Source: Gluconacetobacter sacchari (GTDB taxonomy: Bacteria > Pseudomonadota > Alphaproteobacteria > Acetobacterales > Acetobacteraceae). Taken from it: a DNA stretch of 64,000 nt. Shown piece by piece: positions 1-64,000 of this stretch. Position numbers and translations under genes: made by a program. Each line of letters begins with the position of its first letter. Within the stretch, counting starts at the first letter, position 1. Below the pieces are notes generated by a model. It did not search any database. It saw only the letters and a list, made by a program, of their open reading frames with translations, and was not told the DNA's origin. Where the stretch lies: assembly GCF_014174255.1 (NCBI RefSeq), contig NZ_JABEQJ010000020.1, positions 24,275 through 88,274 of the forward strand, written 5' to 3'.

Positions 1-99
1 CCTGGCTGCTGCTGAAATTCACCAGACTGCTCTGATCGCCCCCGCCGCCGGGCGCATCGGGTCACAGATAGAACCGATTCAAGCGTAAGGACTCACGCC

Positions 100-2289
100 A
101 TGGACAGCCAAGCCGAAAACCCGACTCACGCCGGGGACATGGACGGCTTCCCCGTCGCCGCGAAATCGCTGCTCTCCGAACGCCGGCTGCACACGCTCAA
201 GCAGGGCGACATGTTCGGCGTCTTCGACCAGACCGGCGACATTCTGTACGGCGACGGCATAGCGGACGGGCTGTATTTCCACGACACGCGCTATCTGTCT
301 GGCCTGTCGATGACCTTGCAGGGCAACCGGCCGATCCTGCTGTCCTCGACGGTGCGCGAGAACAACGTGATGCTGTCGGTCGACCTGACCAACACGGATA
401 TCGACGGCCCCGAAGGCACGCGCATGAACCACGACCTGCTGCATGTGCGCCGGTCCCGCTTCCTGTGGAACCGCGTCTGCTACGAGCGCGTCGAAATCCG
501 CAATTTCGACGTCGAGCCCCATACCGCCCTTCTCGATATCCGCTTCCTGGCCGATTTCGCCGATCTGTTCGAGGCCAGGGGCTCGACCCGCCCCCGGCGC
601 GGCACGATACGCGCGCCGCAAATCGAGGATTCCGAGGTCACGCTGTCCTATGACGGGCTGGACGACCGGCGCCGCACCACCCTGCTGCGCTTCTGGCCGC
701 CGCCGGCCGAACTGACGGCCCGCCACGCCGCCTTCCGCTTCGAGCTGCCGCCGGGGCACCGGGTGCTGATGCATTACGAGATCGAGTGCGATCCCACCGA
801 GCAGCACGACACCCAGCCCAACCGGCGCTTCCTGCGCGGCGCGGTCGAGGCCAGGCGAGCGCTGCGCCTGGCCTCGTCCCGGGCGGCGGCGATCGCGACC
901 TCCAACGAGATCTTCAACGAGGCCATCCGCCGCTGCGTCTGCGACATCTACATGCTGCTGACGGACAAGAAGACCGGCCCCTACCCCTATGCCGGCGTGC
1001 CCTGGTACAGCACCGCCTTCGGCCGCGACGCGCTGATCACCGCCATGCTGACCCTGTGGCTGGACCCGGAGATCGCGCGCGGCGTGCTCAACTACCTGGC
1101 CCGCCACCAGGCCCGCACCGAGGACCCCGCCGCCGACGCCGAGCCGGGCAAGATCCTGCACGAGGTCCGCCACGGCGAAATGGCCGAGCTGGGCGAGGTC
1201 CCGTTCCGCCATTATTACGGCTCGATCGATTCCACGCCGCTGTTCGTCATGCTGGCGGGCCAGTATCTGGACCGCACCGGCGACGTGGCGCTGATGACCA
1301 CGATCTGGCCGAACATCGAACGCGCGGTCGAATGGATCGACCGCTATGGCGACCGCGACGGCGACGGATTCGTCGAATATGGCCGCCGCAACTCCGACGG
1401 GCTGATCAACCAGGGCTGGAAGGACAGTTTCGACAGCATCTTCCACGCCGACGGCACGCTGGCCGAGGGGCCGATCGCGCTGTGCGAGGTCCAGGCCTAT
1501 GTCTACGCCGCCCGCCGCGCCGCCGCGACCATCGGCCGCCGCCTGGGCAAGACCGCCTATGCCGACCGGCAGGACCATCAGGCCGAGGCCCTGCGCGTCG
1601 CCTTCAACGCCCATTTCTGGGTCGAGGAGCTGGGCACCTACGCCCTGGCGCTGGACGGCGACAAGAGGCCCTGCCGCGTCCGCTCGTCGAACGCGGGCCA
1701 CATCCTGCTGACCGACATCGCGACGTCGGACCGCGTCCCCCGCCTGGTGGCGGGGCTGATGCACCGTTCCTCCTTCTCGGGCTGGGGCATCCGCACGATC
1801 CCCGAGGGCGAGGCCCGCTATAATCCGATGGCCTATCACAACGGCTCGGTCTGGCCGCACGACAATGCCCTGATCGGGCTCGGCCTGGCCCGCCACGGCT
1901 ATCGCGACGAGGCCGAACGCCTGTTCCGCGGCATGTTCGACGCCGCGTTCTATACCGACCTGCGGCGCCTGCCCGAACTGTTCTGCGGCTTCACCCGCAA
2001 CCGCGCCGAAGGCCCGGTGCGCTATCCGGTCGCCTGCTCGCCGCAGGCCTGGGCGGCGGCGACGCTGCCCGCGCTCATCCAGTCCACCCTGGGGCTCACG
2101 TTCGACCCGGCGGCCGTGGCGGTGCATTTCCAGCGCCCGCGCCTGCCCGAATTTCTCGATGAAATGACGCTGTACAACCTGGAGGTCGGCGGCGAGAAGG
2201 TCACGGTGCGCCTGGTCCGCGTGGATGAGGAAGTGGCGATCAACGTCGTGCGGCGCACCCAGACGATCCAGGTCCGGATCACCAATTGA
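100..2289 (+). CDS. Amylo-alpha-1,6-glucosidase / glycogen debranching family protein
   Basis: 729-residue protein of the bacterial glycogen-debranching family. Residues about 30-235 fit the GDE_N_bis N-terminal beta domain, where the run GLYFHDTRYLSG is typical. Residues about 260-700 fit the six-hairpin (alpha/alpha)6 glycosidase domain, with YGDRDGDGFVEYGRRNSDGL near residue 416 followed by NQGWKDS, the acidic region expected at the active site. It probably hydrolyses alpha-1,6 branches in glycogen-like glucan or a related alpha-glucoside in the cytoplasm; no signal peptide is seen. The ATG has AAGGA eight bases upstream. It stands alone, with a roughly 210-base gap before the next gene. 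The family call is firm; the exact substrate is inference. Confidence 0.9.
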   Translation: MDSQAENPTHAGDMDGFPVAAKSLLSERRLHTLKQGDMFGVFDQTGDILYGDGIADGLYFHDTRYLSGLSMTLQGNRPILLSSTVRENNVMLSVDLTNTDIDGPEGTRMNHDLLHVRRSRFLWNRVCYERVEIRNFDVEPHTALLDIRFLADFADLFEARGSTRPRRGTIRAPQIEDSEVTLSYDGLDDRRRTTLLRFWPPPAELTARHAAFRFELPPGHRVLMHYEIECDPTEQHDTQPNRRFLRGAVEARRALRLASSRAAAIATSNEIFNEAIRRCVCDIYMLLTDKKTGPYPYAGVPWYSTAFGRDALITAMLTLWLDPEIARGVLNYLARHQARTEDPAADAEPGKILHEVRHGEMAELGEVPFRHYYGSIDSTPLFVMLAGQYLDRTGDVALMTTIWPNIERAVEWIDRYGDRDGDGFVEYGRRNSDGLINQGWKDSFDSIFHADGTLAEGPIALCEVQAYVYAARRAAATIGRRLGKTAYADRQDHQAEALRVAFNAHFWVEELGTYALALDGDKRPCRVRSSNAGHILLTDIATSDRVPRLVAGLMHRSSFSGWGIRTIPEGEARYNPMAYHNGSVWPHDNALIGLGLARHGYRDEAERLFRGMFDAAFYTDLRRLPELFCGFTRNRAEGPVRYPVACSPQAWAAATLPALIQSTLGLTFDPAAVAVHFQRPRLPEFLDEMTLYNLEVGGEKVTVRLVRVDEEVAINVVRRTQTIQVRITN

Positions 2290-2500
2290 GATCGGCCCGG
2301 CACGCGCGATCATATTGCGCGGAAGTACGTCATTCTGTAAGGATTTAGCCTGGATTCCTCCTTTCAGACCTGAACCTCCGCACAGGACCGGGATGCGATC
2401 ACGATGCCGACGGCCGTTCCGACGCGCAAAAAGGATGCGGGCCCCTATTTTCGCCATAATCGGCACCGAATTTCTGGCTTTGCCCTGGGATGACCGCCCG

Positions 2501-3883
2501 ATGACCCGACCGAAGCAGGCCCGCTCCACCCGTCCGTCCCGGCGCATGGCGGAGCCTGCCGACGACCAGCCCCGATCGGCACGCACCGGGGTCGCCCTGC
2601 GCGTCGCCGGCGCGGTCGGCCTGTCCGGCCTGCTGGCCGCCTGCGCCACCAGCCCCGGCCGGCAGGTCCCGGTGATGCAGGAAGCCGCGGAATACCGCGC
2701 CCACGCCAAATCCTACTACGCCCCGCCCGGGCCGCCCGACGATCCGTGGGGCCCTTATATCATGGAGGCCTCCCGACGCTTCGACGTGCCCGATACCTGG
2801 ATCCGTTCGGTCATGCAGCGCGAATCCGGCGGCCAGCTCTACCGCAACGGGCAGTTCGTCACCTCCGCCCCCGGGGCGATGGGCCTGATGCAGCTCATGC
2901 CGCCGACCTATGACGAGATAAAGGCCCAATACGGGCTGGGCGACGATCCGTTCAATCCGCACGACAACATCATGGCCGGCACCGCCTATATCCGGCAGAT
3001 GTACGATATCTACGGCTCCCCCGGCTTCCTGGCCGCGTACAATACCGGGCCGGGCCGGCTCGACGATTTCCTGCTGCACAACCGCTCGCTGCCGCGCGAG
3101 ACGCGCAATTACGTCGCCGCGATCGGGCCGCAGATCGCCGGCATCACCCCCAATGTCCGCTCGCAGGCCGACCTGATGGTCGAGGCCCATGACGTGGCGC
3201 GCGGCCGCGTCTATGCCTCCGCGCAGACCTCCAGCCAGACCCGCTCGGTCCGTTCGGCCTGGGCCCACCGCATCGACCATCAGGATAATGACAGCCAGCC
3301 GATCCAGGTCGCCGAGGCCCCGGCCGATTCCGGCCCCGCCCCGGCGCCCGCCTATACGGCATGGAAAAACGTCGCCCCCGCCGGCCAGGGCACCTCGGCC
3401 GACGCGGTCCGCGCCGCCTGGGCCTCCCGCGTCCCGTCCGCTCCGGCCCCTTCTGCCGTGGCTCCTTCCACCGCGCTCCCCTCCGCTCCGGTCGCCATCG
3501 CCTCCGCGTCTCCGCCGCCGGTCGCCGCCCCGTCCCACCGCCCGGCCGCTCGCGGCTTCCAGTTCGTCCCCCCGGCAATGGCCGAGCCCGCGCCGCTGCT
3601 GCGGCGCGGCAGCCTGGCGCCCGCCCAGCATGACTGGGCGATCCAGGTCGGCGCCTTCGGCTCGGCCTCGCAGGCCACGCAGGCGGCGGGCCATGCGCGC
3701 AGCCGCGCCGCCGGCGTGCTGGGCGCCGCTCGCCCGCAGGTCGCCGGCGTCCACGCGCCGCACGGCATGCTCTATCGCGCGCGGCTGACCGGCCTGTCGC
3801 ACGACGCGGCGGTCGAAGCCTGCCATCGCCTGTCGACGGGCGCGGACAATTGCGTCATCATTTCCCCTGACTCGCGGTCCTGA
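2501..3883 (+). CDS. Lytic transglycosylase lipoprotein with SLT and SPOR domains
   Basis: 460 residues from the ATG at 2501. The frame is open further upstream, but this start places a lipobox (LSGLLAAC, Cys48) at the end of a hydrophobic stretch, so the protein should be an outer-membrane lipoprotein. Residues about 85-205 form a soluble-lytic-transglycosylase domain with the catalytic Glu in QRESGG (E108), then GAMGLMQLMP and AAYNTGPG motifs. A long Pro/Ala-rich linker follows, and residues about 378-457 are a SPOR peptidoglycan-binding domain starting DWAIQVGAF. It should cleave murein, likely at septal denuded glycan bound by SPOR. The SLT-plus-SPOR fusion with a low-complexity linker is the notable architecture. 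Confidence 0.88.
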   Translation: MTRPKQARSTRPSRRMAEPADDQPRSARTGVALRVAGAVGLSGLLAACATSPGRQVPVMQEAAEYRAHAKSYYAPPGPPDDPWGPYIMEASRRFDVPDTWIRSVMQRESGGQLYRNGQFVTSAPGAMGLMQLMPPTYDEIKAQYGLGDDPFNPHDNIMAGTAYIRQMYDIYGSPGFLAAYNTGPGRLDDFLLHNRSLPRETRNYVAAIGPQIAGITPNVRSQADLMVEAHDVARGRVYASAQTSSQTRSVRSAWAHRIDHQDNDSQPIQVAEAPADSGPAPAPAYTAWKNVAPAGQGTSADAVRAAWASRVPSAPAPSAVAPSTALPSAPVAIASASPPPVAAPSHRPAARGFQFVPPAMAEPAPLLRRGSLAPAQHDWAIQVGAFGSASQATQAAGHARSRAAGVLGAARPQVAGVHAPHGMLYRARLTGLSHDAAVEACHRLSTGADNCVIISPDSRS

Positions 3884-3912
3884 TCGCGCGCCTCCGGTCG
3901 AAAGGTACGCCC

Positions 3913-4506
3913 ATGCTCCGCTCCGATATCCTCCGCTGCGCCACCAGGCTGGGCATGGCGCTGCCCGTGGCGATGGCCCTGTCCTACATGGCGGTCACGT
4001 CGCTCTCGCCCGCGCGGGCGGCCCTGCCTCTGGGCAGCACCGCGCCGCTGTTCGACGCCCCCGCCAGCCTGGGCGGCAAGCAGTTCCGCTTCTCGCTGGC
4101 CGAGGCCCTGAAAAAGGGTCCGGTGGTGCTGTATTTCTACCCGGCGGCCTTCACGCGCGGCTGCACGATCGAGGCCCATGATTTCGCCGACGCGATGGAC
4201 CAGTTCCAGGCGCTGGGCGCCACGGTCATCGGCGTATCGATGGACGATATCGCAAAGCTCGACCGCTTCTCGGTCAGCGAATGCCGCAGCCGCTTTCCCG
4301 TGGCGTCGGACCCGGCCGGCAAGATCGCCAGTTCCTACGATTCCAAGATGCCGCTGCTGCATTACGCCAACCGCACGTCATACGTGATCGCGCCGAACGG
4401 CCATATCCTCTACGCCTATAGCGCCATGGCCCCCGAGGGCCATATCAGCGGCACGCTGGCTGCCCTGCGCGCCTGGAAATCGGTCGCGAAACCCGCCCAA
4501 CCCTAA
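3913..4506 (+). CDS. Exported peroxiredoxin (AhpC/TSA, BCP-like)
   Basis: 197 residues. An N-terminal hydrophobic segment ends at SPARA-ALP (about residue 36), predicting export to the periplasm. The thioredoxin-fold peroxiredoxin domain carries the peroxidatic cysteine in FYPAAFTRGCTIEAHDF (C84). The BCP-type resolving cysteine five residues later is absent (His instead). A second cysteine at C124 (SECRSRFP) could resolve the sulfenate. It should reduce peroxides using a thiol donor. It follows the transglycosylase by 29 bases and may be co-transcribed. The peroxiredoxin assignment is strong; the periplasmic location rests on the signal peptide alone. Confidence 0.88.
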   Translation: MLRSDILRCATRLGMALPVAMALSYMAVTSLSPARAALPLGSTAPLFDAPASLGGKQFRFSLAEALKKGPVVLYFYPAAFTRGCTIEAHDFADAMDQFQALGATVIGVSMDDIAKLDRFSVSECRSRFPVASDPAGKIASSYDSKMPLLHYANRTSYVIAPNGHILYAYSAMAPEGHISGTLAALRAWKSVAKPAQP

Positions 4507-4526
4507 GCACAGCACCAGCCGGGCGC

Positions 4527-5057
4527 TCAGGAAACCGACTTCGCCCGGCCCATCACCGCCAGGCACCGGTCCCGCACGGCGCGCAATCCGCCCTCACGCA
4601 CCTGCCGCAACGCAGCCCGGGTGCGCCGGACATAGCCTTTCATGTCCGGCACCTCGTCATGCATGAACGGGCGGGCACAAACCCGCGCCGGATCCAGCGC
4701 CGGCGTCCCGGGGTCCAGCAGCGGCAGCACAAGGCGCGGGTTCAGCGGCAGCGCCAGGGCCAGCGCCGCCGAAACCGCCGGCCCGCTATCGGCATCCAGT
4801 CCCGGCGCCATCGCCGGCACCAGCGCCAGCCACGCCGGGTCCGCCGCCGCGATCCCGTCGGTCACGGTATCGAACATATCGTTGTCGGCCAGCGCCCCCA
4901 GCGCCGGCCCCGCCCCATCCGCCCGGATCGACGCCGCGACGCTGCCGGGCGTTGGCGCGCCCTGCCCCGCCGGTTGACCTGCCGGCGCAGCCCAGGCCGG
5001 CGACAGCGCGAACAGCGACGACAGAACAAGGCAAGGAAGCAATCCGCATTGTCTCAT
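4527..5057 (-). CDS. Small secreted protein of unknown function
   Basis: 176 residues if translation starts at the Met (MRQCGLLPCLVLSSLFALSP) that gives a clean signal peptide ending near AWA-AP. The upstream part of the open frame is Arg-rich and unlikely to be coding. The mature part is Ala/Pro/Leu-rich with two cysteines (VCARPF and DRCLAV) that could form a disulfide, and an Arg-rich C-terminal helix. I recognise no domain. It is convergent with the peroxiredoxin (20-base gap) and lies downstream of the NnrU-like gene on the same strand. Codon use matches the neighbours, so it is probably real. Confidence 0.6.
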   Translation of the reverse strand: MRQCGLLPCLVLSSLFALSPAWAAPAGQPAGQGAPTPGSVAASIRADGAGPALGALADNDMFDTVTDGIAAADPAWLALVPAMAPGLDADSGPAVSAALALALPLNPRLVLPLLDPGTPALDPARVCARPFMHDEVPDMKGYVRRTRAALRQVREGGLRAVRDRCLAVMGRAKSVS

Positions 5058-5146
5058 CACATGATCATGAGCGAAACGGGCTTCCTTGCAAAGCGAACGT
5101 TGGCGCGCGCGGTACGCGCGACCCCGGCCACGAGCACCGGAGCCAA

Positions 5147-5842
5147 TCACCCAAGCCAGCGCCAGATACCAGCCGGCCACCCGGCCAGCGGACTATGCGC
5201 CCAGGTCGCCGCCAGCCAGACGACAGTGCCGCCAAGGACGGCATGGGGGCCGAACCCGCCGAACCGCGCGCGCCCCTGCGCGATGGCGAGGAACGGCAGG
5301 GCGCTGGTACGCGCCTGCCATGCCGGCCAGCCGAGCGGGTCCAGCAGCATTTTCTTCCGATCCTGCATGGCCGTCCCCACCAGCGAGAGGAAGATGATGG
5401 CACCGCACAGAATGAAGTTCTTGGTGATCGGCCACACCATGATGTGGCACCCGCCCCAGATCGCGAAGGACCACAGCATGGGGTGCCGGGTGACGCCGTA
5501 GACGCCGCGCGCCGGCGTCATCGCCACCTGCACGCGGGCGCCGGGCAGCGCCGGGTTCCCGATCAGCGAGCCCATGAGCAGGATGGAGGCAACCAGCATC
5601 GCCACGGTGGCAAGCCCCCACAGGCCGTCCCCCACCGCCCACGCCGGTTCGGTGGCCGGCGCGGCGCTGTACGCCCAGGCCAGGGCACCGAGCGTAACGA
5701 CGGCCACGAGCGAATAGAGGCCAGCGAACGCCTTCTCGCCGAGCACCGAAACCAGCGGGCGCCGCAGCGGATGCGACAGGGCCAAATGTGTCCCGACGAA
5801 TGCGACCGCGGCCGCCAGCACCATTCCCGCGCCATCGATCAT
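5147..5842 (-). CDS. NnrU-like integral membrane protein
   Basis: 231 residues with about six hydrophobic segments. The motif VTRHPMLWSFAIWGGCHI and the early HLALSHPLRRPLV match the NnrU family, first named from nitrite/nitric-oxide metabolism in alphaproteobacteria and also resembling isoprenylcysteine methyltransferase-like membrane folds (established knowledge of the family). The real function is unknown. The nitrate assimilation genes are 28 kb away, so the neighbourhood gives no direct support for a role in nitrogen oxide metabolism. The start ATG at 5842 is the first in frame and fits the first membrane helix. Confidence 0.82.
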   Translation of the reverse strand: MIDGAGMVLAAAVAFVGTHLALSHPLRRPLVSVLGEKAFAGLYSLVAVVTLGALAWAYSAAPATEPAWAVGDGLWGLATVAMLVASILLMGSLIGNPALPGARVQVAMTPARGVYGVTRHPMLWSFAIWGGCHIMVWPITKNFILCGAIIFLSLVGTAMQDRKKMLLDPLGWPAWQARTSALPFLAIAQGRARFGGFGPHAVLGGTVVWLAATWAHSPLAGWPAGIWRWLG

Positions 5843-5882
5843 CCATGCTCTCCCGTCAGCCGGTTCTCAAACGCCGCGGCGT

Positions 5883-6815
5883 TCACGTCATGCCTTCGCC
5901 CGGCGCGGAATCCACCACCACCAGCGCATCCCCCGCGACCGGCGAGGGCGTCCGGTCGCGCGGCAGCAACGCCCGGAAGCGGCCGTCATAACTGGCCGCC
6001 TGTTCATATTGCGCGTCGAGCAATCCATGCCGGTCCATGAACCGGTTCAGCGCCGCCGGAATGCGCACGCACCCTTCCGATGCCGGATGCCCCAGCCGCG
6101 CCTCCAGGAAATCCGGATCGGTCGCGTGAATCTCCAGGCGGATCTGCCCCTGCTCCCGATCGGCCCGCCAGCCCTTCACCGCCCATTGCCAGCCCATGTC
6201 CCACACCCGCATGCCGCGCGCGCCCAACCCGCGAATCCCATGCTCGTTGCGCGTGCCCTCGGCCCGATAGCCCAGCCGATCGGGCGAATTGATGAACACG
6301 CCGGTCGGCGTCAGATAATAATATTTCCGCCCCGCCTGCCCGGTCGAAACACGGGTGCCGCCCAACGCCACCCAGGCATCGTCGTCCGGCAGCGCCAGCA
6401 CGAAGCAGACCCGCTGCACATGCGGATTGCGATCCACCACCATCAATATCTGCGCCCGGTCGATCGTGACATTGGCCCGCGCCAATTGCGCCCGCGCCAG
6501 CGCCACCCACCGCTCGGCATCCTTGGGCGACGCCGTCTGAAAATGCGGAATCTCGTGTCGCATGGCCTCCAGCAGATGCCGCGCCTCCCCCCTGGCGGCC
6601 GCGTCGTCGAGCGCCGGCAGGGGCGGAATATCGATCGCCGGGCTCTCCGGCTCCGCAGGTCCCGCCGGGGGCGGGGCCACGACCGGCGGCGTCGCGGCCT
6701 CGGGCAGCAAAGGCATCGGGTCGGCAAAAGCGGCATCGGCCGCCGGCAACAGGAAAAGGAACGCCAGGAAACCGGCCCCCAACCGTGGAACCGTCACCGG
6801 AAAAACTGTCCGCAT
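5883..6815 (-). CDS. L,D-transpeptidase (YkuD family), exported
   Basis: 310 residues with a signal peptide (hydrophobic FLAFLFLLPAADAAFA) followed by a Pro-rich spacer. The YkuD catalytic motif is clear: a histidine in EIHATDPDF and then GHPASEGCVRIP, with the nucleophile cysteine near residue 249. The typical substrate-side segment YYYLTPTGVFINSPDRLGYR also fits. It should form 3-3 cross-links in peptidoglycan or attach proteins to it in the periplasm. It ends 40 bases before the NnrU-like start on the same strand and may share its transcript. Which L,D-transpeptidase reaction it performs cannot be told from sequence. Confidence 0.88.
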   Translation of the reverse strand: MRTVFPVTVPRLGAGFLAFLFLLPAADAAFADPMPLLPEAATPPVVAPPPAGPAEPESPAIDIPPLPALDDAAARGEARHLLEAMRHEIPHFQTASPKDAERWVALARAQLARANVTIDRAQILMVVDRNPHVQRVCFVLALPDDDAWVALGGTRVSTGQAGRKYYYLTPTGVFINSPDRLGYRAEGTRNEHGIRGLGARGMRVWDMGWQWAVKGWRADREQGQIRLEIHATDPDFLEARLGHPASEGCVRIPAALNRFMDRHGLLDAQYEQAASYDGRFRALLPRDRTPSPVAGDALVVVDSAPGEGMT

Positions 6816-6957
6816 GCTTCCCCTCTCCGTCCGGGCCGCCGCGTCAGCCCAACCGCACCCGGTCTAGACGCCCGGAAAGCCCCGCCGTTCCCACACCGGC
6901 CCCACGGAACGACGCGCATCATATCATGTCCACCGCCCGTCGAACATGCGCCCTCCT

Positions 6958-9372
6958 CTACCCTGCTCTCAGGGACTCCGCCGGCGGATTGGCCGCCGCC
7001 CTCACCGTCTGCCCAAGCACGGTCAGCAACGCGATCAGCGCGGCACCTCCAGCCGCGATCACGAACGGCCACGGCGTCAGCGCGATCCGCTGGTCGAACC
7101 CCGACAGCCACCGGCTCATGAACAGCCACGCCACCGGCCACGCAATCAGGTTCGCGATCAACACCGGCCGGAGAAACTCGCCCACCAGCAGCGCCAGGAT
7201 CTGCCGGCGACCGGCTCCGAGCACCTTACGCACGCCGATTTCGTGCTGGCGGCGCGACACGTTGAACGATGACAGGCCGAACAAGCCCAGACACGCAATG
7301 CCGATCGCCACAGCGGAACCGATGCCAAACAGCGCGCCGTAACTCCAGTCCGCGCGGAAATCGACGGCGAAGATGTCGGTCACCTCCCGAGCCGAGAACG
7401 GAACATCCGGCGCAATACGCGCCCAGGCGGAGCGCAGCCGCGCCATCTCCTCGGCCCGGGACGCGCCCTCATAGCGAATGATCGCCGCCACATAGTCGAA
7501 TGACCCCGACCGCCCGAAATACAACAGTGGGCTCATCGGATCATGCGCATCGCCAAACCGGATATCGTCGATCACTCCGATGATGCGATCGTTGTGCGCG
7601 GTGTCATCCGCCCGCAATTCCTGTCCCACCGCAGCCTCTGGCGACGCAAAGCCGAACCGTTCCGCCGTCAGGCGCGAGATGACGATGCTGGTGCCCGCCC
7701 CCTCCTGCTCCGAACCGGCATGATAATCATTGCCCTGATGCTCGTCGAACAGACGCCCCGCCACCAGTTTCGCGCCGATCGTCTCGAAATATCCCGGCGC
7801 GGCGCGGCCCCATCGTACCGAGATCCGCCTGTCGCTGCCGGGGCGACGCCAAAGGTTGCTGTCGATGGTGTGGTGGGGGTACATGTCCGATCGTGTCGCA
7901 CTCCGCACCCCCGGCACATCGGCCAACCGGCGCACGATCTCCGCCTGCCGCGCCGTCAGACTGGAATCGGCCAGTGCATCGATGACGATCACGCCGTCCT
8001 TGGCGATCCCACGGTCCATCACCCGGACAAACGCCGCCTGATCGGTCATTACAAGAGTGCAGACCGCCAGCACGATCGCAAACCCGAACTGCAACACCAC
8101 CAGCGCGCTGCGCAGCATGCTCTCGACCCGTCCGCCCGCCGGCATCCGGCTGGCGGCCAGCACGGCGGCCGGACGAAACGACGACAGGACCAGCGCGGGA
8201 TAGATCCCGGCCACGATCCCCACGATCAGAACGATCAGCACCGACACCGGCAGCACATAGGTCCAGTCGAAGGCGATATTCCATCCACCCAGCATGTTGA
8301 CCCATCGCAACGAAAGCTCGGTCAACGCCAGCCCCACCAAGACCGCCATTGCAACCAGCGCCACGGCATCGCCCATGAAGCGCCCGATCAACGCCCGCCG
8401 GGTCGCCCCCAGCACCTTGCGCATCGCAACCTCACGCGCCCGCAATGCCGCCCGCGCGGTGGCCAGATTGACGTAATTCACGATCGCGGTCGCCAATGCC
8501 GCCAGCCCGACCAACCCCAGAATATCGATCAGCCGGCGGCTGACGCCCCCTTCGCCGATGGCTGCATTATGGAAATGCACGGCGTGCAACGGCACCAGCG
8601 TCAATCCGCCATCGCCATAGACGAAACGGATCAGGCTTTCCGTCCAACCGGCAGGATGCCGATACGGAAATCCGCGCAATCCGGCGGCGATACGCGGCAC
8701 CGCCCTGGGATCGTCGATCCGCACCCACACATGGCCCCACTGGCTGCCCCAGTTGTGAAACGGCAGTTTTTCCAGCCATGCACTGGGAAAGACCATGATA
8801 ATCCCGAAATCACTGGTCGCGTTGGGCGGCGGATCGGCGACGATGGCCGAGACGATTTCATCCTCGCCGCTATTATCGATCCGCATCCGCCGGCCGATCG
8901 CATGGATGGTGCCGAAATATTTCCGCGCCATCGTCGCCGACAGCACGACCTTGCCAGGGCCATCGAGCGCCGTCGCCTTGTTGCCCTCCAGCATCGGCAG
9001 GTCGAAGACGGACATGAAATTCCGATCGGTCAGCGTCACCATATCCTGCTCCAGTACCGGCCCCGCTCGAACCGGCATCGGAGTCTCGATAATACGCAGC
9101 ACCTGATTGATTTCCGGAAAATCCTGCTTCATGAACGGAACCGGCACGAAGCTGATCCAGGAATTCTCATAGGGCGCCCGCCCCGCCGGGCGCAGATCAT
9201 CATCGACCTGATAGATATGCGACGCACCGGGCAGGTAACTGTCGTACTCGTATTCGTATCGCACGATCAGCATCATCGTCAGAAAGACGGCGACCCCCAG
9301 CCCCAACCCCAGCAGGTTGAGCGCGCCATAGAGCCCACGCCGGGGCAGAATCCCGAAACCGGATGCAAACAT
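6958..9372 (-). CDS. FtsX-type ABC transporter permease (third of three)
   Basis: 804 residues. The start is placed at MFASGFGILP because GGGAGG lies six bases upstream; an ATG eight codons earlier lacks a ribosome-binding site. Layout: a first membrane helix at about 15-35, a MacB-type periplasmic domain to about 270, three helices to about 400 (SRRLIDILGLVGLAALATAI, then ARAALRAREVAMRKVLGA), then a second half with the same plan ending in three helices with RRQHEIGVRKVLGAG. It is thus a duplicated FtsX permease without its own ATPase. It is the last gene of the efflux operon, 27 bases after the TolC gene, and is more diverged from the two other permeases than they are from each other. Confidence 0.85.
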   Translation of the reverse strand: MFASGFGILPRRGLYGALNLLGLGLGVAVFLTMMLIVRYEYEYDSYLPGASHIYQVDDDLRPAGRAPYENSWISFVPVPFMKQDFPEINQVLRIIETPMPVRAGPVLEQDMVTLTDRNFMSVFDLPMLEGNKATALDGPGKVVLSATMARKYFGTIHAIGRRMRIDNSGEDEIVSAIVADPPPNATSDFGIIMVFPSAWLEKLPFHNWGSQWGHVWVRIDDPRAVPRIAAGLRGFPYRHPAGWTESLIRFVYGDGGLTLVPLHAVHFHNAAIGEGGVSRRLIDILGLVGLAALATAIVNYVNLATARAALRAREVAMRKVLGATRRALIGRFMGDAVALVAMAVLVGLALTELSLRWVNMLGGWNIAFDWTYVLPVSVLIVLIVGIVAGIYPALVLSSFRPAAVLAASRMPAGGRVESMLRSALVVLQFGFAIVLAVCTLVMTDQAAFVRVMDRGIAKDGVIVIDALADSSLTARQAEIVRRLADVPGVRSATRSDMYPHHTIDSNLWRRPGSDRRISVRWGRAAPGYFETIGAKLVAGRLFDEHQGNDYHAGSEQEGAGTSIVISRLTAERFGFASPEAAVGQELRADDTAHNDRIIGVIDDIRFGDAHDPMSPLLYFGRSGSFDYVAAIIRYEGASRAEEMARLRSAWARIAPDVPFSAREVTDIFAVDFRADWSYGALFGIGSAVAIGIACLGLFGLSSFNVSRRQHEIGVRKVLGAGRRQILALLVGEFLRPVLIANLIAWPVAWLFMSRWLSGFDQRIALTPWPFVIAAGGAALIALLTVLGQTVRAAANPPAESLRAG

Positions 9373-9398
9373 CGCCAGCCCTCCCGCACCCGCCATTT

Positions 9399-10796
9399 CT
9401 ACCAGCCCGCCCGGTCAAGGGCGGCGATCGGCGCCTGAAGCGGCTCCCACCCGCGCGTCCGCGCGCGCTGCAACATGGTCGCGCTGTCGTAGTGCTGAAT
9501 GCCCGGCAGCAGGTCGCGCGCCTGCAACCGCCCGATCGAGGCCAGCAATTTCGCCTCCGCCACGATCGTGTCGTGGCGGCTGGTCGCCAGGTCCACCTGC
9601 GCCGCCCGCAAGTTCTGGTCGGCATACAGCACGTCGGTCGTGCTGCGCAGCCCATAGCCATATTCGACCTGGTAGCCCTTCAGCGTCGTCTCGCCCGACC
9701 GCACCTCCGCCTGGCTGGCCGCGATCGCCTGCTGGCCGTTCTCGACGGCCCGCCAGTTGGTCACCACATCCTGCAACGCCGCGCGGCGCGCCTGTTCCAG
9801 CTTCTGGCGCGCCTGCTCGTCCTTGTCGCGCGCCTGGCGGATCTGCGAATTGTACAGGTCGCCGTTATAAAGCGGCTGGACCAGCGACACCGTGCCGCCG
9901 ATCTCCTCCGCATATTCATGCCCGCGAAACGGCGAGGCCGGCCCGACGGTGCCGAACAGCCCCTGCGCCTGGATCTGCGGCCCCCATTGCGAGCGCGCGG
10001 TATCGATATCCGCCTCGGTCGCCGATTTCACCTCGCGCATCTGCGCCAGTTGCGGATTGGCGGCCACCGCCTCCCTCACGGCGAGTTCGATCGAGGGCGG
10101 CAGGCCGGGCAGCCCGTCGGGCATGGCCAGTTGCCCCGGCTCGACCCCGATGACGGCCCGGAAATTCGCCTCAGACGCCGCCAGCGTGGCCCGCACCTGC
10201 GCCAGCGAGACCTCGGCCGAGCGCCGCCGCGTCTCCGCCTGCTCCACGTCGGTACGCGTCACCTGCTCGCCCGGCGCGCCCCCCAGCGTGTAGCGCGAGG
10301 TAATCAGCCGCACCTGCCGGGTCAGCATCTCCAGGTCCGCCTGCCGCACGTCCCGCACATAGCGGTCGCGCAGCACATCCATGTAGGCGCTGATGGCACT
10401 GGTGAAGACCTGCGATTCCGTCAGGCGCAGGGTCTCCCCCTCGGCCCGCGACCGCGCATCCGCCGCCCGCACCTGATTGGCGACATGCCCGAAGGAATAA
10501 AGCGTCTGCTTGGCCGAGACATATCCTTCCGCATAATTCGACGTGAAGGTCCCCAGCGCGAAGGCGCTGGTATAGGGCCCCTGCTGGTAATTCGCATCCA
10601 TGTTGACCGACACGGTCGGCCGCCAGCCACTGCGCGCCTGCGCCGAATTCTCGGTCACGGCGCGCTGGTTCGCCTGCTCGCCCAGCAATGTCGGATTGCC
10701 GCGATAGACCATCGCCAGCGATTCCTGAAGCGTCTGCCCGACGGCAGGCGACATGGCCGCGCAGCAAAGTCCAAGCGCCGCGAAAAAAACACGCAT
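9399..10796 (-). CDS. TolC-family outer membrane efflux channel
   Basis: 465 residues from the ATG at 10796, which has GGCGGAG upstream; an in-frame GTG nine bases earlier overlaps that site and is less likely. A signal peptide (FFAALGLCCAAMSPAVG) is followed by the repeated coiled-coil pattern of TolC, with the typical N-terminal LQESLAMVYRGNPTLLGEQA and SGWRPTVSVN and, in the second repeat, VRSGETTLKGYQVEYGYGLR. It should form the trimeric beta-barrel/alpha-tunnel through which the adaptor-ABC complex expels substrate. It sits between the second and third permease genes, with the preceding stop (TGA) only a few bases before its start, pointing to translational coupling. Confidence 0.92.
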   Translation of the reverse strand: MRVFFAALGLCCAAMSPAVGQTLQESLAMVYRGNPTLLGEQANQRAVTENSAQARSGWRPTVSVNMDANYQQGPYTSAFALGTFTSNYAEGYVSAKQTLYSFGHVANQVRAADARSRAEGETLRLTESQVFTSAISAYMDVLRDRYVRDVRQADLEMLTRQVRLITSRYTLGGAPGEQVTRTDVEQAETRRRSAEVSLAQVRATLAASEANFRAVIGVEPGQLAMPDGLPGLPPSIELAVREAVAANPQLAQMREVKSATEADIDTARSQWGPQIQAQGLFGTVGPASPFRGHEYAEEIGGTVSLVQPLYNGDLYNSQIRQARDKDEQARQKLEQARRAALQDVVTNWRAVENGQQAIAASQAEVRSGETTLKGYQVEYGYGLRSTTDVLYADQNLRAAQVDLATSRHDTIVAEAKLLASIGRLQARDLLPGIQHYDSATMLQRARTRGWEPLQAPIAALDRAGW

Positions 10797-10801
10797 GGCG
10801 A

Positions 10802-13264
10802 TCACTCCGCCCGCAAGGCGCGCGCCGGCTCGGCGCGCGCCAGATGAAAGGTCTGTCCAAGGACGGTGAGAATGGCGATGGCGAAGGCCCCCGCCACCGC
10901 GATCAGGAAATGCGCCGGCGTCAGCGCGATGCGCTCGTCGAACCCGGCCAGCCAGCGCCGCATGAGCATCCAGGCGACCGGACAGGCCAGCACGCAGGCC
11001 AGCGCCACGGGCCGGAGAAAATCCGCCAGCAGCAGCACGACGACCTGCCGCCCGGTCGCCCCCAGCGTCTTGCGGATGCCCACCTCATGCATCCGCCGCG
11101 CGGCCGCGAACGCCGCCAGCCCATACAGCCCCAGGCAGGCAATCAGCAGCGCCGCCGCCGCCCCCAGCGTGAAGATCCGCCCACGCCGCTCGTCGCCGGT
11201 GTAGTAGGCCGCCATCTTCACATCGACGGCCGAAAATTCGCCGGCCGCGTCGGGCAGGACGCCCACCCATGCCCGGTTCAGCCGCCGCGCCATCTCCGAC
11301 GGCACCACACCCTCGAACCGCACGGCCGGGATAGGCTCCATGAGGGGCCGCTTCGCAAGCGTGTCGAAGAACATGATTTCGGGATAGATGGCCTGGCGCG
11401 GCGATTCAAAACGCACATCGTCGATCACGCCGATGATCCGGGCATGCAGCCCGTCCGTATCGAGACCCTTGCCGATCGCCGCGTCCGGCGAGGCGAAGCC
11501 GAAACGGGAAACCGCCACCCGGTTGAGAATCGCGCTCACCGTATGGCTCGCCTGCTCCGCCGGCAGCGGCAGGTCGTCCTGCCCGCGCGCCGCGTCGAAC
11601 CACCGCCCGGCCAGCAGGCGCGGCCGATAAACGTCGAAATAGCGGGTGCTCACAGTGTCCTGCAACAGATGCACCCGCACCGGCCCGGCCGGCCCATCAT
11701 AGCGATAGGTCGAGCGGGTCTTGTTGTCCGGGCTCGGCGCCAGTTCGCCGAAACTCGCGGCCGCCACCCCCGGCACCGTCCGCAGCGCATCCAGCAGCCG
11801 GCGCTGGGCGGCCAGGTCGCCGCCCGGCATCGCGGAGCCGATCAGCAGCCCGGCGCGCGTGTAACCCGGATCGGCCGAGCGCATGAAGGCCGTCTGGTGA
11901 TTGATCACCAGCATGCAGATCACGATCGTCACCGCGATGCCGAACTGCCCGGCCACCAGCCCGTCGCGCAGCCGCGCCGCCCCCCGACCGCCCGACGGCA
12001 TCCGCGTGGCGGCCAGCACGGCGGCCGGCCGATAGCCCGACAGCACCATGGCGGGATAAACCCCGCTGGCAAACCCGCAGACGATGACGATCAGCGGCAG
12101 CAGCCCGCCGACCAGCCCATAGCGGACGGCCAGCGCCTCCCCGGTCAGGCTGGCCAGCGCGGGCACCAGCATTTCGCACAGGACCAGGCCCAGCACGCCC
12201 GCACAGGCCGCCAGCAGCATCGCCTCGCCCATGAACTGGACGAACAGCACCCGCCGCGCGGCACCCAGCGTCTTGCGGATCGCCACCTCGCGAGCCCGCA
12301 ACCCCGCCCGCGCGGTCGCGAGGTTGACCGCATTGGCACAGGCCAGCGCCAGCGCCAGCACGCCCATCAGCCCGATCCCGTCGATGACGGCACGGTCCAC
12401 CCCGTCATCGGCGTACAGGACATGGAAATCACGAAACCGCGCCTCGCGCAGCGGCATCAGCGACAGCCCGAACACCTTTTCGGGATGCTGGCCAATCGCA
12501 TTGGCATCATTGTCCGCGCCCGCGGCATGGCGGATGACGAAATCGCGCATCCGCGCATTCAGCGCGGCGATATCGCCCGGCCGGCGCAGCTTCAGATACA
12601 CGCTGCCGCAATCGCTCCCCCAGGAAACAAAGCAGGAAAAGCCAAGCTCCGACGACGGGATGGGCGCCAGCAACTCGACCCCGGACAGGAAATCCGGCGT
12701 CGTCCGGCTGGCCAGCACGCCGGTCACCACATGGTTCACCGTCACCCCGCCGCGATTGAGCGGCACGACCCGCCCCATCACATCCGTCGTGCCGAACAGC
12801 CGGATGGCCGCACGGTCCGACAGCACCAGCCCGTCAGGCTGCGCCAGCGCCCGGTCCGCCACGCCATGCAGCAGCTTCAACCCGAAGACGCGAAAGAAGG
12901 ACGGATCGGTCTGATAGGAGTCGAGCGCGACGAAGGCCCCGTCCCGCACCACGCGCAACCCGGTCCCCCTCAGCCGGACGGCCGCCTCGATTTCCGGAAA
13001 ATCCTGGAGCATGAAAGGCAGGGCATGAAAGCTGCTCGACGCGTACTCGCCAGGCGCCACGCCGGGCAGGGTCCAGTGTGCGTCGACGCGCGCCAGCCGG
13101 TCGCCATCCGGCAACCCGGCGTTGAAGCCGTATTCGTAGCGCACCAGCAGCGCCAGCGTCAGGAACACGCCGATCCCCAGCGCCAGCCCGAAGACATTGA
13201 GCCCGACATAGAGCGGATGCCGCCGAATCTGGCGCACGACGCTTTTCAGGATGGTAGCAAGCAC
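10802..13264 (-). CDS. FtsX-type ABC transporter permease (second of three)
   Basis: 820 residues starting at a GTG (VLATILKSVVRQIRRHP) with GGAGG six bases upstream. The start matches the ATG start of the adjacent paralogue (MLTTILRGAVRQARRHP). Two FtsX/MacB halves are present, each with a periplasmic domain and membrane helices. The hallmark cytoplasmic segments GLRAREVAIRKTLGAARRVLF and RRMHEVGIRKTLGATGRQ are seen in the two halves. It is closely similar over its whole length to the permease at 13359-15830, so the pair arose by tandem duplication. It belongs to the adaptor-ATPase-permease-TolC operon. The role is export or mechanotransmission with TolC; the substrate is unknown. Confidence 0.87.
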   Translation of the reverse strand: MLATILKSVVRQIRRHPLYVGLNVFGLALGIGVFLTLALLVRYEYGFNAGLPDGDRLARVDAHWTLPGVAPGEYASSSFHALPFMLQDFPEIEAAVRLRGTGLRVVRDGAFVALDSYQTDPSFFRVFGLKLLHGVADRALAQPDGLVLSDRAAIRLFGTTDVMGRVVPLNRGGVTVNHVVTGVLASRTTPDFLSGVELLAPIPSSELGFSCFVSWGSDCGSVYLKLRRPGDIAALNARMRDFVIRHAAGADNDANAIGQHPEKVFGLSLMPLREARFRDFHVLYADDGVDRAVIDGIGLMGVLALALACANAVNLATARAGLRAREVAIRKTLGAARRVLFVQFMGEAMLLAACAGVLGLVLCEMLVPALASLTGEALAVRYGLVGGLLPLIVIVCGFASGVYPAMVLSGYRPAAVLAATRMPSGGRGAARLRDGLVAGQFGIAVTIVICMLVINHQTAFMRSADPGYTRAGLLIGSAMPGGDLAAQRRLLDALRTVPGVAAASFGELAPSPDNKTRSTYRYDGPAGPVRVHLLQDTVSTRYFDVYRPRLLAGRWFDAARGQDDLPLPAEQASHTVSAILNRVAVSRFGFASPDAAIGKGLDTDGLHARIIGVIDDVRFESPRQAIYPEIMFFDTLAKRPLMEPIPAVRFEGVVPSEMARRLNRAWVGVLPDAAGEFSAVDVKMAAYYTGDERRGRIFTLGAAAALLIACLGLYGLAAFAAARRMHEVGIRKTLGATGRQVVVLLLADFLRPVALACVLACPVAWMLMRRWLAGFDERIALTPAHFLIAVAGAFAIAILTVLGQTFHLARAEPARALRAE

Positions 13265-13358
13265 GCAATGCCTCCCCAGGCCGCCACAGGGCGAAAGGCC
13301 ACCCTCCCCGCCAGGGCGGGAAGCACGACCGGAATGAAAATGGATGCCGTCATGTCGC

Positions 13359-15830
13359 CTACTGCGCCCGCAGCGCCCGCGCCGGCTCGGCGCGCGCGAC
13401 ACGCAGCGTCTGCCCCAGCACCGTCAGCGTCGCGATCAGCAACGCCCCCGCGACCGCGATCAGGAAATGCAGCGGGGTCAGCGGCACGCGCTGTTCGAAG
13501 CCCGAGAGCCACGCCCGCATCACGACCCACGCCACCGGGCAGGCCAGCACGCAGGCCAACGCCACCGGCCGCAGGAAATCGCGCAGCAGCAGGCTGACGA
13601 TCTGCCGGCCCGACGCCCCCAGCGTCTTGCGGATGCCGATCTCATGCACCCGCCGGATCGCCGAGAACGCCGCCAGGCTGTACAGCCCCATGCAGGCGAT
13701 CAGCAGCGCCACCACCGCGCCGACGGTAAAGATATGCCCCCGCCGCTCGTCGCCCACGAACAGTTCGGCCATCCGCTCGTCTGCCGGCTGGAAGTTGCTG
13801 GCGAGTTCCGGCCGGACGGAGCCCCAGGCCCGGTCGAGGCGCCGCGCCATCTCCGCCGGCGCCACACCCTCAAAGCGCACGGCCGGGATAGGGTCGACGA
13901 ACGGCACCCGGGCCAACGTGTCGAAGAAGATGATCTCCGGCGCCACCTCCTCCCGTGGCGAGACGAAGCGCATGTCCTCCACCACACCGATGATCCGCGC
14001 TCTCAACCCATCCGCCGTCAGGACCTGGCCGATCGCCTGCCGGGGCGTGGCGAAGCCCAACGTCACCGTCGTCCTGGCATTGACGACGACATTGAAACTG
14101 CCCCTGCTCTTCAGAAGATCGTCGGCATCCGGCCCCTCGTCCTGCCCCCGTCCGGGGTCGAACCAGCGCCCCGCCAGCAGGCGCGGCCGATAGACCTCGA
14201 AATAACCGGGCCCGACCCGGTCGAACAGCATCTGGATTGAAACCGGGCCGTTCGGCCCGGCATATTTGTAATCCGAGCGCGACATCGAATGGGGCGCCGG
14301 CTCCAGTTCGCCAAACCCGACGGCGGCAACGCCCGGCACCGCCCGCAGGGTATCGAGCATCCCGCGCTGCTGCCCCAGGTCCCCACCGAGCACCTGCTGG
14401 CCGATCAGCAGGCCGGATTTGCTGTATCCCCGGTCGGCATCGCGCATGAACGCGGTCTGCCGGTCGATCACCAGCGTGCAGATGACGATGGCGATCGCGA
14501 TCGCGAACTGCCCCGCGACCAGGGCATTGCGCAGCCGCGCGGCACCCCGCCCGCCCGAGGGCATGCGCGCCGCCGCCAGCACGGCCGCGGGCCGATAACC
14601 GGACAGGATCGTGGCCGGATGAAACCCGCTGGCCAGGCCGGCCACCACGACCACCACCGGCAGCACCGCCAGCACGAACCCGTATGAAACCGTCACCCCT
14701 TCCCCGGTCAGGCTCGCGATCTCGGGCGTCAGGATCTCGCACAGCACCAGGCCGACAATCCCCGCGACGGCGGTGACGACCAGCGCCTCGCCCATGAACT
14801 GGACGAACAGCACCCGGCGCGTGGCACCCAGCGTCTTGCGCACCGCGACCTCCCGCGCCCGCAGCCCGGCCCGCGCGGTGGCCAGATTGACCGTATTGGC
14901 ACAGGCCAGCACCAGCGCCAGGAATCCGACCAGCCCGATCGCATCGACCACATTGCGGTCCACGCCGTCATCGCTGTCCACCACGCCCACATCGTAAAAA
15001 TTCAGGCGACGCAGCGGCACCAGCCGCATGTCATAGATCTTCTCCGGATGCGGGCCGAGGGCGACGCGATCGTCGTCGGCGCCCGAGGCGTGGCGGATGA
15101 CGAAATCACGCAGCCGCGCGCGCATGGCACCGATATCCTCCGGCGTCCTCAGACGCAGGACGAGCGCGCCGCACGCCGATCCCCAATACAGAAAGCACGA
15201 TCGCGTCCGCGCTTCCTCGCCGGGAATGGGCACGATCATCTCGGCACGGGCAAGCAGATTCGGCCCACGGACGGGCGCCATGACACCGGTCACGACATGA
15301 ACCGACCGCACCCCCGCCTCGTTGAGTTCGACGCGCCGGCCCAGGATATCGCGTGTCCCGAATGCCTTCATCGCGGCCGCTTCCGACAGCACCAGCCCGT
15401 CCGGCCGCACCAGCGCATCATCCGCCACCCCGCGCGACAAGGCGATTCCGAAGACATGAAAGAACGACGGATCCGCTTCATAACCATCGAATTTCGTAAA
15501 CGCGCCCTCCCGCCCGGTACGGAATGTCGACGGCATGAACCGCACGGCATCCTCGATTTCCGGAAAATCCTGCCGCAGAAAAGGCAGGGGGAGAAAGCTG
15601 GCATGCGCTTCCTCCATCGGCACGATTCCGGACAGCGTCCAATTCGCGTCCACCCGCACCAGCCGTTCGACGCCCGGCACCCCGGCATCGAAACTGGATT
15701 CATACCGCACCAGCAGCGCCAGGGTCAGGAACACGCCGATCCCCAGCGCCAGGCCGAACAGGTCGAGCCCGACATAGACAGGATGACGCCGTGCCTGCCG
15801 CACCGCGCCGCGCAGGATGGTGGTCAGCAT
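13359..15830 (-). CDS. FtsX-type ABC transporter permease (first of three)
   Basis: 823 residues starting MLTTILRGAVRQARRHPVYV just downstream of the ATPase gene (12-base gap). Same plan as its neighbours: first helix about 20-40 (GLDLFGLALGIGVFLTLALL), periplasmic MacB-type domain, three central helices with RAREVAVRKTLGATRRVLF, a second periplasmic domain, and a C-terminal helical bundle with RRVHEIGIRKTLGASGRQ. Like the others it carries no ATPase domain and must use the separate ATPase at 15843-16526. It is the tandem paralogue of the next gene. Heterodimer formation between the two paralogues is plausible but is inference. Confidence 0.87.
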   Translation of the reverse strand: MLTTILRGAVRQARRHPVYVGLDLFGLALGIGVFLTLALLVRYESSFDAGVPGVERLVRVDANWTLSGIVPMEEAHASFLPLPFLRQDFPEIEDAVRFMPSTFRTGREGAFTKFDGYEADPSFFHVFGIALSRGVADDALVRPDGLVLSEAAAMKAFGTRDILGRRVELNEAGVRSVHVVTGVMAPVRGPNLLARAEMIVPIPGEEARTRSCFLYWGSACGALVLRLRTPEDIGAMRARLRDFVIRHASGADDDRVALGPHPEKIYDMRLVPLRRLNFYDVGVVDSDDGVDRNVVDAIGLVGFLALVLACANTVNLATARAGLRAREVAVRKTLGATRRVLFVQFMGEALVVTAVAGIVGLVLCEILTPEIASLTGEGVTVSYGFVLAVLPVVVVVAGLASGFHPATILSGYRPAAVLAAARMPSGGRGAARLRNALVAGQFAIAIAIVICTLVIDRQTAFMRDADRGYSKSGLLIGQQVLGGDLGQQRGMLDTLRAVPGVAAVGFGELEPAPHSMSRSDYKYAGPNGPVSIQMLFDRVGPGYFEVYRPRLLAGRWFDPGRGQDEGPDADDLLKSRGSFNVVVNARTTVTLGFATPRQAIGQVLTADGLRARIIGVVEDMRFVSPREEVAPEIIFFDTLARVPFVDPIPAVRFEGVAPAEMARRLDRAWGSVRPELASNFQPADERMAELFVGDERRGHIFTVGAVVALLIACMGLYSLAAFSAIRRVHEIGIRKTLGASGRQIVSLLLRDFLRPVALACVLACPVAWVVMRAWLSGFEQRVPLTPLHFLIAVAGALLIATLTVLGQTLRVARAEPARALRAQ

Positions 15831-15842
15831 GGTCCCCGTTTC

Positions 15843-16526
<684 letters not shown>

Positions 16527-16546
16527 GTCCGTGACGTTCCGTTCGG

Positions 16547-17869
16547 TCAGTGGATTGAAAGATGGTTGAAATTCTTGAAGGAATTATAAGACGAGACGAT
16601 CACCCGGTCCCCGGCGCGCAGACCTTGCGTAATCTCGACCTGCTCGGGGTTGCGCCGTCCGGACGCGATCGCCGTCCGGTCGGCCCCATGCCCGTCCGGC
16701 GTCATGACGAAGGCCGCCGTTCCGCCGCCGGCTTCCAGCCACGCGCCGTTGGGCAGCACCAGCGCCGGATGCGTCTCGCCGAGCGTGATCCGCACGTCCA
16801 CGCTCTCCCCCCGGCGCAACCCCGCGGGCATGGCCGCGTCGAAGGTCAGTTCGGCGCGGAACTGGCCGTTGGTCACCTGCGGGTGGACGCGCGCCACCGT
16901 CATCGCGACCCGCGCGTCGCCGATCTCCGCTTCCGCCCGCTGCCCGACCGAAACCCGGCCCAGATAGAATTCGTCGATATCGGCATCCAGCCGATACTGC
17001 CCCTCGCTGTCGATCTGCCCGATCCGGTCGCCCGCCTTCAGCGACTGCCCCGGCTGGAGGTCGAAATTCGTCAGCCTCCCCGCCACCGGCGCGCGCAGCA
17101 CCAGCGCGTTCAGACTGTCCTCCACCACCGCCAGGTTGCTGCGCAGCCGCAGCACCTCGCGGTCGATTTCGTCGCTCTGCCGTCCCGCGACCGCCAGGTC
17201 CTGCGTCCGCGCCGCCTCCAGCCGCGCAAGCCGGCTGGAATCATACTCGGCCTCGTCCCGATAGCTTTGCAGGTTGGCGTCGGATTCGAACCCCTGCCCA
17301 TGAAGCTGTTCGTGAATCTCCAGTTGCCGCCGGGCTTTCAGCAGATTGTAGCGCGCCTCGCCAAGCTGGCTTTCCTCGCTGGTCCGCGTCTGCTGCAACG
17401 CCAGCCGCTGCGCACTCACCGCGCCAAGCTGGCTGGCGATCTGCGCCTCGCGCGACGTGACATCCAACTGAAGCTGCGGGTTGGCCAGCCGGACCAGGAC
17501 ATCGCCCCTGGCCAGCAGCGCGCCGTCCCGCGCCACGACCTCCAGCACGTCGCCGCCCTGCACCGCGCCCACATAGGTCACATGCAGCGGCGACACGCTG
17601 GCCCGCACCGGCAGGTAATCGAGAAACGGCGCCGAGCGCACCGTCTCGATCGTGACCTGGTCGGCCCGCACCGACAGCGTGCCGGCCGCCGGCACCATCC
17701 GCCACACCATCACGCCGGCCACCACCGCCGCCGCCCCGGCCCCCCACCGCACCGCGCGACGCGCCATCACCTGGTGGCGCGGACGGCGCACGGCCCGGTC
17801 CATCCCGCCCCCCTTCGCCGGGGGCGTCGCTTGCGGAATGGCGTCGGGCGATGAAATCGGTCGGTCCAT
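16547..17869 (-). CDS. HlyD/MacA-type periplasmic adaptor subunit
   Basis: 440 residues from the ATG at 17869, which has GAGGGA eight bases upstream; an earlier ATG in frame has no such site. The short cytoplasmic N-terminus is followed by one membrane helix (AVRWGAGAAAVVAGVMVWRM, about 42-62). Then come a lipoyl-like half (GAVQGGDVLEVVARDGALLARGDVLVRLANP), a coiled-coil hairpin of about 150 residues, the second lipoyl half (LRAPVAGRLTNFDLQPGQSL) and beta-barrel domains. It should bridge the inner-membrane permeases and TolC. It is the first gene of the six-gene operon. Two tandem inverted repeats lie about 95-130 bases upstream, pointing to regulated expression. Confidence 0.9.
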   Translation of the reverse strand: MDRPISSPDAIPQATPPAKGGGMDRAVRRPRHQVMARRAVRWGAGAAAVVAGVMVWRMVPAAGTLSVRADQVTIETVRSAPFLDYLPVRASVSPLHVTYVGAVQGGDVLEVVARDGALLARGDVLVRLANPQLQLDVTSREAQIASQLGAVSAQRLALQQTRTSEESQLGEARYNLLKARRQLEIHEQLHGQGFESDANLQSYRDEAEYDSSRLARLEAARTQDLAVAGRQSDEIDREVLRLRSNLAVVEDSLNALVLRAPVAGRLTNFDLQPGQSLKAGDRIGQIDSEGQYRLDADIDEFYLGRVSVGQRAEAEIGDARVAMTVARVHPQVTNGQFRAELTFDAAMPAGLRRGESVDVRITLGETHPALVLPNGAWLEAGGGTAAFVMTPDGHGADRTAIASGRRNPEQVEITQGLRAGDRVIVSSYNSFKNFNHLSIH

Positions 17870-17963
17870 GCTCTGTTTCCCTCGTTCGCAGACAGTGTAC
17901 GACACCAGGACAGATTTTTATCTCATTGACGCAAAACGATCTTTTTTCACCTCCCGTCCCCCC

Positions 17964-17998
17964 TGTCCGGCAGCGGACAAACTGTCCGAAACCGGACA
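17964..17998 (-). promoter_or_regulatory. Two tandem TGTCCG-N4-CGGACA operators before the efflux operon
   Basis: Perfect inverted repeats TGTCCG-GCAG-CGGACA (17964-17979) and TGTCCG-AAAC-CGGACA (17983-17998), with centres 19 bases apart, lie 95-130 bases upstream of the adaptor start. Paired palindromes at this distance look like binding sites for a Fis-type DNA-binding domain such as that of the response regulator at 19798-20991 (inference). I found no convincing sigma-54 -24/-12 element between the repeats and the gene. Confidence 0.65.
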
Positions 17999-18040
17999 GT
18001 CCCACCGCCCCTGTCAACACCCGTCCGGCCGAATCGCCGT

Positions 18041-18649
18041 TCAGATGGTGACAAGCAGCGCAACCGCGACGGCCAGCAGCACGCCGCCGATCACCCGGTT
18101 GAACAGCCCGGCATGCCCCAGCACCCAGGCACGGGCCACGTCATGGGACAGCGCGCAGGCCACCAGCGCGAACCACAGCAGATGCAGCAGCGAAATCATG
18201 GCGCCGCACACCAGGGCCTGGCCCAGGGTCGAACCCGGTCCGATCACCTGCGTGTAGAGGCTGACGACGAACAGCGCCGTCTTGGGATTGAGCACATTGG
18301 TCAGGAAACCGCTCGCGAACGACCGCGCGCCGGACAATACGCAGTCGCCCGCCCCCCCGTCTTCCAGCGCCGGCCCCGCCCGCATGTTCCGCAGCCCGAC
18401 ATGGGCCAGGTAGAGCGCGCCGGCGATCCGCACATACAGCAGCAGGCCCGGCACCACGGCGCGCGCGCCCGCCAGCAGGAACAGGGCATACCCCACATGC
18501 ACCCAGCACGAAACGGCAATCCCCAGCGCCGAGAGCACGCCGGCGCGGCGGCCATGCAGGCAACTGTTGCGCGACACCATGACGAAGTCCGCGCCCGGGC
18601 TGATCACCGCAAGGCCCGTCACCGACAGGACGACAAGATAATGCTCCAT
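18041..18649 (-). CDS. LysE/RhtB-family amino acid exporter
   Basis: 202 residues, six hydrophobic helices. The N-terminal motif VTGLAVISPGADFVMVSRNS is the LysE/RhtB signature, and NVLNPKTALFVVSLY is the second conserved block with the Asn-Pro-Lys motif. Proteins of this family export amino acids or related small molecules from the cytoplasm. The gene is divergent from the LysR-type regulator at 18771, a common pairing in which the regulator controls the exporter. It lies upstream of and in the same direction as the efflux operon, but the operator pair between them suggests a separate transcript. The substrate cannot be told. Confidence 0.87.
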   Translation of the reverse strand: MEHYLVVLSVTGLAVISPGADFVMVSRNSCLHGRRAGVLSALGIAVSCWVHVGYALFLLAGARAVVPGLLLYVRIAGALYLAHVGLRNMRAGPALEDGGAGDCVLSGARSFASGFLTNVLNPKTALFVVSLYTQVIGPGSTLGQALVCGAMISLLHLLWFALVACALSHDVARAWVLGHAGLFNRVIGGVLLAVAVALLVTI

Positions 18650-18770
18650 ACCGCGCCACGCTCCACATCAGGGGAAAGCCCCGCTGTGCCAGGCGCGCGC
18701 CTCCGGAAAAATCGATTTGATCTGACGCGATTCCGTGAGAAATCCTCACAGGACGAAACAGGAGTCCCCG

Positions 18771-19670
18771 GTGTCCGCCGCGCGTCCGCCCCTTCCCTCG
18801 CTCAACGCGCTGCGCGCCTTCGCCGCCGCCGCGCGCCGCGACACCCTGCACCAGGCGGCCGAGGACCTGCATGTGACCCACGGCGCGGTCAGCCGGCAGA
18901 TCCATCAGCTCGAACAGGCGCTGGGCGAGCCCCTCTTCTCCCCGCGCGGGCGCGGCCGTGTCCTCACCCCGCGCGGCCGCCGGCTCGCCGACGCGCTGCA
19001 CGCGATATTCGACGACCTGTCCCACACGCTGGAGGATTTCCGGCGCGACGGCCCGGCACAGCCGCTGTCGGTATCCTGCGAACCCACGCTGTGCCTGAAG
19101 ATGCTGATCCGCGCCCTGGCCCCCCTCAAGGCCGATACCGGGCTCGACATCAAGCTGCTCGCGGCGGGCGGCCCGGTGGATTTCGCGCGGGACGGCATCG
19201 ACCTCGCCATCCGCAGGACCGATTTCCCGATCGATCCCGCGCTCGACCTCTACCCCCTGGCGGACGAAATGGCGGGACCGGTGCTGTCGCCCGCCCTGCT
19301 GCGCGACCATGAAGGCGCCATCGGCCACCTCCCCCGGCTGCACAGCCAGACCCGCCCCGAGGCGTGGCGCACCTGGTGCCGCAATAGCGGCCTCCGGCCC
19401 ACGCGCGCGCGCAGGCACGTCTTCGAGCATTTCTATCAGACGCTGGAGGCCGCGCAGGCCGGACAGGGGGTGGCCATCGCCTCGGTCTACATGGCGGCCG
19501 CCGATCTCGGCGCCGGATTGCTGGCCGCCCCGCACGGCTTCGCGCCCGACGGCACGCGCTATGTCTGCCTGTCCCCGCTCCCGATCGCGCAGGACCCGCG
19601 CCGCCGGATCTTCGCGGCCTGGCTCGCGCGCCACATGCGCGATCTCGCCCGCCCGGTTCCTCTCCGGTGA
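18771..19670 (+). CDS. LysR-family transcriptional regulator
   Basis: 299 residues from a GTG at 18771 with GGAG six bases upstream; another in-frame GTG at 18735 has no such site. Residues about 8-65 form the winged helix-turn-helix (SLNALRAFAAAARRDTLHQA, then HVTHGAVSRQIHQLEQALG). The rest is a periplasmic-binding-protein-like effector domain in the GcvA style (VSCEPTLCLKMLIRALAPL). It is divergent from the LysE exporter and most likely regulates it in response to the exported compound (inference from arrangement). Confidence 0.88.
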   Translation: MSAARPPLPSLNALRAFAAAARRDTLHQAAEDLHVTHGAVSRQIHQLEQALGEPLFSPRGRGRVLTPRGRRLADALHAIFDDLSHTLEDFRRDGPAQPLSVSCEPTLCLKMLIRALAPLKADTGLDIKLLAAGGPVDFARDGIDLAIRRTDFPIDPALDLYPLADEMAGPVLSPALLRDHEGAIGHLPRLHSQTRPEAWRTWCRNSGLRPTRARRHVFEHFYQTLEAAQAGQGVAIASVYMAAADLGAGLLAAPHGFAPDGTRYVCLSPLPIAQDPRRRIFAAWLARHMRDLARPVPLR

Positions 19671-19797
19671 AAACCGTGTATGTTTCCGACCTGTCGTCCC
19701 GCACGCTAAAAAAACATCGATATCGCAGCACCGTTTTTCCACGCCGCCCGCGCGCCGGACCAGCGCCGGAAGGACGGAAGCAGGAGCCCCCTTCACG

Positions 19798-20991
19798 ATG
19801 ACGGAGCCCGCCGGCCAGCCCACGATCCTCTTCGTCGACGACGATACCGACATCCAGTCCGCCGCCCGCCTCCTGCTGACGCGGCGCGGCTTCCGCGTCC
19901 TGGCGGCCCACGACGCGGCCGAGGCCCTGACCCGCGTCGCCGCCGACCGGATCGACCTGGTGCTGCTGGACCTCAACTACGCGCCGGGCGCCACCACCGG
20001 GGCCGAGGGCCTGGCCCTGCTGCGCGACCTGCACGCGCTCCGCCCCACCCTGCCCGTCATCGTGGTGACGGGCCATAGCGGGGTCGCCATCGCCGTCGCC
20101 GCGATGCGCGAGGGCGCGACCGATTTCGTCATGAAGCCATGGCACAACGAACGGCTGGTGGCCCTGCTGCACGACACGCTGGACCGCCGGCGGCACGAGG
20201 CCCGGCCGGATACCGAGGCCGCCGAGCCGGTCCTGATCGCGGTCTCCGACCCGATGCGCGCCGCCGTCGCCCTCGCCGACCGCATCGCGCCGACCCGCGC
20301 GCACATGCTGCTGTCCGGTCCGCCCGGCAGCGGCAAGACGATGCTGGCCCGCCGGATCCACGCGCGCTCGGGCGACGCCGCCCCCCCGATGATCCTCGAT
20401 GCGGAGGGCCTGTCCGCCCTGCCCGCCGAGCGCGGCACCTGGGTCCTGCGCGCGATCGAATCCCTGGCACCGCCCCTCCAGCGCCTGCTGGCCGACCGGC
20501 TGGACGCGGCCGCCCCGCCGCGCGTCCTGGCCCTGTCGTCCGTGGGCGCGGACGACCTCGCGACGCGCCTGCCGCCCCGCCTGTGGCTGCCCCTCGGGGC
20601 GGTGCGCGTCACCCTGCCGCCGCTGGCCGCGCGCCCCGACGACATTCCGGCCCTCGCGGCCCATTTCCTGCATTATTTCGCCGCCCGCCACGGCCTCGCC
20701 GCGCCGGCGCTCGACCAGCCCGCGCTCGACGCGCTTTGCCTGCGCCCCTGGCCGCAGAATGTCCGCGAACTGCGCGCGGCGATGGAGCGGATGGTGATCC
20801 TGGGCGACACCACGGCGCCCCCGTCCCCCGACGGCGACCGCGCGCCCGACACCCCCACCCTGGCCCAGTCCGAACGGACGCTGATCGAGGCCGCCCTGCG
20901 CCGGCACGGCTTCAACGTCTCCCACGCGGCGCGCGACCTCGGCCTCACCCGCCCCGCGCTCTATCGCCGCATGGCGCGCTACGGGCTGTAG
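19798..20991 (+). CDS. NtrC-like response regulator with shortened AAA+ domain
   Basis: 397 residues. The receiver domain covers 1-125, with acidic pair DDD at 14-16, phospho-acceptor D58 (LVLLDLNY) and K113. An AAA+-like region covers about 145-330 with Walker A GPPGSGKT (174-181), and a Fis-type helix-turn-helix is at the C-terminus (NVSHAARDLGLTRPALYRRM). The GAFTGA loop needed to contact sigma-54 is absent, and the AAA region is roughly 60 residues shorter than usual with no clear Walker B. It probably binds DNA as a phosphorylation-controlled dimer without remodelling sigma-54 (inference). The histidine kinase gene starts immediately after its stop. Confidence 0.87.
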   Translation: MTEPAGQPTILFVDDDTDIQSAARLLLTRRGFRVLAAHDAAEALTRVAADRIDLVLLDLNYAPGATTGAEGLALLRDLHALRPTLPVIVVTGHSGVAIAVAAMREGATDFVMKPWHNERLVALLHDTLDRRRHEARPDTEAAEPVLIAVSDPMRAAVALADRIAPTRAHMLLSGPPGSGKTMLARRIHARSGDAAPPMILDAEGLSALPAERGTWVLRAIESLAPPLQRLLADRLDAAAPPRVLALSSVGADDLATRLPPRLWLPLGAVRVTLPPLAARPDDIPALAAHFLHYFAARHGLAAPALDQPALDALCLRPWPQNVRELRAAMERMVILGDTTAPPSPDGDRAPDTPTLAQSERTLIEAALRRHGFNVSHAARDLGLTRPALYRRMARYGL

Positions 20992-22203
20992 ATGCGCGTC
21001 ATCCGCAGCTTCGTCCTCTGCATCGTCCTGGTGGCGGCCGCCTGCCTGCTGGCGCCCCGCGCGCTGGCGGCGGGCTTCTATGCCAGCACCGCCCTGCTGG
21101 TCCTGGTCGCCTGCGCGGCCATCCTCGCCCATCTGGGCACGCTGACCTCGCTGCTCCGGCGGCCGGTGCGCGTCGAGACCGCGATCGTCCGCCCGGCCGA
21201 CCGCGAGCGTCTGCGCAACCGGGCCCTGCTGGACCACGCCCCCATTCCGCTCCTCTACCGCACCGGCGACGGCGTGCTCCACGCCGCCAACCGCGCCGCC
21301 CGGCGCCTGTTCGCCACCGAGGACCGGCTGCCCGCCGCCGCCGCCACCCTGCTGGGCACCCTGTCGCCCGAACGCCGCGTCCTGCGCATGCCCACCGTGC
21401 CGGAGGCCCCGCCCCGCACCTTCGCCCTGGCGGTCGCGCAGGGCGGCGGCGCGGGCGGCGTCACGCATTTCCTGGCCCTGACCGATATCGAGGCGGAACT
21501 GAACGCCGCCGACGCGCGCACCCTGCGCGACCTGCTCCAGATCCTCGGCCACGAGATCATGAATTCCCTCACCCCGATCGTCTCGTTGGCCGAAACCGCG
21601 CACGAAATCACCGAGCACCCGCTGGACCCGGCGGCGGCCGAGACGATCCGCGAGGCCCTGGCCACCATCCTGCGCCGCACGCGCGGCCTCGACCGCTTCG
21701 TGCAGGGCTATCGCGACCTCGCCCGCCTGCCGCCCCCCGACCCGCGCCCGACCGACCTGCACGACCTGCTGCGCGCGCTCGGCACGCTGTTCGACGCCCG
21801 CTGGACCGGCCGCGTCCAGCTCGAAACCACCCTCCCCCCCCAGCGCGTCATCGTCCGCCTGGACGCGGCGCAGATGGAACAGGCGCTGCTGAATCTCCTC
21901 AACAACGCCGCCGAAGCCGCCCTCGCCGCCACCGGCGACGCCACCGCCCCCGACCCCACCGTCTGGCTCCAGGGCCACGCCACCTCGACGGGCATGCTGA
22001 TCGCCGTCCGCGACAACGGCCCCGGCATCCCGGACGCCTACCGCGAGGCGATCTTCCGCCCGTTCTTCTCGCTGAAGCCCGACGGCAGCGGCATCGGGCT
22101 CAGCCTCGCCCGCCAGATCGCCCTCGCCCACGGCGGCTCGCTCACCCTCGAACCCGCCCGCCCCGACACCAGATGGCGCACCGCCTTCCTGCTGAGTTTA
22201 TGA
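20992..22203 (+). CDS. Sensor histidine kinase (NtrY-like)
   Basis: 403 residues with two N-terminal membrane helices (about 3-25 and 28-50) and almost no periplasmic loop. A PAS-like region covers about 70-165. The kinase core has the H-box LGHEIMNSLTPI (H187), N-box EQALLNLLNNAAEAAL, G1 DNGPGIP and G2 GSGIGLSLARQIA. The H-box with MNSLTPI is typical of the NtrY/AtoS-like kinases that partner NtrC-type regulators. The ATG directly abuts the stop of the response regulator, so the two are translated together. The near absence of a sensing loop suggests that it senses membrane or cytoplasmic signals, perhaps the load on the efflux system (inference). Confidence 0.9.
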   Translation: MRVIRSFVLCIVLVAAACLLAPRALAAGFYASTALLVLVACAAILAHLGTLTSLLRRPVRVETAIVRPADRERLRNRALLDHAPIPLLYRTGDGVLHAANRAARRLFATEDRLPAAAATLLGTLSPERRVLRMPTVPEAPPRTFALAVAQGGGAGGVTHFLALTDIEAELNAADARTLRDLLQILGHEIMNSLTPIVSLAETAHEITEHPLDPAAAETIREALATILRRTRGLDRFVQGYRDLARLPPPDPRPTDLHDLLRALGTLFDARWTGRVQLETTLPPQRVIVRLDAAQMEQALLNLLNNAAEAALAATGDATAPDPTVWLQGHATSTGMLIAVRDNGPGIPDAYREAIFRPFFSLKPDGSGIGLSLARQIALAHGGSLTLEPARPDTRWRTAFLLSL

Positions 22204-22401
22204 CGCTCTCGCAGGCCGGGGCGCGCCGGCAGCCGCATCCTTCGCATCGTCAGAACCACAGCAGAATGCCCAACGCGGCGTTCTGGAGATGCTACAGCTC
22301 GGGCGAAATTCTCCGGCCCATCATGTTCATCATAGCGCCTTCTCACGGATGGTGAGCCGCCGGGAAACCCGAGACGCGCCAATAGGATAATCGCCATCTC
22401 A

Positions 22402-24945
22402 CTAAATGGTCAGATCTCCCTCAAACGCCATATCGCGCGAAGAAAAACCGAGATAAATTTTGTAGTCGCCTCTTATTTTCCTCCAGGCATGTGTACCATC
22501 ATCCCACTTTTGAAACATGCTTCCAGACAATGGCATGAGCATATGCCGAGACTGTCCCGGCCGCAAAGATGACTTGATGAATGTCTTCAATTGTCGCGGG
22601 GGCTCCCCGGCTCCCTCCGGAAATCCGACGTAAAGCTGGATGACTGCATCACCGGGCCTTTTTCCAATATTCTTCAGGTCGAACGAGACAGAATCCGTCT
22701 CCAATTTCACGTGCGATATCGCAAAGCTGGTATAGGTGAGCCCAAAGCCGAACGGATAGGCCGCCAGTTGGCGATGTTCATCATAATAGCGATAGCCGAC
22801 CATGATGCCCTCATCGTATTTCACATCCATCCTTCTGTCTGGCATCTGCTGCCGGAATGTCGAAACAACACCCTGCGACGCATCCGCCGGAAACGTCAGC
22901 GGCAGATGACCAGACGGATTGGCGCGGCCGAACAGGATATCGGCGATCGCGTCCCCGTTCCTCTCCCCACCATACCAGGCTTCCAGAATGCCGGCGACCT
23001 TGTTCCTCCATGGCGTCAGCACGGCGGCGACGGTGTCCATCACCACGACGGTGCGCGGGTTGGCCTCGGCCACCGCGGTAATCAGGGCGTCCTGATCCCC
23101 CGGAAGGCCCAGCCCGCTGCGGTCGGCCCCTTCCGAAACCTCGTCATTGACGAACACGATCGCCATGTCGGCCTTCCGTGCCGCGGCCACCGCGGCAGCA
23201 CGGATCGAGGAAGGGGGCGCCCAGCCCAGTGCGAGCTTCAGCGGCAGGATCGCGCTCGTCGGGTCGTATATCACAGTCAAATGAGTCCGCCGACCTTTCG
23301 CCAATACGACTTCACCGTGAGAAACGGCGTTGAATTCCTCCTTCTGAAAAGAAACGACTTCCTTGTCATCGACCAGGAGCTTCGCCGCCCCGCCCCCCGC
23401 AAGCGAGAAACGATACACGCCACCTTCATCCGGCGTGACGAAACCATCCCAGCGAAGAATGCGGCCGTGCCGGAGCACCGACAGGTCGCCGATATCCTTC
23501 ACATGCGCCCAAGTCGGCGGAGCCGCCTGGCCAGCCTGGTCCTGCACGCTCATTCTCCACCCCTGCACCTCATGCGCCTCATCCCAGACCAGGCGCAAGG
23601 GCAACGGCGGCAGAGGTCGAACCCCTTCGGTTCCCTTCTGGAAGACGACCTCCCGATTCCGGCCGGCCAGCCGCCTGATGGCCTGTAGCGGTGTTACCGC
23701 CACATGGGCAGGATCTTCCGGCACGAACCCGCCATAAGGCTCCGTGATCTTCCGCTGATCATCCGCGTCCGGCCCAATAATCGCAAGGCGCCTGATATCG
23801 TCGCCAATGGGCAGGGTCTCATGCGCGTTCCTCAGCAGCACGATCCCCGCCAGGGCAAAATCCCGCGCCGCGTCGGAATGCCGCTGTGACCGCACGTCGG
23901 CGGCCGAACGATCGACGGATGCATCCTCGACGCCGATGCGCCGCATGGCATTCAGCACATGCCCGACCATACGATTCACATCGGCCACGTCCACGGCACC
24001 CTGCTTCAGGGCCTGAACAAGGGGCGCCCCGTAATAATCCGGCAGTCCATATGGATTTTTTCCGCCAGGCATCAACTGGTCCGCGCCAGCCTTGATCGAC
24101 GCAACGGTACTGCGCCCTGCAAACAGCCAGTCGGAAGTCACAAACCCGCCGAAATGCCACTCATCGCGCAGAATCCGCAACAGGTTCCGATTCTCGCAGG
24201 CATATTGACCGTTCACCCGATTATAGGCGCACATGATCGAGCCGGCCTGCGCATCCTGCACGACAGCCTTGAAGGCGGGCAGATAAATCTCCCGCAGAGC
24301 CCGCTCGGAAACGACGGCATTCATCGCCTTCCAGTCGGGCGCATCACCAAATCGATCGGTCTCCTGATTGTTCGCGGCAAAGTGCTTCGGCATCGCAATG
24401 ACATGCCGGGATTGAACCCCCTTCACGATCGCAACGCCCAGCGCACTCGTCAGAACCGGATCTTCGCCCAGCGTTTCGGCCGCCCGCCCCCATAATGGAT
24501 TGCGCAGGATGTTGATCGTGGGAAGAAGCGCGACATTTCTCCCCTTGCCGCTCTGCTCCTCGGCCTGAACCGCGCCATAACGCACGGCCAGCGCCGTATC
24601 CCAGCTTGCGCCGATCGCGATCGGCGCGGGAAATACCGTGACCGATTTCAGTCCATTGCCCACGCCCGCCGGGCCGTCGCCCATGCATAGCGCGGGAATG
24701 CCCAACCGGGGTACACCGAGCGTATAGCCGACACAACGCGCATCGGACCGCCCGCCGCCATCCAGCAGCCCCAGCTTCTCCGCCAGGGTCATCCGGCTGA
24801 TCACCGTCTCGATCGCCGCACCGGATAGCACACCCCCGCTGCCGACCGCGTCCTCCGCAGCCGCCGCTCCACCTGCCACACCGACCAGAAGCGCCAGCCC
24901 CGCAAGACTTCCGGCGAAAGTATTGATTATTCCGATTCCGGTCAC
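22402..24945 (-). CDS. GH3 beta-glucosidase with PA14 domain, exported
   Basis: 847 residues. The start is placed at the GTG that overlaps the stop of the MFS gene (GTGA), which directly precedes a good signal peptide (FAGSLAGLALLVGVAGGAAAA). The GH3 N-terminal domain has KHFAANNQETDR and the nucleophile Asp in GFVTSDW (near residue 272). A PA14 domain is inserted at about 450-577 (RWDGFVTPDEGGVYRFSL), followed by the C-terminal GH3 domain and a fibronectin-III-like end (GFGLTYTSFAISHVKL). It should hydrolyse beta-glucosides in the periplasm. With the TonB receptor and MFS permease it forms a glycoside utilisation operon. Confidence 0.9.
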   Translation of the reverse strand: MTGIGIINTFAGSLAGLALLVGVAGGAAAAEDAVGSGGVLSGAAIETVISRMTLAEKLGLLDGGGRSDARCVGYTLGVPRLGIPALCMGDGPAGVGNGLKSVTVFPAPIAIGASWDTALAVRYGAVQAEEQSGKGRNVALLPTINILRNPLWGRAAETLGEDPVLTSALGVAIVKGVQSRHVIAMPKHFAANNQETDRFGDAPDWKAMNAVVSERALREIYLPAFKAVVQDAQAGSIMCAYNRVNGQYACENRNLLRILRDEWHFGGFVTSDWLFAGRSTVASIKAGADQLMPGGKNPYGLPDYYGAPLVQALKQGAVDVADVNRMVGHVLNAMRRIGVEDASVDRSAADVRSQRHSDAARDFALAGIVLLRNAHETLPIGDDIRRLAIIGPDADDQRKITEPYGGFVPEDPAHVAVTPLQAIRRLAGRNREVVFQKGTEGVRPLPPLPLRLVWDEAHEVQGWRMSVQDQAGQAAPPTWAHVKDIGDLSVLRHGRILRWDGFVTPDEGGVYRFSLAGGGAAKLLVDDKEVVSFQKEEFNAVSHGEVVLAKGRRTHLTVIYDPTSAILPLKLALGWAPPSSIRAAAVAAARKADMAIVFVNDEVSEGADRSGLGLPGDQDALITAVAEANPRTVVVMDTVAAVLTPWRNKVAGILEAWYGGERNGDAIADILFGRANPSGHLPLTFPADASQGVVSTFRQQMPDRRMDVKYDEGIMVGYRYYDEHRQLAAYPFGFGLTYTSFAISHVKLETDSVSFDLKNIGKRPGDAVIQLYVGFPEGAGEPPRQLKTFIKSSLRPGQSRHMLMPLSGSMFQKWDDGTHAWRKIRGDYKIYLGFSSRDMAFEGDLTI

Positions 24946-26219
24946 GACTCGACTATCGACCTCCCTTGAATTGAAGCCTTCCCCGCCACCGAACGCGACA
25001 AGGGCAAAAGCAACGTCGCCGAACAGATTGCGGCGGCCGCCACCACGATACAGAGGGCATTCAGGGTGGCGCCATGCGCCAGACGGGCCTGCACGACAGG
25101 CACAAGAAGCGGCCCGGCACTCGCCCCCACCAGCACATTGAGAAAGAAACTGATCGAGGTCATCATGCCTCGCCCGTCGGCCGGCCCGAACTGCAGGATC
25201 AGGTTCAGCCCGATCGTGGAACACGCCCCGGCGATGGCGATAATCACCGTGATCATCAATAACGTCAGCGGATACCCTATCTGCCCGATCATCAGGCAGG
25301 GTAGAATAAGCACGCACAAAAGTGCCAAAACGATGCGGAGTACCCCACGGGGGCGGCCCATTTTCGTATAGCGGTCGCTCACCATACCGCCGAATGTCAC
25401 ACCACCCAGACCGCCCGCTATCATGAACCAGCCCAGAACCTCCCCGACACGCGCCGGCGACAGGCCGAACATATTCTCGACGGCATAAGGAGCCCACGCC
25501 CCGACCGCGTTATCGATGACGGACAGGATTGCAACGGCAAGACACAACCGCGCCAGCCTCGACAGCGTCTCCCTCCCTCCGCCATCCCGCCCGACGGTCT
25601 CCCGAGCGGGCCCGCCCCGTTTCCGTGCCGGTTCCGCGAAGGAAACGACCGACAGCACAGACATTACGAATCCGACGCAACCAAGAAAGACGAAGATCCG
25701 TCGCCATGCGGCAAGATCGGGCATCCACGGCGCAAGCAGAAGATCGCCCAGCGGACCCAGCAGAAGCCCGCCGATGATGATCGATACCCCACCGCCGGCC
25801 ACGATACCGGTAAAGTAGAATCCCATTGCCCGGCCTTGCTGCGGTCCGGGGAAGAGATCGCCGATCAGGGACAATGCCACAGGTGCCAGCGCGGCCTCGC
25901 CACATGCCACGAGAATGCGTCCGGCAAGCATCTGTGGAAAATGGTGGGCAAGGCCGCACAGAATGGTGCCCGCGCTCCACACCGCAATGGCGCCGCAGAG
26001 CAATGGCTTGCGCGGAAGGCGATCGACCATCCAACCGGTCGGCAATCCCATGACGGCATAAACCACGCCGAAGAACGTCCCGATCAGAAGAGCGAACTGA
26101 TAGTTATCAACAGAAAGATCATTTTTTATAAAATCGACGAAAAGGCTCAGAACCTCCCTATCAGTATAGGAAAGAAGCGCGCACATAAAAAGAAAAAACA
26201 GGATAAACAGATTCTTCAT
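24942..26219 (-). CDS. MFS transporter (sugar/anion:cation symporter-like)
   Basis: 425 residues with about 12 membrane helices. The loop 2-3 motif GWMVDRLPRKPLL and GGMVSDRYTKMGRPRG in the second half are the major-facilitator signatures. The gene follows the TonB receptor by 60 bases, and its stop codon overlaps the GTG start of the beta-glucosidase. It therefore likely imports the glycoside or its hydrolysis product across the inner membrane. The sequence style resembles the Spns/ACS-type MFS group, but the substrate is inference from context only. Confidence 0.87.
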   Translation of the reverse strand: MKNLFILFFLFMCALLSYTDREVLSLFVDFIKNDLSVDNYQFALLIGTFFGVVYAVMGLPTGWMVDRLPRKPLLCGAIAVWSAGTILCGLAHHFPQMLAGRILVACGEAALAPVALSLIGDLFPGPQQGRAMGFYFTGIVAGGGVSIIIGGLLLGPLGDLLLAPWMPDLAAWRRIFVFLGCVGFVMSVLSVVSFAEPARKRGGPARETVGRDGGGRETLSRLARLCLAVAILSVIDNAVGAWAPYAVENMFGLSPARVGEVLGWFMIAGGLGGVTFGGMVSDRYTKMGRPRGVLRIVLALLCVLILPCLMIGQIGYPLTLLMITVIIAIAGACSTIGLNLILQFGPADGRGMMTSISFFLNVLVGASAGPLLVPVVQARLAHGATLNALCIVVAAAAICSATLLLPLSRSVAGKASIQGRSIVES

Positions 26220-26279
26220 GCGCTGCGCTTCCAGAAAACATTCGAATACCCGCCGAGGTCCAGCAACCTCAAATTACCC

Positions 26280-28880
26280 TCATAGGGATAGGTTGACACG
26301 ACCGTAATAATATCCGCCGGTCATCGGCACCTGGGCCGACTGGTAATCATAAAGCTGCGCCCCGACATAATTCAAGGAATCCGGCAGTCTCCTCGGCCGG
26401 ACATTGAAGATATTGTTCGCACCGATCGCGATATGCCAGCGTGGCGTGATGCGATAGCCGATCTCGATATCGGTCAGCCAGCGCGGAGTGTTGACGAACT
26501 TACCGAAACAGGTCTGCGAGAACTGCTTGGGACTGCCATCCGGACAGGTCCCCGTGGCCCAGTCCATGTATTGCAGCATCGAAGTCGTTTGCCCGTAGCG
26601 CGTCTGGCGAATGTTGACGTCCCACGGACCATTCGTCCAATAGGCATTCAGAATGATCTTGCTGCGGGGATAGGCCGTCGTAATCGAGGAAATATTCGAC
26701 GCGTTCAGATATTGCGCGACTGCGCCGGTATTCGGGTCCGTATACGTTCCGTTGTGATGCAGCCTCGTGCGGTTAAGGTCGAGCGCCAGGCTCAGATCAA
26801 GGTTGCCATATTGCCGCATGCGCCAGAGATAATCCGCCTTGATATCGAGCCCCTGTGTGCGCGTACTCGCCCCATTCGTAAAGTAATAGGCCGTCACGTC
26901 GGCAGGCAAGACGTTCGAACTCAACAAATACCCCGAGTCCGCCAAGGCATTCATCGCCATGGCACCGTTCACGACGCCACCCTGAACGATACGATCGCGA
27001 ATATTGATCTGGTAGACGTCCGCTTCGACATGGAAGCCATCAACAGGCTCCAGCACGAATCCGGCGCTGACGTTGGTGGAACGCTCTGGCTTTAGCTTCG
27101 ACGCACCCAGGGCCTGAGCGGCAGCGGAGTCGACACTCAGAAGACCACCCGCGCCAGTCGGCCCAACAGTCATCGAACTGTAATGCTGCTCGGCCAGCGT
27201 CGGAGCACGAAACCCGTTGCTGATCGTCCCGCGAATGGAAAAACGACGGGAGACATTGTACCGGGTGGCAACCTTTCCATTCTCCGTATTGCCGACATCC
27301 GTGTAATGCTCGAAACGCCCGCTGAAATCCACATCCCATTTGGGTGTGAAATGGAAATCGCCATCCAGATAGCCGGCCCAGATGTCACGGCTCCAGTTGC
27401 CGGCACTTTGCGGCTGCAGGCCATTGAAGGCGGAAACACCTCCGTCCTCGTACGACGCCGGCTCCCCGGCCTTGATCTGGTAGGTCTCCAGCCGGTGCTC
27501 CGCACCGAAGGCCAACGTCATGGGCACGGCATGCGCGATATTGAACTGACGACGGAAATCCAGGTTGTTGGTCCATTGGGCCATCCGGAACGTCTCCGCC
27601 CGCACCTTGGTCGGCGACCAGCCACACCCCCGCGAGGAATAATAGGCGCTGGAAACCGATGTCGAACATCCGGCCCCTTCCGGACTCAACATGCCGAGAT
27701 TGACGGTGTCCTGATTGTCGATCCGCGTCTGGTCGGCACCATATGTCGTGCTCAGGTCCCAGTTGAATCCCAGGAAATTGTCCCCTTTCAGCCCCAGCGT
27801 GGCCGCATAGTCATTTTCCTCGTTCACCAGAATGGGCGAAAACCCCTCCGGATAGATCGAAGGCGCGGTACTGGGCGTACGGTAATTCTCGAATGCCTCC
27901 GCATGCCGATGCGCATAGGTGATCAGTCCGTAAAACTGGACGCCCGATGCGATCTTCTTCCCGAAATTGATGCTCAGATTCTCGCGCGTTTCCTCCGGCG
28001 TGCTGGTAAAATGGTTGGAATCCCGCGGCGGGTTCGCCGAACCCGTATAGTTCGAACCCGTATAGGCCCCAACAGGCGCCCAATCCAGCAGACGATGGTC
28101 ATACGCTTTCGGAATCATATGATCCGTATGGTAAATCTGCCCACTGATATGCATATAGCCATCTCCCCCAAGGGAAAGGCCACCATCCGCGCCGACCTGA
28201 TATTGCCAACCGTCGCCATTGTAGGCATTGGCCCCCGTCTGGGTCGTCGCCGACATCCCGTGATTTGTCTTTTTCGTAATGATGTTCACGACACCGGCAA
28301 TGGCATCGGAGCCGTAGAGCGCTGCCGCACCATCCTCCAGCACTTCGATATGGTCGATCGCCCCGGCCGGGATCATGTTCAGGTCAACCGGCGTCGATCC
28401 GAAATCCGGCCCCGCATCGGCCGAGATATTGGCCGTGGTATGCCGGCGCTTTCCATCGACCAAAACAAGAACCTCGTTGGGATTCAACCCACGCATACGG
28501 ATCGCCGAGGTCAGGGCACTCGCATTGGTTCCCATCGGGCTGACGTTGATCGACGGATAGACACGCGTCAGCCCGTCGGCCAGATTCAGTTGCCCGGATC
28601 GCTGCAACATGGCTGCCGAGATCACGGTTATCGGACTCGTGCTCTGGCGAGCGGTAACGTTCCGCGCATGCGTTCCGGTCACGATCACCGCTTCCGGCGG
28701 CTCGGCGCGCGCGGTCACCTTCGGGGGCATGGCCCGGTGCGCCGTCGCCTTGACGACCGCTCCACGTCGACCGCCATGCGCCGATGTCGACGGCTTCACA
28801 TCGTTCGGATTGGCCAGCGCAGGCGTCACCGCCACAGGCGTCAGAATACAGGCAGCCAGAAGGCCATAGCGGAATTGCAT
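26280..28880 (-). CDS. TonB-dependent outer membrane receptor
   Basis: 866 residues with a signal peptide (YGLLAACILTPVAVTPALA). The plug domain covers about 70-210 (PITVISAAMLQRSGQLNLAD, then VEVLEDGAAALYGSDAIAGV-like sequence) and a 22-strand-type barrel follows, ending with the aromatic C-terminal residue pattern of outer-membrane proteins (YYYGRVNLSL). It should import a ligand energised by TonB-ExbBD. Its operon partners are an MFS permease and a GH3 enzyme, so the ligand may be an oligosaccharide or glycoside instead of a siderophore (inference). The gene begins 86 bases after the Lrp-type regulator on the same strand. Confidence 0.9.
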   Translation of the reverse strand: MQFRYGLLAACILTPVAVTPALANPNDVKPSTSAHGGRRGAVVKATAHRAMPPKVTARAEPPEAVIVTGTHARNVTARQSTSPITVISAAMLQRSGQLNLADGLTRVYPSINVSPMGTNASALTSAIRMRGLNPNEVLVLVDGKRRHTTANISADAGPDFGSTPVDLNMIPAGAIDHIEVLEDGAAALYGSDAIAGVVNIITKKTNHGMSATTQTGANAYNGDGWQYQVGADGGLSLGGDGYMHISGQIYHTDHMIPKAYDHRLLDWAPVGAYTGSNYTGSANPPRDSNHFTSTPEETRENLSINFGKKIASGVQFYGLITYAHRHAEAFENYRTPSTAPSIYPEGFSPILVNEENDYAATLGLKGDNFLGFNWDLSTTYGADQTRIDNQDTVNLGMLSPEGAGCSTSVSSAYYSSRGCGWSPTKVRAETFRMAQWTNNLDFRRQFNIAHAVPMTLAFGAEHRLETYQIKAGEPASYEDGGVSAFNGLQPQSAGNWSRDIWAGYLDGDFHFTPKWDVDFSGRFEHYTDVGNTENGKVATRYNVSRRFSIRGTISNGFRAPTLAEQHYSSMTVGPTGAGGLLSVDSAAAQALGASKLKPERSTNVSAGFVLEPVDGFHVEADVYQINIRDRIVQGGVVNGAMAMNALADSGYLLSSNVLPADVTAYYFTNGASTRTQGLDIKADYLWRMRQYGNLDLSLALDLNRTRLHHNGTYTDPNTGAVAQYLNASNISSITTAYPRSKIILNAYWTNGPWDVNIRQTRYGQTTSMLQYMDWATGTCPDGSPKQFSQTCFGKFVNTPRWLTDIEIGYRITPRWHIAIGANNIFNVRPRRLPDSLNYVGAQLYDYQSAQVPMTGGYYYGRVNLSL

Positions 28881-28966
28881 CGATAGAACCCCTATTCGAT
28901 TATCTCATTTCTGTTTCGCATCTATTTCGTCCGCACAGATGTCCAAACAAGACGGATATGTTCGGA

Positions 28967-29428
28967 TCAAACGTAATTCAGAGGCAGGGCCGTGGTATTC
29001 TTCACACTTCCCAGAATGATGTGCGACGTTATGGACCCGATATCCGACAAGGACAGAAGCCTGTGCGACAGGAATTCTCTATACGCCTTCAAATCCCTGA
29101 CCTGTACCATAAGAATGAAATCAAGTGATCCCGTTATATAATGGCAGGACAGGACTTCCTTCAAATTCTCCATATGTCTACGGAACCTCTCCTCCACTTC
29201 CTGGGAGTGGGAATTCAATTTTACGATAATGAACGATGAGACTCCAAGATTGACCTTCTCCGGATTGAGAATCGCAACAACCCGCGCGATATACCCCTCC
29301 TCACGTAAACGCTGAAGACGACGCGAGCATTGCGAACTCGACAGATTTACGATCGCGCTGAGTTCAGTAAGGCTGATATCACCCTTCTCCTGGAGGGCCG
29401 AGAGGATCGCCCGATCAAAATTATCCAT
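28967..29428 (-). CDS. Lrp/AsnC-family transcriptional regulator
   Basis: 153 residues. The N-terminal helix-turn-helix (DNFDRAILSALQEKGDISLT, with SSQCSRRLQRLREEGYI as recognition helix) is followed by the RAM ligand-binding domain from about residue 65. This is the normal length for the family. It is divergent from the aminotransferase at 29795 and also lies just upstream of the TonB receptor on its own strand, so it may control both. Lrp/AsnC proteins usually bind amino acids, which fits the aminotransferase. A near-perfect palindrome in the shared intergenic region is a candidate binding site. Confidence 0.9.
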   Translation of the reverse strand: MDNFDRAILSALQEKGDISLTELSAIVNLSSSQCSRRLQRLREEGYIARVVAILNPEKVNLGVSSFIIVKLNSHSQEVEERFRRHMENLKEVLSCHYITGSLDFILMVQVRDLKAYREFLSHRLLSLSDIGSITSHIILGSVKNTTALPLNYV

Positions 29429-29794
29429 TCCGTTTCACGCCCTCGTCGTGATGCGATCGAACCAAATCCACTTATCAGCGCCGGATTTCCTCTTTCATAA
29501 GCCATATCCCGTTCCAAAACCATAACGAAAATATGCGTTCATCGAAATTTACAAGGAACGTGCATGTTCCTTTCTAAAATAGGCACTCCATGCAAATTCC
29601 TTTCTTCCACGATGGAATATGAACATGAAACGCTTCGAAAGCATCATCCGATGCAAGAACCATGCAATTCCCACATCTTCCATATCCAGTTCTCTCCATG
29701 CTATTTCACTGTTCGAAAGAAAAGAGAAATTGAGATTCCTTTTTACAACGCATGGATTCAGCCATATTCCTGGTTGCATGACGAGAGCAGAAAC
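29429..29794. promoter_or_regulatory. AT-rich intergenic region with palindrome, Lrp/aminotransferase
   Basis: A 366-base region without a gene, clearly more AT-rich than the rest of the window. It holds a 20-base near-perfect palindrome at 29553-29572 (arms AAGGAAC and GTTCCTT) and further partial copies of the same words downstream (ATGCAAATTCCTTTC near 29590, CCATGCAATTCCC near 29660). These are candidate Lrp operators. The frame of the aminotransferase is open upstream here but shows no coding character. Confidence 0.45.
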
Positions 29795-31000
29795 ATGTCT
29801 CCCCTGAAAAGTTTGCCCGCCATTCTCCCCGATCCGCTCTTGCAGGTCGCACAACTTGCCCGCCTCGACCGTCGGCCGGAGAAAATAGACCTGACGATCG
29901 GCGTCTACCGTGACCAGCATGGGCAGACGCCTGTCCTGGAAAGCGTGAAATCGGCAGAGAAACATCTTCTCGAAACCGAAAGGACGAAATCCTACCTGTC
30001 CACCGACGGCGTCGAGCAGTTCTGCGAAGAAATAACAGGCTTTCTCTTGCCAAGGGGCGAAGTCACCTGCTCCGACATCGTCACGATCCAGGCCGTCGGC
30101 GGCACCGGCGCCCTCTCCCTCGCCGCCGAATTTCTCTGCAGGTTCACGAAAAATAGAACCGTCTGGGTTCCCGTGCCCGCCTGGAGCAATCATGTTCCGG
30201 TCATGGAGCGCTCGGGTCTGACCGTTCGCCGTCTCGGCCGCAGCGATTCCCTTGGACGACGTGATTTTCCGGCGTTCATGCGCGTCATCAGGCATCAGGC
30301 CCGGCCCGGTGACATCATTCTGCTTCAACCTGGCTGCCACAATCCCACCGGAGACGACTGGACAGACGAGGAATGGTCCGCGATCGCCGACGCCTGCATC
30401 GCCTCACGCCTCATTCCAATACTCGACGTGGCCTATCACGGCCTTGGGCGCGGGTTGCACGACGATATCAGCCGTGTGCATCGCGTATTTTCCCAGGCGG
30501 AAATCGCTTTTTTGTCCTATTCATGCAGCAAGAATTTCTCCCTGTACCGCGAGCGCGTAGGGGCGCTGATCGTAGGGGGACTGAAGCGGGGCCTGGCAAT
30601 GGCGATCCACCCCCATCTGAGTGCGATTGCTCGCGCAGCATATTCGATGCCGCCGTCGCATGGTGGCAGTATCGTCGGTCACATTCTTGCAAATGAGGCT
30701 CTTCGCCGTATCTGGATCGATGAACTCGCAGACATGCAGAATCGCCTGGGGAAAATCCGCTCTACGTTTGCCTGCCATCAGGCACTTGCCGGACGCGACC
30801 TTCGTCATGTCGCCGATGGCCACGGCATGTTTACACTCCTGCCGCTCTCGGAGCAGAATCTCATTCATTTGAGGAAGAAGCACGCCATTTACATTCCATC
30901 GAGCGGACGAATCAATCTGGCGGGCCTGAATGCCGGAAATCTGAGCCGGTTTGCATACGCGCTGTCCCAGTTGAACAACCAATCGGCCGTTTCGGCATAA
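29795..31000 (+). CDS. Aromatic/aspartate aminotransferase (class I, PLP)
   Basis: 401 residues from MSPLKSLPAI, matching the usual length (about 397) of AspC/TyrB enzymes. The frame is open upstream, but that part lacks coding character. Family features: LTIGVYRD near the N-terminus, LLQPGCHNPTGDDW (about 177-189), the PLP-binding lysine in SYSCSKNFSLY (K246), then YRERVGAL. It should transfer amino groups between aromatic or acidic amino acids and 2-oxoglutarate/oxaloacetate. Divergent from an Lrp regulator, its probable controller. The typical substrate-binding arginine near the C-terminus is not obvious in this short C-terminal part (SSGRINLAGLN). Confidence 0.88.
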   Translation: MSPLKSLPAILPDPLLQVAQLARLDRRPEKIDLTIGVYRDQHGQTPVLESVKSAEKHLLETERTKSYLSTDGVEQFCEEITGFLLPRGEVTCSDIVTIQAVGGTGALSLAAEFLCRFTKNRTVWVPVPAWSNHVPVMERSGLTVRRLGRSDSLGRRDFPAFMRVIRHQARPGDIILLQPGCHNPTGDDWTDEEWSAIADACIASRLIPILDVAYHGLGRGLHDDISRVHRVFSQAEIAFLSYSCSKNFSLYRERVGALIVGGLKRGLAMAIHPHLSAIARAAYSMPPSHGGSIVGHILANEALRRIWIDELADMQNRLGKIRSTFACHQALAGRDLRHVADGHGMFTLLPLSEQNLIHLRKKHAIYIPSSGRINLAGLNAGNLSRFAYALSQLNNQSAVSA

Positions 31001-31182
31001 GGCCCACCCTGTTCGACAGGCCAGAGTTCCTATCTTCTCCAACGACTCCAAAGCGCACCGCCTCTGGAGTCACTTTGCATGCCAACGCGATATCTCGGCA
31101 TTGCAGCGCGTATATCGATTTCAATATCCGACCGGAAGCGAGTGACGCGATTTCATGATTTTATGATTCATTGATTCGCAAG

Positions 31183-31331
31183 AACCTGATGAAGTCAGGC
31201 AGGCCCGGACTGACATGGATCGGACGTTCCCGCCGCCTCACGAAGGATGTCGAGACAACGCTCCCGTCATCCTGCGCGTGGTTGATGATCGCCCACATCC
31301 GCGGCGTTCTGCGGACAATCAATCAGGCCGC
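31183..31331 (+). pseudogene. IS5-family transposase remnant (C-terminal fragment)
   Basis: In the convergent 347-base gap between the aminotransferase and the aldo/keto reductase, one frame reads RPGLTWIGRSRRLTKD, followed by ETTLPSSCAWLMIAHIRGVL. This matches the C-terminal signature of IS5-group transposases (typically WLGRCRRLAKDWE, then AWLLIAHIR). The N-terminal catalytic domain, the DDE glutamate region and the terminal inverted repeats are absent, so this is a decayed relic. The rest of the gap (31001-31182) shows no gene. The similarity is from memory of the family and was not searched. Confidence 0.6.
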
Positions 31332-31347
31332 TTTCCGACCCAGGCCC

Positions 31348-32382
31348 TCAGGTCTGGTTTTGATTGTAACGCATGATCCGGCCATGGCGTCCCTGCCGAT
31401 CATTCTCAAGCTCATAACAATCTCCTTCCACGCCGGTTGCCGTGCCGACCTCTGTCCTGATTGCGGAAAGATCGTCTTCATCCAGAGAAAACGAGAATAT
31501 TTCTTTATTTCTTTCAAGATAGCGCGTGGATGTCGCGCCGACGATACACCCCGCGACCAACGGCTGATCGAGTACCCACCGAACGGCAACCTCACCTATC
31601 CCCACACCGTGCTTCCTGCCGATATCCGCCAGGCAACGCAGCAGCGACTGAAAGGCGCCCCACCCACCATAATCATCGATGATCAGCTTGTATTTGATCA
31701 GAGACCGATTCACGACCCCGTCCACAGGCTCGGCTTTTCCCAACCATGTTTCTGAGAAGAACCCACCGGCAAGCTGCCCATAGGTCAGAATCTTCATTCC
31801 CTTTTCGAGCGCATAGCCTTGCAGGAAGCGGGCGGGCCTCTGATCGATCAGCGAATACTGGTTCTGCGTCGCAACAAACGGAACACCGGCATCGACCAGT
31901 TTCCTAAGTTGCGGAACGCTGAAATTGGTAACGCCGAGCCTCGCGATTTTACCCGCCTGCATCAGTTCCTTCAGCACCAGCGCCGTTTCGACGGCGCCCG
32001 GTATCGCAAAATCCCACCAGAAGAACTGCACCAGATCCAGACAATCGACCTTCAGCCGCTTCAGGGAGCGATCAATGATCCCCGTAATATATTGCCGGTC
32101 GATCGTCGGCAGCACGTCGAAATCCGGCACGAACTTCGTCTGGACCTGCACCCGCCCGGCCAGCGACGGGCATGCCTGCCGAAAATCTCCGATCAGCTCC
32201 TCGACACCCGTATAATGATCGGCACAATCGAAGGTCGTAATCCCCGCTTCGACAAACGCAGCCATGTCCTTTACGGCCTGCGCGCGGTCGACCTCCCCGT
32301 GCCCGCCGGCCAGATGCCAGCCTCCCTTTATAATTCGTGATATTTCATATCCTGGCGCCAGGGTAAAACGTTCGATTGCCAT
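31348..32382 (-). CDS. Aldo/keto reductase with replaced catalytic histidine
   Basis: 344 residues, TIM-barrel aldo/keto reductase. D52 and Y57 (FDCADHYTG) and K83 (QTKF) of the catalytic tetrad are present. The expected histidine in the DLVQFHWWD motif is Phe (QFFWWDF, F121; codon TTC). The C-terminal NADPH-binding part is present (IVGATSTRYLERN). The ATG overlaps the stop of the upstream TIGR04076-like gene (TAATG), so the two are coupled. It may have reduced or altered activity, as in some AKRs lacking the histidine. The substrate is unknown. Confidence 0.86.
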   Translation of the reverse strand: MAIERFTLAPGYEISRIIKGGWHLAGGHGEVDRAQAVKDMAAFVEAGITTFDCADHYTGVEELIGDFRQACPSLAGRVQVQTKFVPDFDVLPTIDRQYITGIIDRSLKRLKVDCLDLVQFFWWDFAIPGAVETALVLKELMQAGKIARLGVTNFSVPQLRKLVDAGVPFVATQNQYSLIDQRPARFLQGYALEKGMKILTYGQLAGGFFSETWLGKAEPVDGVVNRSLIKYKLIIDDYGGWGAFQSLLRCLADIGRKHGVGIGEVAVRWVLDQPLVAGCIVGATSTRYLERNKEIFSFSLDEDDLSAIRTEVGTATGVEGDCYELENDRQGRHGRIMRYNQNQT

Positions 32383-32762
32383 TATGCCGCCGTGTCTTTG
32401 GAAATTGCGAGCGGGACGGCCGTTGTCTCCTCATGCTTGAAGCGACGGCGCCCGATACGGGTGATACGCAGGCGCGAAGGGCAGCACGGATCAGGACAGG
32501 CTACCTCGCTATCGGTACTCATCCAGTCCTGCGCGGCCGTTACGCGCTGCTTCGCGGGAAGAAGCGGAAGAACGGCGGCCAGCGAATAGGCGCTAAACGG
32601 CATATCCTCCCGGAAATACAGGAGTTCTCCGCGCATTTCAAAGTAATCGCCTGGCTTCCCGTTACACCAGATCTTGGCACTTTCCGGCGCGACAAGCTCA
32701 ATTCGAAGGTCGTACAGTTCGAATTCATCGGGCGCCATTGGCGCAGCCGGCCGCTCGTCCAT
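32382..32762 (-). CDS. TIGR04076-like small cytoplasmic protein
   Basis: 126 residues from the ATG at 32762, which has GTGGAGG five bases upstream; an ATG 11 codons earlier has none. The pattern YDLRIELV, GKPGDYFEMRGELLYF, YSLAAVLPLLPAKQR and VACPDPCC matches the small TIGR04076 family of unknown function, known to sit beside aldo/keto reductases and regulators (general knowledge, not searched). Four cysteines could bind a metal. It is the first gene of a two-gene unit with the aldo/keto reductase and directly follows the GntR gene and a perfect palindrome. Confidence 0.72.
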   Translation of the reverse strand: MDERPAAPMAPDEFELYDLRIELVAPESAKIWCNGKPGDYFEMRGELLYFREDMPFSAYSLAAVLPLLPAKQRVTAAQDWMSTDSEVACPDPCCPSRLRITRIGRRRFKHEETTAVPLAISKDTAA

Positions 32763-32797
32763 GCCATCCTCCACGTTGCGATGACAATGTGGCATGG

Positions 32798-32823
32798 ATA
32801 ATATCTTTGATCAAAGATATTAT
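32798..32823. promoter_or_regulatory. 26-bp perfect palindrome, candidate GntR operator
   Basis: The arms ATAATATCTTTGA and TCAAAGATATTAT are exact reverse complements. The palindrome lies between the stop of the GntR gene and the start of the TIGR04076-like/aldo-keto reductase unit, 35 bases before the latter. FCD-type GntR regulators bind short palindromes in their own locus, so this is the natural operator. It could also fold as a hairpin at the end of the GntR transcript. Confidence 0.65.
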
Positions 32824-32826
32824 TAG

Positions 32827-33519
32827 CTACTCCGCGACTTTCTTTCGGCCGGGGGGCGGGTTCGCAGCCAGCAGATCGAACGAAATGTCGACATCCTTTT
32901 CAAAGGCCGCGATCGTCGCGTCGAGGTCACGCCTGCCCAGCGCGGCGAGCATCGCATGATGATGAACCAGGCCCCGCCCCGGATTAAGGTCGTTCAGCGC
33001 CGTGGCATGGCCGAGATAAGGTCCGAATTGCAGCCACAGACTTTCGATGATGGGCATCAGAACGACCGAACGAGACAGTCTGTACAGTTGGAAATGAAAG
33101 CGCGCATTCGCTTCGACTGCCTCAGGAATGTTTCCCGTCCCTTCCAGCGAAACCTGATACGCCAGGAGCGCCCGGATCTCATCGAGGTCGGGCGCCGTCA
33201 GATGGTCGAATGCCGCCCGAATGGCGAATCCCTCCACTGTCTTTCGGACACGCCGCAGGTCCTCCAGTCGGTCCTCAGACAGTACCGGCACGACGATCGA
33301 TCGGTTGGGCGCGTTTTCCAGTGCCCGTTCGGCCACCAACCGCGACAGAGCTTCCCGCACGGGCATCGCGCTGCTGCCATACGCGGCAGCCACCTCCATC
33401 AGCTTGAAGAGATGCCCCGGAAAAAAAAAGCCGCACATGATGCGGTGACGGAGATCCGTGTAGATCTGCTCCTGTATCGTCGAGCGCTCGACAGGTTTTA
33501 TCGTGCCGTTCAATCCCAT
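32827..33519 (-). CDS. GntR-family regulator (FCD subfamily)
   Basis: 230 residues plus stop from the ATG at 33519 (purine-rich GAGAAG just upstream); an earlier ATG at 33558 lacks a ribosome-binding site. The winged helix-turn-helix (QIYTDLRHRIMCGFFFPG, then GSSAMPVREALSRLVAERAL) is followed by an all-helical FCD effector domain (EDLRRVRKTVEGFAIRAAF, NARFHFQLYRLS, HHHAMLAAL), whose histidines bind a metal in relatives. It should repress the downstream TIGR04076/aldo-keto reductase genes until a small carboxylate-like effector binds (inference). Confidence 0.88.
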   Translation of the reverse strand: MGLNGTIKPVERSTIQEQIYTDLRHRIMCGFFFPGHLFKLMEVAAAYGSSAMPVREALSRLVAERALENAPNRSIVVPVLSEDRLEDLRRVRKTVEGFAIRAAFDHLTAPDLDEIRALLAYQVSLEGTGNIPEAVEANARFHFQLYRLSRSVVLMPIIESLWLQFGPYLGHATALNDLNPGRGLVHHHAMLAALGRRDLDATIAAFEKDVDISFDLLAANPPPGRKKVAE

Positions 33520-33645
33520 TCCCGCTTCTCTCGCCCGTCCTGACAGCCCATCATGCACATCGTATCATGACATGGCCGAGGGCAAACAGCGCAGGCCGTC
33601 CACACGGCTTTCGGTCATCGCAATCCCGTTCGCCGAAATATTATT

Positions 33646-33674
33646 TTGACTCCATATCATTCTTGCCGGATAAT
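33646..33674 (+). promoter_or_regulatory. Sigma-70-like promoter of the nitrate assimilation operon
   Basis: TTGACT (33646-33651), 17 bases, then GATAAT (33669-33674). This is a near-consensus promoter in an otherwise GC-rich area. Transcription would start around 33681 and run through both hexaloop hairpins before the transporter gene, leaving a leader of about 150 bases. Confidence 0.65.
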
Positions 33675-33697
33675 AATTCCGAAGCACGCTCCAGCAT

Positions 33698-33776
33698 CGG
33701 TTCCCGCCAATGACGGCGGACCAACCGGGGGCGACGGCGCACACGACGAGACACCAGGTGGTCAAGGACGGCCATC
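33698..33776 (+). promoter_or_regulatory. Candidate NasT (ANTAR) RNA target: two hexaloop stem-loops
   Basis: Hairpin 1: outer stem CGGTT/AACCG and inner stem CCGCC/GGCGG around hexaloop AATGAC (33698-33727). Hairpin 2: stem GGTGGTC/GGCCATC (two wobble pairs) around hexaloop AAGGAC (33757-33776). ANTAR regulators bind paired hairpins whose six-base loops have A at position 1 and G at position 4, and both loops fit. The operon itself encodes NasT. The linker is longer than in textbook examples, and no U-tract terminator is obvious, so the switch mechanism is open. Confidence 0.6.
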
Positions 33777-33830
33777 ATGCCCGCAGAGGGCGCGCCCACC
33801 CGATGCCAGGCGGGCGCTGGATGCTGCACC

Positions 33831-35051
33831 GTGGACAGACAATTCTTCAAAGCCGGCAACCCGCGCACGCTCCTTGCGGCGTTTCTCTATTTCGACGCAT
33901 CCTTCATGGTCTGGGTGCTCCTCGGGCCGCTGGGCATCGCGATCGCGCATGACCTGCACCTGAATGCCGGGCAGAAGGGCTTCCTGGTCGCCATACCGGT
34001 GCTGGCGGGCGCGCTGTTCCGCGTCGCCGCCGGCGCGCTGGTCGATCATTTCGGCCCCCGCCGCGTCGCCATCCTGATGCAGCTCCTGGTCATCGCCGGC
34101 CTGGCCGCGACCTGGGTCGCCGCCCCCCACACCTATTCGGGGCTTTTCCCCCTCGCCCTGGTCCTCGGCGTGGCGGGCGCCTCCTTCGCCGTCGCCCTGC
34201 CCCTCGCCTCCGGCTGGTATCCGCCGCATTATCAGGGCACGGCGCTGGGCATCGCCGGCGCCGGCAATTCCGGCACCGCGCTCGCCGCCCTGTTCGCCCC
34301 CGGCCTGGCGATCCTCTATGGCTGGCTCAACGTGGTCGGCCTGGCCACCCTGCCGCTGGCCGCCGTCCTCGTCGCCTTCCTGTTCCTGGCCAAGGAGCCG
34401 CCCCGCCGCCCCAGCGCCGGCCTCGTCGCATGGCTGCCGGTCCTGAAAAAACCCGATTGCTGGGCGCTGATGTTCTTCTACAGCGTCACCTTCGGCGGCT
34501 TCGTCGGCCTCGCCTCCTTCCTCACCATCTATTTCAACGACCAGTACGGCCTGCCGCCGGCGGTAGCGGGAGGCTGCACGGCGCTGGTCGTGTTCGTGGG
34601 CTCGTTCGTCCGTCCCCTGGGCGGCGCCCTGGCCGACCGCATCGGCGGCGACCGCGCGCTGTTCCTCCTCTACGCCGCCGCCGCCGCCGTCTTCGCCCTG
34701 ATCGGCTACGGCCTGCCCACCATCTGGCTGGCCTTCCCCGCCTTCTTCCTCGGCATGCTCCTGCTGGGGCTGGGCAACGGCGCGGTGTTCCAGATCGTGC
34801 CGACACGCTTCCCCCACCAGGTCGGCATCCTGACCGGGCTGGTGGGCATGAGCGGCGGCGTGGGCGGCTTCTACCTCGCCTCGTCGCTCGGCGCGGCCCG
34901 CCAATCGACCGGGTCGTACGGTCCCGGCTTCCTGGCCTTCGCGGGCATCGCCCTGCTCGCCCTCGGCTGCGTGTCCGTCTGCCGCCGCCGCTGGAAGGCC
35001 GCGTCCGCCGCCCCGCTGCCCGGCGATACGGAACTTCCCGCCGCCCTCTGA
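33831..35051 (+). CDS. NarK-type nitrate/nitrite MFS transporter
   Basis: 406 residues from the GTG at 33831; an ATG at 33777 would add 18 unusual residues and sits directly against leader hairpin 2. About 12 membrane helices. AFLYFDASFMVWVLLGPLG is the hallmark start of nitrate/nitrite porters, and GNSGTALAALFAPGLA and GMSGGVGGFYLASSLG are the two glycine-rich nitrate signature motifs. It imports nitrate, and possibly exports or imports nitrite, across the inner membrane. First gene of the assimilation operon; the porin gene follows 29 bases later. Regulation through the upstream leader is likely. Confidence 0.92.
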   Translation: MDRQFFKAGNPRTLLAAFLYFDASFMVWVLLGPLGIAIAHDLHLNAGQKGFLVAIPVLAGALFRVAAGALVDHFGPRRVAILMQLLVIAGLAATWVAAPHTYSGLFPLALVLGVAGASFAVALPLASGWYPPHYQGTALGIAGAGNSGTALAALFAPGLAILYGWLNVVGLATLPLAAVLVAFLFLAKEPPRRPSAGLVAWLPVLKKPDCWALMFFYSVTFGGFVGLASFLTIYFNDQYGLPPAVAGGCTALVVFVGSFVRPLGGALADRIGGDRALFLLYAAAAAVFALIGYGLPTIWLAFPAFFLGMLLLGLGNGAVFQIVPTRFPHQVGILTGLVGMSGGVGGFYLASSLGAARQSTGSYGPGFLAFAGIALLALGCVSVCRRRWKAASAAPLPGDTELPAAL

Positions 35052-35080
35052 TCTTTTTTCGAGCCACGGACATCCATAAC

Positions 35081-36739
35081 GTGCCCCACACCCCGCCCGG
35101 CGCGCGCCAGACGCGTGCCCTCGCTCGCCCGCATCGCCTCCACGCCCATGCCGCGCTGCTGGCCGCCGCCATCCTGGCCCGACCGGCCCACGCCGCCACC
35201 CCGGCCGACCGCACGGCACCGCCCGCGACCAGCCAGAAGAAGGCGGAAAGAAAGACCCCGCCCGCCGCCGCCAGGCCGCCCCACACTAGCAACTGGGGCG
35301 TCTTCAACGCCGGCAAGGGCGCCGCCGCCGGTTTCGGCGCCATGAACGGCTACGGCCAGGCCCGCTGGGCGGAGGATTGGAGCGACCTCGCCACCACGCC
35401 CCCGGCGCAACGCCGGCAGGACTGGTTCAACCGCCTCAAATATATCCGCCTGACCGACAAGGGCGATATCTGGCTGTCGATCAGCGGCGAGGAACGGCTG
35501 CGCTATATTTTCGAAAACCAGCCGATGATGGGCACGGCCGGCAAGACCAACGCCAGCCGCCTGCTGCTGCGCAACCTGTACGGCGCCGACCTGCATCTGG
35601 GCGACCATGTCCGCGCCTACGCCGAATTTCTCTGGGGCGTCGCCGGCGGCAGCAATTATTACGGCTACCAGACCGGCATCCAGCGCGAGCGGCTCGACCT
35701 CCAGCAGGGCATCCTGGAGGTCAAGGGCAAGCTCCTCGGCGCCAGGATGGGCGCGATCGGCGGCCGGCAGGTGTTCCTCGACGCCCCCATCTCAATGCAG
35801 TCCGCCCGCGACCTGCCCAACGTGCAGCAGACCTGGGACGGCGTCCGGGGCTACGCGGTATGGAAATCCTTCCGCCTCGACCTGTTCGATTTCATGCAGA
35901 CCAACAAGCTGCCGCGCAACGTCTTCGCCGACGGCACCAACTACAATGCCCGGATGTACGGCGCCTATACGTCCACGTCGCTGCCCGCCTTCACCATCCT
36001 GGGGCAGAAGGCGCACATCTTCGCCGACGTCTTTTTCCTCGGCTATCTCTTCGGCGGCCCCGCCGCATCCCTGCCGCTGGCCAGGACCGGCGCGGCCCAG
36101 GCCGGCTCGACCCGCCGCGACAATATCGGCACCCGCCTGTGGGGCACCGCCGGCCCCTTCGATGCCAGCCTGACGGGCGTGTTCCAGGGCGGCGACTTCC
36201 GCCCGGCGCACAATGCGGGGCCGACCCGCGCGGTTCGCGCCTACGCCGTCAACGGCGTGGCGAACTGGAACGCAAGCGGCCTGCCCGGCAAGCCCTCGCT
36301 CGGCATCCAGGCCGACCTGTTCTCGGGCGGGTCCTACCACAGCAAGGACGGCGCCGTCGGCACCTTCGCCACGCCCTATTTCCCGCTGCCTTATTACAAT
36401 GACGTCACGCTGGCCCTCACCTCGCAGAATCTCATCGGCGTCGGCCCCGTCATCACCGCCACGCCATTTTCCACCCTTCACCTGCGGCTGCATGTACCGG
36501 TATTCTGGCGCGACAGCACGCAGGACGCCGTCTACGGCACGGGCAAGATCTATGCGTGGCGAAACACCCTGCATGGCGGGTTCATCGGCGTCACACCCCA
36601 GGCACAGGCGGCATGGCACTTCGCGCCGCACTGGACATGGACGCACGACATCGCGGGCCTGGCCGCCTCGCAGGGCATGCGACAGGCCGGCGCCAAAAGC
36701 GGCGTGTTCTACATGCAGACCGTGGAATTCAAGTTCTGA
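35081..36739 (+). CDS. Outer-membrane porin, alginate-export domain family
   Basis: 552 residues from a GTG at 35081 with ACGGA upstream. This start gives an export signal (AALLAAAILARPAHA-AT). After a Lys/Pro-rich spacer, the region from about residue 85 on fits the alginate-export beta-barrel domain (SISGEERLRYIFENQ, RLLLRNLYGADLHLGDHVRA, GRQVFLDAPIS), ending in a C-terminal Phe (FYMQTVEFKF) typical of outer-membrane barrels. It lies inside the nitrate operon, so it is probably a channel that lets nitrate or nitrite cross the outer membrane and not an alginate exporter (inference; no alginate genes nearby). Confidence 0.85.
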   Translation: MPHTPPGARQTRALARPHRLHAHAALLAAAILARPAHAATPADRTAPPATSQKKAERKTPPAAARPPHTSNWGVFNAGKGAAAGFGAMNGYGQARWAEDWSDLATTPPAQRRQDWFNRLKYIRLTDKGDIWLSISGEERLRYIFENQPMMGTAGKTNASRLLLRNLYGADLHLGDHVRAYAEFLWGVAGGSNYYGYQTGIQRERLDLQQGILEVKGKLLGARMGAIGGRQVFLDAPISMQSARDLPNVQQTWDGVRGYAVWKSFRLDLFDFMQTNKLPRNVFADGTNYNARMYGAYTSTSLPAFTILGQKAHIFADVFFLGYLFGGPAASLPLARTGAAQAGSTRRDNIGTRLWGTAGPFDASLTGVFQGGDFRPAHNAGPTRAVRAYAVNGVANWNASGLPGKPSLGIQADLFSGGSYHSKDGAVGTFATPYFPLPYYNDVTLALTSQNLIGVGPVITATPFSTLHLRLHVPVFWRDSTQDAVYGTGKIYAWRNTLHGGFIGVTPQAQAAWHFAPHWTWTHDIAGLAASQGMRQAGAKSGVFYMQTVEFKF

Positions 36740-36777
36740 CCACGCGACGCGCGCGGCACGACAAAGGAAGAGACAGC

Positions 36778-39672
36778 ATGACCGGCACCGGCAACATCGT
36801 CATCATCGGCAACGGCATGGTCGGCCATTACTGCGCCGAGCAACTGGTCATGCACAGCCTGCATCAGGACCACGCCATCCACGTCTTCGGCGAGGAACTG
36901 CACGACGCCTACGACCGCGTGCATCTCACCGCCTACATGACCGGGCAGGATGCCGCCGCCCTCTCCCTGCATCAGGAGGATTTCCACACCGCCCACGGTC
37001 TCACGCTCCATCGCGGCGTCCGCGTCACGGCGATCGACCGCGCGGCGCGCACCATCGAAAGCAGCGAAGGCACCCTGCCGTACCACACGCTCATCATCGC
37101 CACCGGCTCCACGCCCTTCGTGCCGTCCGTGCCCGGCAACAGCGGCACCGCCGGCCTGGTCTACCGCACGCTGGACGACCTGGACCAGATCCGCGCGGCC
37201 GCCGCGGGCGCCGCGCGCGGCACCGTCATCGGCGGCGGCCTGCTGGGGCTGGAGGCCGCCAACGCGCTGGCCGGCCTGGGCCTGGCCACCACGGTCGTCG
37301 AATTCGCCCCCCGCCTGATGCCCGTCCAGCTCGATGAAGAGGGCGGACAGGCCCTGAAGCACCGCATCGAGGCATTGGGCCTCACGGTGCTGACCGGCCA
37401 CGCCACGCAGCAGATCGTCGCCGGCGAGACATGCCGCCACCGCCTGGTCTTTTCCGACGGCGGCACGCTGGAAACCGACCTCGTGGTCTTCTCCGCCGGC
37501 ATCCGCCCGCAGGACCGCCTGGCCCGCGCGTGCGGGCTCCCCCTCGGTCCGCGCGGCGGCATCGTCATCGACGACACCTGCCGCACCGCCGACCCGGCCA
37601 TCTTCGCCGTCGGCGAATGCGCCGCGTGGAACGGCCAGGTCTTCGGCCTGGTCGCGCCCGGCTACGCCATGGCCCGCACCGTCGCCGCCCACCTGGCGGG
37701 CGAGGAAGCCGCCTTCACCGGCGCCGACATGTCCACCAAGCTCAAGCTGCTCGGCGTCGATGTCGGCTCCATCGGCGACGCCCATGGCGCCACGCCTGGC
37801 AGCCGCAGCTACCGCTTCATCGGCGAGGCCGAGGGCTCCTACCGCCGCCTGGTCCTCTCGGGCGACGGCACGCGGGTCATCGGCGCCGTGCTGGTCGGCG
37901 ACAATTCCTATTACGACACGATCCTGCAATATGTGCAGAACGCCATCAAACCGCCCGCCGATCCGGCGGCGCTGATCCTGCCGCGCGGCGAGGGCGCGGA
38001 ATTGCTGGGCGCCGACTCCCTGCCCGACACGGCCATGATCTGCTCCTGCCACAACGTCACCAAGGGCGCGATCCGCGCCGCCATCGACGACGGCAGCACC
38101 GATCTCGCCGCCCTCAAGCAATGCACCAAGGCCAGCACCGGCTGCGGCGGCTGCGCGGCCCTGCTGAAAAATGTGTTCGAGACCGAGCTGGAAGCTCGCG
38201 GCATCACCGTCGACCACAGCCTGTGCGAGCATTTTTCCCATACCAGGCAGGCGCTTTATTCGCTGGTCCGCGTCCACGGCATCCGGACGTTCGAGGACCT
38301 GATGGCCCGGCACGGCAATGGCGGCCTGGGCTGCGACATCTGCAAGCCCGCCATCGGCTCGATCCTCGCCTCCGCCTGGAACAAGCCGATCACCGACCCG
38401 CTCTACATCCCGTTGCAGGACACGAACGACACGTTCATGGCCAACATGCAGAAGAACGGCACCTATTCGGTCGTCCCGCGCATCGCCGGCGGCGAAATCA
38501 CGCCCGACCGCCTGATCGTGCTCGGGCAGGTCGCGAAGAAATACGGCCTCTACACCAAGATCACCGGCGGCCAGCGCATCGACCTGTTCGGCGCCCAGCT
38601 TCACCAACTGCCCGACATCTGGACCGAACTGCTCGACGCGGGGTTCGAAACCGGCCACGCCTACGGAAAATCGACCCGCACCGTCAAATCCTGCGTCGGC
38701 AGCACCTGGTGCCGCTACGGCGTGCAGGACAGCGTCGCCAAGGCGCTGGACCTGGAAAACCGCTACAAGGGCCTGCGCTCGCCCCACAAGCTGAAATTCG
38801 CCGTCTCCGGCTGCACGCGCGAATGCGCCGAGGCCCAGAGCAAGGATGTCGGCATCATCGCCACCGAAAACGGCTGGAACCTCTATGTCTGCGGCAATGG
38901 CGGCATGCGCCCCCGCCACGCCGAACTGTTCGCGACCGACCTCGATGCCGAAACCCTGGTGCGCTATATTGATCGTTTCCTGATGTTCTATATCCGCACG
39001 GCCGACAGGCTCCAGCGCACCTCCGTCTGGCGCGAGAACCTCGAAGGCGGGCTGGACTATCTGCGCGACGTCATCATCCATGATTCGCTGGGCATCTGCG
39101 CGGAACTGGAACAGCAGATGCAGTCGGTGGTCGACCAGTATCATTGCGAATGGCGCGACGCGCTGAACGACCGCGACAAGCTCAGGCGCTTCCGCACCTT
39201 CGTCAACGACGCCCGGCCGGACCCGAACGTCCGCACCCTGCCCGAGCGCGACCAGACCCGCCCCGCCGACAACCTGCCCGAGACCGCGGCCGGGGCCGGC
39301 CCGGCGGACTGGACCGATCTCTGCGCCCAGGCCGACCTGGTCGCCCGCTCCGGCGTCGTCGCCTGGCATGACGGCAGCCAGGTCGCCCTGTTCTACCTGC
39401 CCGAATCAGGGACCGACGCCGCCCATGTCTACGCCATCGACAATCACGACCCGTTCTCCAACGCCAACGTCATCGGGCGCGGCCTGATGGGCGACCTCAA
39501 GGGGCAGCGCATCGTGGCCTCCCCGCTCTACAAGCAGCATTTCCGCCTGGAAGACGGCCAGTGCCTCGAAGACTCCTCCATCCGCCTGCGGACATGGGAC
39601 ACCCGGCTCCGCGACGGCAAGGTGCAGATCCGGGCGAAACTCCCGGCGACACCCGACCTGGTCCCCGCCTGA
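36778..39672 (+). CDS. nirB: NirB-NirD fusion: NADH-dependent assimilatory nitrite reductase
   Basis: 964 residues from the ATG with AAAGGAAG upstream. The N-terminal half is the FAD/NAD(P)H reductase (IVIIGNGMVGHYCAE). The BFD-type [2Fe-2S] domain (ICSCHNVTKGAIRAAI, then STGCGGC) starts near 422. The siroheme-[4Fe-4S] domain has cysteines in CVGSTWC (about 639-645) and GCTRECAEAQ (about 680-684). Residues about 855-964 are the NirD Rieske-like small subunit (WTDLCAQADLVARSGVVAWH), normally a separate protein. It reduces nitrite to ammonium in the cytoplasm. The stop is six bases before the nitrate reductase gene. Confidence 0.93.
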   Translation: MTGTGNIVIIGNGMVGHYCAEQLVMHSLHQDHAIHVFGEELHDAYDRVHLTAYMTGQDAAALSLHQEDFHTAHGLTLHRGVRVTAIDRAARTIESSEGTLPYHTLIIATGSTPFVPSVPGNSGTAGLVYRTLDDLDQIRAAAAGAARGTVIGGGLLGLEAANALAGLGLATTVVEFAPRLMPVQLDEEGGQALKHRIEALGLTVLTGHATQQIVAGETCRHRLVFSDGGTLETDLVVFSAGIRPQDRLARACGLPLGPRGGIVIDDTCRTADPAIFAVGECAAWNGQVFGLVAPGYAMARTVAAHLAGEEAAFTGADMSTKLKLLGVDVGSIGDAHGATPGSRSYRFIGEAEGSYRRLVLSGDGTRVIGAVLVGDNSYYDTILQYVQNAIKPPADPAALILPRGEGAELLGADSLPDTAMICSCHNVTKGAIRAAIDDGSTDLAALKQCTKASTGCGGCAALLKNVFETELEARGITVDHSLCEHFSHTRQALYSLVRVHGIRTFEDLMARHGNGGLGCDICKPAIGSILASAWNKPITDPLYIPLQDTNDTFMANMQKNGTYSVVPRIAGGEITPDRLIVLGQVAKKYGLYTKITGGQRIDLFGAQLHQLPDIWTELLDAGFETGHAYGKSTRTVKSCVGSTWCRYGVQDSVAKALDLENRYKGLRSPHKLKFAVSGCTRECAEAQSKDVGIIATENGWNLYVCGNGGMRPRHAELFATDLDAETLVRYIDRFLMFYIRTADRLQRTSVWRENLEGGLDYLRDVIIHDSLGICAELEQQMQSVVDQYHCEWRDALNDRDKLRRFRTFVNDARPDPNVRTLPERDQTRPADNLPETAAGAGPADWTDLCAQADLVARSGVVAWHDGSQVALFYLPESGTDAAHVYAIDNHDPFSNANVIGRGLMGDLKGQRIVASPLYKQHFRLEDGQCLEDSSIRLRTWDTRLRDGKVQIRAKLPATPDLVPA

Positions 39673-39678
39673 CACGTC

Positions 39679-42600
39679 ATGGCGAAGGACGAGATCCGCT
39701 CGGTCTGCCCCTATTGCGGGGTCGGCTGCGGCATCATCCTCGACGTGGAAGACGGCAGGATCGCCAGGGTGCGCGGCGACGCCGCGCACCCGGCGAATGC
39801 CGGCCGGCTGTGTACCAAGGGCAGTTCGTGCGACAAGCCCCTGTCCTCGCCCCACAGGCTGGCCAACGCCGCCCTGCGCGCCCAGCGCGGCCGCGAGCCC
39901 ACGCCCGTCCCGCTCCATCGGGCGATCGAGGCCACGGCCACGCGCCTGCGGCAGATCCTCGACACGCACGGCCCCGACGCCATCGCCTTCTACGTCTCCG
40001 GCCAGATGTCGCTGGAGGCGCAGTATCTCATCAACAAGCTGGCGAAGGGCTACATCCGCAGCCAGCATATCGAATCCAATTCCCGCCTGTGCATGGCCGC
40101 CGCCGGCAGCGGCTACAAGCTCTCGCTCGGCGCCGACGCCCCACCCGGCAGCTACGAGGATTTCGACTGCACCGACCTGTTCTTCGTCATCGGCGCGAAC
40201 ATGGCCGACTGCCATCCGATCCTGTTCCTGCGCCTGATGGACCGCAAGCGGGCGGGCGCGAAGCTCATCGTCGTCGATCCCCGCCGCACCGCGACGGCCG
40301 AAAAGGCCGATCTGTACCTGCCCATCCGTCCCGGCACCGACCTCGCCCTGCTCAACGGCCTGCTGCATCTCCTGGTCCGCAACGGCGCCATCGATCCCGC
40401 CTTCATCGCGCAGGCGACCACGGGGTGGGACGCCATGCCCGCGTTCCTGGCCGACTACCCGCCGGATAGCGTCGCCGCCCTCACCGGCCTGCCGGCGGCC
40501 GACATCCTGACCGCCGCCCGCTGGATCGCCGAAGCCGGCGCATGGATGAGCCTGTGGACCATGGGCCTCAACCAGAGCCTGACCGGCACGTGGAACGTCA
40601 ACGCCCTGTGCAACCTGCACCTGGCCACCGGCACGATCTGCCGTCCCGGCTGCGGCCCCTTCTCGCTGACCGGCCAGCCCAACGCCATGGGCGGGCGCGA
40701 GATGGGCTATATGGGCCCCGGCCTGCCCGGCCAGCGCAGCGCCCTGGTCGCCGCCGACCGCGCCTTCGCCGAACGCCAGTGGGCTCTCCCCCCCGGCACG
40801 CTGCGCGACGCGGGCGGCACCGGCGCGATCGCGATGTTCGATGCCATGGAGCGCGGCGCCATCCGCGCCTGCTGGGTCATCTGCACCAACCCCGTCGCCA
40901 CCGTCGCCAACCGCGACCACGTCGTCCGCGCGCTGAAAGCCGCCGAATGCGTGATCGTGCAGGACGCCTTCGCCGACGCCGAGACCACACGCCACGCCGA
41001 CATCCTGCTCCCCGGCGCCCTGTGGGCCGAGGCCGACGGCGTGCAGGTCAATTCCGACCGCACCATGACCCTGGCCCGCCAGGCCGTCGCCCCGCCCGGC
41101 GAGGCCATGGCGGACTGGCGGATCATCGCCCAGGTCGCCTGCGCCATGGGCTTCGCGGACGGTTTCTCCTTCACCTCGGCCGCCGAAATCTTCGCCGAGG
41201 CCAGCCGCTTCACCAATCCCGCGACCGGCTACGACATCGCCGGCATCTCCCACCGCCGCCTCCACGCGGGCCCCGTCCAATGGCCCTGCGCCGAAGGCGA
41301 CACCGCCTCCCGCCACCCGATCCGCTACCGCTCCCCGACCTCGGCCGCACCCATCTTCCCCGCCCCTGGCGGCCGCGCCGTCTTTCATGCCCGTCCCTGG
41401 ATGCGCCCCCGGGAATGGCCCGACGAAACCCACCCCTTCGTGCTCGACACCGGGCGCCTGCAACATCAGTGGCACACTCTGACCAAGACCGGCCGCGTCG
41501 ACAGCCTCAACCGTCTCAATCCCGGCCCGTTCGTCGAAATCGCCACCGAGGACGCCCGCGCGCTCGGCCTCGCGGCGGGCGATGCCGTCCGCATCACATC
41601 CCGCCGGGGCAGCATCACCCTGCCGGCCCGCATCACGCCGGCCATCCGCCCCGGCACCTGCTTCGCGCCCTTCCACTGGAACGACCGGTTCGGCGACGAC
41701 ATCGCCGTCAACACGCTCACCTCCGACGCCGTCGATCCGATTTCCCTCCAACCCGGCTTCAAGCTCTGCGCCGTCGCGCTGGAACGCATCCCCGCCGCCC
41801 CACCCGCTCCCCAGGGACAGAACGACATGGAACCCGGCCCGCTCGCCCGGCATCTCGGCCTGGCCCCGCCCGAACCCCTGGCGCTCGGCGAAGACGGCCG
41901 CGCCTGGCTGTCCGGCTTTCTCGAAGGGCTGCGCCTCGCCCCGCCCGCGCCCGGCACCCTGCCGCTGATCCCCGCCAACGCGCCGCTCGACCCGCGTGCC
42001 CGCGCGCATGTCGGCGGCCTGCTGGCCGGCCTCTACAGCCGCGCCGAGGCCGCCGCCCCGCCCCCCGCGCTCCGCGTCTGGTGGGCCTCGCAGACCGGCC
42101 GCGCCGAGGCCCTCGCCGCCACCATCGCCACCTGGCTGCGCGAGGCCGGGCATACGGTCAGCCTCGCCTGCCTGGATAGCTGCGAATCCGGCGATCCCGG
42201 CCCCGGCCGCGCCATCTTCGTCGTCTCCACCTTCGGCGACGGCGACGCGCCTGACTGCGCCGCCCCGTTCTGGAGCGCCCTGCGCGCCCGTCAGTCCCCG
42301 CTGACCGACCTCACCTGCGCCGTCCTCGCGCTCGGCGATTCCTCCTATGCCAGCTTCTGCGGCTTCGGCCGCGCGCTGGATGCGCGCCTGCGCGCGCTGG
42401 GCGCCACCATGCTGCTGGACCGCACGGATTGCGAACCGGATCTCGACGACACGGTCGAATCCTGGCGCGGCACGCTGCTGACCGCCCTCGGCGCCCGTAC
42501 GGACGCCGAACCGCCCGCCCCGCCCCAGGCACCATCCCTCGGCACCCGCGACCTGCCCGCCATCGCCCGCCTCGTCCTCAACGAACGCCTGTGCGGTCCC

Positions 42601-43599
42601 GGATCGGACCCAGGGTCGGACCCGGGATCGGAGAAGGACACCCGCCGCATCGGCCTCGATCTGGGCGCCACCGACCTCGCCTGGCAACCGGGCGATGCGC
42701 TGGGCATCTGGCCCTGCAACCCGCCCGAGCATGTCGAAACCGTCCTCGCCGCGCTACGCCTGCCCGACGACACGCCGATCGTCCTGCGCGGCCACGGCAC
42801 CGTCGGACTGCGCGAAGCGCTGCGCCGCCATCTCGACCTCTCCCGCCCCAACCCCGCCCTGCTCGCCGCCCTGGGCCGGACCGAAGGCGGCTTTCTCCCC
42901 GACCTGCTGCGCGACGCGGTCCTGACGGTCGCGGCGCGGGACATCCCGCCCCTGTTCCGGCGCATGCAGCCTCGCCTCTATTCCATCGCCTCCTCCCCCA
43001 GGATCTCCGGCCGGATCGTGGAACTGACCATGGGCGTCAATCGCTCCCCCTGGCCCGGCCTCTGCTCCAACTGGCTCGCCGCGCTGGCGGAAGGCGGCGA
43101 GGTACCGGTCTTCGTCCAGCCGACCTCCCATTTCCACCTGCCGCGCGACGACGACGCCCCGATCGTCATGATCGGCCCGGGCACCGGCATCGCCCCTTTC
43201 CGCGCCTTCCTCCAGGAGCGCGCGGCCCGCGGAAGCACCGGCCGCAACTGGCTGTTCTTCGGCGAACGCCACGCCGGCCAGGGCTTCTACTACCGGCAGG
43301 AACTCGACAGCTACCGCGCCGCCGGCTGCCTGACCCGGCTCGACACCGCCTTCTCGCGCGACCAGGCCACCCGCATCTACGTTCAGGACCGGATGGAGGA
43401 AGCCGGGGCCGAATTGTGGGACTGGCTGCAAGCCGGCGCCTTCGTCTATGTGTGTGGGGACGCCACCCGCATGGCGCGGGATGTCGATGCCGCCCTGCAC
43501 AGGATCATCGCCCGCCATGGCGGCCTGTCCGCCCCGGAGGCCGCCACGTTCGTGACCGGACTGACGCGGGAGAACCGCTATCTGCGCGATGTCTACTGA
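39679..43599 (+). CDS. Nitrate reductase fused to CysJ-like flavoprotein reductase
   Basis: 1306 residues. Residues 1-730 are an assimilatory nitrate reductase: [4Fe-4S] cysteines C10, C13, C17 and C45, the molybdenum-ligating cysteine in ESNSRLCMAA (C138), and a molydopterin dinucleotide-binding end (FVLDTGRLQHQWHTLTKTGR). From about 798 a flavodoxin-like FMN domain follows (WWASQTGRAEALAATIATWL). Then come an FAD domain (RLYSIASSP near 1098) and an NADPH domain (GPGTGIAPFRAFLQER near 1165), ending ENRYLRDVY as in CysJ. The chain can thus pass NADPH electrons to nitrate by itself, replacing NasB. Its last 11 bases overlap nasT. Confidence 0.93.
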   Translation: MAKDEIRSVCPYCGVGCGIILDVEDGRIARVRGDAAHPANAGRLCTKGSSCDKPLSSPHRLANAALRAQRGREPTPVPLHRAIEATATRLRQILDTHGPDAIAFYVSGQMSLEAQYLINKLAKGYIRSQHIESNSRLCMAAAGSGYKLSLGADAPPGSYEDFDCTDLFFVIGANMADCHPILFLRLMDRKRAGAKLIVVDPRRTATAEKADLYLPIRPGTDLALLNGLLHLLVRNGAIDPAFIAQATTGWDAMPAFLADYPPDSVAALTGLPAADILTAARWIAEAGAWMSLWTMGLNQSLTGTWNVNALCNLHLATGTICRPGCGPFSLTGQPNAMGGREMGYMGPGLPGQRSALVAADRAFAERQWALPPGTLRDAGGTGAIAMFDAMERGAIRACWVICTNPVATVANRDHVVRALKAAECVIVQDAFADAETTRHADILLPGALWAEADGVQVNSDRTMTLARQAVAPPGEAMADWRIIAQVACAMGFADGFSFTSAAEIFAEASRFTNPATGYDIAGISHRRLHAGPVQWPCAEGDTASRHPIRYRSPTSAAPIFPAPGGRAVFHARPWMRPREWPDETHPFVLDTGRLQHQWHTLTKTGRVDSLNRLNPGPFVEIATEDARALGLAAGDAVRITSRRGSITLPARITPAIRPGTCFAPFHWNDRFGDDIAVNTLTSDAVDPISLQPGFKLCAVALERIPAAPPAPQGQNDMEPGPLARHLGLAPPEPLALGEDGRAWLSGFLEGLRLAPPAPGTLPLIPANAPLDPRARAHVGGLLAGLYSRAEAAAPPPALRVWWASQTGRAEALAATIATWLREAGHTVSLACLDSCESGDPGPGRAIFVVSTFGDGDAPDCAAPFWSALRARQSPLTDLTCAVLALGDSSYASFCGFGRALDARLRALGATMLLDRTDCEPDLDDTVESWRGTLLTALGARTDAEPPAPPQAPSLGTRDLPAIARLVLNERLCGPGSDPGSDPGSEKDTRRIGLDLGATDLAWQPGDALGIWPCNPPEHVETVLAALRLPDDTPIVLRGHGTVGLREALRRHLDLSRPNPALLAALGRTEGGFLPDLLRDAVLTVAARDIPPLFRRMQPRLYSIASSPRISGRIVELTMGVNRSPWPGLCSNWLAALAEGGEVPVFVQPTSHFHLPRDDDAPIVMIGPGTGIAPFRAFLQERAARGSTGRNWLFFGERHAGQGFYYRQELDSYRAAGCLTRLDTAFSRDQATRIYVQDRMEEAGAELWDWLQAGAFVYVCGDATRMARDVDAALHRIIARHGGLSAPEAATFVTGLTRENRYLRDVY
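42600..42631 (+). repeat. In-frame 12-base tandem repeat in the flavoprotein domain
   Basis: Two and a half copies of a GGATCGGACCCA-like unit encode GSDPGSDPGSEKD in a surface loop at the start of the FAD-binding part. The unit keeps the reading frame, so copy-number change would only lengthen the loop by four residues per unit. Confidence 0.7.
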
Positions 43600-44209
43600 C
43601 GCTCCCCCCGGCACGGCCCGTCCGCCGATGACCGTTCTGGTCGCCGACGGCAACACTCGCCGCGCCCGCGCCCTTTCTGACGATCTGCGGGCCGATCCGT
43701 CACTGCATGTCCTCTCCGTCCCGGCGGGCATGGCCCTGATCGACGCGGTACGGCAACATCAGCCCGACGTGGTACTGGTCGACATGGGCCGCGCGGACCG
43801 CGACGCGCTGGACAGCATCCGCGCCCTGTCCCAGCCCGCGCTCGAACGCCCCGTGGCCCTGTTCGTCGATCGCGACGATGTCCAACTGATGGAGACCGCC
43901 TTCGATATCGGCATCTGTTCCTACAATGTCCTGGACGCACCACCCGACGACGTCAAACCCCTGCTGCGCGCCGCGATCGCCCTGTACAGCCGCTTCCAGC
44001 GCACCCGCGGCGAACTGACCGAGGCGCAACGCAAGCTGGCGGAACAGAAGCTGGTCGATCAGGCGAAGAGACTCTTCATGAAGAACGAGAACGCAACCGA
44101 AGATCAGGCCTATCGCTGGTTCCGCCGCCGCGCCATGCAGTCCGCGCGCCGCATCGCCGCCGTCGCCGCCGACTACCTGTCCGCCCATGACCGGAACGAC
44201 GCGCCATGA
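43589..44209 (+). CDS. nasT: NasT-type response regulator with ANTAR RNA-binding domain
   Basis: 206 residues. A CheY-like receiver (about 14-130, MTVLVADGNTRRARAL, VVLVDMGRADRDAL) is followed by an ANTAR domain (EQKLVDQAKRLFMKNENATE, then AYRWFRRRAMQSARRIAAVA). NasT binds leader RNA as an antiterminator and is held inactive by NasS when nitrate or nitrite is absent (established for NasS/NasT in Azotobacter, Paracoccus and Bradyrhizobium). The gene overlaps the reductase by 11 bases and nasS by four (ATGA). Its likely RNA target lies in the leader at 33698-33776. Gene order nasT-nasS is the reverse of the usual one. Confidence 0.92.
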   Translation: MSTDAPPGTARPPMTVLVADGNTRRARALSDDLRADPSLHVLSVPAGMALIDAVRQHQPDVVLVDMGRADRDALDSIRALSQPALERPVALFVDRDDVQLMETAFDIGICSYNVLDAPPDDVKPLLRAAIALYSRFQRTRGELTEAQRKLAEQKLVDQAKRLFMKNENATEDQAYRWFRRRAMQSARRIAAVAADYLSAHDRNDAP

Positions 44210-45144
44210 CCCACGCCCTGCGGATCGGCCTGCTGCGCCTCACCGACAGCGCGCCCGTCATCATCGCCCGCAATCACGGCCTGTTCGCGCAACACGGCAT
44301 CGCGGCCGAGATCGTGGTCTCCCCCTCCTGGTCCAACATCGCCGACGGACTGGCCTGGCGAACACTCGACGCCGCCGTCATTTTCCCCCCCCTGGCCATG
44401 ATGACGGCCCTGGGGCGCCGTGGCCACGCCGCCTCCCTGCGCCCGCTCTGCACGCTCAGCCGCGGCGGCAACACGCTGGTCCTGCGCGGCACCAACCCGC
44501 TCGCCACGCCATGGCCGACCGGCCCCGCCGGGCACCAGGCCTTCGCGCAATGGCAACGCGGCCTGGGCCGCCGGCCCCGCCTCGCGGTGGTCCATATGTA
44601 TTCCACCCACCTGCTCATCCTGCGCCGTTTTCTGCGCATGATCGGGGTGGATATGGACAGCGGGATCGAACTCGTCGTCATGCCCCCTGCCGACATGATC
44701 AGCGCATTGGCCGACCGCGCCATCGACGGCGGCTGCGTCGGTCCCTCATGGGGCACCGAAGCCTGCCTGCGCGGCCTCGGCTTCCTGGTCGGCGGCTCCT
44801 CCACCATCGTGCCCGGCCATCTCGAAAAACTCCTCGTCGTTTCCGATGCGGCTGCCGGCCAGGCCGACCGCCTCAAGGCCGCCCTGGGCGAGGCCGTGTC
44901 GTACTGCCGCGCGCCAGCGAACCGGCACGCCATCGCGCAGGGCCTCGCCCTCCCGCCCGAGGAGGGCGGCCTCGCCCTGCCCGCCCGCGCGACCTTCGCG
45001 ACGCTTGACGAGAAAACGACCCCCGAACCGGTCACCTTCGTCGCGGAAGAGGTCACGGAGGCCGATTTCGACTGGATCACCCAGGACATGTTCGATCTTG
45101 GCTGGATCGATGAAAGCGAGCGCGAGGCCGGCCCGAAACGGTGA
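44206..45144 (+). CDS. nasS: NasS-type nitrate/nitrite sensor (NrtA-like, cytoplasmic)
   Basis: 312 residues of the NrtA/CmpA periplasmic-binding-protein family. It has no signal peptide: the protein starts MTHALRIGLLRLTDSAPVII and enters the fold at once. Family segments: ARNHGLFAQHGIAAEIVVS, GLAWRTLDAAVIFPPLAMM and GCVGPSWGTEACLRG. The missing signal and the coupling to nasT (ATGA overlap) identify it as the cytoplasmic sensor that binds nitrate or nitrite and releases NasT. Last gene of the operon, with 15 bases before the convergent ABC ATPase gene. Confidence 0.9.
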   Translation: MTHALRIGLLRLTDSAPVIIARNHGLFAQHGIAAEIVVSPSWSNIADGLAWRTLDAAVIFPPLAMMTALGRRGHAASLRPLCTLSRGGNTLVLRGTNPLATPWPTGPAGHQAFAQWQRGLGRRPRLAVVHMYSTHLLILRRFLRMIGVDMDSGIELVVMPPADMISALADRAIDGGCVGPSWGTEACLRGLGFLVGGSSTIVPGHLEKLLVVSDAAAGQADRLKAALGEAVSYCRAPANRHAIAQGLALPPEEGGLALPARATFATLDEKTTPEPVTFVAEEVTEADFDWITQDMFDLGWIDESEREAGPKR

Positions 45145-45159
45145 CAGGCCTATTCCGGA

Positions 45160-45888
45160 TCAGCCATCATTCCCGCGATACAGATCGGCGATCGCCCGCG
45201 CCGACAAGGCGTCGGCGGCCACCCCGTCCGCGACGATCCGCCCCTCGCGCATCAGGATCGCACGGCTGAAGATCCGCGCGGCCCGCACCGGGTCGTGCGT
45301 GGTCGCCAGAATGCCATAGCCCTCGGCCGCCAGCCGCCGCAGCAGGTCGGACAGGCGCTGCTGCTGGCCGTAATCCAGCCCGGTCTCGGGCTCGTCCAGC
45401 ACCAGCAGGCGCGCCCCCTGGGCCAGCGCCCGCGCGATCAGCACCGCCTGCCGCTCCCCGCCCGACAGCGCGGCATAGGACCGGCCCGCCAGATGGCCGA
45501 TCGCCAGCCGCGCCATGGCCTGTTCGGCGGCTTCCCGGTCCGCGGCCGGCACGACCGGCGCCAGCATCGCGCCGCCGGCCAGCCGGCCCAACGCCACCAC
45601 GTCGCGCACCCGATAGGGAAAGACCACCCCATGGCCCTGCGGCACATAGGCCAGATGGGTCGCCAGCACACGCCGCGTCATGGCCGCCACCGGCCGCCCA
45701 TCGAGCAGAACCCGCCCCGACCGGGGCCGCAGCAGCCGCAGGAGCAGCCGCAGCAGCGTCGTCTTGCCCGCACCGTTCGGCCCCAGCAGCGCAACCATCT
45801 CACCCGGCCCCATCACGAACGACACCCCGTCCAGCACTGTCCTACCGCCCCGCGCAAAGGACAGGGCATCGACCACAAGGCCGGTCAT
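45160..45888 (-). CDS. ABC importer ATPase (FecE/BtuD type)
   Basis: 242 residues from the ATG at 45888, which overlaps the permease stop (ATGA). Walker A GPNGAGKTTLLR, Q-loop YVPQGHGVVFPYRVRDVV, signature LSGGERQAVLIARAL and Walker B LLVLDEPETGLD with H-loop ATTHDP. The spacing and sequence style are those of the iron-siderophore/cobalamin/molybdate (type II) importers. It energises the permease encoded upstream. Last gene of a three-gene operon, convergent with the nitrate operon. Confidence 0.92.
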   Translation of the reverse strand: MTGLVVDALSFARGGRTVLDGVSFVMGPGEMVALLGPNGAGKTTLLRLLLRLLRPRSGRVLLDGRPVAAMTRRVLATHLAYVPQGHGVVFPYRVRDVVALGRLAGGAMLAPVVPAADREAAEQAMARLAIGHLAGRSYAALSGGERQAVLIARALAQGARLLVLDEPETGLDYGQQQRLSDLLRRLAAEGYGILATTHDPVRAARIFSRAILMREGRIVADGVAADALSARAIADLYRGNDG

Positions 45889-46901
45889 TCCACCCATCCG
45901 CGCCGGATCAGCCGCAACACAGACAGAAAGACACCAACCCCGAACAGGTCCGCGACCAGCCCGACCGGAATCTCTTCCACCGACACGCATCGTGCCAGAT
46001 CGTCGCAGACCAGCAGAAACGCCCCGCCCAGGCAGGCGCTCAGCGGCAGCACGCGAGCATTGCACGGCCCTGCCAGCAGTCGCGCGACATGCGGCACGAT
46101 CAGCCCGACCCACCCGATCATCCCCGCCACGGACACCGTCACCGCCGACAGCACGGTCGCCGCCGCGATCACCCCATAACGCAGGGCCTCGACCGGCACG
46201 CCGAGGGTCCGCGCCTCGTCATCGCCCATCGCCAGCGCATCCAGCATGCGCCCGCACAGCGTCAGCCCCACGATGCCGACCGCCACCGGCCCCGCCATCA
46301 CGCCCAGATCGGCCCCCGTCACCTGCGTCAGGCTGCCCAGCAGCCAAAAGACGATGTCCGGCAATTGCTTGTCGGGATCGGCCACATATTTCAGCAGCGA
46401 CAGCAGCGCGGTGAACAGCGCGGTGCTGACCAGCCCGCCAAACACCAGCATCAGCATCGACGCGGCATCGAACAGCCGCGCCACGCCGACCGCCGCCACG
46501 ACCGCGACGGCCCCGCCCGCAAAGGATAGAAGATGCAGGCCCATGGGCGACGCGCCAGCCACGATCCCAAACGCGGCACCAAACCCGGCACCGGCCAGTA
46601 CCCCCAGCAACCCGGGCGATACCAGCGGATTGCGGAACACGGCCTGGAAACCCGCCCCCGAAACCGACAGCGCCGCCCCCACGATCACCGCGCCGGCAAC
46701 GCGCGGCAGGCGCGTGGCCAGCACGATGGCATGCAGCAGGGCCCGCTGCGCGTCCGGCATCCCCCCGTCACGCCCCAGCAGTACCGACAACAATTCGCTC
46801 GGGGGGACCCGATAGCGGCCAAGCCCCAGCGACACCACCATCAGGACAACCAACCCACCCAGCGCCACCGCCCAGCCCGTGCGCTCCCGCCACACCGTCA
46901 T
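45885..46901 (-). CDS. ABC importer permease (FecCD family)
   Basis: 338 residues with about ten membrane helices. Start at MTVWRERTGW, overlapping the stop of the binding-protein gene by four bases (ATGA). FecCD motifs: RLPRVAGAVIVGAALSVSGA, AVFRNPLVSPGLLGVLAGAG and SVAGMIGWVGLIVPHVARLL near the C-terminus. It forms the homodimeric channel of a type II importer. Substrate candidates are siderophore iron, cobalamin or molybdate; see the ModE-like box upstream of the operon and the neighbouring molybdoenzyme. Confidence 0.92.
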   Translation of the reverse strand: MTVWRERTGWAVALGGLVVLMVVSLGLGRYRVPPSELLSVLLGRDGGMPDAQRALLHAIVLATRLPRVAGAVIVGAALSVSGAGFQAVFRNPLVSPGLLGVLAGAGFGAAFGIVAGASPMGLHLLSFAGGAVAVVAAVGVARLFDAASMLMLVFGGLVSTALFTALLSLLKYVADPDKQLPDIVFWLLGSLTQVTGADLGVMAGPVAVGIVGLTLCGRMLDALAMGDDEARTLGVPVEALRYGVIAAATVLSAVTVSVAGMIGWVGLIVPHVARLLAGPCNARVLPLSACLGGAFLLVCDDLARCVSVEEIPVGLVADLFGVGVFLSVLRLIRRGWVE

Positions 46902-47926
46902 GGCGCTCGATCGGGCCCCTCGGCCGCCAGGATGCGCGCGGCGTCGGTGGATGATAGATCGTAGCCAAAGAAATCCCGATAGAATTTGATCGTTTCCGAC
47001 ACCATATCCAGCGTCGCAAAACGGTCCGGATACAGCGTTCGCGCCGCCCAAAGAAGCTGGAGCGGAAATTCGACCCCATAGCGGTCCCACGGAAACACCC
47101 CCGCCGGATTGCGATACACATGTCCCGCCCGCACCGCGCGCAGCCCCGCCCATTGCGCGGAAGCGGGGTCGAACGCCCCGGCATCCCCACCCAGAATAAT
47201 GATGTCGGGGTCCCAGGCGGCGACCTGCTCGACCGAAACCGGACGCATGTTGCCGGGAATATCGGCCACGTTCCGCCCGCCCGCCCGCGTGATCCATTCG
47301 TCGATGATCGTATGCGTGCCATCGATCTTCAACGGCGCCAGGGACTGGATATGCAGCACGCGCGGCCGGCGCGACGGCACCGTGCCGCCCACCATCGCCG
47401 CAACCCGATCGCGCGTCGCATCCAGCATCGCGCCATAGCGCCTGGCCTTATCCCGCGCGCGCTGGTCGCCCAACACCTCCGCCGTCAACGCAACCGCCTG
47501 GCGCAGCGACGCTTCGTCGGTAAACCCCGCCTGCACCACCGGCAATCCGATCCGCCGCATGGGCGTCAAGGCCGGCGCGCCGGTGGAAACGAACCCGACA
47601 TCCACCCCGGCATCGCGCAGCATCTCGACATTCGGCACCTGCCCGACCACGCCGGTCGCCCGATGCAGGCCGGGCGCGACCCGATACATCCACGGGCGCG
47701 TCGCCGGCAGGTCATTGGTGACGGCAATCCGCGCGGTGGCGCCCAGCATGATGGTAACGGCATTATGCGCGAACCATAGATCCGCGATCCGGGCCGGATG
47801 ATCCGGAACGGTCACGCGCTGTCCCGCCATATCCACCACCACACGCCCATACCCGATGGCGGGCCACACCAGGCAGCCAGTCGTAACAACAAGCCGCAAG
47901 GCGGCCTGCGCAGCATATCGTCTCAT
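46898..47926 (-). CDS. Periplasmic binding protein of FecBCDE-type importer
   Basis: 342 residues with a signal peptide (MRRYAAQAALRLVVTTGCLV). Class III binding-protein fold: DMAGQRVTVPDHPARIADLW, then VPNVEMLRDAGVDVGFVS and WDPDIIILGGDAGAFDP, the usual BtuF/FhuD/MolA pattern. It delivers substrate to the FecCD permease. First gene of the operon. No riboswitch is visible upstream, but an inverted repeat resembling a ModE box lies 23-46 bases before the start. With a molybdenum-dependent nitrate reductase convergent to it, molybdate (MolABC-like) is a reasonable guess; iron-chelate uptake is the default alternative. Confidence 0.88.
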   Translation of the reverse strand: MRRYAAQAALRLVVTTGCLVWPAIGYGRVVVDMAGQRVTVPDHPARIADLWFAHNAVTIMLGATARIAVTNDLPATRPWMYRVAPGLHRATGVVGQVPNVEMLRDAGVDVGFVSTGAPALTPMRRIGLPVVQAGFTDEASLRQAVALTAEVLGDQRARDKARRYGAMLDATRDRVAAMVGGTVPSRRPRVLHIQSLAPLKIDGTHTIIDEWITRAGGRNVADIPGNMRPVSVEQVAAWDPDIIILGGDAGAFDPASAQWAGLRAVRAGHVYRNPAGVFPWDRYGVEFPLQLLWAARTLYPDRFATLDMVSETIKFYRDFFGYDLSSTDAARILAAEGPDRAP

Positions 47927-47948
47927 CCCCGGCCCTTTCCCGACCGGA

Positions 47949-47972
47949 GAACTATATCCCGCCAGATAGATC
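47949..47972 (-). promoter_or_regulatory. ModE-like inverted repeat before the ABC importer operon
   Basis: GAACTATAT-CCCGCC-AGATAGATC: two nine-base arms match at seven of nine positions around a six-base spacer. The layout and the CTATAT/TATAG core resemble known ModE molybdate-repressor boxes (CGTTATAT-N6-like arms). It sits directly before the ribosome-binding site of the binding-protein gene, where a repressor would block transcription. The assignment is by eye. Confidence 0.4.
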
Positions 47973-48094
47973 CGTCACCCCCGACACATGACCGACGGCG
48001 TCGCGCAACACCCGGCGACCCAAAGATTCAAACTCTTTTTATGATGCGAAGCGCCCGTTCTGTATCACCCTTCGGCCTCGAAGGAGTACAAGCG

Positions 48095-48547
48095 ATGACT
48101 ATCTCAATCCGCCCGACGCTGATTGCCGCCTCTCTGTCCGCACTCGCCATCACACCACCCGCGATCGCGCAGACGGTGGCCTCGGGCCATCGCGACATCC
48201 TGCTCCAGACCGACCATTCGTGGAACGGCGTGCCCTACACGCATTATCCGGCCGCAAGGCCCGAACTGACGATGATCCGCCTGACGATTCCCGCCCATTC
48301 CGCCCTGCCGTGGCACAAGCATCCATTCCCCAATGCGGTGTATGTGCTGCAAGGCGCCCTGACCATCACCGACCGCGAGAGCGGCAAGTCGCACGTCTAT
48401 CATGCCGGCGAAGCCTTCGGAGAATCGGTCGACGACATCCATCGCGGCCAGGCGGGCGACACCCAGACGGTACTCCTGATCACCTATGCCGGCACACCCG
48501 GCGTCCCGACCTCAATCCCCATAAAGGGCCAGCTTCCGGAATATTGA
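48095..48547 (+). CDS. Exported cupin-domain protein
   Basis: 150 residues from the ATG with AAGGAG eight bases upstream. A signal peptide (TLIAASLSALAITPPAIAQ) is followed by one cupin domain with the metal-binding pattern in HSALPWHKHPFPNAVYVLQG and later YHAGEAFGESVDDIHRG. Such single-domain exported cupins are common and mostly uncharacterised; binding of a divalent metal is likely. It is divergent from the ABC importer operon and ends in a hairpin shared with the next gene. Confidence 0.85.
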   Translation: MTISIRPTLIAASLSALAITPPAIAQTVASGHRDILLQTDHSWNGVPYTHYPAARPELTMIRLTIPAHSALPWHKHPFPNAVYVLQGALTITDRESGKSHVYHAGEAFGESVDDIHRGQAGDTQTVLLITYAGTPGVPTSIPIKGQLPEY

Positions 48548-48551
48548 TCGA

Positions 48552-48578
48552 TTCCCGGCCCGAAGCTCAGGGCCGGAA
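48552..48578. terminator. Bidirectional hairpin between cupin and small membrane protein
   Basis: Stem CCGGCCC/GGGCCGG with loop GAAGCTCA, flanked by TT/AA that extend the stem past one bulged base. It lies directly after the cupin stop and contains the stop codon of the convergent small gene. There is no strong T-run, so termination strength is uncertain. Confidence 0.5.
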
Positions 48579-48761
48579 CATCGAAAAATACAGGATCGCC
48601 ATGTCGATCAGGAACGCGCAGAGCAGACCGCAACAGATCAGCCCGACCATCATCCGGTCACGGGCATCAATCCACGCCGGATCATCGTGCCGCAAGGCGA
48701 TCGCGTGCCACGAACCGTTCAGAAGGGGCCGCTTCGGCCCCGCCGCACCAATATGAAACAT
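48567..48761 (-). CDS. Small single-helix membrane protein (64 aa)
   Basis: 64 residues from the second of two adjacent ATGs, with GGGGGAGG six bases upstream, a strong ribosome-binding site that supports translation. The N-terminal half is polar (HIGAAGPKRPLLNGSWHAIA), and the C-terminal half is one membrane helix (MMVGLICCGLLCAFLIDMAI) with a short tail. I recognise no family. It is isolated, with about 225 bases before gcvP and no other gene in that gap. Its character (Shine-Dalgarno site, clear helix) makes it more likely real than chance. Confidence 0.5.
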   Translation of the reverse strand: MFHIGAAGPKRPLLNGSWHAIALRHDDPAWIDARDRMMVGLICCGLLCAFLIDMAILYFSMFRP

Positions 48762-48924
48762 CATGAGCCTCCCCCGGACCGTCCCTTCTTCTTTGTCGCG
48801 TATTGCGACGGGTTCGTCCGGTTGCCCCTTATCATGCGCCCTGCCAGACCCCGCTCCCAAGAGCGATTCGCGATCAGTCGCAATCTCTTGACGTCAATCA
48901 GCACAATCCCGGCGCCCGCCGCAC

Positions 48925-48947
48925 GGCACCGGGCAAAGCCCGGCGCC
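48925..48947 (-). terminator. Stem-loop after gcvP
   Basis: A ten-base-pair stem (GGCGCCGGGC/GCCCGGTGCC, one wobble) with a three-base loop lies 41 bases past the gcvP stop, where the gcv operon should end. No T-run follows on the minus strand, so it may act as a 3' stabiliser or with Rho. Confidence 0.4.
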
Positions 48948-48987
48948 TTATGCATGACACGCCGGTGGAATGGTGTGCCGCGTCAGG

Positions 48988-51870
48988 TCACGCGGCGCCT
49001 TCCTCGACATAAGCTGAGATATCCGGGCAGGAACAGACCAGGTTACGGTCGCCATAGGCGTTGTCCAGTCGATTGACCGGTGCCCAGTATTTCGACTCCG
49101 CCACCACGTCGCCCGGCAGACACCCCAGACGCCGGTCATACGCGCGGTCCCACTCGGGATCGGCCAGGTCGCGCACGGTATGCGGCGCATGACGCAGCGG
49201 GCTCTGCTCGGCCGTGATGCGTCCCTGTTCGATCTCGCGGATCTCCTCTCGAATGGCGATCATCGCATCGCAGAACCGGTCCAGTTCCACCCGCCCCTCG
49301 GATTCGGTGGGTTCGATCATGAAAGTCCCCGCCACCGGAAAGCTGACCGTCGGCGCATGGAATCCATGGTCGATCAGGCGCTTGGCAATATCGTCCACCG
49401 TCACGCCCACCGTATCGCGGATGGGGCGCAGATCGACGATGCATTCATGCGCCACCCGGCCATTGGTCCCGCGATACAGCACCGGATAATGGCCCGACAG
49501 GCGTGCCGCGATATAGTTGGAATTCAGGATCGCGATTTCGGTCGCCCGACGCAGGCCCGCATCGCCCATCAGCGTCATATAGGTCCAGGAAATCGGCAGC
49601 ACCGCCGCCGATCCGAACGGCGCGGCCGAAACCGCGTTCGCCCCGCCTTCCTGCGGCGCCCCGGGCAGGAACGGCGCCAGATGCGCTCCAACCCCGATCG
49701 GCCCCATGCCCGGTCCTCCGCCGCCATGCGGAATACAGAAGGTCTTGTGCAGGTTGAAATGGCTGACATCGGCGCCATAGGCGCCCGGCCGCGACAGCCC
49801 GACCTGCGCATTCATGTTCGCGCCGTCCAGATAGACCTGCCCCCCCGCTTCATGCACAAGGTCGCAGATCTCGACGACCGTTTCCTCGAACACGCCATGC
49901 GTCGAGGGATAGGTGATCATGATCGCCGCCAGCCGGTCGGCAGTCTGGGCGATCTTCGCCTTCAGATCGCCGATATCCACGTTGCCCTGGTCGTCGCAGG
50001 ACACAACGACGACCCGCATCCCCGCCATCTGGGCCGAGGCCGGATTGGTCCCATGGGCCGAAGCCGGGATCAGACAGACATCGCGTCCCGCATCGCCCCG
50101 CGACCGGTGATAGGCGCGAATGGCCAGCAGCCCGGCATATTCGCCCTGCGCACCCGAATTGGGCTGCAACGACACCGCGTCATAGCCGCTGACAGCTTTG
50201 AGCATCCGCTCCAGGTCACGGAACAGCGCGGCATAGCCCTGAAGCTGCGCCTCCGGGGCGAAGGGATGAATATCGCAGAATTCCGGCCACGTGACCGGTA
50301 TCATCTCGGCCGTGGCGTTCAGCTTCATCGTGCAGGATCCCAGGGGGATCATCGTGCGATCCAGCGCCAGGTCGCGATCGGACAGGCGGCGCAGATAGCG
50401 CAGCATGTCGGTCTCGGAACGGTGGGCATGAAAGACCGGATGAGTCATGAAGGCGCTCCGACGCAGCAGCGCCCGCGGCAACAGGCTGTCCGGCACGTCC
50501 AGTTCCTGCTCCATCGCCGCCAGACGCTGCGCGTCGGGGCAGAAGCAGCGCCACACGGCACGCACAACCTCCGGGGTCGTCGTCTCGTCCAGGCTGATCC
50601 CGACATGATCGTCATCGATCGCGCGCAGGTTCATCCCCGCCTCCTCGGCGCGGGCGCGGACCAGGGCGGCCTCGCCACCAGTCGCGACCGTGATGGTGTC
50701 GAAAAACGCATCGGTTTGGACATCGATCGACAGCGCGCGCAGCCCTTCGGCCAGAATCACCGCCAGCCGATGCACCCGCCGGGCGATGGCCGACAGCCCC
50801 TCGGGGCCATGATAGACCGCATACATCGCGGAAATCACCGCCGGCAGCACCTGCGCGGTGCAGATATTAGAGGTCGCCTTCTCGCGCCTGATATGCTGCT
50901 CGCGCGTCTGCAACGCCAGGCGATAGGCTGGCTCGCCCCGGCTGTCCACCGACACGCCGACAAGGCGGCCGGGCATGTTGCGCTTGTAGGCATCGCGCAC
51001 GGCCATATAGGCCGCGTGCGGGCCACCAGCTCCCATCGGCATGCCATAGCGCTGCATCGAGCCCACGGCGATGTCGGCACCCAGCGCACCCGGCGATTCC
51101 AGCACGGTCAGCGCCAGCGGGTCGGCCGCCATCGCCACCACCGCCTGCGCGCCATGCAGGTTTTCGATCCACGCGCGCGGATCGCGCACAAGGCCCGACG
51201 AACCAGGATATTGCAGCAGCGCACCGAACACCGCCCCCGGCTCCAGATCGCGCGCCGGGTCGCCGACCACGATCCGCCAGCCCATCGGCTCGGCGCGCGT
51301 CCGCAGCACCGCCAGCGTCTGCGGGTGACAATCCGCATCGACGAAAAACCCGTCGGCTTTCGACTTCGCCACCCGGCGCGCCAGGGCCATGGCCTCCGCC
51401 GCCGCCGTCGCCTCGTCCAGCAGCGAGGCATTGGCGACATCCAGGCCCGTCAGGTCGCGCACCATGGTCTGGAAATTCAGCAGCGCTTCCAGCCGGCCTT
51501 GGCTGATCTCCGGCTGATAGGGCGTATAGGCCGTATACCAAGCGGGATTCTCCAGCACATTGCGCTGGATGACGCCCGGCAGCACCGTGCCGTAATAGCC
51601 TTGGCCGATCAGCGAGGTCATCACCCGGTTACGGGCCGCCAGCACGCGCAGCCGGGCCAGCGCCTCGGGTTCGGACAAGCCCGCCCCCAGCCCCATCTCG
51701 CCGCGCAGGCGGATGGAGGGCGGCACCGTCTGGTCCATCAGTTCGTCGAGCGAGCCTGCGCCCACGACCTCCAGCATGGCGTCGACATCCCGCGCCCCCG
51801 GCCCGACATGGCGGGTGCAGAAGGCATCGGTGGCGGGCCGGGTGCCCTGCCAAAGCGTAGTGGAGGTCAC
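48988..51870 (-). CDS. gcvP: Glycine dehydrogenase (decarboxylating), P-protein
   Basis: 960 residues, the full single-chain P-protein length. N-terminal half typical ([38 protein letters not shown]). In the C-terminal half, [20 protein letters not shown] carries the PLP-binding lysine (near residue 708). It decarboxylates glycine and loads the aminomethyl group on lipoyl-GcvH in the glycine cleavage system. Third gene of gcvT-gcvH-gcvP, 27 bases after gcvH, and governed by the glycine riboswitch at the head of the operon. Confidence 0.96.
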
Positions 51871-51897
51871 GATCGGTTTCTCCCCGACAAAATCGGA

Positions 51898-52263
51898 TCA
51901 GGCAATCAAAGCGGCGTAGGCGTCTGCGTCCAGCAGTTCGGCAAGCTGCCCCGCATCGGCGACGCGCAGCTTCAGGATCCAGCCCTCGGCTTCCGGATCG
52001 CGATTGACCAGCGACGGATCATCCGACAGCGCCGTATTGAAGCCGACGACCGTGCCCGAAACAGGAGCATAGATATCCGACGCGGCCTTGACCGATTCCA
52101 CCACGGCGGCGCTGTCGCCCTGCGACAGCGCGGTGCCCTCGTCCTTCGCCTCGACGAAGACCAGTTCCCCCAGTTCCTCGGCGGCATGGGCGGTGATGCC
52201 GACGACCGCGACATCCCCCTCGACGCGCAACCACTCATGTTCTTTCGTGTAATAAACGGTCAT
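51898..52263 (-). CDS. gcvH: Glycine cleavage system H protein
   Basis: 121 residues. The lipoyl-attachment motif [14 protein letters not shown] places the lipoylated lysine at K59. The N-terminus [20 protein letters not shown] and the [16 protein letters not shown] block are standard. It shuttles the aminomethyl group between GcvP, GcvT and lipoamide dehydrogenase. It lies between gcvT (36-base gap) and gcvP (27-base gap). Confidence 0.96.
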
Positions 52264-52299
52264 GTTTCAATCTCCACCCGACAGGTCAGTTTCTGGAAT

Positions 52300-53433
52300 T
52301 CAACGTTTGAAGCCGGGCGCCACGAATGGCAGCGCCGCCACGGCGGCCGGCAAATAGCGCCCCCGCAATTCCGCGAACAGCGGCGTGCCCGCCGCCTCGA
52401 AACCCGCCTCGACATAGCCCATGCCCACAGGCGCACCGAAGGTCGGGCCGAACGCGCCGGAGGTCACATGCCCGACAGGCTTCGTCCCCGCGTCATCGGC
52501 GAACAGACGCGCCCCGCCGCGCACCGGCGCGCGGCCCTCGACCGCAATGCCGACGCGGCGCCGGCTCACTCCACCCGCGATCTGCCCCAGGATGATGTCC
52601 GCGCCCGGAAAGCCCCCTGCCCGTGCCCCGCCCGTGCGGCGGCTTTTCTGGATCGACCATTCCAGCGCGCCCTCGACCGGCGTCGTGTCGCGATCGATAT
52701 CCGACCCATACAGGCACAACCCGGCTTCCAGCCGCAGGCTGTCGCGCGCGCCCAGACCCGCCGGCGCCACCTCGGGTTCCGCCAGCAGCGCCTCGGCCAC
52801 ACGCACGGCACCATCGGCCGCCATGCCGAGTTCGAACCCGTCCTCGCCGGTATAACCGGACCGAGATGCCACGCAGGGCACGCCGGCGACCTCGAATTCC
52901 GCCACATCCATGAAACGCATGTCCACCGACGACGGTGCCAGGCGCGCCAGCACCGCGCCGGCCTGCGGCCCCTGCACGGCAATCAGCGCCCGCTTCGGCA
53001 GCGCCTCGACGATGCAATCCTCATGCAGCGCGGCGGCGATATGTGCCAGGTCCGCGTCCTTGCAGGCGGCATTGACCACCAGGATCAGCGTATCGCCCAG
53101 GCGCGAGACCATCAGATCGTCCAGAATACCGCCGTTGCCGTCGGTCAGCAGGGCATAACGCTGGCGCCCCGTCTTCAACGACAGGATATCGGCCGGTACC
53201 AGCCGTTCCAGCGCCAGGGCCGCATCCTCGACCCGACCCGAGCGCGCCCGCAGATGCGCCTGCCCCATATGGGACACGTCGAACAGACCCGCGGCGGTGC
53301 GCGTATGCTGGTGTTCGGCCATCACGCCAGCCCGATACTGGACCGGCATGTCATACCCCGCGAACGGCACCATGCGCCCGCCCAGCGACAGATGCAGGTC
53401 GTACAGCGGCGTCCGCAGCAGCGAATCGCTCAT
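52300..53433 (-). CDS. gcvT: Aminomethyltransferase (glycine cleavage T protein)
   Basis: 377 residues from the ATG at 53433 with GGGAGGG upstream; the frame is open further up, but that part overlaps the riboswitch leader. Family motifs: LHLSLGGRMVPFAGYDMPVQY-like start, LFDVSHMGQ and, near the C-terminus, TSGAFGPTFGAPVGMGYVEA. It transfers the one-carbon unit from aminomethyl-lipoyl GcvH to tetrahydrofolate and releases ammonia. First gene of the gcv operon; a tandem glycine riboswitch lies in its 5' leader. Confidence 0.94.
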   Translation of the reverse strand: MSDSLLRTPLYDLHLSLGGRMVPFAGYDMPVQYRAGVMAEHQHTRTAAGLFDVSHMGQAHLRARSGRVEDAALALERLVPADILSLKTGRQRYALLTDGNGGILDDLMVSRLGDTLILVVNAACKDADLAHIAAALHEDCIVEALPKRALIAVQGPQAGAVLARLAPSSVDMRFMDVAEFEVAGVPCVASRSGYTGEDGFELGMAADGAVRVAEALLAEPEVAPAGLGARDSLRLEAGLCLYGSDIDRDTTPVEGALEWSIQKSRRTGGARAGGFPGADIILGQIAGGVSRRRVGIAVEGRAPVRGGARLFADDAGTKPVGHVTSGAFGPTFGAPVGMGYVEAGFEAAGTPLFAELRGRYLPAAVAALPFVAPGFKR

Positions 53434-53534
53434 GCCGCCCTCCCGACGCCGGGCGTGAGGGAGAACGAACAGAAAACAAGGAAAGACGGCCAACGTGACA
53501 CGAACAGAGCCTCCTGAACCCACGACCGGATCCG

Positions 53535-53690
53535 AATGCCCCTTCTGTCGGTTTGCCTGAGATCGCTATCCCGTCGGCGGGCGCTCGAAGCGCCTCTCTC
53601 CAGAAGTCGAAGCCGGGCGGTCCTTTGGCCTGAGAGTTTCCGGGGCGGTTGCTCCTTCGGCGCTGGCTCTCGCCAGTCTCTCCCGCGTCA
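53535..53690 (-). promoter_or_regulatory. Tandem glycine riboswitch upstream of gcvT
   Basis: On the minus strand the first aptamer begins GCGGGAGAGAC near 53686 and contains GCCGAAGGAGCAACCGCCCC and AACTCTCAGGCCAAAGGACC. The second begins CTGGAGAGAG and contains CGCCGACGGGATAGCGAT, then CTCAGGCAAACCGACAGAAG, ending about 100 bases before the gcvT start. These are the two conserved glycine aptamers in series. Glycine binding should turn on gcvTHP so that excess glycine is degraded. Confidence 0.92.
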
Positions 53691-53820
53691 GCTTTCCGAT
53701 GCTTCGCATATGTTGCGCGATCAAGTCAATCGTCCTGACATCGCCAGCGGGGGCTGGATCGAGGACGATCTCCGCCCTACCCTCGGCGACTGAACAGAAG
53801 ACGACGAAGGGGCCCCGACC

Positions 53821-54126
53821 ATGGATGCCAGCAAGCTGACCATTATCGCGGAATTCGCGACAACCGACGAAAATCGAACAAAGTTTCTCGAATTCTGCGC
53901 CTATGACGCCGAACGCTCCGTGGCGGACGAAGCCGGATGCCACGCCTTCGACGTCCTGCTACCCAACGGCGAGCCGAACGTCGTCATCCTGCACGAGGTC
54001 TATACCGACCGGGCGGCATTCGACACCCACCTGACGACCCCGCATTACAAGGTTTTCGCCGACGCGGTGCTTGACTTGGGCATCCAAACGGTCGGCGTGC
54101 GTTTCCTGGCAACACACCGCGCCTGA
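53821..54126 (+). CDS. Antibiotic biosynthesis monooxygenase (ABM)-like small protein
   Basis: 101 residues with the dimeric ferredoxin-like ABM fold: KLTIIAEFATTDENRTKFLE, CHAFDVLLPNGEPNVVILHE, YTDRAAFDTHLTTPHYKVFA. Length and pattern match the YgiN/LsrG/ABM group of small quinol monooxygenases or isomerases in the cytoplasm. It is divergent from the gcv riboswitch leader. The substrate cannot be told from sequence. Confidence 0.85.
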   Translation: MDASKLTIIAEFATTDENRTKFLEFCAYDAERSVADEAGCHAFDVLLPNGEPNVVILHEVYTDRAAFDTHLTTPHYKVFADAVLDLGIQTVGVRFLATHRA

Positions 54127-54136
54127 ACTGAGCCGA

Positions 54137-54157
54137 TGCGGGGAACATGACCCCGCA
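54137..54157. terminator. Hairpin between ABM gene and speE
   Basis: Stem TGCGGGG/CCCCGCA with loop AACATGA lies between the two convergent stop codons (11 bases after one, 12 bases before the other). It is suited to end transcripts from both sides. It lacks a long T-run. Confidence 0.5.
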
Positions 54158-54169
54158 CCGGATGGAGCG

Positions 54170-55039
54170 TTACTTCGACGCCGGCAGATTCCTGGCGATA
54201 TAAGGCGGCAGGTTGAAGGCGCCGGCATGGATCTCGGGCGTCCAATAGCCGGTGGTGCCCAGAATGCCGGCCTGCTCTGCCCGCGCGCGGATCGTCTCGA
54301 CCGAATGGAGGGCCGGGTTGGTCCCCTTGGCCGCGACACCCAACGTCATGAAGCCACCGACATAGGTCGGCACGGCAGCGACATAAGCCGAAACATGCGG
54401 AAAGAACTGCGCGCGCCGCAGGCTGGTCTCGCGCAGTTCGTCAGCCTGCATGAACGGCACGCCGCACTGGTTCACGATGATGCCATTGGGCGTCAGGATA
54501 CGGGCGCAATGCTGGTAGAACGCATCGGTGAACAACACCTCACCCACTCCGATCGGATCGGTGCTGTCGACGATGATGACATCGACCGAGCCGCTTTCCG
54601 CCCTGGCGACGTAATCGATACCGTCCCCCACGATCACCTCGGCACGAGGGTCGGTCCACGCATCGCCGGCGATCCCCGGCAGGAACTGCTTGGACAGTTC
54701 GATCACCGCGCCATCGATCTCGACCATCACGGCACGCTCGACCCCGCGATGATGCAGCACCCGGCGCAGCACGCCGCCATCGCCGGCCCCAATGATCAGG
54801 ACGCTCCTCGCGTCGCCATGGGCCAGCACCGGCACATGCGTCAGCATTTCCTGATAGACGAACTCGTCCCCCTCGGTAATCTGGATCACACCATCGAGCA
54901 CGAGCACGCGGCCATGCGTCTCGCTTTCGAAGACAACGATATCCTGGAAGTCACTCTTGGTACGAGCCAGTTCCTTGCGAACACGGAAACGCTGCTGCCA
55001 GCCTTCATAGAGTGTCTCGCCGATCCATGCGTCGGTCAT
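54170..55039 (-). CDS. speE: Spermidine synthase
   Basis: 289 residues from MTDAWIGETLYEGWQQRFRV, the conserved start region of SpeE, with GGGGAG nine bases upstream. Decarboxylated-SAM binding: FVYQEMLTHVPVLAH, IIGAGDGGVLRRVLHH and VEIDGAVIELSKQFLP; VIIVDSTDPIGVGEVLFT holds the catalytic aspartate. It transfers aminopropyl from decarboxylated SAM to putrescine. It follows speD by about 130 bases on the same strand, so both steps of spermidine synthesis are made together. Confidence 0.95.
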   Translation of the reverse strand: MTDAWIGETLYEGWQQRFRVRKELARTKSDFQDIVVFESETHGRVLVLDGVIQITEGDEFVYQEMLTHVPVLAHGDARSVLIIGAGDGGVLRRVLHHRGVERAVMVEIDGAVIELSKQFLPGIAGDAWTDPRAEVIVGDGIDYVARAESGSVDVIIVDSTDPIGVGEVLFTDAFYQHCARILTPNGIIVNQCGVPFMQADELRETSLRRAQFFPHVSAYVAAVPTYVGGFMTLGVAAKGTNPALHSVETIRARAEQAGILGTTGYWTPEIHAGAFNLPPYIARNLPASK

Positions 55040-55167
55040 TGCGTGTGTCTCCCCGTCACGAAAAATGGACACATAAAAAAAGGCCGGACGAATCCGGCCC
55101 TCGAAATCTCGCACGGCGTCATACCGCGCCGGACGGACGGGTGCCGGACATGCCGGCACCCTCGCCA

Positions 55168-55629
55168 TCAGGCCACGCGGCCGCGGCGCTGCTCGTCCAC
55201 AACCACCCGGCCCGCCTGGAACAGGCGCTGCATCACCGGGATCGCCAGGTGCGGATCGCACACGCCGCACATGAAGATGTCGACAGCGGCGAAATTCCGC
55301 TCGGGCCACGTATGGATCGAAATGTGGCTCTCGGCCAGCACGACCACGCCCGACACGCCGCCATTGGGCGTGAAGTGATGGAAATGGCTGTGCAGGATTG
55401 TCGCTCCGGCAGTCACCGCCGCTTCGCACAGCGTACGGTCGATCTGTTCCGGATCATCCAGATTCCGGGCCTCCCAGAGGTCGACAAGAAGATGCGTTCC
55501 CGCAAACTTCATCCCGTCCCGCTCGACGAAATAATCCTTCCGATCCTCGTCGGACGAGGAAGGAGTTGAAGACATCTGGATATTGCTCGGGAGTTCCGAG
55601 ACCATCCCCAGCTGAGCAAGTGCGTTCAT
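55168..55629 (-). CDS. speD: S-adenosylmethionine decarboxylase proenzyme
   Basis: 153 residues from the ATG at 55629; a GTG one codon earlier is also possible. This is the prokaryotic class 1 enzyme with the self-cleavage site in VVLAESHISIHTWPE, where S101 becomes the pyruvoyl group. The conserved KFAGTHLLVDLW and DIFMCGVCDPHLAI are present. About 30 residues of low-complexity N-terminus precede the usual start of the domain. It supplies decarboxylated SAM for SpeE, encoded next. Confidence 0.94.
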   Translation of the reverse strand: MNALAQLGMVSELPSNIQMSSTPSSSDEDRKDYFVERDGMKFAGTHLLVDLWEARNLDDPEQIDRTLCEAAVTAGATILHSHFHHFTPNGGVSGVVVLAESHISIHTWPERNFAAVDIFMCGVCDPHLAIPVMQRLFQAGRVVVDEQRRGRVA

Positions 55630-55670
55630 CACGTACCCCCAAACCAGTAGACAGCCTGTTGGGCGGGATC

Positions 55671-55691
55671 GCCCCCTTGGGCCAAGGGGGC
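55671..55691 (-). promoter_or_regulatory. Strong hairpin in the speD leader
   Basis: GCCCCCTT and AAGGGGGC form an eight-pair GC-rich stem with a five-base loop, 42 bases before the speD start on the transcribed strand. TTGACA lies about 30 bases further upstream, but no -10 element is found at a standard distance. It could be an attenuator-like leader element or simply the end of the uvrA transcript. Confidence 0.35.
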
Positions 55692-55789
55692 CGCTGATAA
55701 GGCCTTCCCCCTGTCAACGCAAGCGTTTTTGCCCTCCGGGCCTGTTTTTTTTCAATCCTTTCACACAAGCTTCTTCCCCGGGACGCGTT

Positions 55790-58720
55790 TCAGCCTTTGG
55801 CACGCCGTTTCCGCCCCTTGCTCGACGCAGGCAGCAGCGGAGCCAGGAAGCGCCCGGTGTGGCTTTCGGCACAGGCCACGATGTCCTCGGGCGTCCCCTC
55901 GGCAACGATGCGACCGCCGCCATCGCCACCTTCCGGGCCCATGTCCAGCACCCAGTCCGCCGTCTTGATGACATCCAGATTATGCTCGATCACCAGCACC
56001 GTGTTTCCCTGATCCGCCAGGGCATGCAGCACGTCCAGCAACTTGCGTACATCCTCGGAATGCAGGCCCGTCGTCGGCTCATCCAGGATATACAGGGTGC
56101 GGCCGGTGGCGCGCCTGGCCAGTTCCTTGGACAGTTTCACGCGCTGCGCCTCGCCACCCGACAGCGTGGTCGCCTGCTGGCCCAGGGCCACATAGCCAAG
56201 CCCCACCTGCTGCAGGATGGCCAGCCGGTCGCGAATACGCGGCACGGCGGAAAAATACGGCAGCGCCTCGTCCACGGTCATCGCCAGCACATCGGCGATC
56301 GACTTGCCGCGAAACTTCACATCCAGCGTTTCGCGATTATAGCGCGCGCCCTTGCAGGTGTCGCAGGTCACGAACACGTCGGGCAGGAAATGCATCTCGA
56401 TCTTCAGCACCCCATCGCCCTGGCAGGCCTCGCACCGCCCGCCCTTGACGTTGAACGAGAACCGGCCGGGCTTGTAGCCACGCGCCTTGCTCTCCGGCAG
56501 TTCGGCGAACCAGTCGCGGATCGGCGCGAACAAGTCGGTATAGGTCGCGGGGTTGGATCGCGGCGTGCGCCCGATCGGCGACTGGTCGATGTCGATGATC
56601 TTGTCCAGCAGTTCCAACCCGGCGATCCGCCGGTACGGCGCCGGATTCTGACCTGATCCCATCAATTGCCGCGACAGCGCCTTGTATAGCGTATCGATCA
56701 CCAGCGTCGATTTGCCGCCACCCGACACCCCCGTCACGCAGGTAAAGGTGCCCAGCGGAAACCGCGCGGTGACATCATGCAGATTGTTGCCGCTGGCCCC
56801 TTCCAGCACCAGCATGCGCTTGGGGTCTATCTTCCGGCGCTTCGCCGGCACCGCGATCTGCTTGCGCCCCGAAAGATAATCGCCGGTCAGGCTCGCCGGA
56901 TTGGCCGCTACCTGCGCCGGCGTACCAATGGCCACCACATGGCCCCCATTGACGCCCGCCCCCGGCCCCATGTCGATCAGCCAGTCGGCGGAGCGGATCG
57001 CATCCTCGTCATGCTCCACGACGATCAGCGTATTTCCCAGCCGCTTCAGCCGCTGCAATGTCCCCAGCAGCCGTTCATTGTCACGCTGGTGCAGCCCGAT
57101 CGAGGGCTCGTCCAGCACATACAGCACGCCCGTCAGGCCCGACCCGATCTGGCTGGCCAGACGAATCCGCTGGCTTTCGCCCCCGGACAAGGTGGCCGAT
57201 CCCCGTGACAGCGTCAGGTAATCCAGCCCGACATCGTCCAGAAAGCGCAGCCGATCAAGAATCTCGCGCAGGATGCGGCGCGCGATCTCCGCGCGCTGCG
57301 GCGTCAGCGTCGCCTCCACGGTGCCGAACCATTCCAGCGCCCGCCGGATCGGCAGGTCCGAGGCCTGGGCGATGGTACGATCCGCCACCCGCACCGACAA
57401 TGCCTCGGGCCGCAGGCGCGCGCCATGGCAGACATGACAGGGCTTGTCGGACTGGTAGCGCGACAGTTCCTCGCGTACCCACACGCTGTCGCTTTCGGCC
57501 ATCCGGCGGCGCAGGTTGGCCACCACCCCCTCGAAACGCTTGGTCAGGCTGTAGCTCTTGCGCCCGTCGCGGTACTGGAAGGCCACCTCGTCCTCGCCGC
57601 CCTCCATGATCACCTCGCGCACACCCGCCGGCAGATCGCGCCACGGCGTGCTCATCTTGACCCCATAATGGGCAGCCAGGCTTTCCAGCGTCTGCTGGTA
57701 ATAGGGGCTCTGCGTGTTGCGCCACGGCGCGATGGCCCCCGCCGCCAGCGACAGCGATTCGTCCGGCACGATCAGGTGCGGGTCGAAGAAGGTCTCGGTC
57801 CCGATCCCGTCACAGGCCGGACAGGCCCCCTGCGGCGCGTTGAACGAAAACAGGCGGGGTTCGATCTCCTCCAGCGTGAAGCCACTGACCGGACAGGCAA
57901 ACCGTGAGGAAAACACGACATGCGGCGGCACCTCCGCCCCAGCGCGCCCTACCTCCTCGGCATAGACCAGCCCGTCCGACAGCCCCAGCGCGGTTTCGAA
58001 ACTGTCCGCCAACCGCGATTCCATCCCCGGCCGCACCACCACCCTGTCCACCACCGCCTCGACCGTATGGCGCAGCTTGCGGTTCAGGTCCGGCACATCG
58101 CCGATCTCGTACAGTTCTCCATCCACCTTCACGCGGGCAAAGCCCTTGCGCTGCAATTCCGCCAGTTCCTTGCGGCACTCTCCCTTGCGGTCGCGCACCA
58201 CGGGCGCCAGCAGCATCAGCCGGGTGCCTTCGGGCATCGCCATCACGCGATCGACCATCTGGCTCACGGTCTGCGCTTCGATCGGCAGGCCGGTAGCCGG
58301 CGAATAAGGCACCCCCGCCCGCGCCCACAGCAGACGCATATAGTCATGAATTTCGGTAATCGTACCGACAGTTGAGCGCGGATTTTTCGAGGTCGTCTTC
58401 TGCTCGATGGAAATCGCGGGCGACAGGCCCTCGATCGCATCGACATCGGGCTTGCCCATCAATTCCAGGAACTGCCGCGCATAGGCCGACAGGCTTTCGA
58501 CATAGCGCCGCTGCCCCTCGGCATAGATGGTGTCGAACGCCAGCGACGATTTGCCCGAACCCGACAGGCCCGTCACCACCGTCAGCGCATCACGCGGAAT
58601 CTCGACATCGACATTCTTCAGATTATGCGCCCGGGCGCCACGCACCCGGATCGCCTGCGCCCCGCGCATCGGGATCGATTCTGTCGGCTCGGCCGCGACC
58701 GGGCTGGATCGATTCGCCAT
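55790..58720 (-). CDS. uvrA: Excinuclease ABC subunit A
   Basis: 976 residues from [12 protein letters not shown] with GGAGA upstream; the open frame continues upstream but overlaps the SOS operator. Two ABC ATPase modules: the first Walker A is [13 protein letters not shown] and the second [16 protein letters not shown]. Zinc-finger cysteines lie in ACPACDGIG and [12 protein letters not shown]. Signatures [14 protein letters not shown] and [15 protein letters not shown] are seen. It recognises helix-distorting DNA damage and loads UvrB. It is divergent from ssb, with a LexA box between, so it is SOS-induced. Confidence 0.96.
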
Positions 58721-58764
58721 GAAGTCCGCTCTCCGTTCTGCTCCGGCGCGCGCCGGGCTGAGTC

Positions 58765-58779
58765 GTTCATACTCTGTTC
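58765..58779 (-). promoter_or_regulatory. LexA (SOS) box upstream of uvrA
   Basis: GTTC-ATACTCT-GTTC, an exact GTTC-N7-GTTC direct repeat, the LexA operator known from alphaproteobacteria. It lies 45 bases before the uvrA start. The rest of the 284-base uvrA-ssb interval shows no further gene. Confidence 0.8.
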
Positions 58780-59004
58780 TGCCGGGTTCCAGAGCCGCCG
58801 CCAAGATCCACTCGCCGGAAAATGCCACCTCGGCCCGCTCCCGAGCTACGGGGCGCCGTACATGCCGGTATCATCCGACGGCCATCTGGGTTAGGATAAC
58901 GACTGAGTCCCGTCCCCCCACCGCACCGGTCCGGGAGGACGGTTTTTTTGATGGGGCGGCGCCCGGATGCGCGGCCCCCGACCGGACAGCGGCAGGGCAG
59001 CACT

Positions 59005-59550
59005 ATGGCGGGTAGCGTCAACAAGGTCATCCTCGTGGGCAATCTGGGGAAAGACCCCGAAGTCAGGAACAGCCAGAACGGCGCGAAAATCGTGTCGCTG
59101 ACGCTGGCCACCAGCGACACCTGGAACGACAAGATGTCGGGCGAACGACGCGAGAAGACGGAGTGGCATCGCGTCGTGATTTTCAACGAGCGCATCGCCG
59201 ACGTGGCCGAGCGCTTCCTGCGCAAGGGCCGTAAGGTCTATCTGGAAGGATCGCTCCAGACCCGCAAATGGACCGACCAGTCCGGACAGGAACGCTACAC
59301 GACCGAAGTGGTCGTTGACCGCTTCCGCGGCGATCTGGTGCTGCTCGACAGCAATCGTGGCGGCGAATCCGGAGACGAGGGCGGCTACGGCGGCGGCGGA
59401 TATGCCTCCGCCGCCGCCCCCCGCCAGATCGGCGGCGCGCGCGGCAACACGGCGAGTGGTGGCCACGGCGCCCCCAGCGCGCCGGCCGGTGGCGGCTGGG
59501 ATGCCCCACATGGCGGCGGCAGCGACCTCGACGACGAGATTCCGTTCTAA
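59005..59550 (+). CDS. ssb: Single-stranded DNA-binding protein
   Basis: 181 residues from [20 protein letters not shown]. The OB fold covers about 1-110 ([35 protein letters not shown]). A Gly/Pro-rich flexible linker follows, and the acidic tail DDEIPF, which docks partner proteins, ends the chain. It protects single-stranded DNA in replication and repair. Divergent from uvrA, so the SOS box may influence it too. A terminator-like hairpin follows about 100 bases after the stop. Confidence 0.96.
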
Positions 59551-59559
59551 CTGTCCCGC

Positions 59560-59587
59560 CCGGGAAATTCTCATGAGAATTTCCCGG
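59560..59587. repeat. 28-bp perfect palindrome after ssb
   Basis: Arms CCGGGAAATTCTCA and TGAGAATTTCCCGG are exact reverse complements, and flanking CCCGC (59555-59559)/GCGGG (59592-59596) could extend the stem across a small bulge. It starts nine bases after the ssb stop. No T-run follows on either side in the right orientation, so it is not a classical terminator; a 3' stability element or protein-binding site is possible. Confidence 0.7.
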
Positions 59588-59647
59588 ATCAGCGGGCCAC
59601 AAAAAAATTGACCGGCCGGCGCCACGCCGGTGCGGCTTCTCCCCAGG

Positions 59648-59669
59648 GCCCCACCGGGGCGCGGTTTTT
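59648..59669 (+). terminator. Rho-independent terminator downstream of ssb
   Basis: Stem GCCCC/GGGGC with loop ACC followed four bases later by TTTTT. It ends the ssb transcript about 120 bases before gyrA. Confidence 0.5.
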
Positions 59670-59788
59670 CCCCGGCCGACACTCTATGCTAGGGTGGTCG
59701 CGTCCACCGGCGCCGGGCCCGGACCAGTTCCCGCCATGCGGCGTGCGCCGGCGCAAGAAGAGTATGGCACTGACATGACGGATATGCC

Positions 59789-62593
59789 TTGACCGAGATT
59801 CCCGACCCGCCGCAGCCGCCGGCCCCCTCCGACATCGTTCCGGTAACCGTCGAGGAGGAAATGCGCTCCTCCTACCTCGCCTATGCGATGTCGGTCATCG
59901 TCAGCCGCGCCCTGCCTGACGTGCGGGACGGGCTGAAGCCGGTCCATCGGCGCATTCTGTATTCAATGCGCGAAAGCGGGTTCACCCACGACAAGCCCTA
60001 TCGCAAATCGGCCCGCGCGGTCGGCGACGTAATGGGTAAATACCATCCCCACGGCGATTCCTCGATCTACGACGCCATGGTCCGCATGGCGCAGTCCTGG
60101 TCGATGCGCGTGAAGCTGATCGACGGCCAAGGCAATTTCGGCTCGGTCGACGGAGATTCCCCCGCCGCGATGCGCTATACCGAAGCGCGGCTGGCCAAGG
60201 CCTCGTCCTTCCTGCTGGACGATATCGACCGCGACACGGTCGATTTCCAGCCGAACTATGATGAAAGCGAGCAGGAACCCAAGATCCTGCCCGCAGCCTT
60301 CCCCAACCTGCTGATCAACGGCGCGTCGGGCATCGCGGTCGGCATGGCAACCAACATCCCGACCCATAATCCGGGCGAGATCATCGACGCCACACTGGCC
60401 CTGATCGCCCAGCCCGACCTGACGCTCGAAGAGCTGATGAAGATCGTCCCGGGGCCGGATTTCCCGACCGGCGGCATCATTCTGGGGCGCGCCGGCATCC
60501 GCAGCGCGTTCGAGACCGGGCGCGGCTCGGTGATCATCCGCGCCCGCGCCGAGATCGAGGACCTGAATCGCGACCGCCACGCGATCATCATCACCGAGAT
60601 TCCGTACCAGGTGAACAAATCGACCTTGCAGGAGCGCATCGCCGATCTGGTGCGCGCCAAACAGATCGAGGGCATTTCCGACATCCGCGACGAAAGCGAT
60701 CGGTCGGGCATGCGCATCGTCATCGAGATCAAGCGCGACGCCACGCCCGAAGTGGTCCTGAACCAGCTCTACCGCTTCACCCAGCTCCAGACCTCGTTCG
60801 GGGTCAACATGCTGGCGCTGGACAACGGCCAGCCCCGCCTGATGGGGCTGAAGGACGTGCTGGAAGCCTTCATCACCTTCCGCGAGGAAGTGATCCTGCG
60901 CCGGGCGCGCTACGACCTGATGAAGGCGCGCGACCGTGCCCACCTGCTGGTCGGGCTGGTGATCGCGGTTGCCAATATCGATGCCGTGATCGCGCTGATC
61001 CGCGCCGCCCCCGACGCCGCCAGCGCCCGCGAGGCGCTGATGACCACACCGTGGCCGGCCGCCGATGTCGAGCCGCTGCTGGCGCTGATCCTGGACGAAG
61101 GCAATGTCATCGTGGACGGCACGGTCCACCTGACCGAGGCCCAGGCCCGCGGTATCCTGGAGTTGCGCCTGCAACGCCTGACCGGGCTGGAGCGCGAGAA
61201 GATCCAGCAGGAACTGTCCGAGGTCGCGGAGAAGATCAACGAACTTCTGGCCATCATCGCCAGCCGCCCCCGCCGCATGGAAGTGATGCGCGAGGAACTG
61301 GTGGCGATCCGCGCCGAACTGGCCAGCCCACGCCTGACCGAAATCGTCGATTATGCCGGCGACCAGACGGACGAAAGCCTGATCGAACCCGGCCAGATGG
61401 TGGTGACGATCACGCGCGAAGGCTTCATTAAGCGCACGCCGCTGGAAGTCTTCCGCGCGCAGAATCGCGGCGGACGCGGTCGCACCGCCGCCGGCCGCCG
61501 TGGCGACGACATCGTCATCCGGTCGTTCAACGCCCACACCCATCAGTGGGTGCTGTTCTTCTCCTCGGGCGGCAAGGCCTATCGCGAAAAGGTCTGGCGC
61601 CTGCCCGAAGCCAGTCCCACCGCAAAGGGCCGGGCGCTGGTCAATCTGCTGCCCGATCTGGGCGGCGATTCGATCACCGCCGTCCTGCCCCTGCCGCAGG
61701 ACGAGACGCTGTGGGAGAACCTCCACCTGGTCTTCGCCACCGCCTCCGGCACGGTGCGCCGCAACCGACTAAGTGATTTCCGTAATATCCGCGCCTCGGG
61801 CCTGATCGCGATGAAGCTGGACGAAGGCGACCGGCTGATCGGGGTCGCGACCTGCCGCGAGGGGCAGGACGTATTCCTGGCCACCCGCAAAGCCCGCTGC
61901 ATCCGCTTCCAGATCACCGAGGACACACTGCGCGTCTTCGCCGGTCGCGACAGTTCAGGCGTACGCGGCATCCGCCTGGGTGAAGGTGACGAGGTCAACA
62001 GCCTGTGCGTCCTCAATCATGTCGAGGCGACGGTCGAGGAACGGGCGTCGTATCTACGCATGGCCAATGCCCGCCGCCGGGCGGAACTGGCGGCCAGCCA
62101 GGGCGGCGAGGACACCGAGGAGATCGCGACCGACATATCCGCCGAACCTTCCGACGACGAATCGCTCCCCACCGATTCGATGATCGACCCGGACCGGTTC
62201 GCCGAACTCGAACTGGCCGAGGAAATCCTGTTGACCGTCAGCAATGCGGGCTTCGGGCGTCGGTCCTCGGCTTATGATTACCGGGTATCCGGCCGTGGCG
62301 GCCAGGGCATCGCCAACATGACCTTCACGTCCGGCAAGCGCGGGAACGAAGTCGTGGCCACCCTGCCGGTCATCGGCGGAACCGACGTGATGCTGGTCAC
62401 CGATGCCGGCCGGCTGATCCGTGTGCCGATCGACCAGATCCGGGTCATGTCGCGGCAGGCCAGCGGCGTCACGCTGTTCCGGCTGGACGCGACCGAACAT
62501 GTCATCAGCGTCTTCCCCGTCATGGAGAGCGATGATGACGAAGGCGACGCCACGGCTGAAGACGCGCCCCCGCAGGAGAGCACCGATGGCTGA
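59789..62593 (+). CDS. gyrA: DNA gyrase subunit A
   Basis: 934 residues. The only start codon in frame before the conserved N-terminus is TTG at 59789, which gives [20 protein letters not shown]; a start at the first ATG would cut off conserved sequence. Catalytic tyrosine in [10 protein letters not shown] (Y130). The quinolone-target positions equivalent to S83 and D87 of E. coli are Ser91 and Asp95 ([10 protein letters not shown]), i.e. the susceptible form. The C-terminal beta-pinwheel has the GyrA-box-like QNRGGRGR instead of QRRGGKG. An acidic insert ([16 protein letters not shown]) explains the extra length. Eight-base overlap with coaD. Confidence 0.95.
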
Positions 62594-63095
62594 AACCGGG
62601 CCGCGCACCGGGTTCTATCCCGGCACGTTCGATCCGGTGACCACCGGTCACCTGGACATCGTCGAACGCGCGGCGCGGCTGGTCGACCGGCTGATCGTCG
62701 GGGTTGCGGAGAATTCCGGCAAGCAGCCATTGATGTCGCTGGACGAACGCATCATCTGCGTCACCGAGGAAACCCGGCCCATCGCCGAACGAACGGGCAG
62801 CCAGATTTCGGTCATCGGCTTCGGTAACCTGCTGGTCGAGGAAGCGCGCAGCCGTGGCGCGTCCGTGATCGTGCGCGGGCTGCGCGTGGTCACCGATTTC
62901 GATTACGAGGTCCAGATGTTCGGCATGAACCATCATCTGGCCCCGGATATCGAGACGGTGTTCCTGATGGCGACCGAACGCGGCCAATATATCTCTTCGC
63001 GGCTGGTGAAGGAGGTCGCCCGTCTGGGCGGCGACATCACCAGCTTCGTTCCCCCCTTCACCCGCCAGCGAATCATGGCGCGACTGGGGACATAA
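62586..63095 (+). CDS. coaD: Phosphopantetheine adenylyltransferase
   Basis: 169 residues. The nucleotidyltransferase motif [20 protein letters not shown] and the C-terminal [15 protein letters not shown] identify CoaD, which makes dephospho-CoA from ATP and 4'-phosphopantetheine. The ATG lies inside the last codons of gyrA (overlap of eight bases), indicating translational coupling. Length is normal for the family. Confidence 0.95.
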
Positions 63096-63152
63096 CGCGG
63101 GCCGCGCGGCATCCATGCCGTGCGCCACGCAAACAAGACTGGAATACGAACG

Positions 63153-63638
63153 ATGTCTGACACCGCACCGAAGGCCGACCTGGTCGACGTGGAACTGAAG
63201 ACCGGCCACGTGATCATCCAACTGCGCCCCGATCTGGCCCCCCTGGCCGCCGAGCGGATTCGCACGCTGGCCGCCGAAGGGTTCTACGACAACACTCCCT
63301 TCCACCGCGTTATCCACGGCTTCATGGCTCAGGGCGGCGACCCGACGGGCACCGGCACCAGCGGCAGCCATCTGCCCGACCTGAAGGCCGAGTTCAGCCG
63401 CACGGCGAAGTTCGAGCGCGGCACCGTCGGCATGGCCCGCACCATGAATCCCGACAGTGCGAACAGCCAGTTCTTCATCATGTTCGAGCCCTCGCCCCAC
63501 CTCGATGGCCAGTACACCATCGTCGGCCAGGTGATCGAAGGCATGGAGCATATCGATCAGGTCAAGCGCGGCGCGGGTCAGAGCGGCGTGGTGCAGGACC
63601 CCGACCGCATCATCTCCATGCGTCCGGTCGCGTCGTAG
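63153..63638 (+). CDS. Cytoplasmic peptidylprolyl isomerase (cyclophilin)
   Basis: 161 residues without signal peptide. Cyclophilin motifs FYDNTPFHRVIHGFMAQGGDP, ERGTVGMARTMNPDSANSQFF-like block and FFIMFEPSPHLDGQYTIVG are intact. It should catalyse proline cis-trans isomerisation in the cytoplasm. It lies 57 bases after coaD and probably belongs to the same transcript. No downstream gene follows before the tRNA. Confidence 0.94.
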   Translation: MSDTAPKADLVDVELKTGHVIIQLRPDLAPLAAERIRTLAAEGFYDNTPFHRVIHGFMAQGGDPTGTGTSGSHLPDLKAEFSRTAKFERGTVGMARTMNPDSANSQFFIMFEPSPHLDGQYTIVGQVIEGMEHIDQVKRGAGQSGVVQDPDRIISMRPVAS

Positions 63639-63727
63639 CCGACCAACCCTGTGCCGTCAGCCGCTTTGATGGTTGACTTGACCGCCTGAAGCCGGTACCC
63701 GGAGCCGCACCGCAAGGCGGTTCCGGT

Positions 63728-63766
63728 GAGCCGGTAGCTCAGTCGGTAGAGCATTCGACTTTTAAT
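63728..63766 (+). tRNA. tRNA-Lys(UUU), 5' part only, interrupted
   Basis: The sequence GAGCCGG-TA-GCTC-AGTCGGTA-GAGC-A-TTCGA-CTTTTAA is a correct acceptor strand, D-arm and anticodon stem-loop of tRNA-Lys with anticodon TTT (positions 61-63 of the last two lines, 63761-63763). After one more T, the next bases should be CGAA and a variable/T-arm, but the sequence continues AGCTCACAAGCCC and no T-arm or acceptor 3' strand follows in the remaining 230 bases. The gene is therefore interrupted here by an intron or an inserted element, or it is a truncated copy. Confidence 0.78.
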
Positions 63767-64000
63767 AGCTCACAAGCCCCCTTCCCCAGATGCAAAACGC
63801 GTCTAACCAGTTGATATAGCTGGCGGTTGTCCTTTTTCTGGACAGGCAGCACGTTTAACAAAGCCCTAGCCCGGAAATCTCACACGGGAAGGTGCATCGG
63901 GCTCTGAAATCGGCGAAAGTTCTTGTTGGAAAAGCAAAATCCGCGAGCGAGGCCAGAGACCCGATGCAGACAGAGTGTAGCGCAGGCCGGATGGCTTTTG
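63767..64000 (+). other. Structured sequence interrupting tRNA-Lys; possible group I intron (partial)
   Basis: No gene is visible. The sequence is rich in short stems: AGATGC/GCGTCT, TGTCC/GGACA, CCCG/CGGG. A long-range pairing also exists, TGCATCGGGCTCT (63893-63905) with AGAGACCCGATGCA (63957-63970). GAAATCGGCGAAAG and AATCCGCGAGCGAGG between these arms recall the P and Q core elements of group I introns such as that in Azoarcus tRNA-Ile, and CAGAGAC recalls element R. The internal guide sequence and element S were not found; the window may end before S. Confidence 0.35.

What the first reader, a model, noticed from the sequence alone, without database searches (positions are those of the whole stretch)
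33646..33830. Candidate ANTAR riboregulatory leader of the nitrate operon
A near-consensus promoter is followed by two stem-loops with hexaloops AATGAC and AAGGAC, both with the A1/G4 required by ANTAR proteins, and the operon encodes NasT and NasS. The linker between stems is unusually long, there is no U-tract terminator, and the second hairpin touches the transporter start region. The switch may act on translation or through Rho.
Basis: partly seen in the sequence, partly recalled or inferred. Interest (0 to 1): 0.72.

Follow-up and report, generated by a model that had tools for sequence, protein, structure and literature searches.

The report
Nitrate-operon RNA switch anchored to start codon
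The nitrate-use genes of this acetic acid bacterium begin with an RNA leader that carries two hairpins of the kind read by ANTAR proteins, conserved across its relatives and followed by further conserved hairpins but no recognisable terminator, so the ANTAR protein encoded alongside (NasT) would likely switch the genes on by freeing the ribosome site rather than by preventing premature transcription stop.

Summary
The Gluconacetobacter-like window has P1 (33704-33719) and P2 (33757-33776), both with A1/G4 hexaloops, between a conserved -35 promoter and narK, in a gene cluster encoding the genome's only ANTAR match, NasT. All 30 examined acetic-acid-bacteria narK leaders have both hairpins; on 24 of them the stems change compensatorily (85.3% of cells paired, 37-49% when slid). 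Two corrections: narK starts at GTG 33831, not beside P2, and the element continues through P3 and a strongly covarying P4 to the Shine-Dalgarno. None of the 30 has a T-run over 4, whereas 5 of 6 comparator NasT leaders show a hairpin with U-tract. P2 lies 64-72 nt from the start codon in all 30, and 66-67 nt from a small ORF leading into nirB in 8 of 8 second copies. The linker's 3' half pairs with the ribosome site better than expected (clade-swap P = 0.003), but dominantly only in most of the A. pasteurianus group. Best reading: a NasT-ANTAR leader that likely controls translation initiation; how NasT would open the site is untested. New variant of a known kind; Rho or an unrecognised terminator remains possible.

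The parts
33646..33674 (+). sigma70-type promoter TTGACT-17-GATAAT
   Evidence: 10 of 12 consensus; TTTGAC at the -35 in 29 and TTTGAA in 1 of 30 leaders; TSS near 33681 inferred, not mapped
33704..33719 (+). P1, ANTAR hairpin with hexaloop AATGAC
   Evidence: A1/G4 hairpin found in 30 of 30 leaders; 5 of 7 modelled pairs with double changes
33720..33756 (+). 37-nt linker; its 3' half is the candidate anti-RBS strand
   Evidence: linker 31-43 nt in 25 and 24 nt in 3 of the 28 leaders where one search placed P1 correctly; eut linkers 5-12 nt (PMC3369931 passages)
33757..33776 (+). P2, ANTAR hairpin with hexaloop AAGGAC
   Evidence: loop CAA-N-G invariant in 29 of 29 aligned leaders; 6 of 8 pairs with double changes
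33779..33791 (+). P3, small hairpin GCCC-GCAGA-GGGC
   Evidence: 92.7% of cells paired, 2 of 4 pairs with double changes
33792..33817 (+). P4, hairpin GCGCCC...GGGCGC ending at the Shine-Dalgarno
   Evidence: all 9 modelled pairs show double changes; swap test P about 1e-4
33742..33757 (+). P0, strand A: linker stretch predicted to pair with the RBS and start codon
   Evidence: predicted fold; clade-swap P = 0.003, shuffle P = 0.013
33817..33833 (+). P0, strand B: Shine-Dalgarno to start codon
   Evidence: as strand A
33818..33821 (+). Shine-Dalgarno-like TGGA, 9 nt before GTG
   Evidence: GG[AGT]/AGG at -16..-5 in 30 of 30
33831..35051 (+). narK-like nitrate/nitrite MFS transporter, start GTG
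   Evidence: PF07690 E 3.8e-40, TIGR00886 E 5.9e-78 but below its curated cut-off; start position aligned across relatives
35081..36739 (+). alginate-export-type outer membrane protein (start inferred)
   Evidence: PF13372 E 2.8e-27; start read
36778..39672 (+). fused NirB-NirD nitrite reductase
   Evidence: TIGR02374 and TIGR02378 above cut-off; start ATG read
39679..43599 (+). nitrate reductase fused to flavodoxin and FAD/NAD reductase domains
   Evidence: PF00384, PF00258, PF00667, PF00175
43589..44209 (+). NasT, ANTAR response regulator (the predicted ligand of P1/P2)
   Evidence: PF03861 46.9 bits; only ANTAR match in the genome at E 0.001
44206..45144 (+). NasS-like nitrate sensor (NMT1-like, 312 aa)
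   Evidence: PF13379 E 3.1e-41; the name NasS rests on its place next to NasT

Best explanation
This is a conserved leader RNA before narK in the narK-nirBD-nas-nasT-nasS gene cluster, with two ANTAR-type hairpins, P1 and P2, and two further conserved hairpins, P3 and P4, that likely lets NasT, which nitrate would free from NasS, switch on translation initiation at narK rather than prevent transcription termination. Shown: the hairpins, their covariation, the fixed distance to the start codon, the P4-Shine-Dalgarno junction, the lack of a U-tract, and NasT as the genome's only ANTAR match. Inferred from the NasS-NasT literature: nitrate releases NasT, and NasT binds P1 and P2. Predicted: without NasT the 3' half of the long linker pairs with the Shine-Dalgarno/start-codon region (helix P0), closing a multi-branch structure over P2, P3 and P4; NasT holding P1 and P2 together would pull the linker out of P0 and open the ribosome site. 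In the Acetobacter pasteurianus group the same element stands a second time before a small ORF that ends at the nirB start, where NasT would act on nirB through translational coupling. How NasT binding opens P0 is the least supported step, because P0 and P2 can form together.
For: A hairpin with A1/G4 hexaloop at both places in 30 of 30 leaders (the search required A1/G4; P1 set by hand in 2) and no T-run over 4; independently, an alignment sliced only by distance from the start keeps P2 CAA-N-G in 29 of 29 and P1 G4 in 29 of 29, A1 in at least 90%. 22 of 28 pairs with compensatory changes, 85.3% cells paired against 36.7-48.8% when slid, 0/500 shuffles. P2 loop to start codon 64-72 nt in 30 of 30 narK leaders and 66-67 nt to the start of the small ORF in 8 of 8 nirB-side copies; that ORF's stop lies 2 nt before the nirB ATG in 7 and overlaps it in 1 of 8. 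Comparator NasT leaders: P2 to start 98-292 nt, hairpin with U-tract in 5 of 6 (hairpins judged by eye). Linker-RBS coevolution: swap P = 0.003, and 3 other region pairings gave 0.09, 0.63 and 0.97; composition-controlled P = 0.013, own energy -10.9 against -8.9 +/- 0.8 (10 representatives). Expected linker-RBS pairs 5.3 against 1.0 +/- 2.3 in 50 control ORFs, whose highest is 12.6; start codon unpaired 0.22 against 0.45 +/- 0.24. NasT is the only ANTAR match in the genome and is found in 8 of the 11 genomes with strong model hits. Precedent: an engineered photoreceptor circuit that relieves a cis-repressed mRNA and induces translation (PMC11381354, abstract).
Against: No conserved fold that competes with P2 was found: forbidding P2 leaves P3 and P4 in place and raises P0 only slightly. 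P0 dominates only in most of the A. pasteurianus group; in the five Komagataeibacter leaders it is weak or absent (0-1.7 expected pairs), and most single-sequence energies do not beat shuffles. Whole-RBS accessibility is the same as in control ORFs (0.33 against 0.36 +/- 0.13). The control ORFs are unannotated ORFs of more than 300 aa, so they are a rough yardstick. The leaders are related, so the tests do not rest on independent samples. The small ORF shows no amino-acid-level constraint, and frame +1 is also open in 8 of 8. The nirB-side copies carry a hairpin with U5-6 that could be an intrinsic terminator (three folded). NasT targets in the papers of which I saw passages are described as controlled at transcription (PMC6759348, PMC3795266, PMC5424462).
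Confidence: 0.5

Rival explanations
1. NasT-ANTAR leader acting on transcription through Rho: without NasT the untranslated leader and downstream genes are terminated by Rho; NasT binding blocks Rho or promotes translation that blocks it.
For: No T-run over 4 in 30 of 30 leaders. NasT systems elsewhere are described as acting at transcript level. It is compatible with a translational primary switch, since translational repression commonly exposes mRNA to Rho (general knowledge).
Against: Leaders are not C-rich and G-poor (mean C 0.26, G 0.31), unlike typical rut sites (general knowledge). The fixed start-codon distance and the P4-Shine-Dalgarno junction have no obvious role in a purely Rho-based switch.
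Confidence: 0.2
2. Classical ANTAR transcription antitermination with an atypical terminator that the U-tract criterion misses.
For: 5 of 6 comparator NasT leaders have a hairpin with U-tract. The nirB-side copies have a hairpin plus U5-6 that shares P4's 3' arm.
Against: No T-run over 4 from P1 to the start in any of 30 narK leaders. No conserved helix is mutually exclusive with P2.
Confidence: 0.17
3. The hairpins are conserved but NasT binding represses or stabilises the message instead of activating it.
For: In B. diazoefficiens narK, with predicted NasT hairpins, is up-regulated in a nasT mutant (PMC6759348 passages). Mycobacterial ANTAR binding represses translation (PMC8164766 section 7).
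Against: NasT is described as a positive regulator of nas genes in Paracoccus (PMC3795266 abstract passage). P2 here does not overlap the Shine-Dalgarno.
Confidence: 0.08
4. The hexaloop pair is a chance feature, or P2's AAGGA is merely the Shine-Dalgarno of ATG 33777.
For: AAGGAC precedes ATG 33777 at Shine-Dalgarno distance in the window.
Against: ATG 33777 is followed by stops in close relatives L031, L032 and L074 and is absent from most others. The loop AAGGAC occurs in only 2 of 30 leaders, while A1/G4 is kept. Covariation.
Confidence: 0.02

Closest known systems
NasS-NasT controlled nasA leader of Paracoccus denitrificans (PMC5424462, PMC3795266; passages read)
   Same: nasT-nasS beside a nitrate-assimilation operon; NasT binds the leader RNA; a leader hairpin (HI) is needed for nitrate growth
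   Different: described there as transcription termination control; here P2 is tied to the start codon with P3 and P4 between, and no U-tract
EutV-eut leaders of Enterococcus (PMC3369931, PMC8934654; passages read)
   Same: two hairpins, hexaloops with A1/G4
   Different: linkers of 5-12 nt, where lengthening abolished or cut antitermination, and an intrinsic terminator; here 24-43 nt and none seen
NasT-type leaders in other Proteobacteria examined here (Methylocystis, Methylocella, Roseateles, Leisingera, Blastomonas, P. yeei)
   Same: A1/G4 hairpins between nasS and the nitrate genes; Leisingera and Blastomonas also have distant loops (48 and 43 nt; in Blastomonas the pair was chosen by me among four hairpins)
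   Different: 5 of 6 have a hairpin with U-tract; P2 is 98-292 nt from the start; so a long linker alone is not unique
Actinobacterial ANTAR RNAs overlapping RBS or start codon (PMC8164766; passages and section 7 read)
   Same: predicted translational rather than termination control
   Different: there the ANTAR hairpin itself covers the RBS and binding represses; here P2 is over 50 nt upstream and activation is proposed
NmPAL riboptoregulator (PMC11381354; abstract read; that NmPAL is a PAS-ANTAR-LOV protein is recalled)
   Same: protein binding opens a cis-repressed mRNA and induces translation
   Different: engineered circuit, light instead of nitrate

Membership tests
ANTAR target RNA | two stem-loops with at least 3 bp and six-base loops | tested here: met
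   P1 5 bp and P2 7 bp in the window; P1 and P2 covary in relatives. In L037/L038 P2 has only 2 contiguous pairs before a mismatch
ANTAR target RNA | A at loop position 1 and G at position 4 in both loops | tested here: met
   30 of 30 leaders, though the search required it and P1 was set by hand in two; alignment of 29 leaders agrees
ANTAR target RNA | short linker between hairpins (5-12 nt in eut) | tested here: not met
   37 nt here, 24-43 in the 28 leaders measured. The feature is not general: the published search model allows a variable linker (PMC3369931), and Leisingera/Blastomonas loops are 48/43 nt apart
ANTAR target RNA | cognate ANTAR protein in the genome | tested here: met
   one ANTAR match, NasT in the same gene cluster
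ANTAR target RNA | bound by the ANTAR protein | not testable with these tools
   needs binding assay
ANTAR antiterminator (intrinsic) | P2 mutually exclusive with a U-tract terminator | tested here: not met
   no T-run over 4; no conserved helix competing with P2
translational (RBS-sequestering) leader | conserved pairing that hides Shine-Dalgarno/start codon | tested here: inconclusive
   P0 swap P = 0.003, shuffle P = 0.013, but dominant only in most of one group

The most novel reading that the evidence does not exclude
A natural nitrate-responsive ANTAR switch that activates translation: NasT binding to P1-P2 frees a ribosome site held by the long linker, and in Acetobacter the same cassette stands a second time in front of a nirB-coupling ORF, so an ANTAR leader has moved from stopping polymerase to controlling ribosomes.
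Probability: 0.4. Interest if true: 0.72.

Novelty: new variant of a known kind. Interest (0 to 1): 0.52.

Why it matters
ANTAR target RNAs of Proteobacteria are described as antiterminators (PMC8164766 section 7). An ANTAR leader without a recognisable terminator, anchored to the start codon and with its own covarying P3-P4 module, would show how the same protein-RNA recognition was rewired to another output. It gives a simple experimental system (acetic acid bacteria) for the open question of why ANTAR RNAs need two hairpins and how far apart they may be.

Tried and rejected
Rfam: no relevant family; the 4 matches in 33000-34500 are all below gathering score. RF03000, named from memory as a possible ANTAR family, is LOOT and is irrelevant.

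P2 as Shine-Dalgarno of ATG 33777: rejected.

Helix competing with P2: none conserved. P3 arm swap test: uninformative, arms nearly invariant (P = 0.53).

Small-ORF protein constraint: not found, synonymous and non-synonymous changes alike in three frames.

Model hits with E above 1e-5 (20 of 31 genomes) were not counted. Of two such loci looked at, L092 is a narK leader and L089 did not fold into P1/P2 and looks like coding sequence; the rest were not looked at. BLAST of the leader against plasmids: no match.

Rows dropped: of the 47 loci, 29 plus the window entered the 30-leader set. L040 and L051 (both later matched by the model, 93.2 bits) and L056, L058-L065, L068-L071, L073, L075, L077 (more distant or partial) did not. 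24 of the 30 built the model; L063, present in the first alignment, was left out. The automatic search misplaced P1 in L066 and L072; one search set it by hand, so the linker figures cover 28. The ten clades were set by hand.

Full report
WHAT IS THERE. The window lies in a Gluconacetobacter-like genome of the acetic acid bacteria: its nearest named relatives in the genome collection are Gluconacetobacter species, with 87-89% NarK identity. On the + strand a gene cluster, presumably an operon, runs narK-like transporter, alginate-export-type outer membrane protein, fused NirB-NirD, nitrate reductase fused to a flavodoxin-type reductase, NasT (ANTAR) and a NasS-like protein. A TTGACT-17-GATAAT promoter lies at 33646-33674, and P1 and P2 follow at 33704-33719 and 33757-33776. 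A pair of such hairpins with the right spacing occurs twice on one strand of 64 kb and not on the other; the second pair is inside an ORF.

START CODON. The ORF caller begins narK at ATG 33777, next to P2. Of the 47 relatives, 46 held the protein motif used to locate the start; the codon at the place of GTG 33831 is GTG or ATG in 42 of them (not in L069, L071, L073, L075). Close relatives L031, L032 and L074 carry stops between the two sites. The leader therefore most likely runs to 33830, and 54 nt lie between P2 and the start.

CONSERVATION. I collected 30 narK leaders (window plus 29 of the 47 loci; dropped rows are listed under Tried and rejected). Each has an A1/G4 hexaloop hairpin at both places; the search required A1/G4, and P1 was placed by hand in L066 and L072. 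Independently of that search, an alignment of 29 leaders cut only by distance from the start keeps CAA-N-G in the P2 loop and G4 of P1 in 29 of 29, and A1 of P1 in at least 90%. Loop-to-loop distance is 42-60 nt, and the P2 loop lies 64-72 nt from the start codon. On 24 leaders, 28 pairs in P1, P2, P3 and P4 give 85.3% paired cells; sliding the 3' partners gives 36.7-48.8%. 22 pairs have changes on both sides (shuffles 17.0 +/- 1.7, 0 of 500 as high), and the covariation score is 0.511 (shuffles 0.292). All nine P4 pairs show double changes. P3 (GCCC-N5-GGGC) is more conserved in sequence. A Shine-Dalgarno-like GG[AGT] or AGG at -16 to -5 is present in 30 of 30, immediately after P4 in the window.

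DISTRIBUTION. A covariance model of the element searched in 249 family genomes hits 31 at E 0.01 and 11 at E 2.6e-6 or better, species used to build it among them. At E 1e-20 NasT is found in 8 of those 11 and in 73 of 249 overall. The three without are G003, whose narK match is split over two frames and ends at residue 364 of 424, G267 and G040. In the own genome there is one element and one ANTAR protein. Of eight further Acetobacteraceae loci with NarK identity of 56-71% (L010-L017), three (L012, L014, L016) show a pair of A1/G4 hairpins 54-62 nt apart by the simple scan; four show one and one shows none.

SECOND COPIES. In 8 Acetobacter-type loci, all those of the A. pasteurianus group that reach so far (L040 is too short), the model hits again about 3 kb downstream, before nirB. 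There the P2 loop lies 66-67 nt from an ATG in 8 of 8. This ATG opens an ORF of 45-54 codons whose stop is 2 nt before the nirB ATG in 7 and overlaps it in 1. The ORF shows no amino-acid constraint and frame +1 is open too, so its being translated is inferred from position. In the three of these copies that I folded, a hairpin that includes the AUG is followed by U5-6 and shares bases with P4's 3' arm (z-scores -2.3, -0.7, -1.3); it could be an RBS-hiding hairpin or an intrinsic terminator.

IS THERE A TERMINATOR? No T-run over 4 occurs from P1 to the start in any of 30 narK leaders, and T4 occurs in five. I fetched eight nasT regions from plasmid records and scanned six from other families; S. 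meliloti has no nitrate gene directly after nasS in the stretch and was not scanned, and A. pasteurianus belongs to the family under study. A hairpin with U-tract follows the ANTAR hairpins in 5 of 6 (not P. yeei; T-runs listed by the script, hairpins judged by eye). P2-to-start distance is 98-292 nt and loop spacing 19, 21, 21, 25, 43 and 48 nt; in Blastomonas, which has four such hairpins, I chose the pair next to the U-tract. Long spacing alone is therefore not unique; the missing U-tract and the tie to the start codon are what set this family apart.

MECHANISM. ViennaRNA ensembles form P1, P2, P3 and P4, and forbidding P2 brings up no conserved rival helix. The window's minimum-energy fold adds a helix, P0, between the linker's 3' half and the Shine-Dalgarno/start region; that 180-nt fold as a whole is not exceptional (z -1.5). 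A swap test between ten hand-set clades gives P = 0.003 for this pairing, P below 5e-5 for P2 and 1e-4 for P4 as positive controls, and 0.63, 0.97 and 0.09 for three other pairings. Shuffling the linker strand of ten representatives gives P = 0.013. P0 is dominant in most of the A. pasteurianus group (12.8-17.6 expected pairs in five leaders, about 2 in the two A. okinawensis strains) and modest or absent elsewhere. The start codon is less accessible than in 50 control ORFs (0.22 against 0.45 +/- 0.24), but through different partners, and the whole RBS is not. Single-sequence energies mostly do not beat shuffles. I commit to translation initiation as the likeliest point of control (0.5), with Rho (0.2) and an unrecognised terminator (0.17) as rivals. 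The step from NasT binding to opening of P0 is inferred.

LITERATURE. Eut leaders have linkers of 5-12 nt and lose induction or antitermination when lengthened (PMC3369931, PMC8934654; passages). In Paracoccus a mutation in the HI hairpin severely lowers transcription and blocks nitrate growth while one in HII does not lower it (PMC5424462; passages). NasS-NasT dissociation by nitrate and NasT binding to nasA leader RNA are shown in PMC3795266 (passages). Actinobacterial ANTAR RNAs are predicted to act on translation (PMC8164766; passages and section 7). An engineered photoreceptor circuit activates translation (PMC11381354; abstract). Among the rows listed by my searches (listings and abstract starts seen, 20 of 27 and 20 of 984 rows) I saw no paper on an ANTAR leader in acetic acid bacteria; the library lacks most subscription journals.

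Noticed in passing
G000 contig C10:78682-78840 (L117); genus genomes: In the assembly of the window's genome only a 53-position rpoN remnant with a stop is found and no sigma54 core-binding domain, while 11 of the 13 other genus genomes have full or near-full DNA-binding-domain matches and 2 have none. The nitrate promoter here is sigma70-type.
   Followed up: partly
L010, L013, L016, L017, L058-L065, L069-L071, L073, L075, 139-185 nt upstream of narK: 17 of 21 more distant narK leaders have a sigma54-like GGC[AC]-N-TGC element (loose pattern), against none in the 30 acetic-acid-bacteria leaders (stricter pattern), suggesting a promoter swap from sigma54 to sigma70.
   Followed up: partly
L034 6434, L035 6295, L036 5673, L037 9195, L038 9196, L039 9167, L051 9159, L076 9173: Small ORF (45-54 codons) between a second ANTAR leader and nirB, ending at the nirB start; no amino-acid constraint.
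   Followed up: yes
L058-L062, L064, L065, L070: Rhodopila-type leaders put a P2-like hairpin close before the start codon and have a strong hairpin within the linker; an upstream ACTCCGCG can pair with CGCGAGT of the Shine-Dalgarno region in some (read by eye).
   Followed up: partly
L115 (Acetobacter pasteurianus plasmid pAPA03-020): The nas genes lie on a plasmid typed as conjugative; narK and nirB are not in its (incomplete) gene table and an IS5 transposase is, so the operon may be interrupted there.
   Followed up: no
G003 (narK at C12:66531-67621): The strain keeps a strong leader match, but its narK match is split over two frames and ends at residue 364 of 424, and no NasT is found: apparent decay of the system.
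   Followed up: no
window 35081-36739: An alginate-export-type outer membrane protein sits in the nitrate gene cluster between narK and nirB, also annotated in Acetobacter, and a porin holds that place in Blastomonas.
   Followed up: no
window 33540-33568: A second promoter-like site CTGACA-17-TATCAT, 10 of 12, upstream of the leader.
   Followed up: no
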